Positions 1-63,446 of a DNA stretch of 63,446 nt are shown in pieces. Under the pieces are notes generated by a model. It was not told the DNA's origin, did not search any database, and saw nothing but the letters and a program-made list of their open reading frames with translations. The first letter of the stretch is position 1, and each line of letters begins with the position of its first letter. The DNA is taken from NCBI GenBank assembly GCA_024279095.1, contig JAJRRY010000098.1:1-63446 (forward strand), read 5' to 3'. A program made the position numbers and the translations under genes. The stretch is from Alphaproteobacteria bacterium (GTDB lineage: Bacteria; Pseudomonadota; Alphaproteobacteria; Rhizobiales; Aestuariivirgaceae).

Positions 1-2
1 AT

Positions 3-140
3 CCGATTTCTCTGACCCTGGATCACGATAGCTTCATGCACCGCCTGGAGCACGAAGCCTTCTATTCTCACATCCTCACCCTCAGCGTCGATGACAAGAC
101 TTACAAGGCCGGGAAGCCAGCCGCCAGTGAATCAGCATGA
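3..140 (+). pseudogene. rplY: 3' part of a broken ribosomal protein L25 (rplY/ctc) gene
   Basis: Reading frame 3 is open from the window edge to a TGA at 138-140. The first 35 or so residues fit the middle of the L25/Ctc 5S-rRNA-binding family: a TLDHDSFMHRLEHEAFYSHI stretch followed by LTLSVDDKTYKA. In intact L25 this is followed by a K/R-D-x-Q-R-H-P segment and, in the long form, a C-terminal domain. Here the similarity stops near position 108 and the frame ends nine residues later in GKPAASESA. The break coincides with the end of a truncated gene on the opposite strand. The family call is from memory of the motif, and the 5' part lies outside the window. The truncation could be biological or an assembly chimera. 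Confidence 0.6.
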
Positions 141-411
141 CCAGTGACGCCAGCACGTTGGCCGAGGTCCACAGAAGCAATGGCTGCTGTGGGAGCCCGT
201 CCCGTCCGACCCGCCACATGAGCAGGGAAATGAGAATGTTGAGGCTCAGCGTCCAGGGGGTCATGCGCATGATGGATTGCGCCTGCCGCGCCTGCAGGCG
301 CTTCCTGTCCTGTGCGGAAAGCTCGCGTTCCATAACGAAATCGCTCACGACGAGTTCGTGCGGCGATCTGTCCCTTCCTGCGTCCTGTGTCTTTTCTTCG
401 GTGCGTTCCAT
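82..411 (-). pseudogene. N-terminal fragment of a membrane protein, probably truncated at ~position 110
   Basis: This ORF of 109 codons starts at the ATG complementary to 409-411. Residues 1-45 are charged and polar. Two hydrophobic segments follow (about 53-67 and 78-94), then a basic WRLASRP. The last seven residues (CKSCHRR) are encoded by the antisense of the L25 fragment, so the native C-terminus is probably missing. An amphipathic stretch followed by a two-helix hairpin ending in R/W-rich residues resembles the N-terminus of some alphaproteobacterial signalling proteins (GGDEF/EAL or histidine kinase). With the catalytic part absent, that assignment is only a guess. It could also be a genuine small membrane protein. 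Confidence 0.4.
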
Positions 412-622
412 GTTCGGGGGCTCGAAATGGCAGATACCGGATGGCCGTCAGTAAACCCCGGAAGCGGTTAACGTCTCTGTTGCGGCACGCGAAAACCCGC
501 ATCAACGGTAAATGGACAGTAACGACTCTCGCCAACGGAGCAGGCACGGCTTATGATGGCGGCGAATGAACGGAACCGGCCGCGGGCCGGCTGACGCAAA
601 AGCCGCAGAACAGGAGCATGCC

Positions 623-1603
623 ATGATCGAAGGCATTTCCGTCGTTGTCATCGTCCTCGTACTGCTGGTGCTCGTCACCCTGTACAAGGGCATCGTGGTC
701 GTACCGCAGGGCTACAACTACACGGTCGAGCGGTTCGGCAAGTATATCCGCACCCTCCAGCCCGGTTTTCACATCATCATCCCGTGGTTCGACCGCATCT
801 CCAACCGGGCCAACATGATGGAACAGGTGCTCGAGGTCCCCTCGCAGGAAGTGATCACGCGTGACAACGCCATGGTGAAGGTGGACGGCGTGGCCTTCTA
901 CCAGATCATCGACGCCGCCCGGGCCACCTACGAGGTCAACCGGCTGGAGTACGCCATGATCAACCTGGTCATGACCAACATCCGCACGGTTATGGGTTCC
1001 ATGGATCTTGACCAGTTGCTGTCGCACCGCGACGAGATCAACGCCCGCATCCTCTCCGTTGTGGACGAGGCGGCCGGACCCTGGGGCGTCAAGGTGACCC
1101 GTATCGAGATCAAGGACATCCTGCCGCCAGCCGACCTTGTGGACGCCATGGCCCAGCAGATGATCGCCGAACGCAACAAACGCGCCACAATCCTCGAGGC
1201 GGAAGGCGTGCGCCAGTCGGCCATCCTCAAGGCGGAAGGCGAGAAGCAGTCGAAGATTCTCAAGGCGGAAGGCGAGAAGGAAGCGGCGTTCCGGGAGGCG
1301 GAGGCCCGCGAACGACTGGCCCAGGCGGAGGCGAAGGCCACCGAGGTGGTCTCTGAAGCCATCGGCAAGGGTGATGTGCGGGCCATCAACTACTTCGTCG
1401 CCAACAACTACGTGAAGGCCTTGGAAAACCTCGCTTCCGCACCCAACCAGAAAGTGCTCATGATGCCGCTGGAGGCATCGTCGGTGATCGGATCCATTGC
1501 CGGAATCTCGGAGATCGCCCGCGAAGCCTTCGGTTCCGGCGGCAGGCAGGGACGCCCGTCAGCAGGCGGTTCCGTACCTTCCGTCGGAGCTGACAGGGAG
1601 TGA
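623..1603 (+). CDS. qmcA: SPFH/stomatin-like membrane protease-associated protein (QmcA family)
   Basis: A 326-residue protein with an N-terminal transmembrane helix (about residues 4-22) and an SPFH/Band-7 domain containing VVPQGYNYTVERFGKY. A long alanine/glutamate-rich coiled coil follows (about 185-255), with near-repeats of ILKAEGEKQS. This is the typical architecture and length of QmcA/YbbK proteins, which form membrane-bound oligomeric rings and cooperate with FtsH-type quality control. The ATG at 623 is preferred over the one at 566 because AGGAG (612-616) lies six bases upstream and the hydrophobic helix follows at once. It is followed seven bases later by nfeD, the classic stomatin-operon partner. 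Confidence 0.93.
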   Translation: MIEGISVVVIVLVLLVLVTLYKGIVVVPQGYNYTVERFGKYIRTLQPGFHIIIPWFDRISNRANMMEQVLEVPSQEVITRDNAMVKVDGVAFYQIIDAARATYEVNRLEYAMINLVMTNIRTVMGSMDLDQLLSHRDEINARILSVVDEAAGPWGVKVTRIEIKDILPPADLVDAMAQQMIAERNKRATILEAEGVRQSAILKAEGEKQSKILKAEGEKEAAFREAEARERLAQAEAKATEVVSEAIGKGDVRAINYFVANNYVKALENLASAPNQKVLMMPLEASSVIGSIAGISEIAREAFGSGGRQGRPSAGGSVPSVGADRE

Positions 1604-1610
1604 TGCATCC

Positions 1611-2081
1611 ATGATGGAATTTCTCGATCAGTACGGATGGTGGACGGCGGGACTTCTGCTGCTGATCGCCGAAATGCTGGTACCCGGCATCTTTCTCATG
1701 TGGTTCGGCTTCGCCGCTCTGCTGACGGGAATCGTGGACACGCTCATCCCGGGGATGGACTGGCGCTGGCAGGCAGTGATCTTTTCCGTCTTGTCGGTGG
1801 CTCTCGTCTTCGGCGTGCGCCCCTTCGTCGGGCGTTCCCTGGAGCGGGAAAGCGACCGACCCGAGCTGAATCGTCGTCTGTACTCGCTGATCGGCCAGAC
1901 CGCGAATCTGATCCGGCCCATAGAGAACGGTCACGGCGAGGTCCGCATCGGTGATACCCTGTGGCGGGTCACCGGGCCCGACCTGCCGGCCGGAACCCGG
2001 GTACGCGTGGTAGCCGTGGACGAACGCTCCATGGCCCTGACCGTCGAGCCGGAAACCGGCATCACGCCTCAATCGTCCTGA
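1611..2081 (+). CDS. nfeD: NfeD family membrane protein, stomatin operon partner
   Basis: A 156-residue short-form NfeD (YbbL type). Hydrophobic helices at about 8-33 and 43-65 are followed by a soluble OB-fold-like C-terminal domain (about 85-150) with the typical G-x-V/I-R-x-G-D-x-L-W-R-V pattern. AGGGAG at 1595-1600 precedes the ATG at 1611. A second ATG directly after it (1614) is also possible. It forms a two-gene unit with the SPFH protein upstream, which it is thought to anchor or modulate. Its 3' end overlaps the convergent cytochrome gene by 13 bases, so the two transcripts are partly antisense. Confidence 0.9.
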   Translation: MMEFLDQYGWWTAGLLLLIAEMLVPGIFLMWFGFAALLTGIVDTLIPGMDWRWQAVIFSVLSVALVFGVRPFVGRSLERESDRPELNRRLYSLIGQTANLIRPIENGHGEVRIGDTLWRVTGPDLPAGTRVRVVAVDERSMALTVEPETGITPQSS

Positions 2082-3247
2082 ACCGACAGCCAGGCCAGGA
2101 TGTCGTCGATCTCGCCTTCACCCATCGAGGCGAAGATCTCTTTGTCGCGCGGGTCGTCATGGACCCGCCTGCCCTCGGCGAAAGCCCGGATCTGGCGCTT
2201 CAGATAAGCGCTGTACTGGCCGGCCAGCGGCGGAATGAGCTTTCTCGGATTGCCCTCACCCTTCGGCCCGTGACATCCGGCGCATTCCCGGCGGTAGGCA
2301 CGCGCGCCCCCTTCCACGTTGCCACGTTTCCATAGCGGCACATTGACCACCATCTTGGTGCGCTCCAGAACCTCCAGCGGGTCGAAGTTCTTCTTGTCGA
2401 TCTCCCCCATGCGGCTGGGCAGCTTGATACGCGAAAGATAGAGGGAAATGGTCTGCACGTCCTCCTCGGGCAGCTCGCGTTCCGTGGTATAGGGCTGCAT
2501 GGGAATGTTGACCCGCTTGCGCGCCTTGAAGGCCCTGAGCTGCTTCGCCAGATAGATCGGATCCAGACCGGCGATGCGTGGATAGGTGCCATCCGGCTTG
2601 CCCTGCCCCTTCGGTCCGTGACAGGGTGCGCAGGTCATCATGATCTCGTCGGCATATTCCTCGTCGTAGGTCCACTTCGAAATGTCTTCCGCCACCGCCG
2701 TTTCCTTCGGCATATCCTTCGGCAGCCTGTGGGTGATGCCCTTGTGGCAGTCTATGCAGGTCTTGCCCTCCTCCTTCGCATCACCATGGATGCGCGCCGC
2801 GAAGCGCGCCTGACGCTTCAGGTCCATGGTGTCGAAGTGATGGCAGTTGCGGCATTCGCGCGAATCCGATTCCTTCATGTAGGCCCAGACGCGCCGCGCC
2901 AGATGCAGCCGCCTTTTCTCGAACTTCTCCGGGGTGTTCACCGTGCCGATCACCCAGTGCCACAATTCGTTGGAGGCACGGATCTTGCGGATCATCTTCG
3001 GCACCCACTGCTTCGGTACATGGCAGTCGGAACAGATGGCCCGCACGCCCGACGGATTGGAATAGTGGGACGACTTCACATAATCCGGATACATGTTGTC
3101 CCGCATCTCGTGGCAGGAAATGCAGAACGAAAGCGTGTTCGTCGCTTCCATGGCAGTATTGAATCCGCCCCAGAAGACGATGCCCGCAATGAACATGACG
3201 GTGGCAAGCCCCAGCTTGCCGCGATGCCGTGCAAGAAACGATGCCAT
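2069..3247 (-). CDS. NapC/NirT-type tetrahaem cytochrome fused to two C-terminal monohaem cytochrome c domains
   Basis: A 392-residue multihaem c-type cytochrome. An N-terminal membrane anchor (about 12-30) leads into a NapC/NirT-type domain with four CXXCH motifs (Cys42, Cys72, Cys132, Cys164). Two cytochrome-c-class-I modules follow, with CAPCH at 206-210 and CAGCH at 322-326, each followed by GPKGxG, as in cytochrome c4/c553 repeats. Proteins of the NapC/NirT family take electrons from quinol in the membrane and pass them to periplasmic partners. The extra monohaem modules could relay electrons onward without a separate soluble carrier. No terminal reductase gene is adjacent. An FNR/FixK-type site lies about 80 bases upstream of the start codon. 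Confidence 0.9.
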   Translation of the reverse strand: MASFLARHRGKLGLATVMFIAGIVFWGGFNTAMEATNTLSFCISCHEMRDNMYPDYVKSSHYSNPSGVRAICSDCHVPKQWVPKMIRKIRASNELWHWVIGTVNTPEKFEKRRLHLARRVWAYMKESDSRECRNCHHFDTMDLKRQARFAARIHGDAKEEGKTCIDCHKGITHRLPKDMPKETAVAEDISKWTYDEEYADEIMMTCAPCHGPKGQGKPDGTYPRIAGLDPIYLAKQLRAFKARKRVNIPMQPYTTERELPEEDVQTISLYLSRIKLPSRMGEIDKKNFDPLEVLERTKMVVNVPLWKRGNVEGGARAYRRECAGCHGPKGEGNPRKLIPPLAGQYSAYLKRQIRAFAEGRRVHDDPRDKEIFASMGEGEIDDILAWLSVQDD

Positions 3248-3327
3248 CCTTCCGGCTCCCCCCAGAGTCTGATGGTATGTCCAGATCGATTGGCGGCCAT
3301 ATATGGCGGATCCGGCAGGCCACGTGA

Positions 3328-3341
3328 TTGACCACGGTCAA
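3328..3341. promoter_or_regulatory. FNR/FixK-type binding site
   Basis: TTGACCACGGTCAA matches the Crp/FNR-family pattern TTGAY-N4-RTCAA with both half-sites intact. It lies in the 165-base gap between lysA and the multihaem cytochrome. It is centred about 87 bases before the cytochrome start codon, a workable place for an activator site if the leader is about 45 bases. It suggests low-oxygen control of that gene. No FNR gene is in the window. Confidence 0.5.
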
Positions 3342-3412
3342 GGCATTTTCCGATTCGTCCTTCGCCTGACGCGCGCGTACATGGGGAAAATCGGGTCCGA
3401 AGCCGGTGGCAG

Positions 3413-4681
3413 CTATTCCTGCCAGGGAGCCAGACGGTCCATGGCGATGAGATCCTCCGCCTCCAAGCGCGGACGGATCACGGCAAAGGCATCATCCCGC
3501 ACAAGAACTTCCGGCACCAGTGGCCGGCTGTTGTAGGTACACGATTGCACAGCTCCGTAGGCACCTGCCGTCATGACCGCGTAGAAATCTCCCCGCTGCA
3601 TCGGCGGCAGGGCCCGGTCGCGCGCCATGTAGTCCCCGGTTTCGCAAACCGGCCCGACGACATCGACCGTGACCGGCTGCACTTCCTTCGGCGGCCTGCG
3701 CACCGGCAGGATATGGTGGAAGGCCTCATAGAGGGTGGGCCGGATCAGATCGTTCATGCCCGTATCGCCAATCAGGAAGGTCTTGCCCTCCACTTCCTTG
3801 ACGAAGATCACCCGGCCGAGGAGAATGCCCGCGTTGCCGGCAATCATGCGACCGGGCTCCATGACATATTCCAGATCCAGATGCCCCAGCGTCCTGTCGA
3901 CGACGGCAGCATATTCCTTCGGCTCCGGCGGGATATCGGTATCCCCATGATAGGGTACGCCAAGTCCGCCTCCGAGATCCGCATGGCGAATGTCATGTCC
4001 GGCTTCACGCAGCATGCGGATCAGTTCCGCCATCAGCGTGAAGGCCTTTTCGAAAGGCGCCAGATCCGTGATCTGGCTGCCGATGTGCATGGCCACACCA
4101 CGCACCTCGATTCCAGGCAGGGTGGCGGCCAGGTCATAGACCTCCCGCGCCTGCAGCCAGGAAATGCCGAACTTGTCGGCCCGCCGCCCGGTGCTGATCT
4201 TCTCGTGCGTGCCTGCATCCACGTCCGGATTGACACGCACCGAAACCGGCGCACGACATCCTTGCGCCGCGGCCACCTCGGACAGTCGGATCAGTTCGGG
4301 AACCGATTCCACATTGAAACTGCGGATGCCGGCAGCAAGCGCAGCGCGCATTTCCGCATCGGTCTTGCCGACACCGGAGAAGACGATCCGTTCGCCCGGC
4401 ACACCCGCCGCCTGCGCCCGCGCCAGCTCGCCCCCGGAGACGATGTCCATGCCCGCTCCCAGATCGGCCAGCAGCTTCAGCACCGCCTGATTGGAATTGG
4501 CTTTCATGGCATAACAGACCAGATGCGGCCGATTTGCAAAAGCGGCATCGAAGACTCGATAATGACGTTCAAGCGTGCGGGCGGAATAGACGTAGACCGG
4601 CGTTCCGACGGAACGTGCAATCTCGTCCAGCGGCACTTCCTCGGCATGCAGGATGCCGTCTCTGTACTCGAAATGATGCAT
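3413..4681 (-). CDS. lysA: Diaminopimelate decarboxylase
   Basis: A 422-residue fold-III PLP enzyme that decarboxylates meso-diaminopimelate to L-lysine, the last step of lysine synthesis. The PLP lysine is Lys60 in YAMKANSN. The family pattern GPVCETGDYMARD near the C-terminus supplies the catalytic Cys/Glu from the other subunit, and GGGLGVPY is the glycine-rich phosphate-binding region. The reading frame is open further upstream, but the start at MHHFEYRDG gives the normal family length and follows lptM by 29 bases. The pair lptM-lysA is a conserved arrangement. argH, which often precedes it, is not present here. Confidence 0.96.
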   Translation of the reverse strand: MHHFEYRDGILHAEEVPLDEIARSVGTPVYVYSARTLERHYRVFDAAFANRPHLVCYAMKANSNQAVLKLLADLGAGMDIVSGGELARAQAAGVPGERIVFSGVGKTDAEMRAALAAGIRSFNVESVPELIRLSEVAAAQGCRAPVSVRVNPDVDAGTHEKISTGRRADKFGISWLQAREVYDLAATLPGIEVRGVAMHIGSQITDLAPFEKAFTLMAELIRMLREAGHDIRHADLGGGLGVPYHGDTDIPPEPKEYAAVVDRTLGHLDLEYVMEPGRMIAGNAGILLGRVIFVKEVEGKTFLIGDTGMNDLIRPTLYEAFHHILPVRRPPKEVQPVTVDVVGPVCETGDYMARDRALPPMQRGDFYAVMTAGAYGAVQSCTYNSRPLVPEVLVRDDAFAVIRPRLEAEDLIAMDRLAPWQE

Positions 4682-4710
4682 GGGATGGGGATATCCGTCT
4701 CTGCGGCCGT

Positions 4711-4851
4711 CTATCGGATCAACGGATCGAGAACGATTTCCTCGTCCGGCGGGTCTTTCGGCGCATCCGGCGGCGGCTCCAGCGCCCCGCGCGCGCCGCA
4801 GGCGGCGAGAAATCCGCTCAGGAGAAATGCGAGCATGATCCGTTTCACCAT
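4711..4851 (-). CDS. lptM: Small lipoprotein of the LptM/YifL family
   Basis: A 46-residue lipoprotein. The signal MVKRIMLAFLLSGFLAAC ends in a lipobox (LAAC) and is followed by a short proline/aspartate-rich tail. LptM-type lipoproteins sit immediately upstream of lysA in many proteobacteria, as here. In enterobacteria the family assists maturation of the LPS translocon subunit LptD. The ATG at 4851 is chosen because it gives a proper signal sequence, whereas the longer frame (to 4950) would bury it. The orthology rests on lipobox, size and position rather than on a distinctive domain. Confidence 0.75.
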   Translation of the reverse strand: MVKRIMLAFLLSGFLAACGARGALEPPPDAPKDPPDEEIVLDPLIR

Positions 4852-5125
4852 GACACCGGTTCCGTCCGTTCGAATGGATGCACTGCATCTCCTGAGTAGA
4901 CCAAAAGGAGAGGAGCTGCCAAGCATCACGGGTGCCGTCAGCATCGACAATCACATTTTCTTGAGATTCCGGCGGAAGGCCACGATTCCGCATATTGAAA
5001 TTAGACTTATTATAAAGACTGTGCTAGAAGCTCTTCAGGACATGTCTTCGGCAGGCTCTTCTGCCCGCTGCGGACATGTCGGGGAAATGAACCATTACGA
5101 GAAAATCCGAGGGACAGCAGTCACC

Positions 5126-5575
5126 ATGATGAAGAAGAAGATCCTTGCCGCCGGCATCGCTGCCGGTATCGCCGCGTTTTCGGTTACCGCCATGGCCGAT
5201 GCCGTGACCGACCGTCAGGCCGCCATGAAGGAGGCCAAACAGAACTTCAAACCGCTCGTGGGCATGGTCAAGGGCAAGGTGCCCTTCGACGCCGCCACGG
5301 TGAAGAAGAACGCCATGGCCATCGCCGCCGCGCTGGAAAAGGCGAAGAAACTCTTCCCCGAAGGCTCCGAGAAGGGCGAGAAGGACTCCCGTGCCAAACC
5401 TGAGATCTGGTTGATGAAGGACGAGTTCAACGCCGCTTTCGACAAGTCCATCCGCCTCGCCCGCGCCATCGAGAATGCCGGTGACGTCACCGCCCTGAAG
5501 GGTGCCGTGATGGCGCTGGGTGGCGACGGCTGCAAGGCCTGCCACAAGAAGTTCCGCTTGCCCAAGAAAAAGTAA
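5126..5575 (+). CDS. Cytochrome c' (c-556 family), periplasmic
   Basis: A 149-residue precursor with a Sec signal peptide ending at about residue 25 (VTAMADA). It forms a four-helix-bundle cytochrome with a single C-terminal haem motif, CKACHKKFR (136-144), the hallmark of cytochrome c'/c-556. These periplasmic proteins bind NO or CO or carry electrons. The body is unusually lysine-rich. The ATG at 5126 (next ATG at 5129) follows a 270-base gap that must hold divergent promoters for it and for lptM-lysA. That gap contains an AT-rich patch around 4990-5030. The gene is followed closely by a dihaem cytochrome c. Confidence 0.9.
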   Translation: MMKKKILAAGIAAGIAAFSVTAMADAVTDRQAAMKEAKQNFKPLVGMVKGKVPFDAATVKKNAMAIAAALEKAKKLFPEGSEKGEKDSRAKPEIWLMKDEFNAAFDKSIRLARAIENAGDVTALKGAVMALGGDGCKACHKKFRLPKKK

Positions 5576-5593
5576 GCTGGCATCCATGTGCCC

Positions 5594-6502
5594 ATGCACA
5601 GGCACATGACGAGACATCCCGTACTCTGGTCGGTGGTGACCGTGCTTCTTCTTGGAGCCATGGTCACCGCCGGTTTCTACATGAAATTTTCCACTCCGCT
5701 GCCGGAATCGATACTGCCCACGGACCACCGTCCCGATCTCGAGAACGGCCGTGTGATGTATATTGCCGGCGGCTGCATCTCCTGCCATCGTGGCCGCGGA
5801 GCCGCCGTGGAATGGCCTGCGGGAGGACGTCCCCTGAAGATTCCGGGGGGCACGCTCGCGCCGCCCAACATCACGCCCGACCCGGAAACCGGCATCGGCA
5901 AATGGCGCCCGATCGATTTCGTGAACGCGATGAAACGCGGTCTCGGACCCGGCGGCATTCACTACATTCCGGCTTTCCCCTATACGTCCTACGCCTGGAT
6001 GCGGACGGAGGATCTCCTTGATCTCTTCGCCTACCTGCAGAGTCTTCCTCCCGTGAACAACCGGGTGGAGCGCAAGCCTTTCACGCTTGGCCGTCTTGCC
6101 CTTGCCTTCTGGAAATGGATGGCTCTGCCACCCCGTGAATTCCGTCCTGTTCCCGGCAGATCGGAAAGCTGGAACCGTGGTGCATACCTCGTTCTCGGGC
6201 CCGGTCATTGCGCCGAATGCCACACGCCCCGCAACACCATCATGCTGTTGAACCGCTCCAGATGGCTGGCCGGTGGTCGGCATCCTGCCGAGCCGAAGGC
6301 TTCCGTACCCTCGCTGCGCGGTCTGGTGCGCCGTGGCCGTTACAAGGATGCGGAGGACCTTTACAACGCCCTGAAGTACGGCGAAGCCATGGGTTACGAA
6401 GACCTTTCCTCCGGCGGCATGGGAGAAGTGCAGGAAAACCTGTCACGACTTCCTGATGCCGATTTGAAGGCCATTGCGGAATATCTGGTCAGTCTGGAAT
6501 AG
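5594..6502 (+). CDS. Membrane-anchored dihaem cytochrome c (alcohol/gluconate dehydrogenase cytochrome subunit-like)
   Basis: An N-terminal hydrophobic helix is followed by two cytochrome c domains with haem motifs CISCH (about residue 61) and CAECH (about residue 206). The spacing and the NITPDPETGIGKW motif, where the threonine/proline-rich loop carries the GIG-W pattern, are typical of cytochrome subunits of membrane dehydrogenases and related dihaem cytochromes. No dehydrogenase subunit lies beside it, so its electron donor is unknown. The start is uncertain: GTG 5588, ATG 5594 and ATG 5606 are all in frame, and the last has a weak AGG four bases upstream. It begins about 20 bases after the cytochrome c' gene and is probably co-transcribed with it. 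Confidence 0.85.
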   Translation: MHRHMTRHPVLWSVVTVLLLGAMVTAGFYMKFSTPLPESILPTDHRPDLENGRVMYIAGGCISCHRGRGAAVEWPAGGRPLKIPGGTLAPPNITPDPETGIGKWRPIDFVNAMKRGLGPGGIHYIPAFPYTSYAWMRTEDLLDLFAYLQSLPPVNNRVERKPFTLGRLALAFWKWMALPPREFRPVPGRSESWNRGAYLVLGPGHCAECHTPRNTIMLLNRSRWLAGGRHPAEPKASVPSLRGLVRRGRYKDAEDLYNALKYGEAMGYEDLSSGGMGEVQENLSRLPDADLKAIAEYLVSLE

Positions 6503-6534
6503 ACACCACGCGCCGACGGGGGTATCCCTCGGGC

Positions 6535-7116
6535 ATGATTCGCAGGGCCTACGAATGGATGATGCGCCTGGCCGCCCACCACAATGCCACGTGGGCGCTG
6601 GCCGTGGTCGCCTTCATGGAAAGCTCCTTCTTCCCCGTGCCACCGGACGCGCTGCTTGTCCCCATGGGGCTGGCCCGCAGGAATCGCGTCTGGTGGCATG
6701 CCACGGTATGCACCGTTTCATCCGTGATCGGTGGCGCCTTCGGCTACGCCATCGGCTACTTCCTTTTCGACACGGTGGGGCAGGCCATTTTCGACTTCTA
6801 TGGCATGACGGAAAAATTCCGTACTTTCACCGGCTGGTACAACGAGAACGGTGCCGCCATCGTGCTTTTTGCCGGCATCACACCCTTCCCCTACAAGGTG
6901 ATCACCATAGCCAGCGGGGTCACCGGACTGAGCTTCGGTATCTTCATGGCGGCCTCCGTTGTGGCACGCGGCCTGCGGTTCTTCCTGCTGGCCGGCCTGC
7001 TGTACTGGTTCGGCCCGGCGGCCCGCCACATTCTGGAAAGATATCTCGGCTGGATCACGCTGGCTCTGGGCATTCTTCTGGTGGGCGGACTCCTCGCCGT
7101 GCGCTATCTCGTGTAA
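6535..7116 (+). CDS. DedA/VTT-domain membrane protein (YqaA type)
   Basis: A 193-residue integral membrane protein with several hydrophobic helices. It carries the DedA/SNARE-associated signature: an E-S-S-F-F-P-V-P-P-D stretch near residue 30, and a G-x-T-P-F-P-Y-K-V segment near 115 followed by a conserved basic residue (RGLRFF). The YqaA branch lacks some charged residues of canonical DedA. The family is linked to polyprenyl- or phospholipid flipping and to envelope homeostasis. It lies 32 bases after the dihaem cytochrome and 33 bases before dsbB, so the three may be one transcript. Confidence 0.88.
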   Translation: MIRRAYEWMMRLAAHHNATWALAVVAFMESSFFPVPPDALLVPMGLARRNRVWWHATVCTVSSVIGGAFGYAIGYFLFDTVGQAIFDFYGMTEKFRTFTGWYNENGAAIVLFAGITPFPYKVITIASGVTGLSFGIFMAASVVARGLRFFLLAGLLYWFGPAARHILERYLGWITLALGILLVGGLLAVRYLV

Positions 7117-7149
7117 CATGGACATCCTCATCACAGAGCGGAATGCAAC

Positions 7150-7644
7150 ATGCTGAAACGGCTTTTCGACAACCCGCCCCTTCTGGCCTCTGCCTTCGTC
7201 TTTCTGGTGGCCTCCACCGCGATCATCGGGGCCCTCGTGTTCGAGCACGTGTTCAGGTTCGAGCCCTGCGAGCTGTGCTATCTTCAGCGCAAGCCATGGT
7301 ATTTCATGATCTCCTTCGGGCTTCTGCTCACCTTTTTCGCCACCAAGGGGCAGGAAAGGATGGTGCGTTGGGGCCTTCTGCTGGCCGGAATCATCCTCAT
7401 CGGCGAGTCGGGGCTGGCGGCATGGCACGCCGGCATCGAATGGAAATGGTGGCCCGGCCCGGCATCCTGCACCGGCGTTTCCAATCTTACCGGTGCCCTG
7501 CCCGATCTTTCGCGCAGAGTCGTGCTGTGTGACGAAGCTCCGGTGCGTTTTCTGGGACTGTCCTTCGCCGGATGGAACGTCATCGTTTCACTGACCACCG
7601 CCATCATCGCCTTCTGGGGCGCGGCAGCCCGTCGCAAGGGCTGA
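7150..7644 (+). CDS. dsbB: Disulfide bond formation protein B
   Basis: A 164-residue four-helix membrane protein. The first periplasmic loop has the redox pair Cys40/Cys43 (EPCELC), and the second loop has Cys107 and Cys127 (PASCTG and VVLCDE), as in DsbB. It reoxidises DsbA and passes electrons to quinone. Its position next to c-type cytochromes is sensible, because haem attachment and periplasmic cytochrome folding depend on thiol-disulfide chemistry. No dsbA is in the window. The 185-base gap downstream separates it from the sugar transferase gene. Confidence 0.95.
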   Translation: MLKRLFDNPPLLASAFVFLVASTAIIGALVFEHVFRFEPCELCYLQRKPWYFMISFGLLLTFFATKGQERMVRWGLLLAGIILIGESGLAAWHAGIEWKWWPGPASCTGVSNLTGALPDLSRRVVLCDEAPVRFLGLSFAGWNVIVSLTTAIIAFWGAAARRKG

Positions 7645-7829
7645 CAGGTTTCCCGTTCTCTGGAATCATCGTCGCATCCGAAATTAACGATAAATATGCA
7701 CGCATTGCGTGTGCAGAGTGCGTATCTGGCCGATTTCTTGCATCCCGCATCCAGAGAGGACCGCCCGAAGCAACGTCTGTTTCATGACGGTACACAAGGG
7801 CGGATCGACAAGGCCGGAGAATGCATCGG

Positions 7830-9272
7830 ATGGAGCAATCGCCCACACCGCTGTCGGGCAGAAAGATCGGATCGCGTCCCTTCGCGATCAGCGACCAGGC
7901 TTTTGCGGCGCTTGCCGTGCTGGCCGATTTCTGCACGATCCTCACCGTGACCGTCATCGCCAGCGGACTCTATCTGCACCTGGTCTACGGAAATTTCGCG
8001 CGACCGGACACCTATGCCACCTTTGCAATACTGCTGGCCGCCATATACATTCCCCTGCAGATAGCCAAGGGTCAGTACACGACCGAAACGATGCTGGCAG
8101 ACGGACGCAACGTTCCTTCGATCTTCACCGCATGGAATTATGCCTTCCTCGTACTTTTGATCGCCGGCTTTCTGACCAAACGGACGGAGGAATTTTCCCG
8201 TGCCGCCATCGTGTTCACCTACATTTCCGGATTCGGTGCACTGTCCCTGGTGCGCGAAGGCATGGTCACCCTGGCACGCAAGGGGTATGCCCGCGGTCTG
8301 CTGACCGGCAAGCGGGCCATGCTCATCGGTGACGGAGATGCCTTGCGCCGATTTCATGCTGCCTATGATCCGTCGGCTCTCGGCCTGCGGATCATATGCG
8401 AAATGGAAATCCCTTCTTCCCGTGCTCTCGATGCGGATGCCCTGAAACGCCAGCTTGAAGCATCCGTCGACAAGGCTCGCCTGCTTCAAATCCGTGACAT
8501 CTTCATTCTCGCCCCGTGGATCCGTCACGACATCGTGTTGCCCGCCCTGGAACATTTCACGGAACTGCCCGTTTCGGTTCATCTGGGACCGGACGGAATT
8601 CTCGACAGCTGCCATGGTGCCCGCATCCGGCATTTCGGTGCCATGGCCTCTCTCGAACTCGCCCGACCACCCCTTTCGCCCTGGGCGCTGACGACCAAGC
8701 GAAGCATGGATGTCATCGGTGCACTTGCCGGTATCCTTCTTCTTTCACCTTTGATGCTGCTCGCAGCCGTTGCCATCCGTCTGGAATCCCCCGGTCCCGT
8801 GCTGTTCCGTCAGAAGCGCAAGGGATTCAACGGACGCACTTTCCACATCTACAAGTTCCGCACCATGCATGTACTGAAAAGCGACGGCCCCGTGCAGCAG
8901 GCCCGGCGGGACGATCCACGCATCACCCGCGTGGGACGTCTCTTGCGTCGGCTCAGCATCGACGAGCTGCCTCAGCTCTTCAACGTTCTGAAGGGCGAAA
9001 TGTCCCTCGTCGGTCCGCGACCGCACGCCATTGATCATGACACCATATTCGAACGGCGCGTACGCCGCTATGCCCGCCGCCGCAAGGTTCTGCCCGGCAT
9101 CACCGGCTGGGCACAGGTCAACGGCTACCGCGGGGAAACCGATACCCGGGAAAAGCTCATCCGACGGATCGAATACGACCTCGAGTATATCGAGAGATGG
9201 TCCATATGGTTCGACACATATATCATAATGCTCACCATCCTGTCCCCAAAGACCTGGAAGAATGCCTACTGA
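7830..9272 (+). CDS. Undecaprenyl-phosphate hexose-1-phosphate transferase (WcaJ/ExoY type) for exopolysaccharide initiation
   Basis: A protein of about 480 residues with four to five N-terminal membrane helices, a central Rossmann-like region (about 140-250) and a C-terminal bacterial sugar transferase domain. The domain opens with TKRSMDVIGALAGILLLSP, followed by KFRTMH, the catalytic SIDELPQL (Asp-Glu) and LVGPRPHAI, and ends with GITGWAQVNGYRGET. Such enzymes attach the first sugar phosphate to the lipid carrier. GGAGA at 7816-7820 is nine bases before the ATG at 7830, which is preferred over the ATG at 7821. No glycosyltransferases, flippase or polymerase lie nearby, so the rest of the pathway must be elsewhere. 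Confidence 0.93.
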   Translation: MEQSPTPLSGRKIGSRPFAISDQAFAALAVLADFCTILTVTVIASGLYLHLVYGNFARPDTYATFAILLAAIYIPLQIAKGQYTTETMLADGRNVPSIFTAWNYAFLVLLIAGFLTKRTEEFSRAAIVFTYISGFGALSLVREGMVTLARKGYARGLLTGKRAMLIGDGDALRRFHAAYDPSALGLRIICEMEIPSSRALDADALKRQLEASVDKARLLQIRDIFILAPWIRHDIVLPALEHFTELPVSVHLGPDGILDSCHGARIRHFGAMASLELARPPLSPWALTTKRSMDVIGALAGILLLSPLMLLAAVAIRLESPGPVLFRQKRKGFNGRTFHIYKFRTMHVLKSDGPVQQARRDDPRITRVGRLLRRLSIDELPQLFNVLKGEMSLVGPRPHAIDHDTIFERRVRRYARRRKVLPGITGWAQVNGYRGETDTREKLIRRIEYDLEYIERWSIWFDTYIIMLTILSPKTWKNAY

Positions 9273-10518
9273 CAGCACTTCGCGCGTTCCCCTGAAAGAC
9301 CGGCGGCACGATTTCGACCGTCTCCTGCCCATGCTGGCAGGTGGACTGCTGGGAATCGTCGGCATCGTGCTTTTTTTCGTTGCCACCCTCTCGTCACATG
9401 CCGCCCCGTGGAATCCGCTCATGGTCTACGGCATGCTCATCACGGCTGCAGGTCTGGCCGCCATCATTCTGGCACATGTCGGCTGGCACCGCACCGCATG
9501 GGCCCTCGTGTTCGTCATCGGCCTCGATCTCTCCTTCGGGCTGGCCACCCATGCCATGGCCGCACTGGGCCTGCGCAATTCCTTCCTCCCCTTGAAGACG
9601 GTCTCACTGAAGGACACCGGGCGTTTCACGTGGCATCCGCTGCTGCAGGGCGTGCCAACGCCGGGCTTCGACAACGGCTTTTTCGTTCACGACGAAAAGG
9701 GCCGGAGAAAGGTCATCCCGCAGGCAGCGCCGGACGGTCCACGCATCGCCATCATTGGCGGATCATCCAGCTACGACCTTGGCGTGAAGGCCGGGCGCAC
9801 CTGGCCGGATCATCTCCAACACCTGATCCCGGAAGCACGCATATTCAATTACGGCGTACCCGGCTACTCGACCTCCGAACACATCATCCAGACCGCCTAC
9901 TATCTCGCCCCTGCCGACATCGGCTGCGCCGTATATTACATCGGCTGGAACGACATCCGGAATTCCTTCCTCCCCACACTGGACCCGGCCTACGCCGACT
10001 ATCACCTACTGGGACATGTGGACTTCATGCGCATCCGTTCCGTCACCGGCATCTCGTCCATCTACAATTTCCTGATGAACGCCCGGCTCGTGCGCCGCTT
10101 TACCAGCTACACGCGCATTCCCGCCGATTACCGTGGCTGGAAGCCGAAATCCGGCATCGACCGGCGACTGGAACGCATCTACCGGCGCAACCTGCACACC
10201 CTGAAGGCCATCAACGACACCCAGGGCCGGAAGACCGTCTTCATTCCCCAGATCCTCAACTACGCCCGTCTGACCGCACCCACGCGCTACGGCTGGTTCC
10301 CCCTCGTGGCGGACAGGGACGTGCCACCGATCAACGAGCACTTCAACCGGATCCTGAAGGAAGAGGCGGCCCGCCTCGGCGTGCCCTACGTGGACATCTC
10401 GCCGGCGATGTTCCAAGACGCCGACTTCGTGGACAACGGTCACTTCAGCGAGAAAGGCACAGAGAAGTTCGCCCGCTTCGTCGCACCCGCCATCCGAAAG
10501 ACCTGTCTGTCCAAATAA
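9262..10518 (+). CDS. Membrane-anchored SGNH/GDSL-like hydrolase or O-acyltransferase
   Basis: A 418-residue protein with three to four N-terminal membrane helices (about 20-110) and a C-terminal SGNH domain. Block I is GGSSSYDLG (near residue 170), the GWND motif (near 233) corresponds to block III, and the C-terminal D-N-G-H-F-S supplies the Asp/His pair. The start overlaps the sugar transferase by 11 bases, so the two are translationally coupled. The likely job is adding or removing acyl groups on the exported glycan. The fold is clear, but the substrate cannot be read from sequence. It converges with radA 44 bases downstream. Confidence 0.78.
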   Translation: MPTDSTSRVPLKDRRHDFDRLLPMLAGGLLGIVGIVLFFVATLSSHAAPWNPLMVYGMLITAAGLAAIILAHVGWHRTAWALVFVIGLDLSFGLATHAMAALGLRNSFLPLKTVSLKDTGRFTWHPLLQGVPTPGFDNGFFVHDEKGRRKVIPQAAPDGPRIAIIGGSSSYDLGVKAGRTWPDHLQHLIPEARIFNYGVPGYSTSEHIIQTAYYLAPADIGCAVYYIGWNDIRNSFLPTLDPAYADYHLLGHVDFMRIRSVTGISSIYNFLMNARLVRRFTSYTRIPADYRGWKPKSGIDRRLERIYRRNLHTLKAINDTQGRKTVFIPQILNYARLTAPTRYGWFPLVADRDVPPINEHFNRILKEEAARLGVPYVDISPAMFQDADFVDNGHFSEKGTEKFARFVAPAIRKTCLSK

Positions 10519-10562
10519 TAACGGACCCGAAATGGTATGACCGGCACCAGCCGATGGGCTGA

Positions 10563-11939
10563 TCAATCTCCGGACAGGGCATTGCCGGCGATCATCGCCA
10601 CCAGGTCGGCAACCGTCTCCACTCGCCGGATGGCCGGATCGTTGTCCGCCGTTCCATCGGCTGCAGTGATGATCGTCTCGAAACCCAGCTTGCGCGCCTC
10701 CCGGATGCGCTGCGCCGTCTGCCCGGCCGGCCGGATCACGCCGGAAAGGGCAATCTCGCCGAAGACAGCCGTGCGTGGTGGCAGCGGATTGCCCGTCAGC
10801 GAGGAGACCAGCGCCGCCGCCGCTGCCAGATCGGCCGCCGGCTCACGCACCTTCAGTCCGCCGGCAATGTTCAGATAGACGTCGTGACCGCCAATGCGCA
10901 CGCCGCCGTGCGTCTCCAGCACCGCCAGCACCATGGCCAGACGCGCCGTATCCCAGCCAACCACCGCCCGCCGCGGCGTGCCCAGCGCCGAAGGGGCTAC
11001 CAGCGCCTGTACCTCCACCAGCAGCGGTCGGGCCCCTTCCATACCGGCGAGCACCGCCGCTCCGGCCGACTGTGCTTGTGCATCTCCCATGAACAGCAGG
11101 GAAGGATTCTCCACTTCGATCAGACCGCGACCGGCCATCTCGAAGACGCCGATCTCGTCCGTCGGGCCGAAACGGTTCTTCACCGCCCGCAGGATCCGGT
11201 ACTGGTGCCCGCGATCGCCCTCGAAGTAGAGTACCGTGTCCACCATGTGCTCCACCACCCGCGGCCCGGCGATCTGCCCCTCCTTGGTCACGTGACCGAC
11301 GAACAGCATCACGCAGCCGGTCTTCTTGGCATGCCGGATGAGGATCTCCGTGCCCGCCCGAAGCTGCGAGACGGTGCCCGGAGCTGCCTCGATCATCGAG
11401 GACCAGAGCGTCTGGATGGAATCGATCACCACCACGTCCGGCCGTGCACCCTCGGAAAGCGTGGAGACGATATCCGAGACATTGGTTTCCGCAGCCAGCA
11501 GGACGGGGGCCTCCGCGACGCCCAGCCGCCGGGCGCGCAGCCGGATCTGCGCCACCGCCTCCTCGCCGGAAACGTAGATGCAGCGCCGGCCGGCCTGCGC
11601 CATGCGCGCCAGGGCCTGCAACAGCAGGGTGGATTTTCCGATGCCCGGATCACCGCCGATCAGGATGGCCGAGCCCGGCACCAGACCACCGCCGGCCACC
11701 CGGTCCAGCTCTCCGATGCCGGTGAGAATGCGCGGCGGTGCCTCCTCGTTCCCCGCCAGCGTCTGCAGCGCAACCGTGCGTCCCTTCGGCAGCGTGCGCC
11801 CCTTCGCACCGGATACCGGCTGATCGGCGCGTTCCTCGCTCAGCGTGTTCCATTCGCCGCAGGCATCGCAGCGCCCCGCCCAACGGGGTGCGACCGCCCC
11901 GCAAGCCTGACAGACGTAGCGTACCTTCGATCTGGCCAT
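10563..11939 (-). CDS. radA: DNA repair protein RadA (Sms)
   Basis: A 458-residue protein with the three RadA parts. An N-terminal zinc finger has Cys10, Cys13, Cys24 and Cys27. A RecA-like ATPase follows, with Walker A GGDPGIGKST (about 95-104) and the RadA-specific KNRFG motif. The C-terminal domain resembles Lon protease. RadA drives branch migration during recombinational repair. It is the distal gene of an alr-mlaE-mlaF-radA minus-strand run. In related genomes cvpA and purF often follow radA. Here a convergent SGNH gene ends 44 bases away instead. Confidence 0.96.
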   Translation of the reverse strand: MARSKVRYVCQACGAVAPRWAGRCDACGEWNTLSEERADQPVSGAKGRTLPKGRTVALQTLAGNEEAPPRILTGIGELDRVAGGGLVPGSAILIGGDPGIGKSTLLLQALARMAQAGRRCIYVSGEEAVAQIRLRARRLGVAEAPVLLAAETNVSDIVSTLSEGARPDVVVIDSIQTLWSSMIEAAPGTVSQLRAGTEILIRHAKKTGCVMLFVGHVTKEGQIAGPRVVEHMVDTVLYFEGDRGHQYRILRAVKNRFGPTDEIGVFEMAGRGLIEVENPSLLFMGDAQAQSAGAAVLAGMEGARPLLVEVQALVAPSALGTPRRAVVGWDTARLAMVLAVLETHGGVRIGGHDVYLNIAGGLKVREPAADLAAAAALVSSLTGNPLPPRTAVFGEIALSGVIRPAGQTAQRIREARKLGFETIITAADGTADNDPAIRRVETVADLVAMIAGNALSGD

Positions 11940-11963
11940 GGCGTTCCGGAAGAATTTCCGGCC

Positions 11964-12749
11964 TCACTCCTTCAGCACGCTCATCCTGATCGGTCCTTCC
12001 GCACGACCGTGGATGAACTGGTCCACGTAAGGGTTGCCGGAATGGTCGATCTCGTCGATGGAGCCGTGCCAGATGATCTTTCCGTGGTAGATCATCGCCA
12101 CCTCGTCGGCGATGCGTCGCGCAGAAGCCATGTCGTGGGTGATGGAGATGGCCGTGGCGCCGACGTCGCGCACCGTGGAGACGATGAGCTCGTCGATAAT
12201 CGCGCCCATGATCGGATCCAGTCCGGTGGTCGGTTCGTCGAACAGGATGATCTCCGGGCTGGCGGCAATGGCACGCGCAAGACCCACGCGCTTCTGCATG
12301 CCGCCGGAGAGCTCCGCCGGATAGAGATCGCCCACTTCGGAACCGAGCCCCACCTGTGCCAGCTTCTCGATGGCGATGTCACGCGCCTTGCGACGGCTCA
12401 CGCCGCGGCCCTGGATGAGACCGAAGGCCACGTTTTCCCAGACGGGAAGGGAATCGAACAGGGCCGCCGACTGGAACAACATGCCGAACCGGCTCATTAC
12501 CCGGTCGCGATCCCGTCCCTTCAGGTTCGTGGTGTCCTCTCCGTCGATGAGAACCTGTCCGCCATCCGGATGCAACAGGCCGATAATGCATTTCAGCATT
12601 ACCGATTTCCCGGAACCGGAACCGCCGATGATCACCAGAGAGGAACGCCGGCGCACCTTCAGGTCGATCCCGTCAAGAACCGTTTTCGGACCGAAGCTCT
12701 TGCGCACCCCCCGCAGCTCGATATGGATGTCCGTATCCCGTTCCGCCAT
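11964..12749 (-). CDS. mlaF: ABC transporter ATPase for phospholipid transport (MlaF type)
   Basis: A 261-residue ATPase with Walker A GGSGSGKSV, signature motif LSGGMQKR, Walker B IILFDEPTTGLD and the switch histidine in SITHD. The sequence MQKRVGLARAIA matches the MlaF/Ttg2A subfamily, which energises retrograde transport of phospholipid from the outer membrane and so keeps it asymmetric. Its start is only four bases after the stop of the permease gene mlaE. The substrate-binding MlaD and the soluble MlaC/MlaB are not adjacent, as is common in alphaproteobacteria. Confidence 0.92.
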   Translation of the reverse strand: MAERDTDIHIELRGVRKSFGPKTVLDGIDLKVRRRSSLVIIGGSGSGKSVMLKCIIGLLHPDGGQVLIDGEDTTNLKGRDRDRVMSRFGMLFQSAALFDSLPVWENVAFGLIQGRGVSRRKARDIAIEKLAQVGLGSEVGDLYPAELSGGMQKRVGLARAIAASPEIILFDEPTTGLDPIMGAIIDELIVSTVRDVGATAISITHDMASARRIADEVAMIYHGKIIWHGSIDEIDHSGNPYVDQFIHGRAEGPIRMSVLKE

Positions 12750-12753
12750 GAGG

Positions 12754-13527
12754 TCACTCCGAGAACAGCAGCGAGGTCATGACGTAGTTCGCCGCAAGGA
12801 TCAGGATGGATGCGGAAACCACGGCGTTGGTGGTGGCCCGGCCGACACCCTGAGCACCACCGCGGGAATGAAATCCGTGATAACAGCCCATCAGCGCGAT
12901 GATGAAGCCGAAGACCGCGGACTTTATCAGCCCGGATGTGACATCCTTGAACTCCAGGAAGTCCACCGTGTTCTTCAGGTACGCCCCGGAATTGAAGCCC
13001 AGGGAATGAATGCCCACGATGTAGCCGCCCATGATGCCGATGATGTCGGCAATCACCACCAGCAGCGGCAGGGTGACGACGCCGGCGACGATGCGCGGAC
13101 CGACCAGATACTTCATCGGGTTCGTGGACAGCGTCACCAGAGCATCGATCTGCTCCGTCACCTTCATGGTGCCGATCTCCGCGGCAATGGCCGCCGAAAC
13201 GCGCCCGGCCACCATGAGACCGGCCAGCACCGGTCCCAGTTCGCGGGTGATGCCCAGCGCCACGATGGAGGAGACGAGACTTTCCGCATTGAAACGGGTA
13301 CCGCCGATGTAGATCTGCAGAGCCAGCACGCCACCGGTGAAGAATGCGGTGAGACCAACGACCGGGAGTGAATTGTATCCGATCCGGACGAACTGGATCG
13401 CCATCTGCCGGATGTACCAGCGTGGCAGCAGACCCATGAAGACGGCATCACGGAGAAAGAGCGACAGCCTTCCCGCTTCCGCCAGCAGGTGCAGGACGAC
13501 ACGGCCGATCTGGGCAAGCGGATTCAA
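12754..13527 (-). CDS. mlaE: ABC transporter permease for phospholipid transport (MlaE type)
   Basis: A 257-residue permease with five to six hydrophobic segments and the MlaE/YrbE signatures: GLTAFFTGGVLALQ near residue 60, and E-L-G-P-V-L-A-G-L-M-V-A-G-R followed by E-I-G-T-M-K-V-T-E-Q-I-D-A-L. It is the membrane channel partner of MlaF, encoded immediately downstream. The gene sits 24 bases after alr on the same strand. Confidence 0.93.
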   Translation of the reverse strand: MNPLAQIGRVVLHLLAEAGRLSLFLRDAVFMGLLPRWYIRQMAIQFVRIGYNSLPVVGLTAFFTGGVLALQIYIGGTRFNAESLVSSIVALGITRELGPVLAGLMVAGRVSAAIAAEIGTMKVTEQIDALVTLSTNPMKYLVGPRIVAGVVTLPLLVVIADIIGIMGGYIVGIHSLGFNSGAYLKNTVDFLEFKDVTSGLIKSAVFGFIIALMGCYHGFHSRGGAQGVGRATTNAVVSASILILAANYVMTSLLFSE

Positions 13528-13551
13528 CGGACGATGCCTCGCAGTGGTACT

Positions 13552-14703
13552 TCATGAATCGGCAGGCGCATAAAGACGTGTATAGCGCATCCCGAGGGAA
13601 GTCAAAATCTCGTAGGCGATCGTCCCGGCCCATTTGGCCACCTCGTCCACCGTGATGTGCGCACCCATGATCTCCGCACGCACGCCTCGCTGCAGAAAAT
13701 CCTCGTCCACATCCGTGACATCCACACATATGGTATCCATGGACACCCGACCCACCACCGGGGCATAACTGCCACCGATGCACACCTGCGCCGGACCATC
13801 ATTGGCCGGCCAGCTCAGGGAGCGCAGGTAGCCGTCGGCATAGCCTGCACCAAGAATGGCGATGCGGCTCGGCCGGCTCGCCTTCCACGTGGCACCGTAG
13901 CCGACCGTTTCGCCTTCCGCCAGGCTGCGCAGCTGCAGGATGGGCGCATAGAGCGAAACCACCGGTTTCATGGGATTGGGACGACTGGCAAAAGGATTCC
14001 CGCCGTAGAGGGCGATGCCGGGCCGCACCAGATCATAGCCGAAACCCTCGCCAAGAAAGGTGCCCGGAGAATTGGCAAGCGAGGCCGGTGCATCGGGCAG
14101 CATGGCGCGCAGCACGTCGAAACGCTTGCGCTGGATCTCGTTCATCTCGTGGCCCGGCTCGTCCCCGCAAGCCAGGTGACTCATCACGAGCGTGACGCGG
14201 AAAGCGCCAAGAAGCGCACTGCTTTCCGCCAGGCTCCGGACCTCCGCTTCCGACAGTCCCAGACGCGAAATACCTGTATCCACATGCACCGCTGCCGGCA
14301 GCCGGGCCTGTTGCGTCTGACAGTAGTCCGCCCACTCGCGGATCTCGTCCAGCGAGGCCAGCGCAGGTCGCAGTGAATGCTCCCCGTAGTAGGCCGCCTG
14401 CCCCTGCAGAAGCCCGTCGAGAACATAGATCACCGCCTCGGGCAGAATTTCCCGCAGGGCAGCGCCCTCGTGCGGCAGAGCAACGAAAAACGTCCGGCAG
14501 CCGGCAGCCCACAGCGTGGTGACAACGGGTTCCAGGCCGAGCCCGTAGGCATCCGCCTTCACCGTCGCCGCGCACGTGGCCGGTGCCGCCTTGTCGGCCA
14601 TGAAGCGCCAGTTGTCGGCCAGCGCCTTCAGGTCAATGGCCAGCACGCCTCCCGCCAGCTCCGGATTTTCGGGCGGTGGCGTCACGCGATAGACAGTGCT
14701 CAC
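13552..14703 (-). CDS. alr: Alanine racemase
   Basis: A 383-residue PLP enzyme interconverting L- and D-alanine for peptidoglycan. Lys49 in TVKADAYGLG is the Schiff-base lysine. The beta-domain motif GYGATW and R-V-S-M-D-T-I-C-V-D carry the second catalytic tyrosine region and substrate loop. The order dnaB-alr is conserved in alphaproteobacteria. Here the two genes keep the same orientation but are separated by nearly 2 kb holding a plus-strand outer-membrane protein gene. Confidence 0.95.
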   Translation of the reverse strand: MSTVYRVTPPPENPELAGGVLAIDLKALADNWRFMADKAAPATCAATVKADAYGLGLEPVVTTLWAAGCRTFFVALPHEGAALREILPEAVIYVLDGLLQGQAAYYGEHSLRPALASLDEIREWADYCQTQQARLPAAVHVDTGISRLGLSEAEVRSLAESSALLGAFRVTLVMSHLACGDEPGHEMNEIQRKRFDVLRAMLPDAPASLANSPGTFLGEGFGYDLVRPGIALYGGNPFASRPNPMKPVVSLYAPILQLRSLAEGETVGYGATWKASRPSRIAILGAGYADGYLRSLSWPANDGPAQVCIGGSYAPVVGRVSMDTICVDVTDVDEDFLQRGVRAEIMGAHITVDEVAKWAGTIAYEILTSLGMRYTRLYAPADS

Positions 14704-15031
14704 TTCCTAGATCCCCTCGATCGTTCTCCCCGGATGTTTTCGCCCCCGTGACAACGGCGGGCACCCCGCTTCGATCGCCCCCGTCCGGGCGCGGCGGAAC
14801 TTCAGAACATCAGATTGGCGCAATTGTGACCGGCAAACAGCTGCTCTTCCGGCGGCCGACATGGAATGTGCATGCCGGCGGATGAAACGGTGGCCAAAAG
14901 ATGGAGGGCATATATCAAAAGTAGTATCTCAGTTGCATAATGAACCTGAAGTAATAAAATTTATTGCAAAACTGCTACACTTTCATGAAAGGAGTCATTC
15001 TATCGGAAAATTTGTCTAGTCTTGGAATCTG

Positions 15032-15049
15032 ACTCAATGGTAATTGAGT
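15032..15049. promoter_or_regulatory. Inverted repeat ACTCAAT-GGTA-ATTGAGT
   Basis: Two perfect 7-base arms are separated by four bases, in the AT-rich leader about 185 bases before the outer-membrane protein start codon. It has the geometry of a dimeric regulator site. I cannot assign the regulator. No T-run follows, so it is not an intrinsic terminator. Confidence 0.35.
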
Positions 15050-15110
15050 AAGTGACAAATATGAAATGCATCCTTGATTTTGAGAATATTTCGCAAATCA
15101 ATAATTCGTA

Positions 15111-15126
15111 ATTGTATCGATACAAT
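15111..15126. promoter_or_regulatory. Perfect 16-bp palindrome ATTGTATCGATACAAT, likely operator
   Basis: The palindrome is exact and its centre is CG. It lies about 105 bases before the ATG of the double-barrel outer-membrane protein. Even-length palindromes with a central CG are typical of LacI-family operators, and GTAT...ATAC half-sites also occur with GntR-type regulators. The regulator is not in the window. Confidence 0.45.
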
Positions 15127-15231
15127 GATCGATTTCAAAATGAATGAAGACAGAGGCCACAATGACCAACTGACCCTGCGACAAAAACAGGAAACGAAGG
15201 GGGGTTGCAATAACGGGAGAGGAGTCTGACC

Positions 15232-16536
15232 ATGACTGCCTGTTGCAGAATTGGAAGCGCAGCACTGGTCGGCATTGCCGCACTGTTTTCCACAACATTC
15301 GCCGCATCGGCAGCGAATCATGATATCGTCACGGGTCCGTCATGGACCGGCTTCTATGTCGGAGGATTTCTGGGTGCCGGTGATGTCACCCATGACGTCA
15401 CCACGGGCCTGCTGCCCGGCCTGGGTTATGACGGACTTGGAGGAGAAGGCATCTTCGGCGGCCTGATGGGAGGTTACAATCATCATGTTTCGGAGAGGAT
15501 CGTCTTGGGCGTTCAGGGCGAATTCGCCTTCTCGGGCATTTCCAGTGACTTTTCGCTCACCATCCCCGGTCTGGGCAGCGGTTCCGCCAAGCTGGAGGAG
15601 CAGTACTCGGTCGCCGTATCCGGACGGGTGGGATGGCTGTCGAATCCGGATACCATGCTCTATCTGATCGGTGGATATTCCCATGCTCGCTACAAGGCCT
15701 CCGGAAGCCTGTCCGATGATGGAGGATTTTCCATATCCGCCTCGCGCAAGGAAAGCTTCCATGGCTTCCACATTGGAGCGGGCATGGAGACCAGGGTCAC
15801 GCCGACCATCAGTGCCCGGGTCGAATACCGGTATACCGATCTCGGCCGGGAGGACTGGGGCACCGGCGGCATCGTGCGCACCGAACCATCTTCCCATACG
15901 GGCCGCATCGGCCTCGTCTGGAATCTGGGATCGGAGCTTGCCGCACAGCCTGCAGCGGATCTTCCACCGCCCGTGTCAGACTGGACCGGTTTCTACGTCG
16001 GAGCCTACTTCGGCGGCGGTGCGGCTGCCGGCGAAGTAACCTCGTCCTTGGTCTCCGGCAGTTTCGACGGTGTCGGCGGCGAAGGAATCCACGGCGGATT
16101 CATGGCCGGCTACAACTATCAGATGACCGGCCCCTGGGTGATCAGCCTCCAGGGCGAGTTCGGGTTGACCGACATTTCCAGCGACCTGAATGCAGGCATC
16201 GTCACCGCCAAGGCCGGTCCTACCTATACCGTTTCGGTCTCCGGACGGCTCGGCTGGCTCACCGGCCCCGACACCATGCTCTACATGCTGGCCGGTTATA
16301 CCCACGCCCGCTACAAGCTGAAGATCAATGTGCCCCTGGGATCCATCTCGTTCAAGGAAGGATATGACGGTTTCCATGTTGGAGCCGGCATGGAAACGCG
16401 ACTGAGCGAGCACCTGTCGGCAAGGGTGGAATACCGGTTCACCCAGTACGGCAAGGAGGACTGGGATACCGGTGGCATCATCCATATCGAGCCGTCTTCC
16501 CACAAGGGCATGGTCGGACTGGTCTGGAACTTCTGA
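15232..16536 (+). CDS. Outer-membrane protein with two tandem Omp25/Omp31-like beta-barrels
   Basis: A 434-residue precursor with a signal peptide ending at about residue 28 (TTFAASA). Two homologous units follow: residues 38-232 and 251-434, joined by an alanine/proline linker (about 233-250). Both units start with WTGFYVG and contain GGEGI-GG-M-GYN. Both also contain VSGR-GWL--PDTMLY, GY-HARYK, HVGAGMETR or its variant, ARVEYR, and EDW-TGGI followed by EPSSH. Each matches one eight-stranded Omp25-type barrel of about 190 residues. Only the second ends in the terminal phenylalanine (VWNF) used for outer-membrane insertion. GGAG at 15221-15224 is seven bases before the ATG. The gene interrupts the usual dnaB-alr pair in the opposite orientation. 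Confidence 0.85.
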   Translation: MTACCRIGSAALVGIAALFSTTFAASAANHDIVTGPSWTGFYVGGFLGAGDVTHDVTTGLLPGLGYDGLGGEGIFGGLMGGYNHHVSERIVLGVQGEFAFSGISSDFSLTIPGLGSGSAKLEEQYSVAVSGRVGWLSNPDTMLYLIGGYSHARYKASGSLSDDGGFSISASRKESFHGFHIGAGMETRVTPTISARVEYRYTDLGREDWGTGGIVRTEPSSHTGRIGLVWNLGSELAAQPAADLPPPVSDWTGFYVGAYFGGGAAAGEVTSSLVSGSFDGVGGEGIHGGFMAGYNYQMTGPWVISLQGEFGLTDISSDLNAGIVTAKAGPTYTVSVSGRLGWLTGPDTMLYMLAGYTHARYKLKINVPLGSISFKEGYDGFHVGAGMETRLSEHLSARVEYRFTQYGKEDWDTGGIIHIEPSSHKGMVGLVWNF

Positions 16537-16557
16537 CAACGAAACCTATGCGAATCG

Positions 16558-16596
16558 AAAAGGGGCTTTCCCGAAGATGGGGAGGTCCCTTTTTCG
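16558..16596 (+). terminator. Intrinsic terminator after the double-barrel outer-membrane protein gene
   Basis: AAAAGGG (16558-16564) pairs with CCCTTTT (16587-16593), and the arm interior also pairs partly. The downstream arm runs into a T-rich tract (TTTTTCGTTTT). It starts 22 bases after the stop codon. The A-rich left arm could also serve the convergent dnaB gene. Confidence 0.75.
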
Positions 16597-16638
16597 TTTT
16601 CGTTACGGATATGAACCAATAAAAATCGATCGGACGGC

Positions 16639-18126
16639 TCAGTCCACGGGCTCGGGCAGATATTCGGCCCGGGCAAGGTTGGAGAAGCGGGTCAGGTTGC
16701 CGTTGAACTGCACCTCCACGGTACCGGTCGGACCATGGCGCTGCTTGGCGATGATGATTTCCGCCGTACCATGGACCTTTTCCATCTTCTCCTGCCATTT
16801 GGTGAACTTCTCCGCCTCGCTCTCATCGGGCTTGCGGCGCTCCAGATAATATTCCTCTCGATATAGGAACAGCACCACGTCGGCATCCTGCTCGATGGAA
16901 CCTGATTCACGCAGGTCGGCCAACTGCGGGCGTTTGTCGTCGCGGGCCTCCACCTGGCGCGAGAGCTGGGACAGGGCGATAATGGGCACGTTCAGCTCCT
17001 TGGCCAGCGCCTTCAGGCCGGTGGTGATCTCGGTGACCTCCTGCACCCGACCCTCCATGGCCCGGCGCGAAGACCCGGCCAGCAGCTGCAGGTAGTCGAT
17101 GACGATAAGTCCCAGTCCATGCTGGCGCTTGATGCGCCGTGCGCGTGCCGCCACCTGGGCAATGGTCAGACCGCCGGTGTCGTCGATGAACAACGGCAGG
17201 CGGTCGATTTCGGCGGAGATGTCCACCAGTGCTTGGAACTGGTCTTCCGAAATGCGGCCGCGGCGGATGTCGTTGGAGGGAATGCCGGCCTCCGAGGCGA
17301 TGATGCGGGTGGCCAGCTGCTCCGCCGACATCTCCAGCGAGAAGAAGGCCACCACACCGCCCTCCATGGCGTGTGGATTGCCCAGGGCATCCTGCCCGGG
17401 ACGATAGGCACGGGCCACGTTGTAGGCGATGTTGGTGGCAAGCGCCGTCTTGCCCATGGCCGGCCTACCAGCCAGCACAACGAGATCGGACGGCTGGAGC
17501 CCACCCAGCTTTTCGTCCAGATCCTTCAGACCTGTGGAGATTCCCGAGAGGCCGCCATCTCTTTGATAGGCGGCATTGGCCATGTCGATGGCTTCCTTCA
17601 TGGCCTCGGAGAAGGCCACAAAGCCCTGACCGAACCGGCTTTCCTCGGCCACTTCATACAGGGCCTTCTCCGTCTTCTCGATAATGTCGGAGGCCGTCAC
17701 GCCAGGATCGGGACTGCGTGCTTCCACCACCAGGTCACTGCCAATATCGATCAGCTTGCGGCGGCGGGCAAGCTCGTAGACCTCGCGGGCATATTCCTCG
17801 ACATTGATCACCGGCGCCGCCATGGCCGCCAGCTTGCCAAGATAGGCGGAAACACCGCCTAGCTCGGCCATTGCCGGATCGTCGCGGTAGTATGGCACCA
17901 GTGTTACCGGGGAAACCACATGCCCCCGACCGATCATCTCCGAGATGGTGGCATAGAGCCGACCGTGCAGGCCTTCGGAGAAATGTTCCGCCTCCAGGAA
18001 CATGCTGACCTTGTCGAGCGCCGCGTTGTTGACCAGAAAGGCGCCGAGCAGAGCCATTTCCGCCTCGAGGTTGTGCGGAACGCTCCAGTCCTGAAGGGAT
18101 TCGAGATTTTGTGCGGCATCTGTCAT
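16639..18126 (-). CDS. dnaB: Replicative DNA helicase DnaB
   Basis: A 495-residue hexameric helicase that unwinds DNA at the replication fork. The N-terminal DnaG-interacting helical domain (from VPHNLEAEMALLGAFL) precedes a RecA-like domain. That domain has Walker A GRPAMGKTA, Walker B LIVIDYLQLL, the SLSRQVE-type loop (SQLSRQVEAR) and an arginine finger region near KQRHG. The ATG complementary to 18124-18126 (MTDAAQN) is chosen over the 30-codon upstream extension because it gives the normal family length. The usual rpsF-rpsR-rplI genes upstream are absent, and parB lies there instead. Confidence 0.96.
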   Translation of the reverse strand: MTDAAQNLESLQDWSVPHNLEAEMALLGAFLVNNAALDKVSMFLEAEHFSEGLHGRLYATISEMIGRGHVVSPVTLVPYYRDDPAMAELGGVSAYLGKLAAMAAPVINVEEYAREVYELARRRKLIDIGSDLVVEARSPDPGVTASDIIEKTEKALYEVAEESRFGQGFVAFSEAMKEAIDMANAAYQRDGGLSGISTGLKDLDEKLGGLQPSDLVVLAGRPAMGKTALATNIAYNVARAYRPGQDALGNPHAMEGGVVAFFSLEMSAEQLATRIIASEAGIPSNDIRRGRISEDQFQALVDISAEIDRLPLFIDDTGGLTIAQVAARARRIKRQHGLGLIVIDYLQLLAGSSRRAMEGRVQEVTEITTGLKALAKELNVPIIALSQLSRQVEARDDKRPQLADLRESGSIEQDADVVLFLYREEYYLERRKPDESEAEKFTKWQEKMEKVHGTAEIIIAKQRHGPTGTVEVQFNGNLTRFSNLARAEYLPEPVD

Positions 18127-18206
18127 GACAGGAAGCCTACAGCGAGTCGGACCGGCGGGAAAAGCCGTAGTCTGACTTTCCACGCTATCAACAGGGATGT
18201 GGACAA

Positions 18207-18232
18207 GTGTCCGCAAGATTCCTTGCGGACAC
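18207..18232. terminator. 11-bp perfect hairpin between parB and dnaB
   Basis: GTGTCCGCAAG (18207-18217), loop ATTC, then CTTGCGGACAC (18222-18232). It begins 27 bases after the parB stop in the direction of parB transcription, where a terminator is expected. The T-run (CTTTTT at 18234-18239) lies on the parB side, so it is the wrong way round for a classical minus-strand terminator. It may act as an mRNA-stabilising hairpin or with Rho. Confidence 0.5.
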
Positions 18233-18258
18233 TGCTTTTTCTCTCATCCGAAACGAAC

Positions 18259-19131
18259 TCAGGTTGGTCTGGCGAGTCGGCGGCAAACATCCTCGAGCTG
18301 CTCGAGGGTCTTGTAGGTAATGGTCAGACGCCCTCCCGCGCGACCCTTGTCCGTGATTTCCACGGTCAGACCCAGGGCGGCCTCCAGCTCCAGCTCCAGC
18401 GCCCGCACATCGGCACTCTTCTCCTTGTGCGACGTCTTTTTCATCCCTGCCGCCTTCGAGCGCTCGCGGCTCAGTTGCTCCGCCTCGCGCACGGACAGAC
18501 CGAGCTTGGCGATTTTTTTCGCCAGTGCAGACGGATCGTCGGTCGCAATGAGCGTACGGGCATGACCGGCGGAGATCTCCCCGTTGCGGATCATCTCCTT
18601 GACATCATCCGGCAGGTTCAGCAGCCGCAGCGTGTTGGCGATATGACTGCGGCTCTTGCCCAGAGTATCGGCCAGCTGCTGCTGTGTATAACCGAACTGT
18701 TCCATGAGCTGGGAATAGCCGAGCGCCTCTTCCAGCGCGTTGAGATCGGACCGCTGGATGTTCTCGATCAGTGCCACCTCAAGGGCTTCCGATTCGCTGA
18801 GATCACGGACCACGACCGGGATTTCGTGCACACCAGCCTTCTGCGCCGCCCGCCAGCGCCGTTCTCCGGCCACGATCTCGTAGCGTCCAGGTTCTCCAGC
18901 CGGCCGCGCGACAATCGGCTGCAGCACGCCACGCTCGGAAATCGAGCGCGCCAGCTCTTCCAGTTCCGCTTCATCGAAGCTGCGCCGGGGATTGTGCGGA
19001 TTTGGCGAAAGATCCGCCACTGCCACCATCTTCAGACCCCGTGCCGCCTCGACAACGCTTTCCTCGGTCACGTCATCGCCGATCAGGGCGGCAAGCCCCC
19101 GTCCCAGCCTCTTCTTGGGTACGCTGTTCAT
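18259..19131 (-). CDS. parB: Chromosome partitioning protein ParB
   Basis: A 290-residue CTP-dependent DNA clamp. The N-terminal ParB/Spo0J domain has the [12 protein letters not shown] motif (arginine patch), a central helix-turn-helix (about 135-190, containing [14 protein letters not shown]) binds parS, and the C-terminal part dimerises. It loads at parS, spreads, and is moved by ParA to segregate sister origins. A perfect parS lies 3.5 kb away between mnmG and mnmE. It is cotranscribed with parA after a 97-base gap. Confidence 0.96.
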
Positions 19132-19228
19132 CCCCGCATCATCCCCGTTTCATTGCCACATGCGAATCCGCCATTTCCGTCCGGTCTTCCCTGTTTCGGG
19201 AGCGGACGGCAGAAATCGGGCATACCTG

Positions 19229-20026
19229 TCAGGCCGCCCGCAGATCGTGTTCCCTGCGAATGATCTCCGAAGCCAGTCGGATATAGGCCTGAGACCCGGC
19301 GCAGGAGCTGTCGTAGAGCAGCACCGGCTTTCCGTGGGAGGGCGCTTCGGACACCCGGACATTCCTCGGTATGACCGTCTGGTAGACCTTGTCACCGAGA
19401 ACCGAACGCACATCCTGTGCCACTTGGTCGGAGAGCGAGTTGCGCCGGTCGTACATGGTCAGAACCACGCCCTGAATCATCAGTTTCGGATTGAGCGAGT
19501 TGCGCACGCGCTCCACGGTCCGCAACAGCTGTGAAAGGCCTTCGAGGGCGAAATACTCGCATTGCAGCGGAACAAGGACTGCATCCGCGGCCGCCAGCGC
19601 ATTGATGGTGAGCAGATTAAGAGACGGCGGACAATCCACGAGGATGTAGGAATATCCTCCGGAGCCGTCAGCTCCGCCCACCATGGCACGAACCGCATCC
19701 TTCAGCCGGTAGGTCTTGCGGTCGAAGTCCGCCAGTTCCAGCTCCGCACCCAGAAGGTCCATGGTCGAGGGTGCACAGTCGAGACCGGGAATGCCCGTCT
19801 CCGCAATGATATCCGCAAGCCGCGCCTCGCCGATCAGCATATCGTAGGTCGAGGCCCGAACCGTATCCCGTTCCACACCAAGGCCGGTGGTGGCATTGCC
19901 CTGCGGATCAAGATCCACAACCAGCACCCGCTCACCGACCGCTGCCAGAGCGGTACCCAGATTGATCGCTGTGGTTGTCTTGCCCACACCACCCTTCTGG
20001 TTCGCTATTGCCAGAATGCGTGGCAT
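19229..20026 (-). CDS. parA: Chromosome partitioning ATPase ParA
   Basis: A 265-residue deviant-Walker ATPase (ParA/Soj) with NQKGGVGKTTT in the first 20 residues, VVDLDPQGN as the Walker A' region, and IDCPPSL-type Walker B (LVDCPPSLNLL). It binds nonspecific DNA and moves ParB-bound origins. The start at MPRILAIANQ is preferred because GAGG lies five bases before it and the family normally starts there. An in-frame GTG further upstream would overlap rsmG. The order rsmG-parA-parB is the standard alphaproteobacterial arrangement near the origin. Confidence 0.96.
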   Translation of the reverse strand: MPRILAIANQKGGVGKTTTAINLGTALAAVGERVLVVDLDPQGNATTGLGVERDTVRASTYDMLIGEARLADIIAETGIPGLDCAPSTMDLLGAELELADFDRKTYRLKDAVRAMVGGADGSGGYSYILVDCPPSLNLLTINALAAADAVLVPLQCEYFALEGLSQLLRTVERVRNSLNPKLMIQGVVLTMYDRRNSLSDQVAQDVRSVLGDKVYQTVIPRNVRVSEAPSHGKPVLLYDSSCAGSQAYIRLASEIIRREHDLRAA

Positions 20027-20051
20027 GCGCACCTCGCCTTCCATTGCCGCA

Positions 20052-20714
20052 TCAAGCACGCCTGATCTCCTCCACTTTCAGGATCACACCCCCGGGATCC
20101 GTCACCGAGGGGCATGACCGCACGCGCAATTTCCAATATCTGGTGGCTTCCGTCAATTCCTCATCAACATCTTGACCTTTCAAAAACAGCCCCGACGCCC
20201 CCCGCAGCAGCATCGGCGCAGCCAGATCAAGCAGCTTCGGCAGAGGTGCAAGAGCCCGCGCCGTCACCGCCGTCCATTTCCCGCAACCGAGCGCATCCAA
20301 GTCGAGATGCTCGATTCTCGTGTTCAGTATGGTAGCACAAATTCCCGCTTCCCGAACCACGTGACGAAGGAAGGCGGCCTTTTTCGCATTGCTTTCCACA
20401 AGCACCACCCGCATGTCACCATGCCCATGCAGGGCGAGAGCCACCACCAGACCCGGCATACCGCCCCCCGAACCGAGATCCACAAGCTGTGTAAAACCCC
20501 CCTCTTCCAAATGTGGCAGCAGCTGCAACCCGTCAGCCACATGACGCACCCAGACCTGCGATAGGGTTGCCGGTCCGATGAGGTTGATCCGCTTCTGCCA
20601 GCGTTCGAGCTCCTTCACATAAAGGGACAGGCGCTTGCAGGATTCACGTGAAACATTGAACCGGCCACAGACTTCTTCCGCCCCGGCACCGGGATCGAGG
20701 ATCTCATGAGGCAT
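20052..20714 (-). CDS. rsmG: 16S rRNA (guanine527-N7)-methyltransferase
   Basis: A 220-residue SAM-dependent methyltransferase (GidB). [16 protein letters not shown] is the SAM-binding glycine loop, with an acidic residue after the second strand ([13 protein letters not shown]). RsmG methylates G527 of 16S rRNA, and its loss gives low-level streptomycin resistance. The start codon overlaps the mnmG stop by 11 bases. A near-parS sequence (20640-20655) is written into codons 20-25, giving the S-R-E-S residues. Confidence 0.95.
20640..20655. other. Near-consensus parS site inside rsmG
   Basis: GGATTCACGTGAAACA matches the parS consensus TGTTTCACGTGAAACA at 14 of 16 positions, including the full CACGTG core and right arm. 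It is 0.6 kb upstream of the parA start and 2.0 kb from the perfect site. It shares the GATTCACGTGAAAC variant with the two copies at 26001-26034. Confidence 0.6.
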
Positions 20715-22575
20715 GATGCCGCTCCTTCCTGCGCAGGGCCGAAAGAAGGATGGTCAGGGCCGCCGGCGTCATGCCGTCGATGCGGGCGGCCTGCCCCAGT
20801 GTGGCAGGGCGTACCCGGCGGAGCTTTTCCCTGAGTTCGTTGGACAGGCCTGGAAGACCGTCAAAGGAGAAATCCGACGGGATGCGAATCGCCTCGTCCC
20901 GGCGCACGGCTTCCGCATCGGCCTCCTGTCGGGCCAGATAGCCCGCATAAACCGCCTCGGTCCGCAGGCGTTCGAGCACCTCGTCAGGCCATTGCGCAAG
21001 ACGGGGCCACAGGCCGAACAGATCCTCCGGCCGCATCTCCGGCAGTGCCAGCAGGTCCAGCACCGAGCGCCGCCGTCCGTCCCGGTTGACCCGGATGCCG
21101 CCCCGCGCCGCCTGTTGCGGCGTAATCGTCTCCGAACGGGCAAAGGTCAGGGCCTCGTCCATGATCCGCTTCCGTTCCAGATATTTCCGCCGGCGCTCGG
21201 ATCCCACGATGCCCGCCTCGATTCCGAGAGGTGTCAGACGTTCGTCCGCATTGTCGATGCGCAACATCAACCGGTATTCCGCCCGCGATGTGAACATGCG
21301 ATAGGGCTCACTGACGCCGCGCGTGATCAGGTCGTCCACCATCACGCCGATGTAGCCCAGCGTTCGCGAAATCTCCATCGGCGGCAGACCCGCTGCCAGA
21401 CGAGCCGCATTGAGACCTGCCAGAAGCCCCTGGGCCGCGGCTTCCTCGTATCCCGTGGTTCCGTTGATCTGCCCGGCCATGAACAACCCTCCGATGCGGC
21501 GGGTCATGAGCGTGGCATCCAGTTCCCGCGGATCCACATGGTCATACTCTATGGCATACCCCGGCTGCAGCATGACTGCACGTTCCAGACCCGGCATGGT
21601 CTTCAACATGGCCCGCTGGACATCTTTCGGCAGAGATGTGGAGATCCCGTTCGGATAGACGACATGGGTATTCAGACCCTCCGGTTCCAGAAATACCTGA
21701 TGGGACGACCGATCGGCAAAACGCACCACCTTGTCCTCGATGGAAGGGCAATAGCGCGGGCCGGTGCTCGTGATGCGCCCGGAGTACATCGCCGAACGGG
21801 CAAGGTTGGCACGAATCAGGGCATGGGACTCTTCCGTCGTGTTGGTGATGTGGCAAACTACCTGCGGATTTTCCACCTGTTCCGTGAGGAAGGAGAAGGG
21901 AACGATTTCCTCGTCTCCTGGCTGTTCCACCAACGCGGAGCGATCAATTGTCCGCCCGTCGAGCCTCGGCGGCGTGCCCGTCTTCAACCGGCCCATGCGC
22001 AGACCCAGTCCACGCAGGGTACGGGCCAGCGCCCGGGCTGGTGGGTCCCCCATCCGACCCGCCGGCCAGCTGCGCTCTCCCAGATGGATCAGCCCGTCGA
22101 GGAAGGTGCCCGTGGTCAGAACCACGGCGGCAGTGGCGATTTCCCGGCCATCAGCCAGGAACAGACCATGCACCCGATCGTCGCAGATGCGCAGATCCGC
22201 CGCTTCCGCCTCGATGATCCGCAAACCCGGCAGTCCCTTCAAGGCCCTCTGCATCTCCTGGCGGTAGAGCTTCCGGTCCATCTGCGCCCGTGGCCCGCGG
22301 ACCGCAGGACCACGTGAACGGTTCAGCAGGCGGAACTGAATTCCGGCCGCATCGGCAATACGTCCCATCAGACCGTCCAGGGCATCGACCTCACGCACCA
22401 GATGTCCCTTGCCAAGACCACCGATTGCCGGATTGCAGGACATTTCACCGATCCGGTCGAACGCATGCGTTACAAGCGCCACCTCGGCTCCGGCTCGTGC
22501 CGCTGCCGCAGCCGCCTCACATCCGGCATGTCCGCCTCCGATCACGACCACATCGAAATGCAGTCTCTCCTTCAT
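20704..22575 (-). CDS. mnmG: tRNA U34 carboxymethylaminomethyl-modifying enzyme, FAD subunit MnmG (GidA)
   Basis: A 623-residue FAD protein with the N-terminal dinucleotide fold [14 protein letters not shown] and the family motif [24 protein letters not shown], plus the C-terminal helical domain that docks tRNA and MnmE. With MnmE it modifies U34 of tRNAs reading NNA/NNG codons. The ATG complementary to 22573-22575 follows GAGAGG by seven bases and gives the usual length. The frame is open another 39 codons upstream, but that stretch contains the DnaA-box area and is not coding. Confidence 0.96.
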
Positions 22576-22622
22576 GACAATCCTCTCGCCCCCGAATACG
22601 TGCTCTGCGGATATCCACGGAA

Positions 22623-22631
22623 TTATCCACA
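22623..22631 (+). other. Consensus DnaA box TTATCCACA in the mnmG-mnmE gap
   Basis: An exact DnaA 9-mer lies in the 208-base mnmG-mnmE intergenic region, next to a weaker ATATCCACG at 22611-22619. It is about 6.7 kb from the candidate origin beside hemE and only 54 bases from the perfect parS. A lone consensus box outside the origin can titrate DnaA or regulate mnmG, whose start is 48 bases away. Confidence 0.55.
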
Positions 22632-22684
22632 GAATACGGATCTGCAAGGGGTTTTGACATTTTTTCCTTGATTCTCGTAATCCG

Positions 22685-22700
22685 TGTTTCACGTGAAACA
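22685..22700. other. parS: parS centromere site (perfect 16-bp palindrome)
   Basis: TGTTTCACGTGAAACA is the exact ParB-binding parS consensus of bacterial chromosomes. It lies in the intergenic region between mnmG and mnmE, on the parAB side of the candidate origin. It would nucleate ParB for origin segregation and recruit SMC. Confidence 0.95.
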
Positions 22701-22783
22701 GTTACGGATACGAGACAAAAGTTCCACCAATCTTTCCACGCATCTTCCACCGGTCATACCATTTCCATCAGCAGGAACAACGG

Positions 22784-24109
22784 TCATTTTCCGATGCAGA
22801 AGTCCCGGAAAATCCGGTCGAGCAGGGCTTCCACGTCCACACGTCCCACCAGTCGTTCCAGATCCTGCACTGCCATCCGCACCTGTTCTGCGCAAAGTTC
22901 CAGCGGAAGAACGTCCAGTTGCTCCAGCACTTCGGAAAGCCGGCTCCATGCATCCCGTACCGCACGAGCTTGTCTTTCCCGCGTCAGGACCACCTGTCCT
23001 GCAATTTCGTAACGATCTCGAATCAGGCTCGACAGCCGCTCCTCGAGTTCGCCCATTCCCGTTCCCTGAAGCACTGAAATATGAAGATCGTATATGGATC
23101 GGACCGTTTTCGAATCGAGCAAGTCCACCTTGTTCAAAATTCGTAACGGACATGAATCAAGAACGGGCGGTTCTCCGTGTGCATCCGGAGCTTCGAGCCA
23201 CAGCACCAGATCCGCCTCCCGCATCCGCTCCAGTGCCCGATCCTGCCCCATGCGCTCCACCATTCCGGAAGGCTCACCCCTGAGACCGGCCGTATCACTC
23301 AGGACGACCGGCATGCCATCGAGATCGAGACGCACCTCGATGACATCACGTGTCGTGCCCGCCTCCTGCGAAACGATGGCCGCTTCACGCCCGGCAAGAT
23401 GATTGAGCAGGGAAGATTTCCCGGCATTGGGTGGACCGGCTATGACGACACGGATTCCTTCGCGCAGTTTTTCTGCCCGTTCTGCGCACTGCAGCACTTC
23501 CTCCATGTCCCGCACCAGGGCTTGCAGGCGTTTCTGCACGCCCTGCATTGCCCCGATGGCCACATCTTCCTCCTCCACAAAATCGATGGCTGCTTCCAGG
23601 GACGAAAGCACATGGATCAGATCTTCGCGCCACTTGCCGATTTTTCGGGAAGCACTGCCACTTGCTCCGGCCAGAGCCTGCCGGCGCTGTGCCTCCGTTT
23701 CCGCCCGCACCAGATCCGCCAGCCCTTCTACCTCCACCAGATCCATGCGTCCGTTTTCGAAAGCCCGACGCGTGAATTCCCCCGCTTCCGCCGGGCGCAA
23801 CTCCTCCAGGGCATCCAGAGAGGACAGCAGTCGCCGAACCGTTGCCCTGCCTCCATGGACATGGAATTCCACCACATCCTCGCCTGTAAAACTTGCCGGA
23901 CACGGCATCCACAGGACCATGGCCTTGTCAATCAGTGCTTCATCCTCCGGATCGCGCAACATGCGCAGCACCGCCCGCCGCGGCTGTGGCAACTTGCGTC
24001 CGGAGAGAAGTCGCAATACTTCACCCGCCCGCGGACCACTGACCCGCACAACCGCCACACCCGCGGCACCGGCACCGGAGGATAGCGCGTAAATCGTGTC
24101 GTTCGTCAT
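22784..24109 (-). CDS. mnmE: tRNA U34-modifying GTPase MnmE (TrmE)
   Basis: A 441-residue GTPase. The N-terminal formyl-THF-binding domain (MTNDTIYALSSGAGAAGVAV) is followed by a helical domain. A Ras-like G domain (GPPNAGKSSLLN, DTAGLR, NKVDL) is inserted in the helical domain, and the protein ends with the invariant C-terminal C-I-G-K. It works with MnmG. The start complementary to 24107-24109 gives the family N-terminus, and the longer frame up to 24220 is not needed. The parS between it and mnmG means the two genes may have separate promoters. Confidence 0.96.
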   Translation of the reverse strand: MTNDTIYALSSGAGAAGVAVVRVSGPRAGEVLRLLSGRKLPQPRRAVLRMLRDPEDEALIDKAMVLWMPCPASFTGEDVVEFHVHGGRATVRRLLSSLDALEELRPAEAGEFTRRAFENGRMDLVEVEGLADLVRAETEAQRRQALAGASGSASRKIGKWREDLIHVLSSLEAAIDFVEEEDVAIGAMQGVQKRLQALVRDMEEVLQCAERAEKLREGIRVVIAGPPNAGKSSLLNHLAGREAAIVSQEAGTTRDVIEVRLDLDGMPVVLSDTAGLRGEPSGMVERMGQDRALERMREADLVLWLEAPDAHGEPPVLDSCPLRILNKVDLLDSKTVRSIYDLHISVLQGTGMGELEERLSSLIRDRYEIAGQVVLTRERQARAVRDAWSRLSEVLEQLDVLPLELCAEQVRMAVQDLERLVGRVDVEALLDRIFRDFCIGK

Positions 24110-24213
24110 CTTCCTGCCTGTCTGACGGAAAAGGGCGGATACCAGACCTTGCCTGCAACAGGCCTTCCGAAGGAATCTCCGATGGCCATTCATGATCATA
24201 GGAACCCTTCGCG

Positions 24214-26232
24214 ATGTCATATAACCGTCTTGCCGGAGAAACCAGTCCCTATCTGCGCCAGCATGCCGACAATCCGGTGCACTGGTGGCCTTGGTGCAGC
24301 GCGGCGCTAGAGACCGCCCGCCGTGAGGATCTGCCCATCCTTCTTTCCGTGGGCTATGCGGCTTGCCACTGGTGCCATGTCATGGCGCACGAGAGTTTCG
24401 AGGACGCCGAGACCGCGGCGCTGATGAACGCCCATTTCATCAACATCAAGGTGGACCGGGAAGAGCGTCCGGATATCGATCGGCACTATATGCAGGCCCT
24501 GCGCATGATGGGCGAGCAGGGCGGCTGGCCACTGACAATGTTCCTCACCCCGGATGGTCATCCGTTCTGGGGCGGAACCTACTTTCCTCCACGTCCCATG
24601 TACGGGCGCCCCTCTTTCCGACAAGTCCTTGCAGAAATCGCCAGACTCTGGAAGGAAGACAGAGAGAAGCTGCTTTCCAACGCCAAATCCCTGACTTCCG
24701 CGTTGCAGGCCCGCAGCCGTGGAGGCTCCATGGAAACCGGCAGCAGCATCCATCCGGAATTTCCGCACCGGGCAGCACAGGCCATCGGCTCGCTTTACGA
24801 CCCGACTTTCGGTGGAATGGACGCAGCCCCGAAGTTCCCTCAATGGCCGGTTCTGGAACTTCTCCTGAAAGCTGGCGATGCACCGGAACGGGCACGCGTG
24901 CTGAAGACCCTGCGTGCCATGTGCAGTGGCGGGATCTATGACCATCTCGACGGCGGTCTCGCCCGCTACAGTACCGATGAACGCTGGCTGGTGCCTCACT
25001 TCGAGAAGATGCTCTATGACAACGCCCAGTTCATCAGCCTGCTGGCCCGCGCCTGGCTCCTGACTGGCGACGACCTTTTCCGCATCCGCACGGAAGAAAC
25101 CATCGACTTTCTCCAGCGGCGGTTACTCGTGCCCGATGCGGGCTTTGCCTCCAGCCTCGATGCCGACAGTGAAGGAGAAGAAGGCAGATACTACGTCTGG
25201 TCCTGGAAGGAACTGAACGAAATCGTCTCTCCGGAAAACAGGGATCTGTTTTTCCGCACCTATGGCATCACGCGCCGGGGCAACTGGGAAGGGCGCATCA
25301 TTCTCAACCGGCTGGATACGCCCGACCTGCTGACGGAAGAGGAAGAAACCACGCTTGCAAGGGAGCGTGCCCGGCTTCTGCTGCATCGGGAGAAACGGAT
25401 CCCACCGGCGCGAGACGACAAGATCATAGCTTCCTGGAACGGCCTGGCCATCACCGCGCTGGCAGAAGCCGCGCTGGTTTTCGATCGCGATGACTGGGCA
25501 GAACTGGCAAAAGCGACATTCCATGCGGTACGTGGAATTCTTGCCGACGGATCAGGCCTGCGACAGTCATGGCTGGAGAAACCATCGAAAACCCCGGCAA
25601 CGGCCGACGGTCCGGCCTGCATGATTTCCGCAGCCACCGCATTGTATGGCATGACCATGGACCAGGAATATCTGGAGCAGGCGAGAGCATGGCAACAGGA
25701 CATGGAAGAAAGGTATCTGACCGATAGCGTATACGCCTTCACCGCCAAAGATGTGAAAGATGCCGCCTTCGTGCAGATATTCGCCGAAGACGAGGCAACA
25801 CCGAACCACAACGCCCGCATGGCGCGAAACCTGATCCATCTCGCACATGTCACAGGACGGGAAGACATGACGGCACGCGCCGATGCCATCCTGAAACGTT
25901 TCACGCAAGACATGCTGGAAAATCCCGTGGCCCATGCCGCCATGATCTCGGCCCTGCACGACAGGCACGCAGGCATGGCGCTGACACTCATCCATGCGGA
26001 AGATTCACGTGAAACGGAGGATTCACGTGAAACACGCAAACTTCTCGATCCCGTCCTGACGAAAATCCGGGATATCCCACCAATTCTTCACAGAAGGGAT
26101 TCCAGGGAAGAACAGCTGGCGGAAGAATATCCGGCACTACTTTTGTGCAAGGGCACGACATGCTCCATACCGGTGACCGATCCCGAGCAGGTCGAAGCGG
26201 CCCTTTCCATCATTGGTGGACAACAGGCATGA
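24214..26232 (+). CDS. DUF255 thioredoxin-like protein of the YyaL/SPATA20 family
   Basis: A 672-residue protein. The N-terminal thioredoxin-like domain has NPVHWWPW and the CHWCHVM motif (near residue 52), followed by ESFED and N-I-K-V-D-R-E-E-R-P-D. A long six-hairpin-type (alpha/alpha) region follows with YDPTFGGMDAAPKFP and D-A-D-S-E-G-E-E-G-R-Y-Y-V-W. The enzymatic role of the family is unsettled. It is the only plus-strand gene between hemE and the double-barrel gene. Two near-parS sequences at 26001-26034 produce a six-residue tandem peptide repeat (EDSRET twice) near residue 600. Confidence 0.93.
   Translation: MSYNRLAGETSPYLRQHADNPVHWWPWCSAALETARREDLPILLSVGYAACHWCHVMAHESFEDAETAALMNAHFINIKVDREERPDIDRHYMQALRMMGEQGGWPLTMFLTPDGHPFWGGTYFPPRPMYGRPSFRQVLAEIARLWKEDREKLLSNAKSLTSALQARSRGGSMETGSSIHPEFPHRAAQAIGSLYDPTFGGMDAAPKFPQWPVLELLLKAGDAPERARVLKTLRAMCSGGIYDHLDGGLARYSTDERWLVPHFEKMLYDNAQFISLLARAWLLTGDDLFRIRTEETIDFLQRRLLVPDAGFASSLDADSEGEEGRYYVWSWKELNEIVSPENRDLFFRTYGITRRGNWEGRIILNRLDTPDLLTEEEETTLARERARLLLHREKRIPPARDDKIIASWNGLAITALAEAALVFDRDDWAELAKATFHAVRGILADGSGLRQSWLEKPSKTPATADGPACMISAATALYGMTMDQEYLEQARAWQQDMEERYLTDSVYAFTAKDVKDAAFVQIFAEDEATPNHNARMARNLIHLAHVTGREDMTARADAILKRFTQDMLENPVAHAAMISALHDRHAGMALTLIHAEDSRETEDSRETRKLLDPVLTKIRDIPPILHRRDSREEQLAEEYPALLLCKGTTCSIPVTDPEQVEAALSIIGGQQA
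26001..26034. other. Two tandem near-parS sites inside the DUF255 gene
   Basis: AGATTCACGTGAAACG (26001-26016) and GGATTCACGTGAAACA (26019-26034) match parS at 13 and 14 of 16 positions. They are spaced exactly 18 bases apart and stay in frame, so they encode EDSRET-EDSRET. A third copy of the same GATTCACGTGAAAC variant is in rsmG. Confidence 0.6.
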
Positions 26233-26236
26233 AAAA

Positions 26237-26260
26237 GGCCCGCAGAACTTCCTGCGGGCC
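26237..26260. terminator. Bidirectional intrinsic terminator between the DUF255 gene and rho
   Basis: GGCCCGCAG (26237-26245) and CTGCGGGCC (26252-26260) form a 9-bp stem with a 6-base loop. GAAAAA lies on the left and GGCTCCTTTT on the right, so a U-tract exists in both directions. It sits just after the plus-strand stop and before the convergent rho stop. Confidence 0.85.
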
Positions 26261-26288
26261 GGCTCCTTTTCCAATCCGGATTGGATCA

Positions 26289-27581
26289 TCACGTGTTCAT
26301 TGAATCGAAGAATTCCGCGTTGTTCTTCGTCTGCCGCAGCTTGTCGAGCAGGAATTCTATGGCACCAACCGTTCCCATGGGCTGGAGAATGCGGCGCAGC
26401 ACGTAGATCTTCTTCAGGATGTCCGGCTCCACAAGGAGATCTTCCTTGCGCGTGCCCGACTTCAGGATATCCACAGCCGGGAAAACACGCTTGTCCGAAA
26501 CCTTGCGATCGAGAACGATCTCGGAGTTGCCTGTACCCTTGAACTCCTCGAAGATCACCTCGTCCATGCGCGATCCGGTATCGATCAACGCCGTGGCGAT
26601 GATGGTCAGCGAACCACCTTCCTCGATATTGCGCGCCGCACCGAAAAAACGCTTCGGCCGCTGCAGGGCATTGGCGTCCACACCACCGGTCAGAACCTTG
26701 CCGGAGGAGGGCACCACGGTGTTGTAGGCCCGGCCCAGACGGGTGATGGAATCGAGCAGGATCACCACGTCGCGCTTGTGCTCCACTAGGCGCTTGGCCT
26801 TCTCGATAACCATCTCGGCCACCTGGACATGACGGGCCGCTGGCTCGTCGAAGGTCGAGGAAATCACCTCGCCGCGCACCGAACGCTGCATGTCCGTCAC
26901 TTCTTCCGGACGCTCGTCGATGAGCAGCACGATCAGGTAGACATCCGGATGATTGGCGGTAATGGAATGAGCGATGTTCTGCAGCAACACCGTCTTGCCG
27001 GTCCGCGGCGGCGCCACGATCAGCGCACGCTGTCCCTTGCCGAGCGGCGCCACGATGTCGATCACCCGTCCGGTAAGATCCTTCACCGTGGGATCGTCGA
27101 TCTCCATGACGAATCGCTCGTCCGGATATAGTGGCGTGAGGTTGTCAAAATTGATCTTGTGGCGGACCGCCTCGGGATCCTCGAAATTGATCGAGTTCAC
27201 CTTGATGAGGGCGAAGTAGCGCTCGCCCTCCTTCGGCGAACGGATCTCGCCTTCCACCGTATCACCGGTGCGCAGGTTGAATTTCTTGATCTGGCTCGGG
27301 CTGACGTAGATGTCATCAGGTCCGGGCAGATAGTTGGCGTCCGGCGAACGCAGGAAGCCGAAGCCGTCCTGCAGCACCTCCACCACGCCCTCGCCGATGA
27401 TGTTCACATCCTGCTCGGCAAGTCGCTTGAGAATGGCGAACATCAGCTCCTGCTTGCGCATGGCCGAGGCATTCTCCACCTCCAGCTGCTCGGCAAGCGT
27501 CAGCAGCTCCTGCGGAGACTGCTTCTTGAGATCATGGAGCTTGATCTCCTTCATCTTGGAAATTTCGGCAATGTCGATCAT
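26289..27581 (-). CDS. rho: Transcription termination factor Rho
   Basis: About 430 residues. The N-terminal helical domain ([38 protein letters not shown]) precedes an RNA-binding cold-shock-like domain ([30 protein letters not shown]). The RecA-like motor has Walker [12 protein letters not shown], and later the Q-loop/R-loop residues near [20 protein letters not shown]. It is a hexameric RNA helicase ending transcription at Rho-dependent sites. The start could be at 27581 (MIDIAEISK) or 27554 (MKEIKLHDL). Both lack a strong Shine-Dalgarno. The 250-base leader to hemJ is empty of genes and could hold autoregulation. Confidence 0.95.
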
Positions 27582-27833
27582 CGTGCATCTTGTCTGCTGG
27601 GATCGGATGCCCGGGGATCCGACCTGTTTCAACGGGAAATACGGATCCGGCAACCTTTTGCGACGGCGCGGGGACATTGCATTCCGGTCAGGGCTTGCGT
27701 GCCCGCCGTCTTTACCGGTGTTGCCAGGAGGTTGTCTACTGGATGGGGTGTGATTGTGCCGCTCTGTTCAACCAGGCCCCGCGGCAAATCATCTTGGAAC
27801 CGTCTTATACCCCATCGACCGCCACTTTGCAAA

Positions 27834-28283
27834 CTAGAATGGCTTCACGATGACCATCACCACGATTACGATCATCAGAACCGTCGGTATCTCGTTGATC
27901 ATGCGAAAATACTTCTGATCCCGCCGGTTTCGTCCCTCGGCGAAGAGCCGCACATGATGTCGCAGGAGATAGTGAAACGCCGTCATCAGCACCACCGCCA
28001 GGAGTTTCACATGCAGCCAGGGATGCGAAAGGCCGATGATCCAGATCAGGAGCAAACCGGCGATCCACGCCGCCCACATGGCATTGACCATGATGTAGCG
28101 ATAGAGCTTGAACTCCATGATCCTGAAGGTCTCGTGAAGCTCTCCGGAATTTCCAGCCTGGGCGTGATAGACGAAGAGACGCGGCAGATAGAAAAGGCCG
28201 GCCATCCACGAGATGACCGCCATGACATGGAAGGCCTTGATCCAGAGATACCAGTCGACAAGCAATTCAGGTGGTGTCGGCAC
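27834..28283 (-). CDS. hemJ: Protoporphyrinogen IX oxidase HemJ
   Basis: About 149 residues with four to five membrane helices. The motif L-W-I-K-A-F-H-V-M-A-V-I-S-W-M-A-G-L-F-Y-L-P-R-L-F-V-Y-H carries the essential histidine of HemJ. This family replaces HemG/HemY as the penultimate haem-synthesis enzyme in most alphaproteobacteria. Its position directly after hemE fits. The probable start is a GTG complementary to 28281-28283, which overlaps the end of hemE by 17 bases. TTG at 28265 is an alternative. There is no in-frame ATG near the proper N-terminus. Confidence 0.85.
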   Translation of the reverse strand: MPTPPELLVDWYLWIKAFHVMAVISWMAGLFYLPRLFVYHAQAGNSGELHETFRIMEFKLYRYIMVNAMWAAWIAGLLLIWIIGLSHPWLHVKLLAVVLMTAFHYLLRHHVRLFAEGRNRRDQKYFRMINEIPTVLMIVIVVMVIVKPF

Positions 28284-29343
28284 TGTCGAACTCCCTGAGC
28301 CAGGCGACCATGCGCTCCACGTTCTCGATCGGCGTCTCGGGCTTGAAACCGTGACCGAGATTGAAAACATGGCGCTCGCGCGGGATGGTCCGCACGATAC
28401 GTTCCACCGCCTCCCGCAGATAGGGATCTCCCGCCATTACTGCCACCGGATCCAGATTGCCCTGCACCGGACAGATGGGGGCAAGAACTTCCGCCATGTA
28501 ATCCACCGGAAGCGGCCAGGAACATCCTACGCACTGCACGCCACTTTCACGGGCGAACTGCTCCTGCGCCGCACCGAGTCCACGGGCAAAGCCGATGACC
28601 GGAACGTCAATGCCTCTTTCCCCGAGGCCTTCGACAATCCTCCGGAAAGGTCGAATGACATACTTCTCGCGCAGACCGTCTCCCAGATCTCCGGCCCAGG
28701 TATCGAAAACCTGAACGGTATCCGCACCGGCCTCCACCTGACGGGCCAGATATTCAATCGAGGCTTCGGTGATGATGTCCACAAGACGATCGAACCATTC
28801 CTCGCCGCGGGCCGCCGCCATGCGGGTGCGCAATCTTTCGGGCGAGCCGCCACCTTCGACCATGTAGGTCGCGACAGTCCAGGGCGCACCGCAAAAACCG
28901 ATGAGCGCCACATGCGCAGGCAGCCCCTCGGAAATCCGTGCCACGGTCTCGTAGATGGAAGAAAGACGGTCGGCCACACCCTCCGGCTTCAGACGCAGCA
29001 CGTCTTCCATGGATCGCACCGGTTCGAGAACGGGTCCTTCACCGGCATTGAACGACAATCCCGCACCCAGTGCCTGAGGCACCAGAAGAATGTCGGCAAA
29101 AAGGATGGCCGCGTCCAGGTCGAAACGACGCAACGGCTGGAAAGTCACTTCGGCCGAAAGCTCCGGATCATAGCACAGATCGAGAAAGCTTCCCGCCTTC
29201 GCACGTGTTTCCCTGTACTCGGGAAGGTATCTGCCCGCCTGACGCATGAACCAGGCAGGTCTGCGCCAGGGCATGCGTCCCTCAAGGACATCCATCAGGG
29301 CCTTTCCCTTTTCCGGGCCGTGGTCGAACATCTCTCCAGACAT
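28267..29343 (-). CDS. hemE: Uroporphyrinogen decarboxylase
   Basis: About 358 residues (alpha/beta barrel). The RPAWFMRQAGRYLPEYRE motif near the N-terminus holds the substrate-binding arginines, and later come F-A-D-I-L and the GFCGAPWT region. It converts uroporphyrinogen III to coproporphyrinogen III. The ATG at 29343 (MSGEMFDHG) is chosen. GGAGAG lies inside its first codons and directly abuts a second ATG (29331), so a slightly shorter start is possible. In Caulobacter and Rickettsia the chromosome origin is next to hemE, and the divergent gap upstream here is a good match to that arrangement. Confidence 0.95.
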   Translation of the reverse strand: MSGEMFDHGPEKGKALMDVLEGRMPWRRPAWFMRQAGRYLPEYRETRAKAGSFLDLCYDPELSAEVTFQPLRRFDLDAAILFADILLVPQALGAGLSFNAGEGPVLEPVRSMEDVLRLKPEGVADRLSSIYETVARISEGLPAHVALIGFCGAPWTVATYMVEGGGSPERLRTRMAAARGEEWFDRLVDIITEASIEYLARQVEAGADTVQVFDTWAGDLGDGLREKYVIRPFRRIVEGLGERGIDVPVIGFARGLGAAQEQFARESGVQCVGCSWPLPVDYMAEVLAPICPVQGNLDPVAVMAGDPYLREAVERIVRTIPRERHVFNLGHGFKPETPIENVERMVAWLREFDSADTT

Positions 29344-29710
29344 AAGAGAAGAACCTGTCTGTTGTTGTAGTTGCCGGTGTGGATTTCGGGAATTTCCATA
29401 GATCCACAGGTTGTCCCTTTTTCCACCATTTGCCTTCCGATTCAAAGGGATTTGCATCCATGCCCACATTTCTGGCGAAAAAACGGGGTTAGAACATGGA
29501 CTTGCGGCGCCTCCGTATTTCCTTGGCCAACATCGGCTCCCGGCTCTTTCCGGCATTTCGTCAACAGATGACCAACATCAGGAAAATTCGCCGCAGGTCT
29601 CTCCACATGTGGAGGACAGGTGCAGCAGATGCGGTGGCAATGGCATAATTCCCCGCACCGGTCTACAATCCTTCCCGTAATCCACATCTTCATGACAGGC
29701 GTTCCGGACA
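29344..29710. other. oriC: Candidate chromosome replication origin (hemE-ppsR intergenic region)
   Basis: This 367-base gap between divergent hemE and ppsR contains no credible gene. DnaA-box-like TCCACA motifs are at 29378-29386 (reverse), 29400-29408, 29599-29607, 29608-29616 (reverse) and 29678-29686 (TAATCCACA, one mismatch to TTATCCACA). A consensus-fitting TTTTCCACA is at 29733-29741 just inside ppsR. Two of them form the 14-bp palindrome CTCCACATGTGGAG (29601-29614). Most genes on either side point away from this gap. Alphaproteobacterial origins are often beside hemE. No AT-rich unwinding element stands out by eye, so the call is tentative. Confidence 0.55.
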
Positions 29711-30538
29711 GTGTCGCACACGGCAAGCCGATTTTTCCACATCCATCTGGTCTCCGACGCCAGTGGCGAGACCATAACCCGTGTCGCCCGGGCGGCGGCG
29801 GCCAACTATGCCAGCCACCGGCCGATCGAACATCTGCATGCCATGGTGCGTGCTCCGGCACAGCTTGATGCGGCCATTGCGGAAATCGAGAAGGCGCCCG
29901 GCATCGTGCTCTACACGCTGGCCGACCGCAATCTGAAATCCCGTCTGGAGAAGGCCTGTTCCGAACTCGGCCTGCCCTGTGTCTCCATCCTGGACCCTGC
30001 CATCGCGGCACTGGCCGGATATCTGAATGCGGAAATCCGGCCACGGGTGGGCGGGCAGCATGCCCTGAACGAGGAATACTTTTCACGCATCAAGGCTCTC
30101 GACTTCACCATGATGCATGATGACGGCCAGCATCCCGAAACGCTGGAACAGGCGGATGTGGTACTCGTGGGCATCTCGCGTACGTCCAAGACACCGACCA
30201 GCATCTATCTTGCCAACCGCGGACTGAAAACCGCAAACGTGCCATTCGTACCGGGGCGACCACTGCCGGAAGAACTGTTCCGTCTGAACAGGCCGCTGGT
30301 GGTCGGACTGGTGGCCAATGCTTCCGTCATTGCCGATATCCGACGCAAGCGCCTGGACATACTCAATGACAGCGGAAACCACGATTACGTGGACCGTCGC
30401 CAGATCGCCCGCGAGATCAACGAATTGAAAACCCTTTGCGCCCGCCATGGCTGGCCGGTTATAGACGTTTCGCGCCGTTCCATCGAGGAGACGGCGGCGC
30501 TCGTGCTCAATCTTCTGGATGGAAAGAACGATCGATGA
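29711..30538 (+). CDS. ppsR: Phosphoenolpyruvate synthase / pyruvate-phosphate dikinase regulatory protein (PSRP/PPSR)
   Basis: A 275-residue bifunctional ADP-dependent kinase and Pi-dependent pyrophosphorylase (DUF299) that switches PEP synthase or pyruvate phosphate dikinase off and on. The N-terminus FFHIHLVSDASGETIT and the P-loop-like G-I-S-R-T-S-K-T-P are diagnostic. It starts with GTG and is the first gene of a tight rightward run, ppsR-maf-aroE-coaE. The target dikinase is not in the window. This gene corresponds to the one usually found across the origin from hemE. Confidence 0.94.
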   Translation: MSHTASRFFHIHLVSDASGETITRVARAAAANYASHRPIEHLHAMVRAPAQLDAAIAEIEKAPGIVLYTLADRNLKSRLEKACSELGLPCVSILDPAIAALAGYLNAEIRPRVGGQHALNEEYFSRIKALDFTMMHDDGQHPETLEQADVVLVGISRTSKTPTSIYLANRGLKTANVPFVPGRPLPEELFRLNRPLVVGLVANASVIADIRRKRLDILNDSGNHDYVDRRQIAREINELKTLCARHGWPVIDVSRRSIEETAALVLNLLDGKNDR

Positions 30539-31131
30539 GCCAGTTCGTACTCGGCTCCGGCAGTGCCGGCCGGCGCATGATCTTGGAAAATGCCGGTCTG
30601 GATTTCGAAATCCGCCGGCCGCAGGTGGATGAGGAGGCCCTCAAGGCGGAGTTCGGCCAGGAAGAAGAAATGCCGATCGAGGATCTTGCCCTGGCTCTGG
30701 CCCGGGCCAAGGCGGAAGCCGTCTCCAAGAACGAAAACCGGCCCGTTCTCGGTGCCGATCAGATTCTCGTCTGCGAGGGCAGGGTGTTCTCCAAACCTGC
30801 CGACTTGGAGGAGGCACGCAGGAATTTGCGCTACCTGCGCGGACGGACCCACCGGCTGATCTCCGCCCTGGCGGTGGCGGAAAGAGGTGGTACCGTCTGG
30901 ACCTGCGTCGATGAAGCGCGCATGACCATGAGGAATTTTTCCGATGCCTTTCTGGAGCGCTATCTCCGCATGGTCGGGGAAAACGTTCTGAGGTCCGTGG
31001 GTTGCTATCAGATCGAAGGACCGGGGATCCAGCTCTTCGAGAACGTGGATGGGGACTGGTTCACCATCATCGGTCTGCCCATCCTTCCGTTTCTCGACTG
31101 GCTGCGTGAACGGGGACTGCTTCCGGAATAA
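30535..31131 (+). CDS. maf: Maf-family nucleoside triphosphate pyrophosphatase
   Basis: A 198-residue house-cleaning pyrophosphatase acting on dTTP/UTP or modified pyrimidine nucleotides. The N-terminal LGSGSAGRRMIL corresponds to the family S-x-S-P-R-R pattern, although the usual proline is alanine-glycine here. GADQILVCEGRVFSKP is the second signature. The ATG overlaps the ppsR stop (ATGA), showing translational coupling. GGAAAG lies just upstream. Confidence 0.9.
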   Translation: MSQFVLGSGSAGRRMILENAGLDFEIRRPQVDEEALKAEFGQEEEMPIEDLALALARAKAEAVSKNENRPVLGADQILVCEGRVFSKPADLEEARRNLRYLRGRTHRLISALAVAERGGTVWTCVDEARMTMRNFSDAFLERYLRMVGENVLRSVGCYQIEGPGIQLFENVDGDWFTIIGLPILPFLDWLRERGLLPE

Positions 31132-31162
31132 CCGGTATGGAATATGGTTACGGAAGAGAATC

Positions 31163-32023
31163 ATGAGTGATGAAGCAGAAAGAAAGGCCTGTGTCATCGG
31201 ATGGCCGATAGAACATTCCCGATCACCGCGGATTCATGGCTACTGGCTGCGCAGGTACGATGTTGCCGGAAGGTATGACCGTCGGGCGGTACGACCGGAG
31301 GAGCTGGAGAATTTCCTGCTGGGAATGGGGCGGGGCGGACTTGTCGGCTGCAATGTCACCATACCGCACAAGGAGCGGGCATGGGAAATTGTTTCGGAAG
31401 CGAATCCGGATGGTGTGGGCCGGATGGGAAATCGCCTGAAGGCGGTCAATACGATATGGCTGGACGAGGCCGGCCGCCTGCATGCGGACAACACCGACGT
31501 CTACGGCTTCATGGCCAACTTCCGGGAGCGCCTCGGCGCGTGGGAGGGAACCGGTCGGCGCGTGGTGGTGCTGGGCGCCGGCGGGGCGGCCAGAGCGGTG
31601 GTTGCCGGTTTTGCAGATGCCGGGGCGGAGACTGTTACGGTAGTGAATCGGACATTGGAAAAAGCCGAAAGGATTGTCGAAGAACTGGGAAATCCGGCAA
31701 GAGCCCTGCCCTTGGAACATCTATCCGAGGTCATGCCGCAGGCGGATGTCCTCGTGAATGCGACCTCCCTCGGTATGACCGGTCAGCCCGCTCTTGATCT
31801 CGATCTCTCGCATCTTCCCGATGATGCGGTGGTGGCGGATATTGTCTATGTGCCGCTGGAAACCGAACTGCTGAAGCGTGCTCGGACACGCGGACTGCGA
31901 ACCGTGGACGGACTGGGCATGCTGCTGCATCAGGCGGTGCCCGGATTCGAGAAATGGTTCGGCGTCAGACCGGAAGTCACACCGGAGCTGCGCCAGTTGC
32001 TGGAAGCGGACGTGGCTTCATGA
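31163..32023 (+). CDS. aroE: Shikimate dehydrogenase (NADP+)
   Basis: A 286-residue enzyme reducing 3-dehydroshikimate in the aromatic amino acid pathway. The shikimate site is P-I-E-H-S-R-S-P-R-I-H-G, and the catalytic lysine is in NVTIPHKE. The NADP-binding loop is VLGAGGAARAVV, followed by VNRT. GGAAGAG precedes the ATG at 31163. It overlaps coaE by four bases. Confidence 0.95.
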   Translation: MSDEAERKACVIGWPIEHSRSPRIHGYWLRRYDVAGRYDRRAVRPEELENFLLGMGRGGLVGCNVTIPHKERAWEIVSEANPDGVGRMGNRLKAVNTIWLDEAGRLHADNTDVYGFMANFRERLGAWEGTGRRVVVLGAGGAARAVVAGFADAGAETVTVVNRTLEKAERIVEELGNPARALPLEHLSEVMPQADVLVNATSLGMTGQPALDLDLSHLPDDAVVADIVYVPLETELLKRARTRGLRTVDGLGMLLHQAVPGFEKWFGVRPEVTPELRQLLEADVAS

Positions 32024-32625
32024 AAAGAGTGGCGCTGACAGGTTCTCTGGCGGCCGGCAAGAGTACTGTGGCCGGCATGTTCGCCGATCTCGGAATTCCT
32101 GTCTTCGATGCCGATGCCGTTGTCCGGGAGCTCTATGCACCGGGTGGTACCGCGGTAGAACCACTGGGCCGCCTGGTGTCCGGAATCGTGACGGCGGATG
32201 GCGGTGTGGATCGCGCCCGGCTTTCCGCAAGGGTGATGGAAGATCCGGAGCTGTTGCGGAAGATCGAGGAGATCGTTCATCCACTGGTCGATCGTGAAAG
32301 GAAAATATTCCTTGAAGATGCTCGAAGAACAGGTGCGCCTTATGTTGTGCTGGAGGAACCGTTGCTGCTGGAAAAGGGCAGGGCGCGGGAACATGACCTC
32401 GTGGTTACCGTTCATGCACCCCGCGAGGTGCGAAAGGAACGGGCTCTGCAGCGTCCCGGCATGACGGAAGAAAAGTTCTCCGTCCTCGATGCCCGGCAAC
32501 TTCCTGAAACGGAGAAGCGCGCTCTTGCACATTTCGTGATAGATGCTTCTGGTGATCCGGAGCAAGTGCGCCGGCAGGTTCGCGAGCTTCACCGAAAGAT
32601 CCTGAACATGCCGGATTCGGTATGA
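32020..32625 (+). CDS. coaE: Dephospho-CoA kinase
   Basis: A 201-residue P-loop kinase for the last step of coenzyme A synthesis. It has Walker A GSLAAGKST at the N-terminus, F-D-A-D-A-V-V-R-E-L as the substrate-binding aspartate region, and a lid containing RPGMTEEKF. The ATG overlaps the aroE stop (ATGA). In many alphaproteobacteria dnaQ follows. Here a terminator and convergent ahcY follow instead. Confidence 0.95.
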   Translation: MKRVALTGSLAAGKSTVAGMFADLGIPVFDADAVVRELYAPGGTAVEPLGRLVSGIVTADGGVDRARLSARVMEDPELLRKIEEIVHPLVDRERKIFLEDARRTGAPYVVLEEPLLLEKGRAREHDLVVTVHAPREVRKERALQRPGMTEEKFSVLDARQLPETEKRALAHFVIDASGDPEQVRRQVRELHRKILNMPDSV

Positions 32626-32676
32626 TTCCGGGTAGTACCTGACAGGATCGTTGCGTATCTGGATCAAAGATGAAGA

Positions 32677-32704
32677 AAGGGGTGCAGACCGGTCCACACC
32701 CCTT
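32677..32704. terminator. Intrinsic terminator between coaE and ahcY
   Basis: AAGGGGTG (32677-32684) pairs exactly with CACCCCTT (32697-32704) over a 12-base loop. It sits 52 bases after the coaE stop and 29 bases before the end of convergent ahcY. The T-tract is weak on both sides. Confidence 0.6.
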
Positions 32705-32732
32705 GTCGTCTCTGTCCGGACATGATCGAGGA

Positions 32733-34130
32733 TCAGTAACGGTAGTGCTCCGGCTTGTAGGGGCCCTCCACCGGCACGCCGATATAGGCGGCCTGTTCCG
32801 GAGTCAGTCTGCTCAGCTTCACGCCGAGCTTCGGCAAATGCAGGCGCGCCACCTTCTCGTCGAGGATTTTCGGCAGGACGTAGACCCTGTTTTCGTACTG
32901 GTCGCCCTTCGTCCACAGCTCGATCTGGGCCAGCGTCTGATTGGTGAAGGAGGCGGACATGACGAAACTGGGATGACCGGTGGCGTTGCCGAGGTTCACC
33001 AGGCGGCCTTCCGAAAGCAGGATGATCCGCTTGCCGTCTGGAAAGATTACCTGATCCACCTGCGGCTTGACGTTGATCCATTTGAAATTGCGCAGGGCCG
33101 CCACGTCGATCTCGTTGTCGAAATGCCCGATGTTGCACAGGATGGCCCAGTCCTTCATCTTGCGCATGTGCTCGAGCGTCACGATGTCCCGGTTGCCGGT
33201 GGCCGTGACCACGATGTCGGCGCGGTGGATGTCCTCGTCCAGGGTGACCACCTCGAAGCCGTCCATGGCCGCCTGCAGGGCGCAGATGGGATCCACCTCC
33301 GTCACCAGCACGCGACAGCCCGCGCCGGCCAGCGACTGGGCGGAACCCTTGCCCACGTCACCGTAGCCGCAGACGATCGCCACCTTGCCCGCCATCATCA
33401 CGTCGGTAGCCCGGCGAATGGCGTCCACGAGGGATTCCCGGCAGCCGTACTTGTTGTCGAATTTCGACTTGGTCACCGAGTCGTTCACGTTGATGGCCGG
33501 GAAGGGCAGCTTGCCTGCTTTTTCCAGTTCATAGAGCCGGTGCACGCCGGTTGTGGTCTCCTCGGTCACGCCGCGGATGTTGTCCCGCACCTTCGAGTAC
33601 CAGCCCGGATTGCGCTCCAGCCGCCGCCGGATGGTGGCGAAAAGGGCTTCTTCCTCCTCGTTCTGCGGATTGTCGAGCACCGAAGGGTCTTCCTCGGCTT
33701 CCGCGCCGAGACGCACCAGCAGGGTGGCGTCTCCGCCGTCATCGAGAATCATGTTGGCGGTCTCGCCATTGCCCCAGTCGAAGATGCGATCGCAGTAGTC
33801 CCAGTACTCCTCCAGACTTTCGCCCTTCTTCGCGAAAACGGGAATGCCCTGCGCGGCGATGGCCGCCGCCGCATGGTCCTGTGTGGAGAAGATGTTGCAG
33901 GAGGCCCAGCGCACTTCCGCCCCCAGCGCGATCAGGGTTTCGATGAGGACCGCCGTCTGGATGGTCATGTGCAGGGAACCGGCGATGCGCGCACCCTTCA
34001 GGGGCTGCTGCGGGCCGTATTCCTCCCGCGTCGCCATCAGGCCGGGCATCTCCACCTCGGCCATCTCGATCTCCTTGCGTCCCCAGTCGGCCAGCGAAAT
34101 GTCGGCGACCACGTAATCGGTGCTGCTCAT
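32733..34130 (-). CDS. ahcY: S-adenosylhomocysteine hydrolase
   Basis: A 465-residue NAD-dependent enzyme that splits S-adenosylhomocysteine into adenosine and homocysteine and so keeps SAM-dependent methylation going. [17 protein letters not shown] includes the substrate lysine/aspartate, [11 protein letters not shown] is the NAD loop, and the C-terminus ends in the family K-P-E-H-Y-R-Y. GGAAGGA precedes the ATG at 34130. It is the only minus-strand gene in the rightward run. An ATAAAG...CTTTAT inverted repeat about 105 bases upstream is shared with metK. Confidence 0.96.
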
Positions 34131-34232
34131 GACGTATCCTTCCAGAATTCCGGTATTCTTCTCGACTGCGGGCTGCACGGCCCGTGTCCGAGAGGCTCTA
34201 TACCAGCTGGTGCGGAAGGCGGCAAGAAACAC

Positions 34233-34248
34233 ATAAAGGCATCTTTAT
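34233..34248. promoter_or_regulatory. Candidate operator upstream of ahcY (ATAAAG-N4-CTTTAT)
   Basis: ATAAAGGCATCTTTAT has perfect six-base arms. It is identical at 13 of 16 positions to the site at 45920-45935 upstream of metK. ArsR-family regulators such as SahR are known to control SAM-cycle genes (ahcY, metK and methionine synthase) in some proteobacteria through ATAAAG-type palindromes. The assignment is from memory and no regulator gene is in the window. It lies in the gap between divergent ahcY and hslU. Confidence 0.5.
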
Positions 34249-34335
34249 ATTCTTCATCTTGCGAAAGCGGCCCGCCTGTGCCACCAATCTTCCGCTCCCG
34301 CATCAATGGCTCACCGGACGAGGCAACGAACGAAA

Positions 34336-35652
34336 ATGCCCAAGAGTGCACTCACGCCCCGCGAGATCGTTGCGGAACTGGATCGTCACATTGTCGGACA
34401 GGCGGATGCCAAGCGGGCGGTGGCCATAGCCCTGCGCAACCGCTGGCGTCGGCAACAGCTGACCCCGCCATTGCGCGAAGAGGTACTGCCGAAGAACATC
34501 CTGATGATCGGTCCCACCGGTGTCGGCAAGACGGAGATTGCCCGCCGTCTGGCTGCGCTGGCCGGTGCCCCCTTCCTGAAGGTGGAGGCCACCCGGTTTA
34601 CCGAGGTGGGCTACGTGGGCCGCGATGTGGAGCAGATCATCCGCGATCTCATGGAGGCCAGCATCGCGCTGGTCCGTGAACGGATGCGCGAGGAGGTCCG
34701 GGACAGGGCGCACGAAGCCGCAGAACGTCGGGTGATCGAGGCACTAGTCGGCTCCGGTGCCTCGGAAGCGACGCGAAAGTCCTTTCTGGAAAAACTGCGC
34801 AAGGGACTGCTGGACGACCGCGAGATCGAGATCGATGTGGCCGACACTGGTCCTGCGGCTCCGGTTCTCGACATTCCCGGCATGCCCGGAAGCGGCGGCA
34901 TGGGGATGATCAACATCACCGATCTGCTTGGCAAGGCCTTCGCACCGCGCACCCGCAGACGGCGCATGAAGGTGCGCGATTCCTACGAGATCCTGGTGGC
35001 CGAGGAAAGCGACAAGCTGCTGGACGAGGAGACGGTCGTTTCCGAAGCCCGGCAGACTGTGGAGAATTCCGGCATCGTCTTCATCGATGAAATCGACAAG
35101 ATCTGCGCCCGCGCCGAACGCACGGGTGCCGACGTCTCCCGTGAAGGTGTGCAGCGTGATCTGCTGCCGCTGATCGAGGGCACCACGGTGAGTACCCGCC
35201 ACGGGCCGGTGAAGACGGACCACATTCTGTTCATCGCCTCCGGCGCCTTCCATGTCGCCCGGCCTTCCGATCTGTTGCCCGAGCTGCAGGGGCGACTGCC
35301 GATCCGAGTGGAGCTCTCCGCTCTCGGCAAGGACGATTTCCGGCGCATCCTCACCGAACCGGAAGCCTCGCTGGTGAGGCAGTACGTGGCTCTGATGAAG
35401 ACGGAAGGGGTAGATCTGGATTTCACTGACGACGGTATCGACGCTATTGCCTCCCTGTCGGCGGAAATCAACGCGAACGTGGAAAACATCGGTGCCCGCC
35501 GCCTGCAGACGGTCATGGAACGGGTTCTGGAGGAAATCAGCTTCACCGCACCGGAATGCACCGGTATCACCATCACCATAGATGCATCCTACGTGGAATC
35601 CCGCATAGGCGATCTGGCGCGCGACAGGGATCTCTCGCGCTATATCCTCTGA
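34336..35652 (+). CDS. hslU: ATP-dependent protease ATPase subunit HslU
   Basis: A 438-residue AAA+ unfoldase. It has Walker [10 protein letters not shown], the substrate pore loop G-Y-V-G-R-D, an intermediate (I) domain (about residues 110-230), Walker [11 protein letters not shown] and the C-terminal R-Y-I-L tail that docks into HslV. Partner HslV is normally encoded immediately upstream but is absent here; only a 205-base gap separates hslU from divergent ahcY. The start at [12 protein letters not shown] fits the family. ATG 34306 would add ten residues. Neither has a strong Shine-Dalgarno. Confidence 0.95.
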
Positions 35653-35891
35653 TTTCCGGTACGGCCGCGTCTGTGCCGTTCATGGACGGTTCATGCGGCA
35701 CGTGGCAGAAAGAAACGCATCCTCCATCCGCGAGCGTGACGTCCGGCGGTTGAAATCGCCGAGACCTGCATTATCTGATGACGGAAGGTCCGGTCCACGT
35801 GCCTGGCGGTCGCAGGGCCCCTGCGGCGTTCCGCGGGAATGCCACAATTTGTCCCGGTTCGGTGTCTATAGCGCCAGAAGGAACAGCTGAA

Positions 35892-36602
35892 ATGAGCAGG
35901 AAAATGCCTACGATCGCCCTTGTCGACGACGACCGCAACATTCTGACCTCCGTCTCCATGGCGCTGGAAGCTGAAGGCTATCGTACGCAGACCTATACCG
36001 ACGGCGTTTCGGCGCTGAAGGGACTCGAGGAAAATCCGCCGGACATTGCCATCTTCGACATCAAGATGCCGCGCATGGACGGAATGGAACTTCTCCGCCG
36101 CCTGCGGCAGAAGTCCAACCTGCCGGTCATCTTCCTGACGTCGAAGGATGACGAGATCGACGAGCTGTTCGGTCTGAAGATGGGTGCTGACGATTATATC
36201 CGCAAGCCGTTCTCCCAGCGTCTGCTGGTGGAACGGGTGAAAGCGGTGCTGCGTCGTGCCCAGAACAGCGGTGAAAACGCGGCGGAAGCCGAAACCTCGC
36301 GGGTCATCGAGCGTGGCAAGCTGATCATGGATGCCGATCGGCATGCCTGCACCTGGGACGGCAAACCCGTCACCCTGACGGTGACCGAGTTTCTCATCCT
36401 GCAGGCGCTGGCCCAGCGTCCGGGCATCGTGAAATCCCGTGACGCGCTCATGGATGCCGCCTACGATGACCAAGTCTATGTGGATGACCGCACCATCGAT
36501 TCGCACATCAAACGCCTGCGCAAGAAATTCAAGGCCGTGGATCCGGAATTCAACGCCATCGAGACTCTGTACGGTGTCGGATACCGTTTTCGCGAAGAAT
36601 AG
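35892..36602 (+). CDS. chvI: Two-component response regulator ChvI (OmpR family)
   Basis: A 236-residue regulator. The receiver domain has the phospho-acceptor Asp56 ([12 protein letters not shown]), switch Thr (FLTSKDD) and Lys (YIRKPF). The C-terminal winged helix ends with L-Y-G-V-G-Y-R-F. It follows the ExoS/ChvG-ChvI envelope-stress and acid-response pattern of alphaproteobacteria, with the kinase gene 33 bases downstream. AAGGA lies before the ATG at 35892. The 239-base upstream gap holds no gene. Confidence 0.93.
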
Positions 36603-36635
36603 AATTCCGGCAGCTTCGTATGGTAACATGCGGTC

Positions 36636-38537
36636 ATGAACATCGGTGCCGATATCGCTCCTGCGACAGGGCGGAAGCGGGATGAGGAAAAATCCCGCCC
36701 CGATACCATGCCGCTTTCCGGCGCAGAGGGTCATCCGGGATCCGGGGAAGCGGTCTCCCATCCGGAAAAACGCGGGCGCGAACTGGAAGAAACGGACGAG
36801 AACGTCCACGGCCCCCTGCACTGGCTGACCCTGTTGCGGCCGCGGTCCCTGCTGGCCCGCATCATCCTCATCAACCTGGCGGGTCTGGTCGTTCTTCTGG
36901 CCGGAATTCTCTATTTCAACCAGTCGCGGGAAAGTCTCATCGATGCGCGCGTGGAGTCTCTCATGACTCAGGCGCACATCATGGCTGCGGCGGTAGCGTC
37001 GTCGGCGAGTGTGGATACCGGTGAAATCACCATCGATCCGGACAAGTTGATAGAACAGACCGACGATGACCCTGCGAATTTCAACGCCTACTCCCGTTAC
37101 GAGTTTCTGATCCGTCCGGAACAGGCCGGACCCGTCCTGCGTCGTCTGGTGAAAGGCACCAACACGGTTGCCCGCATCTACGACCGCGAGGGAGTGCTCA
37201 CCGTCGATTCGCGGCATCTGTACGGTTACGGCGGCATCCTGCGGCTTGATCTGCCGCCTTTGAACCGCTCCGAGGAGAACTGGTGGAGCCGTATCTGGAA
37301 CCGGTTCTACAAATGGCTGTTTTCCAACAACTATCCGGTCCAGAAGGAATACGGCCTGGAGAACGGAAAGGACTTCCCCGAGGTGACCGCCTCCCTCAAC
37401 GGTGCCTCCGTGTCCGTGGTCCGTGTGAACAAGAAGGGAGAGATCATCGTCACGGTGGCAGTACCCATCCAGCGCTACAAGGCGGTGCTCGGCTCGCTCG
37501 TGCTCTCCACCCGCGGCGGCGAGATCGACAAGGTGCTGCGGGCGGAGCGGCGGATTCTCTTTTTCACGTTCCTTGTTGCGGGGCTTGTGGCCGTGTTGCT
37601 GTCGGTGTCCCTGGCCAGCCAGATCGCCGAGCCGATCCGTCGGCTGGCTTCGTCCGCCGAAAAGGTGCGCCGTGGTGTCGACAACCGGGTGGAGATTCCG
37701 GATTTTACTCATCGCGGCGATGAAATCGGCCATCTCTCCGGTGCCCTGCGCGACATGACCCGTGCTCTCTATGACCGGATCGACGCCATCGAGAACTTTG
37801 CTGCCGATGTGGCCCACGAGCTGAAGAATCCCTTGACCTCTCTGCGCTCCGCGGTAGAGACCCTGCGCGTGGCCCGCACGGAAGAACAGCGTCAGCGACT
37901 GGCCGACATCGTCACCCATGACGTGCGCCGTCTCGACAGGCTGATCTCCGACATCTCCGATGCCTCGCGCCTCGATGCCGAGCTGGCGCGCTCCCAGGCA
38001 CGGCCGGTGAACGTCCGTCGGCTGCTCGACACCCTGGTGACGCTGGCCAACGAGACGGCGCGGGAAAACGACGCGAAGGTGGAAATGAAGGTGATCACCC
38101 CGCCGTCCAACTTCACCGGCGACGATGCCTGGATCGTGATGGGTCATGACACGCGGCTTGCCCAGGTGGTGCAGAACCTGCTCGCCAATGCCCGTTCCTT
38201 CTCGCCACCGGATGGCACGGTCCGGGTTATCCTGCGCCGCAACGGCCGCTTCGTGGAATTTCTGGTGGAGGACGAGGGGCCAGGTATCCCACCGAACAAT
38301 CTGGAACGGATCTTCAAGCGTTTCTATACCGACCGTCCTCCCCAGTATTTCGGCAGGAACTCCGGTCTCGGCCTTTCCATATCGCGGCAGATCGTCGATG
38401 CGCACAATGGCCGTATCTGGGCGGAGAACATCATGGATACCGATGGCAGGACAGTAAAGGGTGCACGCTTTACCGTGCGTCTGCCGGCCCGTGCCCGGCA
38501 GCGCCCGCGCAGTGCTTCCCGGGAAAGGAAGTCATGA
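36636..38537 (+). CDS. chvG: Two-component sensor histidine kinase ChvG
   Basis: A 633-residue kinase. A cytoplasmic N-terminal tail of about 70 residues is followed by helix 1 (about 72-94), a large periplasmic sensor (95-305), helix 2 (about 307-328) and a HAMP domain. The H-box is NFAADVAHELKNPLTSL with phospho-accepting His394, and the ATPase domain has N (LLANARSFS), G1 (EDEGPGIP) and G2 (SGLGLSISRQ). In relatives its activity is held off by periplasmic ExoR. No exoR is seen here. The stop overlaps the hprK start (ATGA). Confidence 0.93.
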   Translation: MNIGADIAPATGRKRDEEKSRPDTMPLSGAEGHPGSGEAVSHPEKRGRELEETDENVHGPLHWLTLLRPRSLLARIILINLAGLVVLLAGILYFNQSRESLIDARVESLMTQAHIMAAAVASSASVDTGEITIDPDKLIEQTDDDPANFNAYSRYEFLIRPEQAGPVLRRLVKGTNTVARIYDREGVLTVDSRHLYGYGGILRLDLPPLNRSEENWWSRIWNRFYKWLFSNNYPVQKEYGLENGKDFPEVTASLNGASVSVVRVNKKGEIIVTVAVPIQRYKAVLGSLVLSTRGGEIDKVLRAERRILFFTFLVAGLVAVLLSVSLASQIAEPIRRLASSAEKVRRGVDNRVEIPDFTHRGDEIGHLSGALRDMTRALYDRIDAIENFAADVAHELKNPLTSLRSAVETLRVARTEEQRQRLADIVTHDVRRLDRLISDISDASRLDAELARSQARPVNVRRLLDTLVTLANETARENDAKVEMKVITPPSNFTGDDAWIVMGHDTRLAQVVQNLLANARSFSPPDGTVRVILRRNGRFVEFLVEDEGPGIPPNNLERIFKRFYTDRPPQYFGRNSGLGLSISRQIVDAHNGRIWAENIMDTDGRTVKGARFTVRLPARARQRPRSASRERKS

Positions 38538-39004
38538 ACGCTCCGGCCGAACCCACTGTCCACGCCACCTGCGTCTGCACCGGAGGGGCGGGCGTTCTCG
38601 TCACAGGCCCATCCGGTTCGGGGAAGTCCGCTCTGGCGCTGGAGCTGATCGATACCCCGGGGCATGGAACAGGTGGCCCGCTCCTGGAAACCATGCTCGT
38701 GGCGGATGATCGCGTGCTGCTGGAAAAAACGGGAGAAACGCTTCTTGCAAGTCCTCCTCCCGGGCTTGCCGGTCATCTCGAGGTACGCGGTCTGGGCATC
38801 CTGAGACTTCCCCATGTGGAGCGGGTGCCATTGCGGCTGATCGTGCGCCTCTGTCCATGGCACGAGATCGAGCGCCTGCCGGAAGCGGAGACGGAGGAGC
38901 TGCGGGGGGTGATGCTGCCACTTTTCCGCATCGATGCGGAAAGGCCCCGAGCCGCGGCGCGGCTGCGGGCCGCTCTGATGCATCTCGGGCTGGGGCCGAC
39001 ATGA
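38534..39004 (+). CDS. hprK: HPr kinase/phosphorylase, short alphaproteobacterial form
   Basis: A 156-residue protein with only the catalytic domain of HprK, including the P-loop GPSGSGKSALALEL. The N-terminal domain of firmicute HprK is missing, as is normal in alphaproteobacteria. It phosphorylates a serine of HPr in a regulatory PTS. chvI-chvG-hprK is a conserved module. The usual next genes (EIIA-type protein and ptsH) are absent, and an EnvC-like gene follows after 22 bases. Confidence 0.88.
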   Translation: MNAPAEPTVHATCVCTGGAGVLVTGPSGSGKSALALELIDTPGHGTGGPLLETMLVADDRVLLEKTGETLLASPPPGLAGHLEVRGLGILRLPHVERVPLRLIVRLCPWHEIERLPEAETEELRGVMLPLFRIDAERPRAAARLRAALMHLGLGPT

Positions 39005-39026
39005 TGAATGACGCATTGTGCGTTCC

Positions 39027-40370
39027 ATGACCGGATGGACGAATCACTTCCGAAGACTGCTGGCGGCTCTGATCGTCACCGGTCCGTGCGCCATGTCGGC
39101 AATGGCGCAGGAGGTCTCCGACGTGGAGAGCCTGAAGCGGCAGGAGCTGGAGACACTGCGTCGCAGCATCGGTCAGGCCGCCCGTCGCAGAACAACCCTT
39201 GCCAAGGAAAAGGAAGCGCTGCGCCGGGAAGCGGAAGTGATCTCCGCAAGGCTGGTGGAGCTGGCCGGCCGCCTGCAGGCCCGCGAAGCGCTGATCATCC
39301 GCAACGAGAAGCGTATCCGCGAGCTTGAGGAGAAGGAATCCTCCCTCATGGCGCTGCTGGCCATGAACCGCTCCGCCATAGCCGAACTTCTGGCCGCATT
39401 GCAGAAACTGAGGCGCGATCCGCCACCTCCCTTCGTGACCAGGCCCGATGACGTGCTGGCTGCCGTGCGTGGCGCTTTGCTGCTGTCGTCTGCGGTTCCG
39501 CAGGTGGATGCCCGGGTGGCGAGACTGCTGAGCAGCATCTCCCGGCTGCGGCGGGTGCGGGAAGGACTGAAGAAGGAGCAGGAAGAGAAACGGCGCAATA
39601 TCGAGCAGTTGCGCCGGACGCGGCAGCAGATCGATGAACTTCTGAAAGGCAAACGGGCTCTCATGCGGCGCATAGATGCCCGCCTCGAAGAAGAACGCAA
39701 ACGCCTGGACCGGCTGACCGACAAGGCCCGGACGCTGAACGAGGTGATGGCCGCTCTGCGTCGCGAGGAACGGCGCCGGCAGGAACTGGAACGGAGGAAG
39801 CAGGCGGAAAGGGCCCGTCGTGCGAAAGCGGAAGACACCGCCGGGAAGAACGGACAGAAGAAAACAGCCGGGAAAGGGAAAACGACGGAACGGCAAATGG
39901 CCGCCGTCCCGAAACCGTCCCGTCCCTTTACCAGTCTGAAGGGACGTCTGCCATGGCCGGTACAGGGCGAACGCCTGCTCGGCTATGGTGAGAAGCTCGG
40001 TCTGGGTGGTCGGTCCGAGGGGATCTACGTGTCCACCCGACCCGGCGCCTCCGTGGTGGCGCCGGCCGATGCCAGGGTGGAACTGGCCCGTCCGTTTCGA
40101 TCCTATGGACAACTTTTAATATTGGATCCCGGGAGGGGGTACCGTATATTGCTGGCAGGACTGAAGAAGATGACGGTGGAGACGGGACAGTACGTGCGCG
40201 CGGGAGAGCCGGTGGGAGAGATGGGAAACCGTCCGGCGCCCGCCACCGTCACGGACAGCCGGCTGGAAACCCGCCGACCCATTCTGTATATGGAACTGAG
40301 GAAGAACGGACGGCCCGTTGATGCCACCCGCTGGTGGCTCGGTGCCCGTCAGGAGGCTCGCAGGAAATGA
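39027..40370 (+). CDS. EnvC-like murein hydrolase activator with degenerate LytM domain
   Basis: About 447 residues. A signal peptide ends near residue 28 (SAMAQ). Long coiled coils (about 33-100 and 160-280) follow, then a K/G-rich linker, and a C-terminal M23/LytM domain (about 315-440) starting G-R-L-P-W-P-V. The zinc ligands of active LytM enzymes are replaced: the H-x-G-x-D site reads R-S-E-G-I-Y-V, and the H-x-H site reads Y-M-E-L-R. It is therefore expected to activate amidases rather than cut murein itself. GTG 39018 is an alternative start. It overlaps ctpA by four bases. Confidence 0.88.
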   Translation: MTGWTNHFRRLLAALIVTGPCAMSAMAQEVSDVESLKRQELETLRRSIGQAARRRTTLAKEKEALRREAEVISARLVELAGRLQAREALIIRNEKRIRELEEKESSLMALLAMNRSAIAELLAALQKLRRDPPPPFVTRPDDVLAAVRGALLLSSAVPQVDARVARLLSSISRLRRVREGLKKEQEEKRRNIEQLRRTRQQIDELLKGKRALMRRIDARLEEERKRLDRLTDKARTLNEVMAALRREERRRQELERRKQAERARRAKAEDTAGKNGQKKTAGKGKTTERQMAAVPKPSRPFTSLKGRLPWPVQGERLLGYGEKLGLGGRSEGIYVSTRPGASVVAPADARVELARPFRSYGQLLILDPGRGYRILLAGLKKMTVETGQYVRAGEPVGEMGNRPAPATVTDSRLETRRPILYMELRKNGRPVDATRWWLGARQEARRK

Positions 40371-41788
40371 AACTGTCCAATCTCGTCCGCAACCTGTCTC
40401 TCATGGCGTTCGGCGCCCTGATGAGTGCCGGGCTCTATCATGCACTGGAGGCGGCATCCGCAGGCAGCGGAAACATCAAGGTCTACAAGCAGCTCGACCT
40501 CTTCGGGGACGTCTTCGACCGCGTACGCAGCGATTACGTGGAAAAGCCCGATGAGGAGAAGCTGATCGAGGCGGCCATCAACGGCATGCTGCAATCTCTG
40601 GATCCGCACTCCAGCTATCTGAATCCGAAGAACTTCCGCAACATGCAGGTGCAGACACGCGGCGAGTTCGGCGGTCTCGGCATCGAGGTGACCATGGAGA
40701 ACGGCGTGGTCAAGGTGGTTTCGCCGATCGACGACACCCCGGCGGCCAAGGCCGGGGTGCAGGCAGGTGACCTGATCGTCAAGATCGACGGCGAGAGGGT
40801 CCGCGGCCTCACCCTGAATCAGGCCGTGGAGAAAATGCGCGGCAAGGTGGGCACGCCCATTACCATCACCGTCCTGCGCAAGGGGGTGAAGGAGCCGTTC
40901 GACATCAAGATCGTACGCGACATCATCCGCATCCGTTCGGTGAAGCATTCCATCGAGGGCGGAGATATCGGCTACATCCGCATTACTTCCTTCAACGAGC
41001 AGACCCAGCCCGGACTGGAGAAGGCCATAAAGGACATCCGCAAGAAGCTCGGCGACAAGGTGAAGGGCTATATCATCGACCTGCGCAACAATCCTGGCGG
41101 TCTTCTGGATCAGGCGATCTCCGTCTCCGATACCTTCCTGGAACATGGCGAGGTGGTCTCCACCCGGGGGCGCAATGCTTCCGAATCGCAGCGCTTCAAT
41201 GCCCAGCCTGGTGATCTCACCGGCGGCAAGCCCGTCGTCGTGCTCATCAACGGCGGTTCGGCCTCCGCCTCGGAAATCGTCGCCGGAGCACTGCAGGATC
41301 ACAAGCGGGCCACCCTCATCGGTACCCGCTCCTTCGGCAAGGGATCCGTCCAGACCATCATCCCGCTGGGCCCGCGCGGCGGTGCTATCCGGTTGACAAC
41401 GGCCCGCTACTACACGCCCAGCGGCCGTTCCATCCAGGCCAAGGGCATCGTGCCGGACTACATCATCGAGGAAGAACTGCCCGATGAACTGAAAAAGAAG
41501 GCCGATCAGCTGAAGACCCGCGGCGAGGCTGCCTTGCGCGGACATCTGAAGAACGACAAGGCGGACGGCAAGGAGGAATCCGGATCGTCGGCCTACGTTC
41601 CCAAGGACAAGACCAAGGACACGCAGTTGCAGGCCGCCATCCGCTTCCTGCACGGTCAGGACATCGCCATGATGGTGAAGAAACCTGCCGTGGAGACGAA
41701 GAAGGATGCCCCGGCGGCCACTGGTGATGACGGCAAGCCCTCCGCAAAGCCGGATGGCGGGGAAAGGACTCCCGAAAAGGCGAAGTAG
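40367..41788 (+). CDS. ctpA: Carboxy-terminal processing protease CtpA (S41 family)
   Basis: A 473-residue periplasmic serine protease with an N-terminal signal or anchor (about 7-25). A PDZ domain (about 85-170) follows, with GGLGIEVTMENG and A-A-K-A-G-V-Q-A-G-D. The catalytic Ser is in G-G-S-A-S-A-S-E-I-V-A-G-A and the Lys in F-G-K-G-S-V-Q. The C-terminal tail from about 390 on is lysine-rich and disordered. It is coupled to the EnvC-like gene (ATGA overlap), a conserved alphaproteobacterial pair. In other bacteria Ctp proteases trim peptidoglycan hydrolases. Confidence 0.94.
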   Translation: MKLSNLVRNLSLMAFGALMSAGLYHALEAASAGSGNIKVYKQLDLFGDVFDRVRSDYVEKPDEEKLIEAAINGMLQSLDPHSSYLNPKNFRNMQVQTRGEFGGLGIEVTMENGVVKVVSPIDDTPAAKAGVQAGDLIVKIDGERVRGLTLNQAVEKMRGKVGTPITITVLRKGVKEPFDIKIVRDIIRIRSVKHSIEGGDIGYIRITSFNEQTQPGLEKAIKDIRKKLGDKVKGYIIDLRNNPGGLLDQAISVSDTFLEHGEVVSTRGRNASESQRFNAQPGDLTGGKPVVVLINGGSASASEIVAGALQDHKRATLIGTRSFGKGSVQTIIPLGPRGGAIRLTTARYYTPSGRSIQAKGIVPDYIIEEELPDELKKKADQLKTRGEAALRGHLKNDKADGKEESGSSAYVPKDKTKDTQLQAAIRFLHGQDIAMMVKKPAVETKKDAPAATGDDGKPSAKPDGGERTPEKAK

Positions 41789-41812
41789 GCCCTCGCGGAA
41801 ACATGCGAAAAG

Positions 41813-41842
41813 AAGACGCATCGGCGCAAACCGGTGCGTCTT
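41813..41842 (+). terminator. Intrinsic terminator after ctpA
   Basis: AAGACGCA (41813-41820) pairs exactly with TGCGTCTT (41835-41842), followed by TCCGTTTCG. It starts 25 bases after the ctpA stop and separates the envC-ctpA unit from fabA. Confidence 0.8.
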
Positions 41843-41920
41843 TCCGTTTCGTCTCCCTTGTCTGTGCCGGAGCAATCTGCAAAAGTTGCGCCGGCCAATT
41901 TACGCATTCACGGGATCGAC

Positions 41921-42439
41921 ATGACCGAGCGCCAGAACAGCTACACCTATGAAGAACTCCTCTCCTGCGGTCGCGGCGAGATCTTCGGGCCCGGAAACGC
42001 CCAGCTTCCACTGCCGCCCATGCTGATGTTCGACCGCATTACCAACATCACGGACAAGGGCGGACCTCACGGCAAGGGCGAGATCCGCGCCGAGCTGGAC
42101 ATCAATCCGGATCTCTGGTTCTTCGCCTGCCATTTCAATGAGGATCCGGTGATGCCGGGCTGTCTCGGATTGGACGCCATGTGGCAGATGCTCGGTTTCT
42201 ATCTGGGCTGGCTCGGTGCGCCGGGGCGCGGTCGCGCGCTTGGCGCCGGCGAGGTAAAATTCACCGGCCAGGTCCTGCCCGATGCGAAGCTTGTGGAATA
42301 TGCCGTCTATCCGAAACGGGTCATCCTGAGGAAGCTCAACATGGGCATCGCCGATGCCGAGCTGCGTTGTGACGGCAAGCTCATCTATACGGCGAAGGAT
42401 CTTCGGGTCGGTCTCTTCAGGCCGGAGGACATGGTCTAG
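41921..42439 (+). CDS. fabA: 3-hydroxydecanoyl-ACP dehydratase/isomerase FabA
   Basis: A 172-residue hot-dog-fold enzyme. The catalytic histidine is in [12 protein letters not shown], and the aspartate is in L-G-L-D-A-M-W-Q. It introduces the cis double bond at the C10 stage of anaerobic unsaturated fatty acid synthesis. It is followed by fabB 64 bases downstream, the classic pair. fabI, the third gene in many relatives, is absent. Confidence 0.96.
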
Positions 42440-42503
42440 AAAGGACCACCGGGCCATGATGTCCCGGCCGCCATGCGGCAAGTGCGATACGGGAGAAACT
42501 GCC

Positions 42504-43721
42504 ATGAGACGGGTCGTTGTGACGGGTCTGGGCATCGTGTCCAGTCTCGGTGACAATGCACAGGAAGTGAGCCGGTCCCTGAAGGAGGCCAGATCGGGTA
42601 TCGTCAGAGCCGAGGATTATGTCCGTCTGGGATTCAGATCACAGGTGCACGGTGCCCCGAAGCTGCGTCCGGAGGAAGTGATCGACCGGCGCAAGATGCG
42701 ATTCATGGGAGACGGAGCCGGCTGGGCCTACGTTGCCATGGAGCAGGCCATCGCGGATGCCGGGCTCCAGGAGGACGAAGTCAGCCACGAGCGGACCGGA
42801 CTGATCGTCGGTACCGGTGGTCCGTCCACTCGTGCCATTGTCGCGGCTGCCGACATCACTCGGGAGAAGGGTCCGAAGCGTGTCGGTCCTTTCGTCGTTC
42901 CCAAGGCGATGAGTTCCACCGCTTCCGCCGTGCTTTCCACGTACTTTCGCATTCGCGGCGTGAACTATTCCATTTCTTCGGCATGCTCCACCTCTTCTCA
43001 TTGCATTGGCAACGCGGCGGAAATGATCCAGTGGGGCAAGCAGGACATCATGTTCGCCGGCGGTGCGGAGGAGCTGGACTGGACTCTGTCCGTGCTCTTT
43101 GACGCCATGGGGGCGATGTCCAGCAGATACAACGAGACGCCGGAAAAGGCCTCCCGTGCCTATGACGCCGACCGTGACGGCTTCGTGATCGCCGGTGGCG
43201 GAGGCATGCTGGTGCTGGAGGAGCTGGAGCACGCCAAGGCCCGCGGCGCGAAGATCTACTGCGAGCTGGTGGGATACGGGGCGACTTCCGACGGACATGA
43301 CATGGTGCAGCCGTCCGGGGAAGGAGCGGTGCGCTGCATGCGCCAAGCCCTGGAGACGGTGGATTCACCGATCGACTACATCAATCCCCATGCCACATCC
43401 ACACCCATTGGCGACGTGCGGGAAATCGAGGCCATCCGCGAGGTCTTCGGGGATGACATTCCACCCATTTCGGCGACGAAATCATTGTCGGGACATTCCC
43501 TGGGTGCTGCCGGCGTGCACGAATCCATCTACTCCATTCTCATGATGCAGGATGGCTTCATCTGCGAGTCGGCGAATATCGAGAACCTGGATCCGGAGTT
43601 CGAGGGCCTGCCCATCGTGCGGCAACGCATTGATGATGCCCGCATCGACACCGTGCTCTCCAACTCCTTCGGTTTCGGAGGCACCAACGCCACGCTCGTC
43701 TTCCGCAGGTACAACGGCTGA
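42504..43721 (+). CDS. fabB: 3-oxoacyl-ACP synthase I FabB
   Basis: A 405-residue condensing enzyme with catalytic Cys in S-S-A-C-S-T-S-S-H and two histidines in [11 protein letters not shown] and S-G-H-S-L-G-A-A-G. It elongates the cis-3-decenoyl-ACP made by FabA. The start [16 protein letters not shown] is the family N-terminus. It is co-oriented with fabA and very probably cotranscribed. Confidence 0.96.
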
Positions 43722-43845
43722 GTCGCCCAGATCCCGCCCCTTTTGTCCGGCACATCCTTCGGACCCCGATGCGCCGGGTCATTAATGCGGCATTCATGCA
43801 GCATGGTCTAAGGTTTCCCCGAATCCCGAGGATCGGTGCTATTTC

Positions 43846-45894
43846 ATGGCGGACAGAGGCAGCCCCAGGCGGAAGAACGGAACCCGCGGAACGGCATCCG
43901 GAAACTCCCGGCGGCGCCGGCGGCCCTTCATGTTCCGGCTTCTGGGCTGGACCATGACACTGGCGGTCTGGGGCATCATCGCCTTTACCGCAGCCACGGC
44001 CTACGTTTTCCTCACGCTCGATTCGAAAGGGTTGTTCCGGATTCCGGAAAGAGAGCCGGGAATCATGCTGGTGGCCGCCGACGGGCAGGTGATTGCCGAG
44101 CGCGGTTCCTTCTTCGGTGACGAAGCGCGGCTTTCCGAGCTGCCCTCCCATGTGCCGCAGGCGGTCATCGCCATCGAGGACCGGCGTTTCTATCAGCACT
44201 TCGGCATCGATCCGCTGGGCATGGCCCGGGCCATGGTCACCAACCTGCGCGCAGGACGCATCGTGCAGGGTGGCTCCACTCTCACCCAGCAGCTGGCCAA
44301 GAACCTCTTCCTGAAGCCGGAGCGCACCTTGTGGCGCAAGTTCCAGGAGGCGGTTCTCGCCCTGTGGTTGGAAAGCCGGTTCACCAAGGATGAAATTCTC
44401 CAGCTCTATCTGAACCGGGTCTATTTCGGCTCCGGTGCGGTAGGTATCGAGCAGGCGGCGAAGAAGTTCTTCGGCCGCTCCGCACGTGATCTCACGTTGG
44501 GACAGGCGGCCATGCTTGCCGGCGCCCTGAAGGCACCAAGCCGCTACAATCCCCTGCGTCACCCGAAACTGGCGCGCAAGCGTGCCCGCGTGGTGCTGAA
44601 GGCGATGGTGGAGGAAGGCTTCATCACGGAGAAGGAAGCCGCCTCGGCATTGAGGACCGCCCGCGCTGTCAAAAACTCCTCCTATGTTCCCGCCACCCAG
44701 TACATTGTCGACTGGGTGCTTGAGCAGCTGCCCGATCTGGTGGGGGACGTGAAGCAGTCCATCGTGGTGGAGACCACCCTCGACTACCGGATCCAGAAGG
44801 CCGCGGAACGGGCCGTCGTACGCACGATCACGGCGGAAGGACGCCGCCGTCACGTCACGCAGGGCGCCATGGTGGTCATGGATGGCACCGGCGCGGTGAA
44901 GGCCATGGTCGGTGGGCGTTCCTACAAGCGTTCCCAGTTCAATCGGGCTGTACATGCCCGTCGGCAGCCGGGCTCCGCCTTCAAGCCCTTCGTCTACCTG
45001 ACGGCAATTGAACAGGGGTACACGCCGGATTCGGTGGAGGATGACAGTCCCGTGCGCATTGGCGACTACCGGCCGGAGAACTACGGGCGCAAATACTACG
45101 GACCCGTCACCTTGCGCAAGGCGCTGGCACTCTCCCTGAACACCGTGGCCGTGAAGCTGTGCGTGGCTGTGGGGCCGGAAAACGTGGTCATGACGGCCAA
45201 CCGGCTTGGCATCACCTCGTCCCTGAACCCGGTGGCCTCACTCGCCTTGGGATCATCCGAGGTGACCCTGCTGGAACTGACCAGTGCCTACGTGCCCTTC
45301 TCCAACGGCGGCAAGGCGGTCGTGCCCTACATCGTCACGCGCATCACTACCCGTGACGGGCGCATCCTCTACGAACGGCGGGGATCCGGACTGGGGCAGG
45401 TGATCTCGGAAGAGGATCTCGGGGCGATGAACGACATGATGCGCGCCGTCATAACCTCCGGTACCGGCCGCCGAGCCCGGCTGAAGGGACACGAGGCCGG
45501 TGGCAAGACGGGAACGAGCCAGGATTACCGGGACGCCTGGTTCATCGGCTATACCGCCCAATACACGGCCGGCGTCTGGTTCGGCAACGACGACAATTCC
45601 CCGACCCGCCGCGTCACCGGAGGCTCACTGCCCGCACAGGTCTGGAAAAGCGTCATGACCGAGGCCCATCGCGGTCTGCCCGGTCTGCCGCTACCCGGCG
45701 TCTACCGGCCTGACGAATGGAGCGAGCCGGCCTATGGCGAGGATCGCATGGCTGGCGGTATCGTGGATTTCCTGGCCGGTATCTTCGGTGGCGGACGTGC
45801 CGAGGCCCCACCTCCACCACCGCCTCCCCGGCGCGCCCGCCCGCCGCAGCGTCGGATCCAGAATTTCGGTCCGGCGCGGCATCCCGGGCAGTGA
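43846..45894 (+). CDS. Class A penicillin-binding protein (PBP1-type peptidoglycan synthase)
   Basis: A 682-residue bifunctional cell-wall synthase. A basic cytoplasmic tail and one membrane helix (about 30-56) lead to a GT51 glycosyltransferase domain (E-D-R-R-F-Y-Q-H-F-G-I-D and G-G-S-T-L-T-Q-Q-L-A-K-N). The transpeptidase domain follows, with active Ser in P-G-S-A-F-K-P-F, S-L-N and K-T-G-T-S. It ends in a proline/arginine-rich tail with seven consecutive prolines. It lacks the large extra domain of PBP1A from gammaproteobacteria and is closer to the shorter PBP1-type. The 124-base upstream gap shows no obvious site. Confidence 0.94.
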   Translation: MADRGSPRRKNGTRGTASGNSRRRRRPFMFRLLGWTMTLAVWGIIAFTAATAYVFLTLDSKGLFRIPEREPGIMLVAADGQVIAERGSFFGDEARLSELPSHVPQAVIAIEDRRFYQHFGIDPLGMARAMVTNLRAGRIVQGGSTLTQQLAKNLFLKPERTLWRKFQEAVLALWLESRFTKDEILQLYLNRVYFGSGAVGIEQAAKKFFGRSARDLTLGQAAMLAGALKAPSRYNPLRHPKLARKRARVVLKAMVEEGFITEKEAASALRTARAVKNSSYVPATQYIVDWVLEQLPDLVGDVKQSIVVETTLDYRIQKAAERAVVRTITAEGRRRHVTQGAMVVMDGTGAVKAMVGGRSYKRSQFNRAVHARRQPGSAFKPFVYLTAIEQGYTPDSVEDDSPVRIGDYRPENYGRKYYGPVTLRKALALSLNTVAVKLCVAVGPENVVMTANRLGITSSLNPVASLALGSSEVTLLELTSAYVPFSNGGKAVVPYIVTRITTRDGRILYERRGSGLGQVISEEDLGAMNDMMRAVITSGTGRRARLKGHEAGGKTGTSQDYRDAWFIGYTAQYTAGVWFGNDDNSPTRRVTGGSLPAQVWKSVMTEAHRGLPGLPLPGVYRPDEWSEPAYGEDRMAGGIVDFLAGIFGGGRAEAPPPPPPPRRARPPQRRIQNFGPARHPGQ

Positions 45895-45919
45895 GACCGA
45901 ACACGGGGCTTGCAAGCAT

Positions 45920-45935
45920 ATAAAGGAACCCTTAT
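45920..45935. promoter_or_regulatory. Candidate operator upstream of metK (ATAAAG-N4-CCTTAT)
   Basis: ATAAAGGAACCCTTAT is 13/16 identical to the ahcY upstream site, with one arm mismatch. It lies about 35-50 bases before the GTG used as metK start. The matched motif in front of two SAM-cycle genes 11.7 kb apart suggests one regulator. Confidence 0.5.
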
Positions 45936-45970
45936 GACTTTCCGGCAGCCCGCGCCATGTACCGGGGATC

Positions 45971-47209
45971 GTGGGTGCATTCGGTATTCCTGAGGAACAG
46001 GGAGCAGTGGGACCCGTGCCGCGCCAGAACTATCTCTTCACAAGTGAATCGGTTTCCGAAGGACATCCGGACAAGGTCTGCGATCGTATTTCCGACGAGA
46101 TACTCGATCTGTTCTTCCGCGAGGGAGAGGCCGAGGGTCTGGACGTGGCGACGATTCGTTGTGCCGCGGAGACCCTGGCGACCACCAACAAGGTGGTGAT
46201 TGCCGGAGAGACGCGCGGACCGGAAAGCATTACGGCGGAGCGTATCGAGGCACTGGTCCGCGAAACGGTACGGGATATCGGTTACGAACAGGAAGGCTTT
46301 CACTGGGAAAAGCTGGATTTCGAATATCTCCTGCATCCCCAGTCCGCCGATATTGCCCAAGGCGTGGATGCCACAGGCAACAAGGACGAGGGTGCAGGCG
46401 ATCAGGGCATCATGTTCGGCTATGCCTGCACCGAGACTCCGGAGTTGATGCCGGCGCCGATCTTCTATGCTCACCGCATTCTGCAGACTCTGGCGCAGGC
46501 CCGCCATTCCGGTGCCGAGCCCAAGCTCGGTCCCGATTCCAAGAGTCAGTTGACCCTTCGCTACGAGAACGGTCGCCCGGTCGAGGTTACCCAGATCGTG
46601 GTATCGCACCAGCATCTGGATCCCGACCTGACCTCGGACGATGTGCGCGCCATCATCGAGCCCTATGTGCGCGAAACCCTGCCGGAGGGCTGGATCACCC
46701 GCGATACCGAATGGCACGTCAATCCCACGGGCAAGTTCCATATTGGCGGGCCGGACGGTGACTGCGGCCTCACGGGGCGCAAGATCATCGTCGATACCTA
46801 TGGCGGCGCCGCACCACATGGCGGGGGCGCCTTCTCCGGAAAGGATCCGACCAAGGTGGACCGTTCCGCCGCCTATGCCGCCCGCTATCTGGCCAAGAAC
46901 GTGGTGGCGGCGGGCCTTGCGGAACGCTGCACGCTGCAGCTTTCTTACGCCATCGGCGTGGCCCGTCCCCTGTCGCTCTATGTGGATCTGCACGGAAGCG
47001 GAGAAGTGGACGAGGCACGGCTTGAACGGGTGCTCATGGAAATCATGGACCTGCGGCCGCGCGGCATCCGCGAGCATCTCGGGCTCAATCGTCCCATCTA
47101 TGCCCGCACTTCCGCCTACGGCCATTTCGGTCGGGCACCCGAGGAGGACGGCGGCTTCTCCTGGGAGCGTACCGATCTTGTGGACGAGCTGAAGTCGATC
47201 TTCTCCTGA
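45971..47209 (+). CDS. metK: S-adenosylmethionine synthase
   Basis: About 412 residues from the first GTG. It makes SAM from methionine and ATP. Motifs are [10 protein letters not shown] (ATP/Mg), the signature [12 protein letters not shown], and the P-loop-like [16 protein letters not shown]. No ATG is near the N-terminus. GTGs at 45971, 46007 and 46016 are all possible, and AGGGAG at 46000-46005 favours one of the last two. trmB, the common downstream neighbour, is absent. A convergent DMT transporter ends 36 bases away across an inverted repeat (47210-47239). Confidence 0.95.
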
Positions 47210-47245
47210 TCCTCCGGCCTTTTCCTGCCAATCGGAGGAATGCGC

Positions 47246-48130
47246 CTATCTGCGCAGCACGGAATACAGCCCGGATGCGGCGATGATGAGCGCCCCGGTG
47301 ACCGACAGGGCATCCGGCCGTTCGCCGAACCAGCCCACGCCGATGAGAAAGGCGAAGGCCAGCAGCAGATAGTTGAATGGCTGAAGCGCGGCGGCCGGGG
47401 CGAATTCCACCGCCCGCACCAGCAGCAGGTGTCCGAGAATGCCGAAGCCGGAAATGGCGAGGATCAGCATCCACTGCGTGCCATCCGGAGTTTTCCAGGA
47501 GAGCAGCCCGGGCAAAGTCAGAATGAGAGCCCCCACGAGCGAGATCTGTACCACGGAAGTCAGGAAGTCGTCATGTCTGGCCGCCAGCCGGCCGGCCACC
47601 TGATAGGCGGCGAACAGCGCCGCCGCACCCAGAGCGATGAAGGCGGCCGGACGAAAAAAGCCGAAACCCGGACGAATGATCAGCAGAGCTCCCGCAAATC
47701 CCGCCACGATGGCAAGAACGCGCCATGCGGGCAGTCGTTCTCCCAGAACGATGCGTGCCATGACCGCGGCCATGAGCGGAAAGGAAGCGAAAAGGGAATG
47801 GGCTTCCGCCAGGCCGAGATATTTCAGCGCCCAGGCGATGGTCACCATCTCGAAGGCGGAAAAGGCGGCTCGCATTACCTGCAGGACGGGCCGGGCCGGT
47901 CGCAGGACGAGAGGCAGCACGCCCCGCCATGCCGCCCAGGCCAGCGCCCCCAGAGCGAAGATCCACAGCCGCACCATCATGATCTGCTGCGGGGCGATAT
48001 CGGCCACCAGAACCCGCGTGAAGGAATCCTGCACGGCGAAGACCGCCATCGCCAGTGCACAGAGAGCCATTCCGGCGCCAGGCCGATCCATGGGCGTGCA
48101 GGAGTGTTTTTCCGGGCCGCCGGCCATCAT
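47246..48130 (-). CDS. EamA/DMT-family membrane transporter
   Basis: A 294-residue protein with ten hydrophobic helices in two EamA repeats. Each half has the family glutamate/proline turn (V-L-G-E-R-L-P in repeat 1, W-F-G-E-R-P-D in repeat 2). DMT transporters export metabolites such as amino acids or nucleosides, but the substrate cannot be read here. Its start overlaps the apbE stop (ATGA), so it is coupled to apbE. It is not closely alike the second DMT gene at 58304-59182. Confidence 0.88.
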   Translation of the reverse strand: MMAGGPEKHSCTPMDRPGAGMALCALAMAVFAVQDSFTRVLVADIAPQQIMMVRLWIFALGALAWAAWRGVLPLVLRPARPVLQVMRAAFSAFEMVTIAWALKYLGLAEAHSLFASFPLMAAVMARIVLGERLPAWRVLAIVAGFAGALLIIRPGFGFFRPAAFIALGAAALFAAYQVAGRLAARHDDFLTSVVQISLVGALILTLPGLLSWKTPDGTQWMLILAISGFGILGHLLLVRAVEFAPAAALQPFNYLLLAFAFLIGVGWFGERPDALSVTGALIIAASGLYSVLRR

Positions 48131-49185
48131 TTCGCCACCACGAGACGTTTCGGCTTCTTCACGAAGACGACACGCCGACGCATTTCCGGAGTGAGGTACA
48201 CGGTACCCGCATCATCCACCAGCATGACCAGCTGCACACCCATGCGTTTCGCGATGCGCATCCAGTCCTGCGGGCCGGCCACGACCAGCGCCGTTGCTGC
48301 AGCGTCTGCCAGTGCTCCGTTGGCGTGCAGCACGGTGGCCGAGACGATGTGTTCCACCGGCATGCCGGTCCGCGGATCGATGATGTGTGCGTAGCGGATG
48401 CCCTCGTATTCCCGATAGCGCTCATAGTTCCCGGAAGTGAACAGCGCTTCTCCGGATGCCAGCTCCACGGTGGCGATGACACCCCAGTCCTTCGGGTCCC
48501 GGATGCCGGCCCGCCATGGCCTGTCACCATGAGAGCCGATCACCTTCAGGTCACCGCCGGCGTTGACGATGGCATTACGAATGCCGAATTCCCGGAGCCG
48601 CTGGATGGCCCGGTCCACCGCCTCGCCCTTGGCGAATCCCCCGAAGTCGAGCTGCACAGTCCGGTTGCGCGAGGAGACGACGTCATCCTCGAGCTGCACG
48701 TCCCCCATGGACGGGTGAAGCGCCACCAGCTTCCGGATGCGTTCCAAAGGTGGACGGGTACCCTTCGGAAGCTCGTCGGCATGGAAGCCCCAGGCACCGA
48801 TGATGGCGCCGATCGCCGGATCGAACAGACCGTCCGATATGAGCCAGAAGGTCTTAGCCTGCCGGACCAGCGGCAGCAGGAACGGACTGGCCTGGAAGGA
48901 GCGACCTTCGGCAAGAGCGGCATTGAGCCGTGTCAGCTCTCCCGGCTTCCAGGCGTGCCAGTCGCGGTGCATGCGGGCAAAATCCGCCCTGACGGCTTCC
49001 ATGGCGCGGTTCGCCGTTCGAGGGTCGGTATCGCGGATGGTGATCTCGACGATGGTTCCGAAAACATCCAGCTTGCGCGAGATCGTACCGGACCCCGCCT
49101 CCTGCCTGCAGGCGGCCGGTGCCGGCAGGAGCAGCAACAGAAGCAGAAGCGTGCGCAGGATGTTCGAAATCATGAGAGACGTCAT
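48127..49185 (-). CDS. apbE: FAD:protein FMN transferase ApbE (lipoprotein)
   Basis: A 352-residue protein. The lipoprotein signal with a leucine run ends at a lipobox with Cys26 (PAPAAC). The ApbE domain has L-D-F-G-G-F-A-K-G-E-A-V-D-R, N-A-G-G-D-L-K, H-I-I-D-P-R-T-G-M-P (Mg/FAD site) and A-D-A-A-A-T-A-L. It attaches FMN covalently to threonine of partners such as NqrB/C or RnfD/G. No Rnf or Nqr genes are in the window. The tRNA-Gly gene lies just upstream on the same strand. Confidence 0.94.
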   Translation of the reverse strand: MTSLMISNILRTLLLLLLLLPAPAACRQEAGSGTISRKLDVFGTIVEITIRDTDPRTANRAMEAVRADFARMHRDWHAWKPGELTRLNAALAEGRSFQASPFLLPLVRQAKTFWLISDGLFDPAIGAIIGAWGFHADELPKGTRPPLERIRKLVALHPSMGDVQLEDDVVSSRNRTVQLDFGGFAKGEAVDRAIQRLREFGIRNAIVNAGGDLKVIGSHGDRPWRAGIRDPKDWGVIATVELASGEALFTSGNYERYREYEGIRYAHIIDPRTGMPVEHIVSATVLHANGALADAAATALVVAGPQDWMRIAKRMGVQLVMLVDDAGTVYLTPEMRRRVVFVKKPKRLVVAK

Positions 49186-49251
49186 AGTCGCCCCGGCACC
49201 ATGCAGACAAGCGGTGCGTTCGTCGAAGAAGGGGGCACATGCCGGGAGAAA

Positions 49252-49327
49252 TGGAGCGGGCGACGGGGATCGAACCCGCGACCCCGAGCTTGGGAAGCTC
49301 GTGCTCTGCCAACTGAGCTACGCCCGC
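49252..49327 (-). tRNA. tRNA-Gly (anticodon CCC)
   Basis: On the minus strand the cloverleaf is complete. The acceptor stem GCGGGCG pairs with CGCCCGC. The D-arm is GCTC...GAGC, and the anticodon stem CGAGC/GCTCG has the seven-base loop TTCCCAA (anticodon CCC). The T-arm has TTCGATC, and the CCA end is encoded, giving 76 bases. It reads GGG glycine codons. Confidence 0.95.
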
Positions 49328-49561
49328 CCGCATCCGGATATCTAGATAGTCCGGGGATGCGGATTTGTAAATGCCCGGCAGTCCTGTCCCGCGTGCGAGA
49401 GGAGGCCTGCCGTTCCGGTTCTACGCCATTATGCGCCCGGGTGGCGAAATACCCCGTTGAAAGGATGTCCGATTTCTGACAGACACATGGTTCCGAAGAC
49501 GTGACCGTCGGCCCTGAGGTTCGGCGGGGAACGCACGACAGAATGCAGAGGATCAGTCCCG

Positions 49562-50143
49562 ATGTTCATTCAGACGGAAGCCACGCCCAATCCCCAGACC
49601 CTGAAGTTTTTGCCCGGCCAGACCGTGGTCGCCGGCCCGCCGCGTGATTTCAAGAGCGTCGGGGAAGCAGAGTGTTCGCCGCTGGCCCGGCGGCTGTTCG
49701 AACTCGACGGCGTGACGGGTGTCTTTCTCGGCAGCGATTTCATTTCCGTGACCAAGAGCGAGGAGGCGGACTGGACGGTGCTCAAGCCTGCCATTCTCGG
49801 CGTCATCATGGAGCATGCCCTTTCCGGGGAGCCGGTCATCGAGGGCGAAGCGGCGGCGGCCAGCGAATTCTACGACGAGAAGGATGCCGAAGTTGTGGCC
49901 CAGATCAAGGAATTGCTGGATACCCGTGTGCGTCCGGCGGTGGCTCAGGATGGTGGGGATATCACCTTCCAGGGCTTCAAGGATGGCGTGGTCTATCTGC
50001 AGATGGTCGGCGCCTGTTCGGGATGTCCGTCGGCCACGGCCACTCTCAAGCAGGGTGTGGAGAATCTGCTGAAGCATTTCGTGCCTCAGGTACAGGAGGT
50101 GCAGGAAGTGCAGGGACCCGGCGGCGGCTCCTGCGGCATCTGA
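49562..50143 (+). CDS. Nfu-type iron-sulfur cluster scaffold/carrier protein
   Basis: A 193-residue protein with the N-terminal Nfu_N domain (MFIQTEATPNPQTLKFLPG) and the C-terminal NifU domain with the cluster-binding C-S-G-C-P motif, preceded by R-P-A-V-A-Q-D-G-G-D-I. It delivers Fe-S clusters to target enzymes. The tail contains V-Q-E-V-Q-E-V-Q and ends in a further cysteine (S-C-G-I). A 234-base gap upstream, after the tRNA, holds no gene. It leads a run with the nitroreductase, tsaB and rimI. Confidence 0.94.
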   Translation: MFIQTEATPNPQTLKFLPGQTVVAGPPRDFKSVGEAECSPLARRLFELDGVTGVFLGSDFISVTKSEEADWTVLKPAILGVIMEHALSGEPVIEGEAAAASEFYDEKDAEVVAQIKELLDTRVRPAVAQDGGDITFQGFKDGVVYLQMVGACSGCPSATATLKQGVENLLKHFVPQVQEVQEVQGPGGGSCGI

Positions 50144-50152
50144 TCAGGGAGC

Positions 50153-50767
50153 ATGGGGAAGATGGCCTGGGACGCTTGCGGCAATCCGGTTGACGAGGTG
50201 GCACTGCGCCAGATCTTTCTGGATGCACGCACCTACAACGGCTGGCTGGACAGGCCGGTTTCCGACGATTGCCTGCGCCAGATCGTCGACCTGATGAAGA
50301 TGGGCCCCACTTCGGCCAACTGCCAGCCGATCCGCATCCGCTTCCTGAAAAGTCGGGAAGCGAAAGAACGGCTGCGGCCTTTTCTGATGGAAGGCAACGT
50401 GGAAAAGACCATGTCTGCTCCCGTCGTGGCCATTCTCGCCCATGACCTGGAGTTCCACGAGCGTCTGCCGCGCTATTTCCCGCACACGGATGCGAAGAGC
50501 TGGTTCGAAGGCAATCCGCCGCTCATCGAGGAGACGGCCTTTCGCAATGGTACGTTGCAGGCGGCCTACTTCATCCTGGCGGCCCGGGCGCTGGGGCTGG
50601 ATTGCGGCCCCATGTCCGGTTTCGATCAGGACGGGGTGAACCGGGAATTTTTCACCGGCACCTCCATTCGTGCCAATTTCCTGTGCAATCTCGGTTATGG
50701 GGATCCGACATCCCTCTTCGAACGCAGTCCCCGGCCGGAATTCGAGGAGATTGCGGAAATCCTGTGA
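50153..50767 (+). CDS. Nitroreductase-family NADH oxidoreductase, RutE/HadB-like (malonic semialdehyde reductase type)
   Basis: A 204-residue FMN enzyme. The segment A-R-T-Y-N-G-W-L-D followed by M-G-P-T-S-A-N-C-Q-P is typical of the RutE/YdfG-like subgroup, and G-L-D-C-G-P-M-S-G-F is the C-terminal family block. In E. coli RutE reduces malonic semialdehyde in pyrimidine degradation. No other rut genes are here, so its physiological substrate is open. AGGGAG is just before the ATG at 50153; ATG 50162 is an alternative. Confidence 0.88.
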   Translation: MGKMAWDACGNPVDEVALRQIFLDARTYNGWLDRPVSDDCLRQIVDLMKMGPTSANCQPIRIRFLKSREAKERLRPFLMEGNVEKTMSAPVVAILAHDLEFHERLPRYFPHTDAKSWFEGNPPLIEETAFRNGTLQAAYFILAARALGLDCGPMSGFDQDGVNREFFTGTSIRANFLCNLGYGDPTSLFERSPRPEFEEIAEIL

Positions 50768-50829
50768 CCGGTGCCGCTGCAGGATGCGGGAACGGGCCGG
50801 CCAGGCGGATCAGAAAGGAAATTCGCCCC

Positions 50830-51501
50830 ATGCTCGTTCTTGGTCTCGATACCTGCCTGCAATCCTGCTCGGTGGCCCTGTGTGACAGGGCGTCAGGGCA
50901 GGTGCTCTCCTATCGCCGCGAGAACATGGAACGGGGTCAGGCGGAACGGCTTGCCGATATGGTCGATGCCGTCATGATGGATCAGGGCGACCCTTACGAG
51001 AAACTGGCCTTCGTGGCCACCACCCGGGGCCCCGGCTCTTTCACCGGTCTGCGTATCGGCCTGTCGTTTGCGCGGGCGCTGGGCACGGTTCTGGAGATCC
51101 CGGTGACCTCCATCACGACGCTGGAGGCCATCGCCCGAAATGTTGCCCACAATCCCGAACGCCTGCCGATTGTGGTTGCGGTGGATGCGCGCCGTGGAGA
51201 ACTCTACCTGCAGGTCTTCGACGCCGATTTTGCGCTGCTCACGGAAGCCATGGCGGTACCTGCCGGGGAGGCGCCCGGCCATCTTCCGCCCGGCCCGTGC
51301 CTGCTTGCCGGTTCTGGCGCCTCATGTCTGGTCGATGTGGAGAAAGGACGTCTCAAGGCCGATTGCGATGTCCTGCCCGATGCCGAGATCGTGGCCATGC
51401 ACGCGCCGGTGGAGCCTGTGCCGGAAGCCCTGCCGGAGCCGCTCTACCTCAGACCCGCGGATGCAAAACCGCAGGGACCGCTGGAGAACGTCGGAAATTG
51501 A
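50830..51501 (+). CDS. tsaB: tRNA threonylcarbamoyladenosine biosynthesis protein TsaB
   Basis: A 223-residue ASKHA-fold protein. It begins M-L-V-L-G-L-D-T-C and contains G-P-G-S-F-T-G-L-R-I-G-L-S-F-A, the TsaB signature. With TsaD and TsaE it makes the t6A37 modification in ANN-reading tRNAs. The preceding open frame back to 50602 is not part of the gene. rimI follows after three bases, a widespread arrangement. Confidence 0.94.
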   Translation: MLVLGLDTCLQSCSVALCDRASGQVLSYRRENMERGQAERLADMVDAVMMDQGDPYEKLAFVATTRGPGSFTGLRIGLSFARALGTVLEIPVTSITTLEAIARNVAHNPERLPIVVAVDARRGELYLQVFDADFALLTEAMAVPAGEAPGHLPPGPCLLAGSGASCLVDVEKGRLKADCDVLPDAEIVAMHAPVEPVPEALPEPLYLRPADAKPQGPLENVGN

Positions 51502-51504
51502 ATC

Positions 51505-51981
51505 ATGCAGCTGATCGAGATCTCTCCGGTCATGGCCGGGCTGCTGGCGGAGCTTCACGCCCGTGCCTTTCCGCCTCATCAGGCATGGGACGCACCCTTC
51601 ATCAGCCGCATTCTCGATCTGCCGGGCAATACGGGACTTCTTGCCGAAACATCGAAAGGTCCGGCAGGTTTCATCCTTTATTCCCGCGTTGCCGATGAAG
51701 GTGAAATTCTGACCATTGCCGTACTGCCGGAGATGCGACGCCGCGGCATCGGCCGGCGGCTCCTGTCTGGCGCCATGGCGGAGATGGGCATGCACGGTGT
51801 CCGGCGCATCTTCCTTGACGTGGATGCGGAGAACCGGGCTGCCGTGGCACTCTATGAAGACATGGGCTTCGTGCGTGTTGGCCTGCGGAAGGCCTATTAC
51901 AAACAGCCCGACGGCAGCCACAGAAACGCCCTCATGCTCGCCTGGGCCTTCGGTGAAGGCTGCGGTTGCGACAACGGATGA
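51505..51981 (+). CDS. rimI: GNAT N-acetyltransferase RimI-like
   Basis: A 158-residue GNAT protein. The acetyl-CoA loop is R-R-R-G-I-G-R-R-L-L, and D-V-D-A-E-N-R-A-A-V-A-L-Y-E-D-M-G-F is the RimI-type C-terminal motif. RimI acetylates the N-terminus of ribosomal protein S18 in enterobacteria, and its tie to tsaB is conserved. Substrate specificity here is inferred from context. It converges with regA 40 bases downstream. Confidence 0.88.
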   Translation: MQLIEISPVMAGLLAELHARAFPPHQAWDAPFISRILDLPGNTGLLAETSKGPAGFILYSRVADEGEILTIAVLPEMRRRGIGRRLLSGAMAEMGMHGVRRIFLDVDAENRAAVALYEDMGFVRVGLRKAYYKQPDGSHRNALMLAWAFGEGCGCDNG

Positions 51982-52021
51982 GGGAAAAGTCCTGCAATAG
52001 CGGAATTGAAGCGCGGTGGTC

Positions 52022-52567
52022 TCAGCGCGGTGCCCGCTTGGCAAGAATGCGCTGCAGGGTCCGTCTGTGCATGTTCAGACGCCGGGCCGTCTCCGAGACA
52101 TTGCGATTGCACAGCTCGTAGACCCGCTGGATGTGCTCCCAGCGCACCCGGTCCGCCGACATGGGATTTTCCGGCAGGGCTGCCTTGGTTCCCGGTTCGG
52201 CGACCAGCGCCTTGAAGATGGCATCGGCATCCGCCGGCTTCGCCAGATAATCGATGGCTCCCAGCTTGACCGCGGTCACGGCAGTGGCAATGTTGCCATA
52301 CCCTGTCAGCACGATGGCACGCGCATCAGGTTTGGCGCGGTGCAGAGCCTCGATCACGTCGAGGCCGTTGCCGTCTTCGAGCCGCATGTCGACGACGGCG
52401 AAATCCGGCGGGTTGCCGCGTGCCTCGGCAATGCCGGCGGCGACGGTTTCCGCCGTGCGGACCTTGAAACCGCGCGATTCCATGGCACGCGCGAGGCGGT
52501 TCAGGAAAGGCCTGTCATCGTCGACCAGCAGAAGCGTCTTTCCCTCGACCGAAAGAATCTCGCTCAT
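52022..52567 (-). CDS. regA: Redox response regulator RegA/PrrA/ActR
   Basis: A 181-residue regulator. The receiver domain has V-D-D-D near the N-terminus, phospho-acceptor Asp60 (A-V-V-D-M-R-L-E-D-G) and K-P-A-D. A proline linker leads to a Fis-type helix-turn-helix that ends N-V-S-E-T-A-R-R-L-N-M-H-R-R-T-L-Q-R-I-L-A-K-R. This tail is nearly invariant in RegA. It activates photosynthesis, cytochrome, nitrogen and carbon-fixation genes as quinone becomes reduced. The ATG at 52567 has GGGGAG seven bases upstream. It is 139 bases downstream of regB. Confidence 0.94.
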   Translation of the reverse strand: MSEILSVEGKTLLLVDDDRPFLNRLARAMESRGFKVRTAETVAAGIAEARGNPPDFAVVDMRLEDGNGLDVIEALHRAKPDARAIVLTGYGNIATAVTAVKLGAIDYLAKPADADAIFKALVAEPGTKAALPENPMSADRVRWEHIQRVYELCNRNVSETARRLNMHRRTLQRILAKRAPR

Positions 52568-52706
52568 GAGCATACTCCCCATGCTCTCCGGGCGGCCCCC
52601 ATCCGGCCGCCCTGAAGCGCTTTTTGGTCCCATTCTATAGCCGTTTGTGGCCAAAGGCACAAATTTTGCGCACTGCGGAACGCTTCTCTTCCGGCGGTAG
52701 GCGAGA

Positions 52707-54092
52707 TCATGAGGAGTTGTCCGCCTCCAGGAGGTGTCGCGGCCATGCGATCCGCACGATGGCGCCATGTTCCGGGGCGGGCCGGTTGGCCAAGCCCAGA
52801 ACCGCTCCAGTGCGTTCCAGCAGTGTCTTGGCGATGAAGAAGCCCAGCCCCATGCCGTGCATCTGCCCGTCCCGGTCCATTCCGTCAGGGTCGGCATAGT
52901 AGTTGTCGCGCGTGGTGACGAAAGGTTCGCCAAGCCGGTCGATGACGGTTTCGGAGAAGCCGGTGCCATCGTCCATGATGGTCACCGCAATCTCCTCGTC
53001 ATCCCACTCGGCCTCGATGACGACCTCGGATTCGGCAAAATCGCCGGCGTTCTCGACAATGTTGCCCAGTCCGTAGAGAATGCCAGGATTACGGCGGATC
53101 ACCGGTTCCGGAGAGAGCTTTCCGTCGGCTCCCTCGCGGGCGATGATCTCCAGACGCACCTCAAGGTCCGGACCGCGCACCGGCTCGATGATTTCCTCCA
53201 GCATCACGGTGAATTTCACCCGCGCCAGCATGGTATCGCTCTGCGCCCGATGATCGGCCAGGCGGGAAAGAATCTCCCGGCACCGTTCCGCCTGCGAAAC
53301 CAGAAGGTCCAGATCCTCGCAGAAGCCACGACGTTCTTCCGGACAGGCATCCGTATCTTCCGGACATTCCCGGCGCAGCTCTCTGGCCACCACCGAAATG
53401 GTGGCCAGTGGCGTACCCAGCTCATGGGCCGCCGCTGCCGCCAGCCCGTCCAGGGCGTAGAGCTGCTGCTGCCTGGCCAGCGCCAGCTCCGCCGCTGCCA
53501 GCGCTTCGGCCATTTCCCGGGTCTCGCGCGCCACCCGGTGCACGTACAGCGCCGTGAACACGATGCCGGAAACCAGTGCCCCCCACATGCCCCAAACGTA
53601 GAGAGGGGGCGGCTCGAATCTCTGACCCGGCCACCACGGCAAAGGCATGTGGAAGAAGGCAAGCGCAGTGATCAGGAACAGTGCCAGACCGCCCAGGATC
53701 ATGGTCCGGTCCGACGGAAGGCTTGCGGCGGAGATGATGACGGGAGCCAGGAACAGGAAGGAGAAGGGATTGTAGAGACCGCCCGTCAGGTAGAGCAGAC
53801 TGGCCAACTGGATGATGTCGAAGGCCAGAAGCAGGGCGGCATGCCGCTCGTCCAGCCGCGTGGTGGTGCGCCAGCGCAGGGTGAGCACGATGTTCAGCCA
53901 CGCGGTGATGGCGATCACCAGCATGGCCGGCCAGAAGGGCATTTCGAAGCCAAGCACCAGCGAGACGAAAAATACCGCCGCCAGCTGTCCCAGCACGGCG
54001 AGCCAGCGCAGGCGCACCAGCGTTTCCAGTCTCACCCCGCGCCCTCTGCCGCTTTTCAGACGGTCCATGGCCGGCGGAACGGTTTCCGTCAT
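52707..54092 (-). CDS. regB: Redox sensor histidine kinase RegB/PrrB/ActS
   Basis: A 461-residue kinase with six membrane helices (about 30-185). The quinone-sensing motif G-G-L-Y-N-P-F is at 104-110, the H-box A-A-A-H-E-L-G-T-P-L carries His223, and the conserved redox Cys271 sits in Q-A-E-R-C-R-E-I-L. The C-terminal ATPase domain has N (G-N-I-V-E-N-A-G-D-F-A) and G-box (H-G-M-G-L-G-F-F-I-A). Three further cysteines (Cys243, Cys250, Cys258) lie between His223 and Cys271. It is divergent from senC with a 100-base gap, as in Rhodobacter. Confidence 0.94.
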   Translation of the reverse strand: MTETVPPAMDRLKSGRGRGVRLETLVRLRWLAVLGQLAAVFFVSLVLGFEMPFWPAMLVIAITAWLNIVLTLRWRTTTRLDERHAALLLAFDIIQLASLLYLTGGLYNPFSFLFLAPVIISAASLPSDRTMILGGLALFLITALAFFHMPLPWWPGQRFEPPPLYVWGMWGALVSGIVFTALYVHRVARETREMAEALAAAELALARQQQLYALDGLAAAAAHELGTPLATISVVARELRRECPEDTDACPEERRGFCEDLDLLVSQAERCREILSRLADHRAQSDTMLARVKFTVMLEEIIEPVRGPDLEVRLEIIAREGADGKLSPEPVIRRNPGILYGLGNIVENAGDFAESEVVIEAEWDDEEIAVTIMDDGTGFSETVIDRLGEPFVTTRDNYYADPDGMDRDGQMHGMGLGFFIAKTLLERTGAVLGLANRPAPEHGAIVRIAWPRHLLEADNSS

Positions 54093-54192
54093 GTGGCAGT
54101 CCAGCTCCCGAAGAATTGTCCGAGGTCAATTTGCACCATCATGCGCTGCGGCTATAGTGCGACCGTTTTCATCTTACATGGATTGCGCAGTC

Positions 54193-54816
54193 ATGGCCAA
54201 GAAGACCGGAAAATCCGCCATACCCCTGCTGGCCGCCGTCGCCGTGGCGGTGATCGCTTCCATCGGGCTGCTGTTCTGGCTGGCCGGGAACCGCAAGAAC
54301 AACGCGGATCAGCCTGTTATCGGCGGCGCTTTCGAGCTCGTCGATCAGAATGGAAAACCCTTTACCGAAAAGAATCTGAAGGGGAAATATTCGCTGATCT
54401 ACTTTGGCTATACATACTGCCCGGACGTCTGTCCCACGGAACTGCAAACCATGACCCAGGCGCTGGAAATGCTGGGGCCGCTGGCGAAGAAGATCCGTCC
54501 CGTCATGATCTCCGTGGATCCGGAACGCGACAAGCCGGAGGTTCTGAAGGAATACCTGACGAATTTCTATCCCGGTTTCGTCGGCCTTACCGGAACACCG
54601 GAACAGATCCGCAAGGCTGGTCAGGCCTATCGCGTCTTCTACCGAAAGACGGACGAGAAAAGTGCTTCCGATTACCTGATGGATCATTCCTCCATCGTCT
54701 ATCTCATGGATCCGGAAGGGCGCTATCTGAAGCATTTCGCCTACGGCACGTCGCCGGAAAAGATGGCCGAGGGCATCCGCAAGGCAATCGAGAAGTACGA
54801 GAAGACTTCCTCCTGA
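54193..54816 (+). CDS. senC: SCO1/SenC/PrrC copper-binding thioredoxin-like protein
   Basis: A 207-residue protein. An N-terminal membrane anchor (about 9-31) precedes a thioredoxin-like domain with the copper site Cys76/Cys80 (Y-C-P-D-V-C-P) and His165 (L-M-D-H-S-S). SCO proteins deliver copper to the CuA site of cytochrome c oxidase. In Rhodobacter PrrC links oxidase activity to RegB. Divergent to regB, it completes the reg/prr locus. Confidence 0.94.
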   Translation: MAKKTGKSAIPLLAAVAVAVIASIGLLFWLAGNRKNNADQPVIGGAFELVDQNGKPFTEKNLKGKYSLIYFGYTYCPDVCPTELQTMTQALEMLGPLAKKIRPVMISVDPERDKPEVLKEYLTNFYPGFVGLTGTPEQIRKAGQAYRVFYRKTDEKSASDYLMDHSSIVYLMDPEGRYLKHFAYGTSPEKMAEGIRKAIEKYEKTSS

Positions 54817-54840
54817 ACGAGGGACCGTCGGAGCTTCCAC

Positions 54841-55986
54841 CTACAACAGCTCTAGAACGATCCGGTCGAGCACCGGCATGCCTTGCGGCGTGACCGCGAT
54901 GTGTCCCGATTCCCGCCGGCACAACAGTCCCTCTTGCACCAGCATGTGGATACGGCCTTCCGGAAGCAGGCCATCACCCAGTGCCGTCAATCTTTCCGGA
55001 TCGGCTCCCTCCCGCGTGCGCAGGGCCATGAGCAGGTATTCGGCGGCCTGCTCGCAGGGGGCAAGAAGTGTTTCCTCCTCAAGGCCGCCCGTGTCCGCCG
55101 TCGCCAGCCAGCGGTCAGGTGCCCGAAAGGCCCGCAGGGCGAACCGTCCCTCCGGCGAGATCAGGCGCGAATGAGCGCCAGGGCCGATGCCCGCATATTC
55201 TTCATAGTGCCAGTAAAGCAGATTGTGGCGGCACTCTTCTCCCGGCACCGCGTGGTTGGAGACTTCGTAGCGCAGAAGGCCTGCGGCCTCCGTCATCTGC
55301 TCCGTGATCCGGAACATGGCGAGCGAGTCCTTTTCGTTCGGCAGAATCAGTCGCCCTCGCGCGTGCAGCCGGAAGAAGGGCGTCTCCGGCTCCATGGTCA
55401 GCTGGTAGGCGGAAAGGTGAGTGGGCTCCAGTGCCAGCGCCCGCTCCAGTTCCTCCTCCCAGTCCGCCGGTTTCTGCCCGGGGCGGCCGTAGATGAGATC
55501 GAACGAGGCCCGGGGAAAGCATCGGCGAGCCGCTTTCCATGCAGCCAGTGCGTCGGCAACGGTATGGGTGCGGCCCAGCAGGCGCAGGGCTGTATCATCC
55601 AGTGCCTGGATACCGAGGGAGAGCCGGTTGATGCCGGCCGCCGCCATGTCGCGGAACCGTCCGGCTTCCGAACTGGTGGGATTGGCCTCCAGCGTGATTT
55701 CCGCATCCGCAGCCACAGTCCACAGAGTGGCGATTCGCTCCAGCAGGGCGCCCGCCAGCTCCGGCGGTATGAGGGACGGCGTGCCTCCGCCGAAGAAGAC
55801 CGAGGAAACGGTGCGCCCCGGTGTGCGCTCCGCAAATCTTTCCAGAGCACGAAGAAAGGCGGCCAGCCATTGTGCGACGTCCACCGATGCCGTCACGTGG
55901 GAATTGAAGTCGCAATAGGGACACTTGGAAAGGCAGAAGGGCCAGTGGAGATAGATGCCAAAACCGCTTTCCCGCGTTTTGGTCAT
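54841..55986 (-). CDS. hemW: Radical SAM haem chaperone HemW
   Basis: A 381-residue protein with the radical-SAM cluster cysteines Cys18, Cys22 and Cys25 in [14 protein letters not shown], then F-F-G-G-G-T-P-S and the later E-A-N-P-T-S. The C-C-x-x-C-D-F pattern and lack of an extended coproporphyrinogen site point to HemW rather than HemN. HemW inserts haem into respiratory enzymes. It overlaps rdgB by four bases in the order rph-rdgB-hemW. Confidence 0.94.
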
Positions 55987-56606
55987 TCTTCGGAGGCCCT
56001 TCCCAAGGCGGCCAGAAGCTTCTCGAAGGCCCGCGCCCGGTGGCTCATGGCGTGCTTCTTTTCCGGTTCCATCTCGGCGAAGGTGATGTCGTGTCTTTCC
56101 GGGACGAACACCGGATCGTAGCCGAAGCCCTTCTCTCCGCGTGGCGGCCAGACGAGCCGGCCGTGCACGTGGCCCTCGAAGACTTCCGCTTCGCCGTCCG
56201 GCCAGGCCAGCGCCAAGGCGCAGGTGAAATGGCCCCTGCGGGCTTCCGGATCGGTAGCACCGGCGGCCTGCAGCTTCTCCTCGATCTTCCGCATGGCCAT
56301 GTCGAAATCCTTTTCCGGGCCGCCCCAGCGAGCCGTATGAATACCCGGCGCACCGCCCAGCGCGTCCACGCACAGCCCTGAATCATCGGCCAGTGCCGGC
56401 AGACCCGAGGCCTCCGCCGCCGCCTGGGCCTTGATCAGGGCGTTCTCGGCGAAGGTAGTCCCGTCCTCCACAGGTTCGGGAAGGCCGAGTTCTCCGGCGG
56501 AAACCGCTGCGTATCCAAGTGGTTCGAGCAATGCATGAATCTCCCGCACCTTACCGGGATTGTGCGAGGCGACGACAATGCGCGATCCTCTTTCGAGTTT
56601 CCTCAT
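55983..56606 (-). CDS. rdgB: dITP/XTP pyrophosphatase
   Basis: A 207-residue Ham1/RdgB enzyme. [10 protein letters not shown] is the nucleotide-binding N-terminus (normally T/S-x-N-x-x-K), with [11 protein letters not shown] and the G-F-G-Y-D-P-V-F metal/base site. It removes deaminated purine nucleotides. The start overlaps the rph stop by four bases and the end overlaps the hemW start by four, a tightly coupled triplet. Confidence 0.95.
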
Positions 56607-57322
56607 GTCTCCACTCCGGTTGCCTGCGCTTGGGCCGCCACCAGCTCGCGGATGCCCTTGCGGGCCAGCCGCAGCATCTCGTCGAACTGTTCTTCGGTGA
56701 AGGGCTCCTCCTCGGCGGTGGCCTGGATCTCCACCAGTCCGCCGGCGCCCGTCATGACGAAGTTGGCATCCGTTTCCGCCTCGGAATCCTCCACGTATTC
56801 CAGATCGAGGATCACCTCGCCACCATGAACGCCGCAGGAAACGGCCGCCACGTGATCCTTCAGCGGGTCCTTTTCCAGCATCTCGCGGGCCATCATCCAG
56901 TCGATGCACTGGCGCAGGGCCACCCAGCCGCCGGTGATGGAGGCGCAGCGGGTGCCGCCATCGGCCTGCAGCACGTCGCAGTCGATGGTGATCTGCCGCT
57001 CGCCCAGCACCTCGAGATCCACCACCGCGCGCAGGCTGCGCCCGATGAGTCGCTGGATCTCCTGGGTGCGTCCGGACTGGCCGCTTTTCGCCTCGCGGCG
57101 CATGCGCTCACCGGTGGCGCGGGGGAGCATGCCGTATTCCGCCGTCACCCACCCGCGGCCCAGTCCGCGCAGCCAACCCGGCACCCGCTCCTCCAGCGAA
57201 GCGGTGCACAGCACCTTCGTGTGGCCCATGGAGATCAGGCAGGAGCCTTCCGCATGGCGCGAAACACCCACCTCCAGCATGACGGGCCGCATTTCGTCAT
57301 TCTTCCGTTTCGAGGGACGCAT
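56603..57322 (-). CDS. rph: Ribonuclease PH
   Basis: A 239-residue phosphorolytic 3'-5' exoribonuclease that trims tRNA 3' ends. It has [16 protein letters not shown] and [14 protein letters not shown], plus [12 protein letters not shown] at the phosphate/metal site. It is full length with the usual N-terminus M-R-P-S-K-R. It heads the rph-rdgB-hemW operon. In relatives hrcA-grpE often lie divergently upstream; here mutM precedes it on the same strand. Confidence 0.96.
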
Positions 57323-57399
57323 GTCATCCTTTCCGTATGGTCATGATTGCCGCCGCTGTCCAAGGCGATAGGGCATGCGGAGGAGCGGGTCAATATCGC

Positions 57400-58287
57400 T
57401 CATTTCTGGCAGTGCGAACAGAAGAAGGTGCTGCGGCCGCCCTGCACGATGCGCTGCACGGGCCGTCCGCAGCCTTCGCAGGGTTCACCTTCCCGCCCGT
57501 AGACGGCGAAATGCTGCTGGAAGCCTCCGGCTTCGCCATTCACACGCGCATGATCGCGCAGGGTGGAACCACCCGCCGCGATGGCCTCCAGCAGGACCTC
57601 GCGCACGGCCGTGACCAGCCTTTCCAGCCGCGCCGTGGGCCGTCCCGAAGGAGCAATGCCGCCGGCCTGCCGGCGTGGCGAGATGCCGGCCCGGAAAAGT
57701 GCCTCGCAGACGTAGATGTTGCCCAGACCCGCCACCACCGCCTGATCGAGCAGGGCGGTCTTTACCGCCCCCCGCCGGCCCCGCAGGGCGCGGGCCATAT
57801 ATGCGGGTGTGAAACCCGGTCCCAGAGGCTCGGGACCCAGCCGGGCAAGGGCAGGATGGTTGCCGACGTCTTCCCGCGCCATCAGATCGAAGAAGCCGAA
57901 GCGGCGGGGATCGGTATAGGCGATGCGGGTCTGGTCCTCCAAGGTCAGGATCAGGTGATCATGCGGTCCCGGCTCCCGTTCCGACGGTCCGTGGAAGTAG
58001 AAGGCGCCCAGTGCCTCCGGCACGTCCTGCGTGCCCGGCCAGACCGTGAATCGCCCGCTCATGCCCAGATGGCAAAGCACCGTCTCGCCCGTGTCGAGAT
58101 CCCACAGCATGTACTTGGCGCGGCGACGCAACCGCTCCACACGGCCCCCTTCCAGCCGCGCGGCAAATCCTTCCGGCCATGAATGTCGCAGCCGTTTGCC
58201 GGAAATGCGCGCGGAGATGATTCTGCGGCCCGTCATGTGCGGCTCCAGTCCGCGCATCACGGTCTCGACCTCGGGAAGCTCCGGCAC
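57400..58287 (-). CDS. mutM: Formamidopyrimidine-DNA glycosylase
   Basis: A 295-residue bifunctional glycosylase/AP lyase removing 8-oxoguanine. The catalytic N-terminal proline and glutamate (P-E-L-P-E-V-E) follow the initiator Met. The lysine in R-A-K-Y-M-L-W-D and the C-terminal zinc finger C-x2-C-x16-C-x2-C (C-E-G-C ... C-S-H-C) are intact. It lies 77 bases upstream of rph and is transcribed in the same direction. A DMT transporter precedes it after 16 bases, so the three groups could share transcripts. Confidence 0.95.
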   Translation of the reverse strand: MPELPEVETVMRGLEPHMTGRRIISARISGKRLRHSWPEGFAARLEGGRVERLRRRAKYMLWDLDTGETVLCHLGMSGRFTVWPGTQDVPEALGAFYFHGPSEREPGPHDHLILTLEDQTRIAYTDPRRFGFFDLMAREDVGNHPALARLGPEPLGPGFTPAYMARALRGRRGAVKTALLDQAVVAGLGNIYVCEALFRAGISPRRQAGGIAPSGRPTARLERLVTAVREVLLEAIAAGGSTLRDHARVNGEAGGFQQHFAVYGREGEPCEGCGRPVQRIVQGGRSTFFCSHCQK

Positions 58288-58303
58288 CGGTTCGCTCCTT
58301 GTC

Positions 58304-59182
58304 TCATGCCTTCATGTGGGCTGTGCGTTCACGATAGTAGACGACCAGTCCCGCCACCGCCACGACAAGCGCCCCGATCACGGTCCACAGATCGGGGACA
58401 TCGCCGAACCACAGCCAGCCGATGAGGATCATCCAGCCGAGCTGTGAATAGACGAAAGGCGCGAGCAGGGAGGCATCCGCCCGCCTGTGGGCCTCGGCCA
58501 GCAGAAAATGTCCTGCCGAGCCTGACAGGCCTGCAAGGGCCAGAAACATCCATTCCATGCCGTGCGGCAGCACGGGATCCGCTGCCAGCAGCGGCAGGGA
58601 GAGCACGGCGCCGGAAGCCGTGGACCAGAAGAGCGAAGAGATGGCGGCATCCCGTCCGCCGACGCGCCGGGTGAGGATCTGGTAGAAGGCAAGCGTCAGC
58701 GCCGCACCCAGCGACAGGAACATGGCCGGATGGAAGGCGTCCGTGCCCGGTCGCAGCACCAGCATCACGCCGAGGAAGCCAACGATGACGGCACTCCACC
58801 GGCGCCATCCGACCTTTTCTCCGAGCAGCATGGGCGACAGCAGGCACACCCACAGGGGCGAGGAAAACAGAATGGCGGAAGTCTGTGCCAGTTGCAGGTA
58901 CTTCACCGCCACGAAGTTGAGCAGCGTGGCCACCACCATCAGCGCGCCGCGCAGCAGTTGCAGGCGCAGATGGGCGGTACGCCACATGGCCGATTTCCAC
59001 ACGACCCATCCGATGATGGCAATGAACGCCGTGCCGAAGGCATAGCGGCCGGCGACCACCAGGCCCGGTGGCAGGGTGCGCACCAGGTGCTTGGCGGAAG
59101 CGTCCAGCAGCGAGAACAGTGCAAATGCACTGATCATCATCAGAATTCCGGATGCGGGAGATGTGGAATCCGCGGGTTTCAC
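58304..59182 (-). CDS. EamA/DMT-family membrane transporter (second copy in window)
   Basis: A 292-residue protein with ten helices in two EamA halves (first-half turn L-L-G-E-K-V-G-W, second-half W-L-W-F-G-D-V-P). R-P-G-T-D-A-F-H-P between the halves is typical of the RhaT/S-adenosylmethionine-transporter-like branch, but the substrate is unknown. It runs toward mutM with a 16-base gap. It is divergent from the Liv binding-protein gene, 104 bases away. Confidence 0.86.
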   Translation of the reverse strand: MKPADSTSPASGILMMISAFALFSLLDASAKHLVRTLPPGLVVAGRYAFGTAFIAIIGWVVWKSAMWRTAHLRLQLLRGALMVVATLLNFVAVKYLQLAQTSAILFSSPLWVCLLSPMLLGEKVGWRRWSAVIVGFLGVMLVLRPGTDAFHPAMFLSLGAALTLAFYQILTRRVGGRDAAISSLFWSTASGAVLSLPLLAADPVLPHGMEWMFLALAGLSGSAGHFLLAEAHRRADASLLAPFVYSQLGWMILIGWLWFGDVPDLWTVIGALVVAVAGLVVYYRERTAHMKA

Positions 59183-59286
59183 GATATGGTTGCGACCTTT
59201 TCTTGCGAGGCTTGCATGCTTGCCGGATAGTTTCTACAGAACGGGGCAAACAAGAACCACCACGATGTTTTCCAGGGAGAGGGATC

Positions 59287-60471
59287 ATGATCCGCAAGCT
59301 TCTCGCCGCCACACTGGCGCTCGGGGTTTCGACATCCGCCGCCATCGCGGCCGAAGTGAAGATCGGCTTCGTCACCACGCTGACCACGCCGGCCGCCGTC
59401 ATCGGCCGTGACATGGTGGATGCCGCAAAACTGGCCGTGAAGCACATGAATGGCAAGATGGCCGGTCTCGACGTGAAGCTGATCGTCGAGGACGACGGCT
59501 TTCGCCCCGACGTCGGCCGCCAGAAGACGGTAAAGCTGGTCAAGCAGGACAAGGTCGATTTCCTTACCGGCTACATCTGGAGCCATGTCCTGCTGGCCTC
59601 GCGCAAGCCGGCTCTGGATGCGGGCAAGTTTCTGATCTCCGCCAATGCCGGCCCCTCTCCACTGGCCGGCAAGCTGTGCCACGAGAATTTCTTCTCTGCC
59701 TCCTGGCAGAACGATCAGGTGCCCATGGCCATGGGCGAGGTGCTCAATCAGCTCGGCGTGAAGACGCTCTACATCATCGCGCCCAACTACGCCGCCGGAA
59801 AGAATATCGTCGCTGGCGTCACCCGCACCTTCAAGGGCAAGGTGCTGGGCAAGGATTTCACCAGATGGGGCAAGGACGCACAGCTCGATTTCTCCGCCGA
59901 GCTGGCCAAGGCGAAGGCTTCCGGCGCGGAGGCTCTCTTTGCCTTCTATCCCGGCAAGGCCGGGGGTGCCTTCATCAAGCAGTATGCGCAGGCGGGTCTG
60001 GAAAAGGCCATGAAGCTGTTCACCGTGTTCACGGTGGACGCCATTTCGCTTCCGAAGTTCCAGAAGGCCGGCCTGAAGGTGGTCCTAGGCTCGCGGAGCA
60101 CCCATTTCTGGAGCCCGGATCTCGACAATCCGGCCAACCGGAAGTTCGTTGCCGACTTCCGCAAGGAGTACGGCCGTTATCCGTCCTTCTACGCCGCCCA
60201 GGCCTATGACGCCATCAACCTGATCCGGGCCGGTGTGGAGGGCGCGAAGGGCGACCTGAAGAACGCGGATGCAATACGCGCCGCCATGAAAAAGGCCGAT
60301 TTCGGTTCTGTGCGCGGCAGGTTCACCTACGGAAACAACCACTTTCCGATCCAGAACTTCTACCTGCGCGAAGTGGTGGAGGATCCGGAGGACAACTGGA
60401 CCTCGCGCATCGTGAAGACGGTCTACAGGAACCATCAGGACCCCTATGCGAAGGAATGTCCGCTGAAGTAG
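59287..60471 (+). CDS. livJ: Branched-chain amino acid-type ABC transporter, periplasmic binding protein
   Basis: A 394-residue LivJ/LivK-like protein. A signal peptide (about 1-21, ending A-A-I-A-A) precedes a two-lobe periplasmic-binding fold from K-I-G-F-V-T-T-L-T-T to the C-terminal R-I-V-K-T-V-Y-R. Such LIV-family receptors may bind leucine/isoleucine/valine but also aromatics, amides or urea, so the ligand is undetermined. AGGGAGAGGGA is just before the ATG. It is followed by a terminator hairpin and then two permeases and two ATPases. Confidence 0.9.
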   Translation: MIRKLLAATLALGVSTSAAIAAEVKIGFVTTLTTPAAVIGRDMVDAAKLAVKHMNGKMAGLDVKLIVEDDGFRPDVGRQKTVKLVKQDKVDFLTGYIWSHVLLASRKPALDAGKFLISANAGPSPLAGKLCHENFFSASWQNDQVPMAMGEVLNQLGVKTLYIIAPNYAAGKNIVAGVTRTFKGKVLGKDFTRWGKDAQLDFSAELAKAKASGAEALFAFYPGKAGGAFIKQYAQAGLEKAMKLFTVFTVDAISLPKFQKAGLKVVLGSRSTHFWSPDLDNPANRKFVADFRKEYGRYPSFYAAQAYDAINLIRAGVEGAKGDLKNADAIRAAMKKADFGSVRGRFTYGNNHFPIQNFYLREVVEDPEDNWTSRIVKTVYRNHQDPYAKECPLK

Positions 60472-60481
60472 CATCCGCCGG

Positions 60482-60513
60482 CCGGCTGTCTCCATGATGG
60501 CCAGCCGGTTTTT
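60482..60513 (+). terminator. Intrinsic terminator/attenuator between livJ and livH
   Basis: CCGGCTG (60482-60488) pairs with CAGCCGG (60502-60508) over 13 bases, followed directly by TTTTT (60509-60513). It is 10 bases after the livJ stop and 33 before the livH start. It would let the binding protein be made in excess over the membrane parts. Confidence 0.8.
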
Positions 60514-60545
60514 CCCTGCCACGCCACACGGGCCGGAAACGACGC

Positions 60546-61481
60546 ATGGATACCGCGCTTCTCGTCACCCAGATCGTCAACGGCCTGCAGCTGGGTATCC
60601 TGCTGTTTCTTGTCGCTTCCGGGCTCACGCTGGTCTTCGGAATTCTGGACTTCGTGAATCTGGCCCATGGCGCCTACTACATGCTGGGCGCCTTCATCAG
60701 TGCCACCCTGGCCCGGTGGACGGGATCCTGGCCGCTGTCGGTGCTGCTGGCCCTGCCTCTGGTAGCCCTGATCGGCGTATTCACGGAGCGCGTGGTGGCC
60801 CGTCCCCTCTATGGCAGAAGTCATCTGGCGCAGGTGCTGGCCACCTTCGGTCTGATACTGGTGATCGATGCCGTTGCCATGCTGGTCTGGGGGGTCGAGG
60901 GGCAGGCGGTGGAGCTGCCCGCCTGGCTGAACGGCCGAGTGACATTGCCCGGAGGTGCGGAGCTCCCGGCATACCGGCTGGTCATCATAGGATCGGGACT
61001 GGCCGTCGCTGCGGGCCTGTACGCCTGGGTGCATCACACCCGGTTCGGCATGTTGGTACGCGCCGCTGCCGCCAACCGGGACATGGCCGAGGCCCTCGGC
61101 GTGGATACCGCGCGGCTCTATGCGGCCGTGTTCGCACTGGGTGCCGCGCTGGCGGGCCTTGCTGGCATGCTGGTGGCACCGCTTACCGAGGCCTCGCTTG
61201 CCATGGGGCTGGAGATCATCATCATCGCGCTCGTGGTCATCATCATCGGTGGCATCGGCTCGCTGAAGGGTGCCTTCGTGGCCGCTCTGCTGGCCGGTCT
61301 GGTGGATACGCTGGGCCGGGCCTGGCTGGACGATCTGTTCAAGCTGGCCATGTCCCCGGAGGCCGCCGAGACCGCCGCGCCTGCGGTCTCCGCCATGAGC
61401 GTCTATCTGCTCATGGCGCTGATCCTTGCCCTGCGGCCGCAGGGTCTGTTTCCACCCAGGACGAGGGGGCATGGGCAATGA
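60546..61481 (+). CDS. livH: ABC transporter permease LivH
   Basis: A 311-residue permease with about eight hydrophobic helices. The LivH signature G-L-T-L-V-F-G-I-L-D-F-V-N-L-A-H-G is near residue 30, and the EAA-like G-V-D-T-A-R-L-Y-A region is near 190. I-G-G-I-G-S-L-K-G-A follows near 235. It forms the membrane channel with LivM. The stop overlaps the livM start (ATGA). Confidence 0.94.
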   Translation: MDTALLVTQIVNGLQLGILLFLVASGLTLVFGILDFVNLAHGAYYMLGAFISATLARWTGSWPLSVLLALPLVALIGVFTERVVARPLYGRSHLAQVLATFGLILVIDAVAMLVWGVEGQAVELPAWLNGRVTLPGGAELPAYRLVIIGSGLAVAAGLYAWVHHTRFGMLVRAAAANRDMAEALGVDTARLYAAVFALGAALAGLAGMLVAPLTEASLAMGLEIIIIALVVIIIGGIGSLKGAFVAALLAGLVDTLGRAWLDDLFKLAMSPEAAETAAPAVSAMSVYLLMALILALRPQGLFPPRTRGHGQ

Positions 61482-62443
61482 GCAGGATCCTGCGCACCCT
61501 CGCTCCATGGCTCGAGGGGCTGCTTCTGGTGCTGCTCGCAGCGGCTCCCCTGCTGACCGCCTGGACGTCCCAGCCCTTCTGGCTGGATCTGGCCACCCGG
61601 TTGACCATTCTGGCCATTGCCGCCGCCGCACTCAATCTTGTCCTCGGCATTGGCGGTCTCGTCTCTTTCGGGCATGCCGCCTTTCTCGGCATCGGGGCCT
61701 ATGCGGTGGGCATTCCCGCATGGCACGCTCTCTATGGCGGGGCGGAGTGGATCGCTTCTGCCAACGGCTTTTTCCACTTCGCACTGGCTGCGGGAGCCGG
61801 CGCCCTGTTCGCCCTGTTCACTGGCCCGCTGGCCCTGCGCACCCGCGGCGTACACTTCATCATGATCACCATGGCCTTCGGGCAGATGGTTTTCTATCTC
61901 CTCCAGTCGCTGGAAACCTATGGAGGCGATGACGGGCTGACCATCGACACCCGTTCCGAGTTCCCCCTGGCGAACCTAGACGATCCGGCGCAACTCCACT
62001 GGCTGGCTTTCGCCACGCTGCTGGCGGTGTTGCTGCTCATCTGGCGAATGCGCGAGGCACCGTTCGGTCTTGCGCTGGCCGGTGCCAGAACAGGGGAGCG
62101 GCGGATGCGGGCGCTGGGCTACGATGTAACGCGCATCCGGTTGGCCGCCTATGTGCTCTCCGGGGCCCTGACGGCCATCGCCGGGGCATGGCTGGCCAAT
62201 CATGCCGCTTTCGTCTCGCCCTCCATGACGGACTGGACCCGTTCCGGCGAATTGATGTTCATGGTCATCCTTGGCGGAGCGGGGCGCCTTCTGGGCCCGC
62301 TGACCGGTGCTGCCGCTTTCGTGCTTCTGGAGGAGGTGCTTTCCTCGATGACCACCTACTGGCATCTGCCCTTCGGATTGCTGCTGATTCTTGCGGCGCT
62401 GTGGCAGGCGGGCGTGTTTTCGAAGGAGGGAAGTTCCACATGA
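61478..62443 (+). CDS. livM: ABC transporter permease LivM
   Basis: A 321-residue permease with nine or so helices. L-N-L-V-L-G-I-G-G-L-V-S-F-G-H-A-A-F-L-G-I-G-A-Y is the family motif (near residue 55), and the C-terminal half carries M-R-A-L-G-Y-D-V-T-R-I-R and G-G-A-G-R-L-L-G-P. The start overlaps livH, and the stop overlaps livG by four bases, so all are translationally coupled. Confidence 0.94.
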   Translation: MSRILRTLAPWLEGLLLVLLAAAPLLTAWTSQPFWLDLATRLTILAIAAAALNLVLGIGGLVSFGHAAFLGIGAYAVGIPAWHALYGGAEWIASANGFFHFALAAGAGALFALFTGPLALRTRGVHFIMITMAFGQMVFYLLQSLETYGGDDGLTIDTRSEFPLANLDDPAQLHWLAFATLLAVLLLIWRMREAPFGLALAGARTGERRMRALGYDVTRIRLAAYVLSGALTAIAGAWLANHAAFVSPSMTDWTRSGELMFMVILGGAGRLLGPLTGAAAFVLLEEVLSSMTTYWHLPFGLLLILAALWQAGVFSKEGSST

Positions 62444-63198
62444 ACCGGCCGCTTCTGGAACTGATGGACGTGCACAAGGCCTTTGACGGGCTCGGTGTTT
62501 CCGTGGGTGTGCACATGGAGGTCAGGCTGGGCGAGACCCATGCTCTCATCGGACCCAACGGCGCCGGGAAGACGTCACTCATCGATCAGATCTGCGGCGA
62601 GATCGTGCCGGACCGTGGTCGCATCGTGCTGGACGGAGAAGACATCACCCGCCTGCCGGTACACCGGCGGGCCCGGCTGGGGCTGGCGCGCTCGTACCAG
62701 ATCACCTCGCTTATGGATGCCCTGAGCGTCTTCGACAATGCGTTGCTGGCCGTCATGGCCCATTGCGGGACACCTTGGCGGATGTTCCGCTCCGCCCGCA
62801 ATGACGAAAGGCTGCGCGATGCCGCCATTGCCGTTCTGGCCCGTGTCGATCTGGGGGACCATGTGGAGCATCCCGCAGGAGAGCTTTCCCATGGTCTGCG
62901 GCGGCAGCTGGAGCTGGCGATGACATTGGCCGGTCATCCTCGTCTGCTGATTCTTGATGAACCCATGGCCGGACTCGGTCCACGGGAGAGCGCAAGGATG
63001 GTCGAGCTGCTGCAGGAACTGAAGGAGGATCATTCCATTCTGCTGGTGGAGCACGACATGGATGCGGTCTTTACCCTTGCCGACCGAATTTCCGTGCTGG
63101 TGGCAGGCCGGCTCATCGCCACCGGCACACCGCAGGAGGTGCGTTCCGATCGCGAGGTGCGGCGGGCCTATCTGGGAGAGGACGCCGATGCTGCTTGA
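62440..63198 (+). CDS. livG: ABC transporter ATP-binding protein LivG
   Basis: A 252-residue ATPase with Walker A G-P-N-G-A-G-K-T, signature L-S-H-G-L-R-R-Q-L (a histidine replaces the usual glycine of LSGG-Q, a common LivG variant) and Walker B L-L-I-L-D-E-P-M-A-G-L. The C-terminal V-E-H-D-M-D switch region is typical. GAAGGAGGG precedes the ATG. The stop overlaps the next ATPase by 11 bases. Confidence 0.94.
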   Translation: MNRPLLELMDVHKAFDGLGVSVGVHMEVRLGETHALIGPNGAGKTSLIDQICGEIVPDRGRIVLDGEDITRLPVHRRARLGLARSYQITSLMDALSVFDNALLAVMAHCGTPWRMFRSARNDERLRDAAIAVLARVDLGDHVEHPAGELSHGLRRQLELAMTLAGHPRLLILDEPMAGLGPRESARMVELLQELKEDHSILLVEHDMDAVFTLADRISVLVAGRLIATGTPQEVRSDREVRRAYLGEDADAA

Positions 63199-63446
63199 GG
63201 CGCAGGCACTGGAGGCGGGATACGGCCCGGCGCAAGTGCTCTTCGGAGTGGATCTGCGGATTGATGCCGGTGAATGCGTGGCCCTGCTTGGCCGCAACGG
63301 CATGGGCAAGACGACCACTGTAAAGGTGCTCACCGGCCTGTTGCCTGCCCGTTCCGGATCCGTGCGGCTGGCCGGGCGCGACGTCACCGGCCTGCCGCCT
63401 CATGCACGGGCCCGGCTCGGCCTCGGGCTGGTGCCGGAAGGCCGTC
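63188..63446 (+). CDS. livF: ABC transporter ATP-binding protein LivF (partial, cut by window end)
   Basis: The first 86 codons are present: M-L-L-E-A-Q-A-L-E-A-G-Y-G-P-A-Q-V-L-F, then Walker A G-R-N-G-M-G-K-T-T. G-L-P-P-H-A-R-A-R-L-G-L-G-L-V-P-E-G-R at the window end is the LivF-type Q-loop region. The rest, including signature and Walker B, lies beyond the window. It completes the five-component Liv-type system. Confidence 0.93.
   Translation, partial: MLLEAQALEAGYGPAQVLFGVDLRIDAGECVALLGRNGMGKTTTVKVLTGLLPARSGSVRLAGRDVTGLPPHARARLGLGLVPEGR

What the first reader, a model, noticed from the sequence alone, without database searches (positions are those of the whole stretch)
29344..29741. Candidate chromosome origin between hemE and ppsR
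The gap is flanked by the genes that border the origin in other alphaproteobacteria. Six TCCACA-type DnaA-like motifs lie within 364 bases, two forming a palindrome. Essential genes on both sides point outward (leftward hemE to dnaB and on to radA; rightward ppsR to metK), as expected for co-orientation with replication.
Basis: partly seen in the sequence, partly recalled or inferred. Interest (0 to 1): 0.6.

Follow-up and report, generated by a model that had tools for sequence, protein, structure and literature searches.

The report
Likely chromosome replication origin
This 367-base gap between two divergent genes is very probably where this uncultured bacterium starts copying its chromosome, at the place already known for its wider group, so it is an expected rather than a surprising find.

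Summary
The gap between hemE (start 29343, minus) and ppsR (start 29711, plus) is very probably oriC of a draft genome whose relatives are Hyphomicrobiales. Six TCCACA motifs lie in 364 bp, two as a palindrome: the densest cluster in the window, as the matching gap is in a 1.07 Mb contig of a same-genus relative. Five are intergenic; the sixth lies inside ppsR codons and is not conserved in the closest relative. Intergenic box bases are 93% conserved there, against 58% for the rest of the gap. The genome's only perfect parS and parAB lie 6.6 and 9-11 kb away; 23 of 25 named genes from dnaB to metK point outward; the window's GC-skew minimum is 0.7 kb off. Across 127 distinct hemE-ppsR gaps TCCACA is about 12-fold enriched. 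Against it: whole-chromosome skew cannot be computed (236 contigs); the same-genus relative shows a skew step without a sign change; CtrA and IHF consensus sites are absent; 26 of 69 family genomes gave no ppsR match. This is the known alphaproteobacterial hemE/COG1806 origin: a new member, low surprise. Side result: six genus members have separated hemE from ppsR; in the five readable ones no boxes went with ppsR.

The parts
29344..29710 (.). hemE-ppsR intergenic gap, proposed oriC (367 bp, 51.5% GC against 61.8% for the window)
29378..29383 (-). DnaA-box-like TCCACA (box 1)
   Evidence: conserved in the closest relative G068
29403..29408 (+). DnaA-box-like TCCACA (box 2); start of a 28-bp stretch TCCACA...TTTTTCCACCATT identical in G068
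29602..29613 (.). Palindromic pair of boxes TCCACATGTGGA (boxes 3 and 4); box 3 is conserved in G068, box 4 only in part
   Evidence: a second genomic copy of the palindrome lies at C94:11703
29681..29686 (+). DnaA-box-like TCCACA (box 5; TAATCCACA, one mismatch to TTATCCACA)
   Evidence: conserved in G068
29736..29741 (+). Sixth TCCACA, inside ppsR codons; probably incidental
   Evidence: not conserved in G068
29383..29457 (.). Lowest-GC 40-mers of the gap (40% GC), possible unwinding element (inferred)
28267..29343 (-). hemE, uroporphyrinogen decarboxylase (start ATG at 29343)
   Evidence: TIGR01464; start
29711..30538 (+). ppsR / COG1806 (DUF299) regulator
   Evidence: NF003742
22685..22700 (.). 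Perfect parS TGTTTCACGTGAAACA, the only one in the genome at up to one mismatch
18259..20059 (-). parB (18259-19131) and ParA-type gene (19229-20059), chromosome partition
16639..18216 (-). dnaB replicative helicase
   Evidence: NF006606/TIGR00665
30446..30446 (.). Minimum of cumulative GC skew in the window

Best explanation
The hemE-ppsR gap is the chromosome's replication origin. DnaA (encoded elsewhere, contig C56) binds the five intergenic boxes, opens the less GC-rich DNA of the hemE-proximal half, and loads DnaB; two forks leave in opposite directions, so the surrounding genes mostly point away, and ParB bound at parS 6.6 kb away segregates the new copies. Shown here: the box cluster, its conservation, the gene context, parS, polarity, and a local skew minimum. 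Inferred from the biology of other bacteria: DnaA binding, unwinding site, fork departure, ParB action.
For: Box cluster is the densest of the window, and the matching gap is the densest on a 1.07 Mb contig of a same-genus relative. TCCACA mean 2.54 against 0.21 expected in 127 distinct gaps, 4.98 against 0.39 per kb in 68 long loci. Boxes: 28 of 30 bases conserved against 194 of 337 elsewhere in the gap in the nearest relative (Fisher p 5e-5, on an alignment partly anchored by the boxes). hemE just upstream of ppsR in 131 of 136 fetched loci, which are the best hits of capped lists. Single perfect parS. 23 of 25 named genes outward. Skew minimum at 30446; left -0.067, right +0.011. Clean sign change at the gap in G111 and G253. 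In G059 two blocks (five genes) that changed arm kept outward polarity. Known origins lie here: Caulobacter and Rickettsia (PMC1914354, passages); Hyphomonas marker frequency peaks close to hemE with parAB about 7 kb away (PMC6650430, passages).
Against: G059 (same genus): mean skew is positive on both sides of the gap (+0.024 ppsR side, +0.075 hemE side), a step without a sign change; detrended minimum at 566,958, 25 kb from the gap. The window's ppsR arm is near zero overall. G058 shows no usable skew; G132 and G209 agree only in part. No CtrA site at up to one mismatch, no IHF consensus, no strongly AT-rich stretch. In 12 of 68 long loci another stretch has more boxes than the gap, and 6 of the 68... 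or more gaps hold none or one box (listed). ppsR gave no match in 26 of 69 family genomes and 33 of 199 order genomes, so the pair is not universal; where those genomes start replication was not examined. Nine of 42 genes compared with G059 changed polarity. Operons make polarity counts non-independent.
Confidence: 0.87

Rival explanations
1. The gap is an ancestral origin that has lost, or is losing, its role in this genus; initiation now happens elsewhere and the boxes are a relic or serve gene regulation.
For: In G059 the skew does not change sign at the gap. In six other genus members hemE and ppsR are separated, and the hemE upstream regions read in G061, G062 and G067 hold only 1, 2 and 1 boxes. 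The window's gap has no CtrA-type site.
Against: In the window and its nearest relative the boxes are the best-conserved part of the gap; the window has its own skew minimum there; the only perfect parS is close by. The ppsR arm of G059 is rearranged relative to the window, which can blur skew without moving the origin.
Confidence: 0.08
2. The boxes form a DnaA-controlled divergent promoter for hemE and ppsR, not an origin.
For: The gap is a divergent intergenic region and DnaA can act as a transcription factor (general knowledge).
Against: In five relatives where ppsR is away from hemE, the 469-501 bp upstream of ppsR hold no TCCACA, so ppsR does not need them; polarity, skew and parS proximity are not explained. 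A role at hemE alone is not excluded.
Confidence: 0.03
3. The origin lies beside dnaA, as in many bacteria, on contig C56.
For: dnaA is not linked to the window.
Against: The 3.5 kb around dnaA hold five TCCACA, never more than two within 364 bp; no parS there at up to one mismatch. In Hyphomonas the dnaA gene was not a useful marker of the origin (PMC6650430, passages).
Confidence: 0.02

Closest known systems
Caulobacter crescentus Cori (between hemE and COG1806/CC_0001)
   Same: Same flanking genes, DnaA-box cluster, lower GC than the surroundings
   Different: No CtrA sites (TTAA-N7-TTAA) and no IHF consensus in the window's gap; Cori is reported with five CtrA and one IHF site (PMC1914354, passages). 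Cori's DnaA sites are G- and W-boxes (PMC4468827, passages); box classes were not tested here.
Rickettsia (hemE-COG1806) and Wolbachia/Ehrlichia/Anaplasma (hemE-COG1253) predicted origins
   Same: Origin next to hemE; where COG1806 moved away in Wolbachia, the predicted origin stayed with hemE (PMC1914354, passages), as the boxes in relative G065 do
   Different: In the window hemE and COG1806/ppsR are still adjacent, unlike Wolbachia
Hyphomonas neptunium origin region
   Same: Replication peak close to hemE, parAB about 7 kb away; skew, dnaA and box analysis gave no clear result there (PMC6650430, passages)
   Different: Measured there by marker frequency; not measurable here

Membership tests
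Alphaproteobacterial hemE-COG1806 chromosome origin | Intergenic region flanked by hemE and COG1806/ppsR | tested here: met
Alphaproteobacterial hemE-COG1806 chromosome origin | Cluster of DnaA boxes above chance | tested here: met
   6 in 364 bp (5 intergenic), 0 of 2000 simulations reached 6
Alphaproteobacterial hemE-COG1806 chromosome origin | AT content above genome average | tested here: met
   51.5% GC against 61.8% for the window (whole-genome GC not computed); no very AT-rich core (lowest 40-mer 40% GC)
Alphaproteobacterial hemE-COG1806 chromosome origin | No comparable cluster elsewhere in the genome | tested here: inconclusive
   Unmatched in the window and on contig C11 of G059; the other 235 own contigs were not scanned for clusters, apart from 3.5 kb at dnaA
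Alphaproteobacterial hemE-COG1806 chromosome origin | GC-skew shift at the region | tested here: inconclusive
   Window minimum 0.7 kb away; clear in G111 and G253, partial in G132 and G209, step only in G059, none in G058
Alphaproteobacterial hemE-COG1806 chromosome origin | Replication starts there in cells | not testable with these tools
   No reads or culture
CtrA-controlled origin of the Caulobacter type | CtrA sites TTAA-N7-TTAA in the origin | tested here: not met
   0 in the gap even with one mismatch; no TTAA at all, although CtrA itself is encoded (C102, over the cut-off)
CtrA-controlled origin of the Caulobacter type | IHF site | tested here: not met
   Recalled consensus WATCAANNNNTTR absent; degenerate sites not excluded

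The most novel reading that the evidence does not exclude
This genus is caught in the middle of uncoupling and moving its origin: the gap carries no CtrA site, one arm carries no normal skew, and in several sister species hemE and ppsR have been split with the box cluster staying with hemE or eroding, so the origin may have been relocated more than once within one genus.
Probability: 0.1. Interest if true: 0.4.

Novelty: new member of a known kind. Interest (0 to 1): 0.17.

Why it matters
It gives a well-supported starting point for the chromosome of an uncultured lineage, which allows growth-rate estimates from read coverage and orientation of the draft assembly. The genus around it, with the hemE-ppsR pair intact in some species and split in others, could be used to ask how an origin moves.

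Tried and rejected
Origin beside dnaA: rejected, no box cluster there. CtrA control of this origin: no sites in this gap; exact CtrA-type sites occur in 41 of 127 distinct gaps. Loss of the CtrA or GcrA genes as the reason: rejected, both are present in the genome. RNA gene in the gap: nothing at Rfam gathering thresholds; the only hit in the window is a tRNA at 49255-49327. Skew in G058 (7.18 Mb contig): 20 stretches between -0.038 and +0.022, uninformative. Whole-contig skew of G059 was expected to flip sign at the gap and did not; told as evidence against. Gene calls contain errors (for example a plus-strand ORF on top of lysA; maf and hemJ missed), so its third-position skews are approximate. 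In one search, 5 of 136 loci had no hemE upstream: L017 and L059 are cut by contig ends; L067, L101 and L114 have about 6 kb upstream without it; 4 duplicate gaps were dropped to reach 127. The G111, G132, G209 and G253 genomes were picked from the single-contig genomes listed because ppsR was on the plus strand with room on both sides, before their skew was known. Papers: PMC1914354, PMC4468827, PMC6650430, PMC4036050, PMC8116508, PMC10185800 and PMC2877005 were seen only as found passages; PMC10185800, PMC4036050 and PMC8116508 gave nothing used. PMC139603 is not held. The Sinorhizobium origin paper (Sibley 2006) was seen only in a reference list. No claim is made that anything here is absent from print.

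Full report
What is there. The gap lies between hemE (28267-29343, minus) and ppsR (29711-30538, plus). Six TCCACA motifs stand at 29378(-), 29403(+), 29602(+), 29608(-), 29681(+) and 29736(+). They span 364 bp. The third and fourth form the palindrome TCCACATGTGGA, which occurs at one other place in the genome (C94:11703). The sixth lies within the ppsR reading frame, in the codons of an F-F-H-I segment, so the intergenic count is five. No simulated sequence of the same dinucleotide make-up reached six (0 of 2000, maximum 4), and counting 364 bp from each site no other part of the window holds more than three. The window as a whole has 61 TCCACA against 29 expected from shuffles, so the cluster counts, not single motifs.

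Surroundings. Profiles name dnaB, parB, a ParA-type gene, rsmG, mnmG, mnmE, a DUF255 gene, rho, hemJ and hemE on the left, and ppsR, maf, aroE, coaE, ahcY, hslU, a response regulator and a ChvG-like kinase (both below their cut-offs), fabA, fabB, a penicillin-binding protein and metK on the right. From dnaB to metK, 23 of 25 named genes point away from the gap; the exceptions are DUF255 and ahcY. A perfect parS stands at 22685-22700 between mnmG and mnmE, the only hit at up to one mismatch in the whole genome. dnaA is on another contig, without a box cluster.

Skew. The genome is a 2.41 Mb draft in 236 contigs, so the whole-chromosome test cannot be done. Within the window the cumulative G-C minimum is at 30446; mean skew is -0.067 to the left of the gap and +0.011 to the right. 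Third-position skews, for plus/minus genes, go from -0.205/-0.089 on the left to -0.034/+0.019 on the right (approximate gene calls). Of four single-contig genomes of the order, G111 and G253 are negative in 5 of 5 stretches on the hemE side and positive in 5 of 5 on the ppsR side; G209 is 5 of 5 and 3 of 5; G132 is 4 of 5 and 2 of 5. G058 of the same family has no usable skew. G059 of the same genus has a step, mean +0.024 on the ppsR side (4 of 29 bins of 20 kb negative) and +0.075 on the hemE side (1 of 23 negative), but no sign change, and the detrended minimum is 25 kb off. On that contig the ppsR side is strongly rearranged relative to the window: dnaB and the radA-mlaF-mlaE-alr block have crossed from the hemE side to the ppsR side, all five genes keeping outward polarity. 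This fits inversions around an origin at the gap and could have blurred the skew, but it is two blocks only; 9 of 42 genes compared changed polarity.

Comparison. Of 136 fetched loci with ppsR (best hits of capped lists), 131 have hemE just upstream. ppsR itself gave no match in 26 of 69 family genomes and 33 of 199 order genomes, so the pair is common, not universal. Among 127 distinct gaps the mean TCCACA count is 2.54 against 0.21 in mononucleotide shuffles; 61 have three or more, while some have none. In 68 loci of at least 8 kb the density is 4.98 per kb in the gap and 0.39 outside; the gap holds the strictly highest count in 38, ties in 18 and is lower in 12. On the 1.07 Mb contig of G059 the gap region is the top cluster (five in 364 bp, one of them inside ppsR; next best three). 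Against the nearest relative, G068 (ppsR 79% identical), 28 of 30 box bases in the gap are conserved against 194 of the other 337, and the sixth motif is not conserved (Fisher p 5e-5). The alignment is partly anchored by the boxes themselves, so the contrast is somewhat inflated.

A natural experiment. Three genus members besides the window keep the pair with four or five intergenic boxes (G059, G060, G068). In six others hemE and ppsR are on different contigs and no hemE lies in the flank of ppsR that was read where it was read (G061, G062, G064, G066, G067); G065 has only a partial ppsR match, on another contig. In the five whose ppsR upstream could be read, the 469-501 bp before ppsR hold no TCCACA. 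The hemE upstream of G065, now next to the DUF255 gene, holds five; those of G061, G062 and G067 hold one, two and one; G064 and G066 are cut by contig ends. The boxes therefore do not belong to ppsR. This mirrors what was reported for Wolbachia, where the predicted origin stayed with hemE after COG1806 moved (PMC1914354, passages).

Regulators. No TTAA and no CtrA site with up to one mismatch is present in the gap, while CtrA and GcrA are encoded. The two nearest relatives have one-mismatch sites only (L003 two, L004 one). Exact CtrA-type sites occur in 41 of 127 distinct gaps, among them 10 of 11 gaps read from genus g2 of the same family. [quoted passage not shown] the motif counts here are motif counts only, not binding. 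The gap is thus a hemE-COG1806 origin but not shown to be CtrA-controlled.

How it most likely works. DnaA assembles on the five boxes, opens the gap, most likely in its hemE-proximal half where GC is lowest (29383-29457), and loads the helicase; forks leave both ways. Binding, opening and fork departure are inferred from other bacteria.

Verdict. The kind is known (Caulobacter, Rickettsia, Hyphomonas), so novelty is low. The open point is the weak or one-sided skew in this genus and the repeated splitting of the hemE-ppsR pair.

Noticed in passing
window 20640-20655, 26001-26016, 26019-26034: Three near-parS sequences (two GGATTCACGTGAAACA, one AGATTCACGTGAAACG; 2-3 mismatches) lie near the perfect parS, two of them nearly in tandem inside the DUF255 gene.
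   Followed up: no
L187, L188, L189, L190 (hemE side) and L194, L101, L114, L195, L196 (ppsR side): In a subset of the genus hemE and ppsR have been separated, with different new neighbours of hemE (read by eye from ORFs: a thioredoxin in G061, his genes in G062, trmB in G067; DUF255 by tblastn in G065); ppsR upstream keeps no boxes.
   Followed up: partly
genome G063 (same genus, 98% complete): No match for ppsR, hemE or GcrA and only sub-cut-off matches to the CtrA model; either real loss or a binning problem.
   Followed up: no
family genomes of genus g2, e.g. G002, G019, G021, G025: Many nearly complete g2 genomes give no ppsR match (26 of 69 family genomes in all); where their origin lies was not examined.
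   Followed up: no
hemE-ppsR gaps of genus g2, e.g. L016, L027, L031: One or two exact TTAA-N7-TTAA CtrA-type sites in 10 of 11 g2 gaps, where shuffles give 0.07-0.30 even at one mismatch; no exact site in the window, L003 or L004.
   Followed up: partly
G059 contig C11, 460-540 kb: A stretch of about 60-80 kb with negative skew inside an otherwise mostly positive contig, holding the radA-mlaF-mlaE-alr block that changed arm; looks like an inverted segment.
   Followed up: partly
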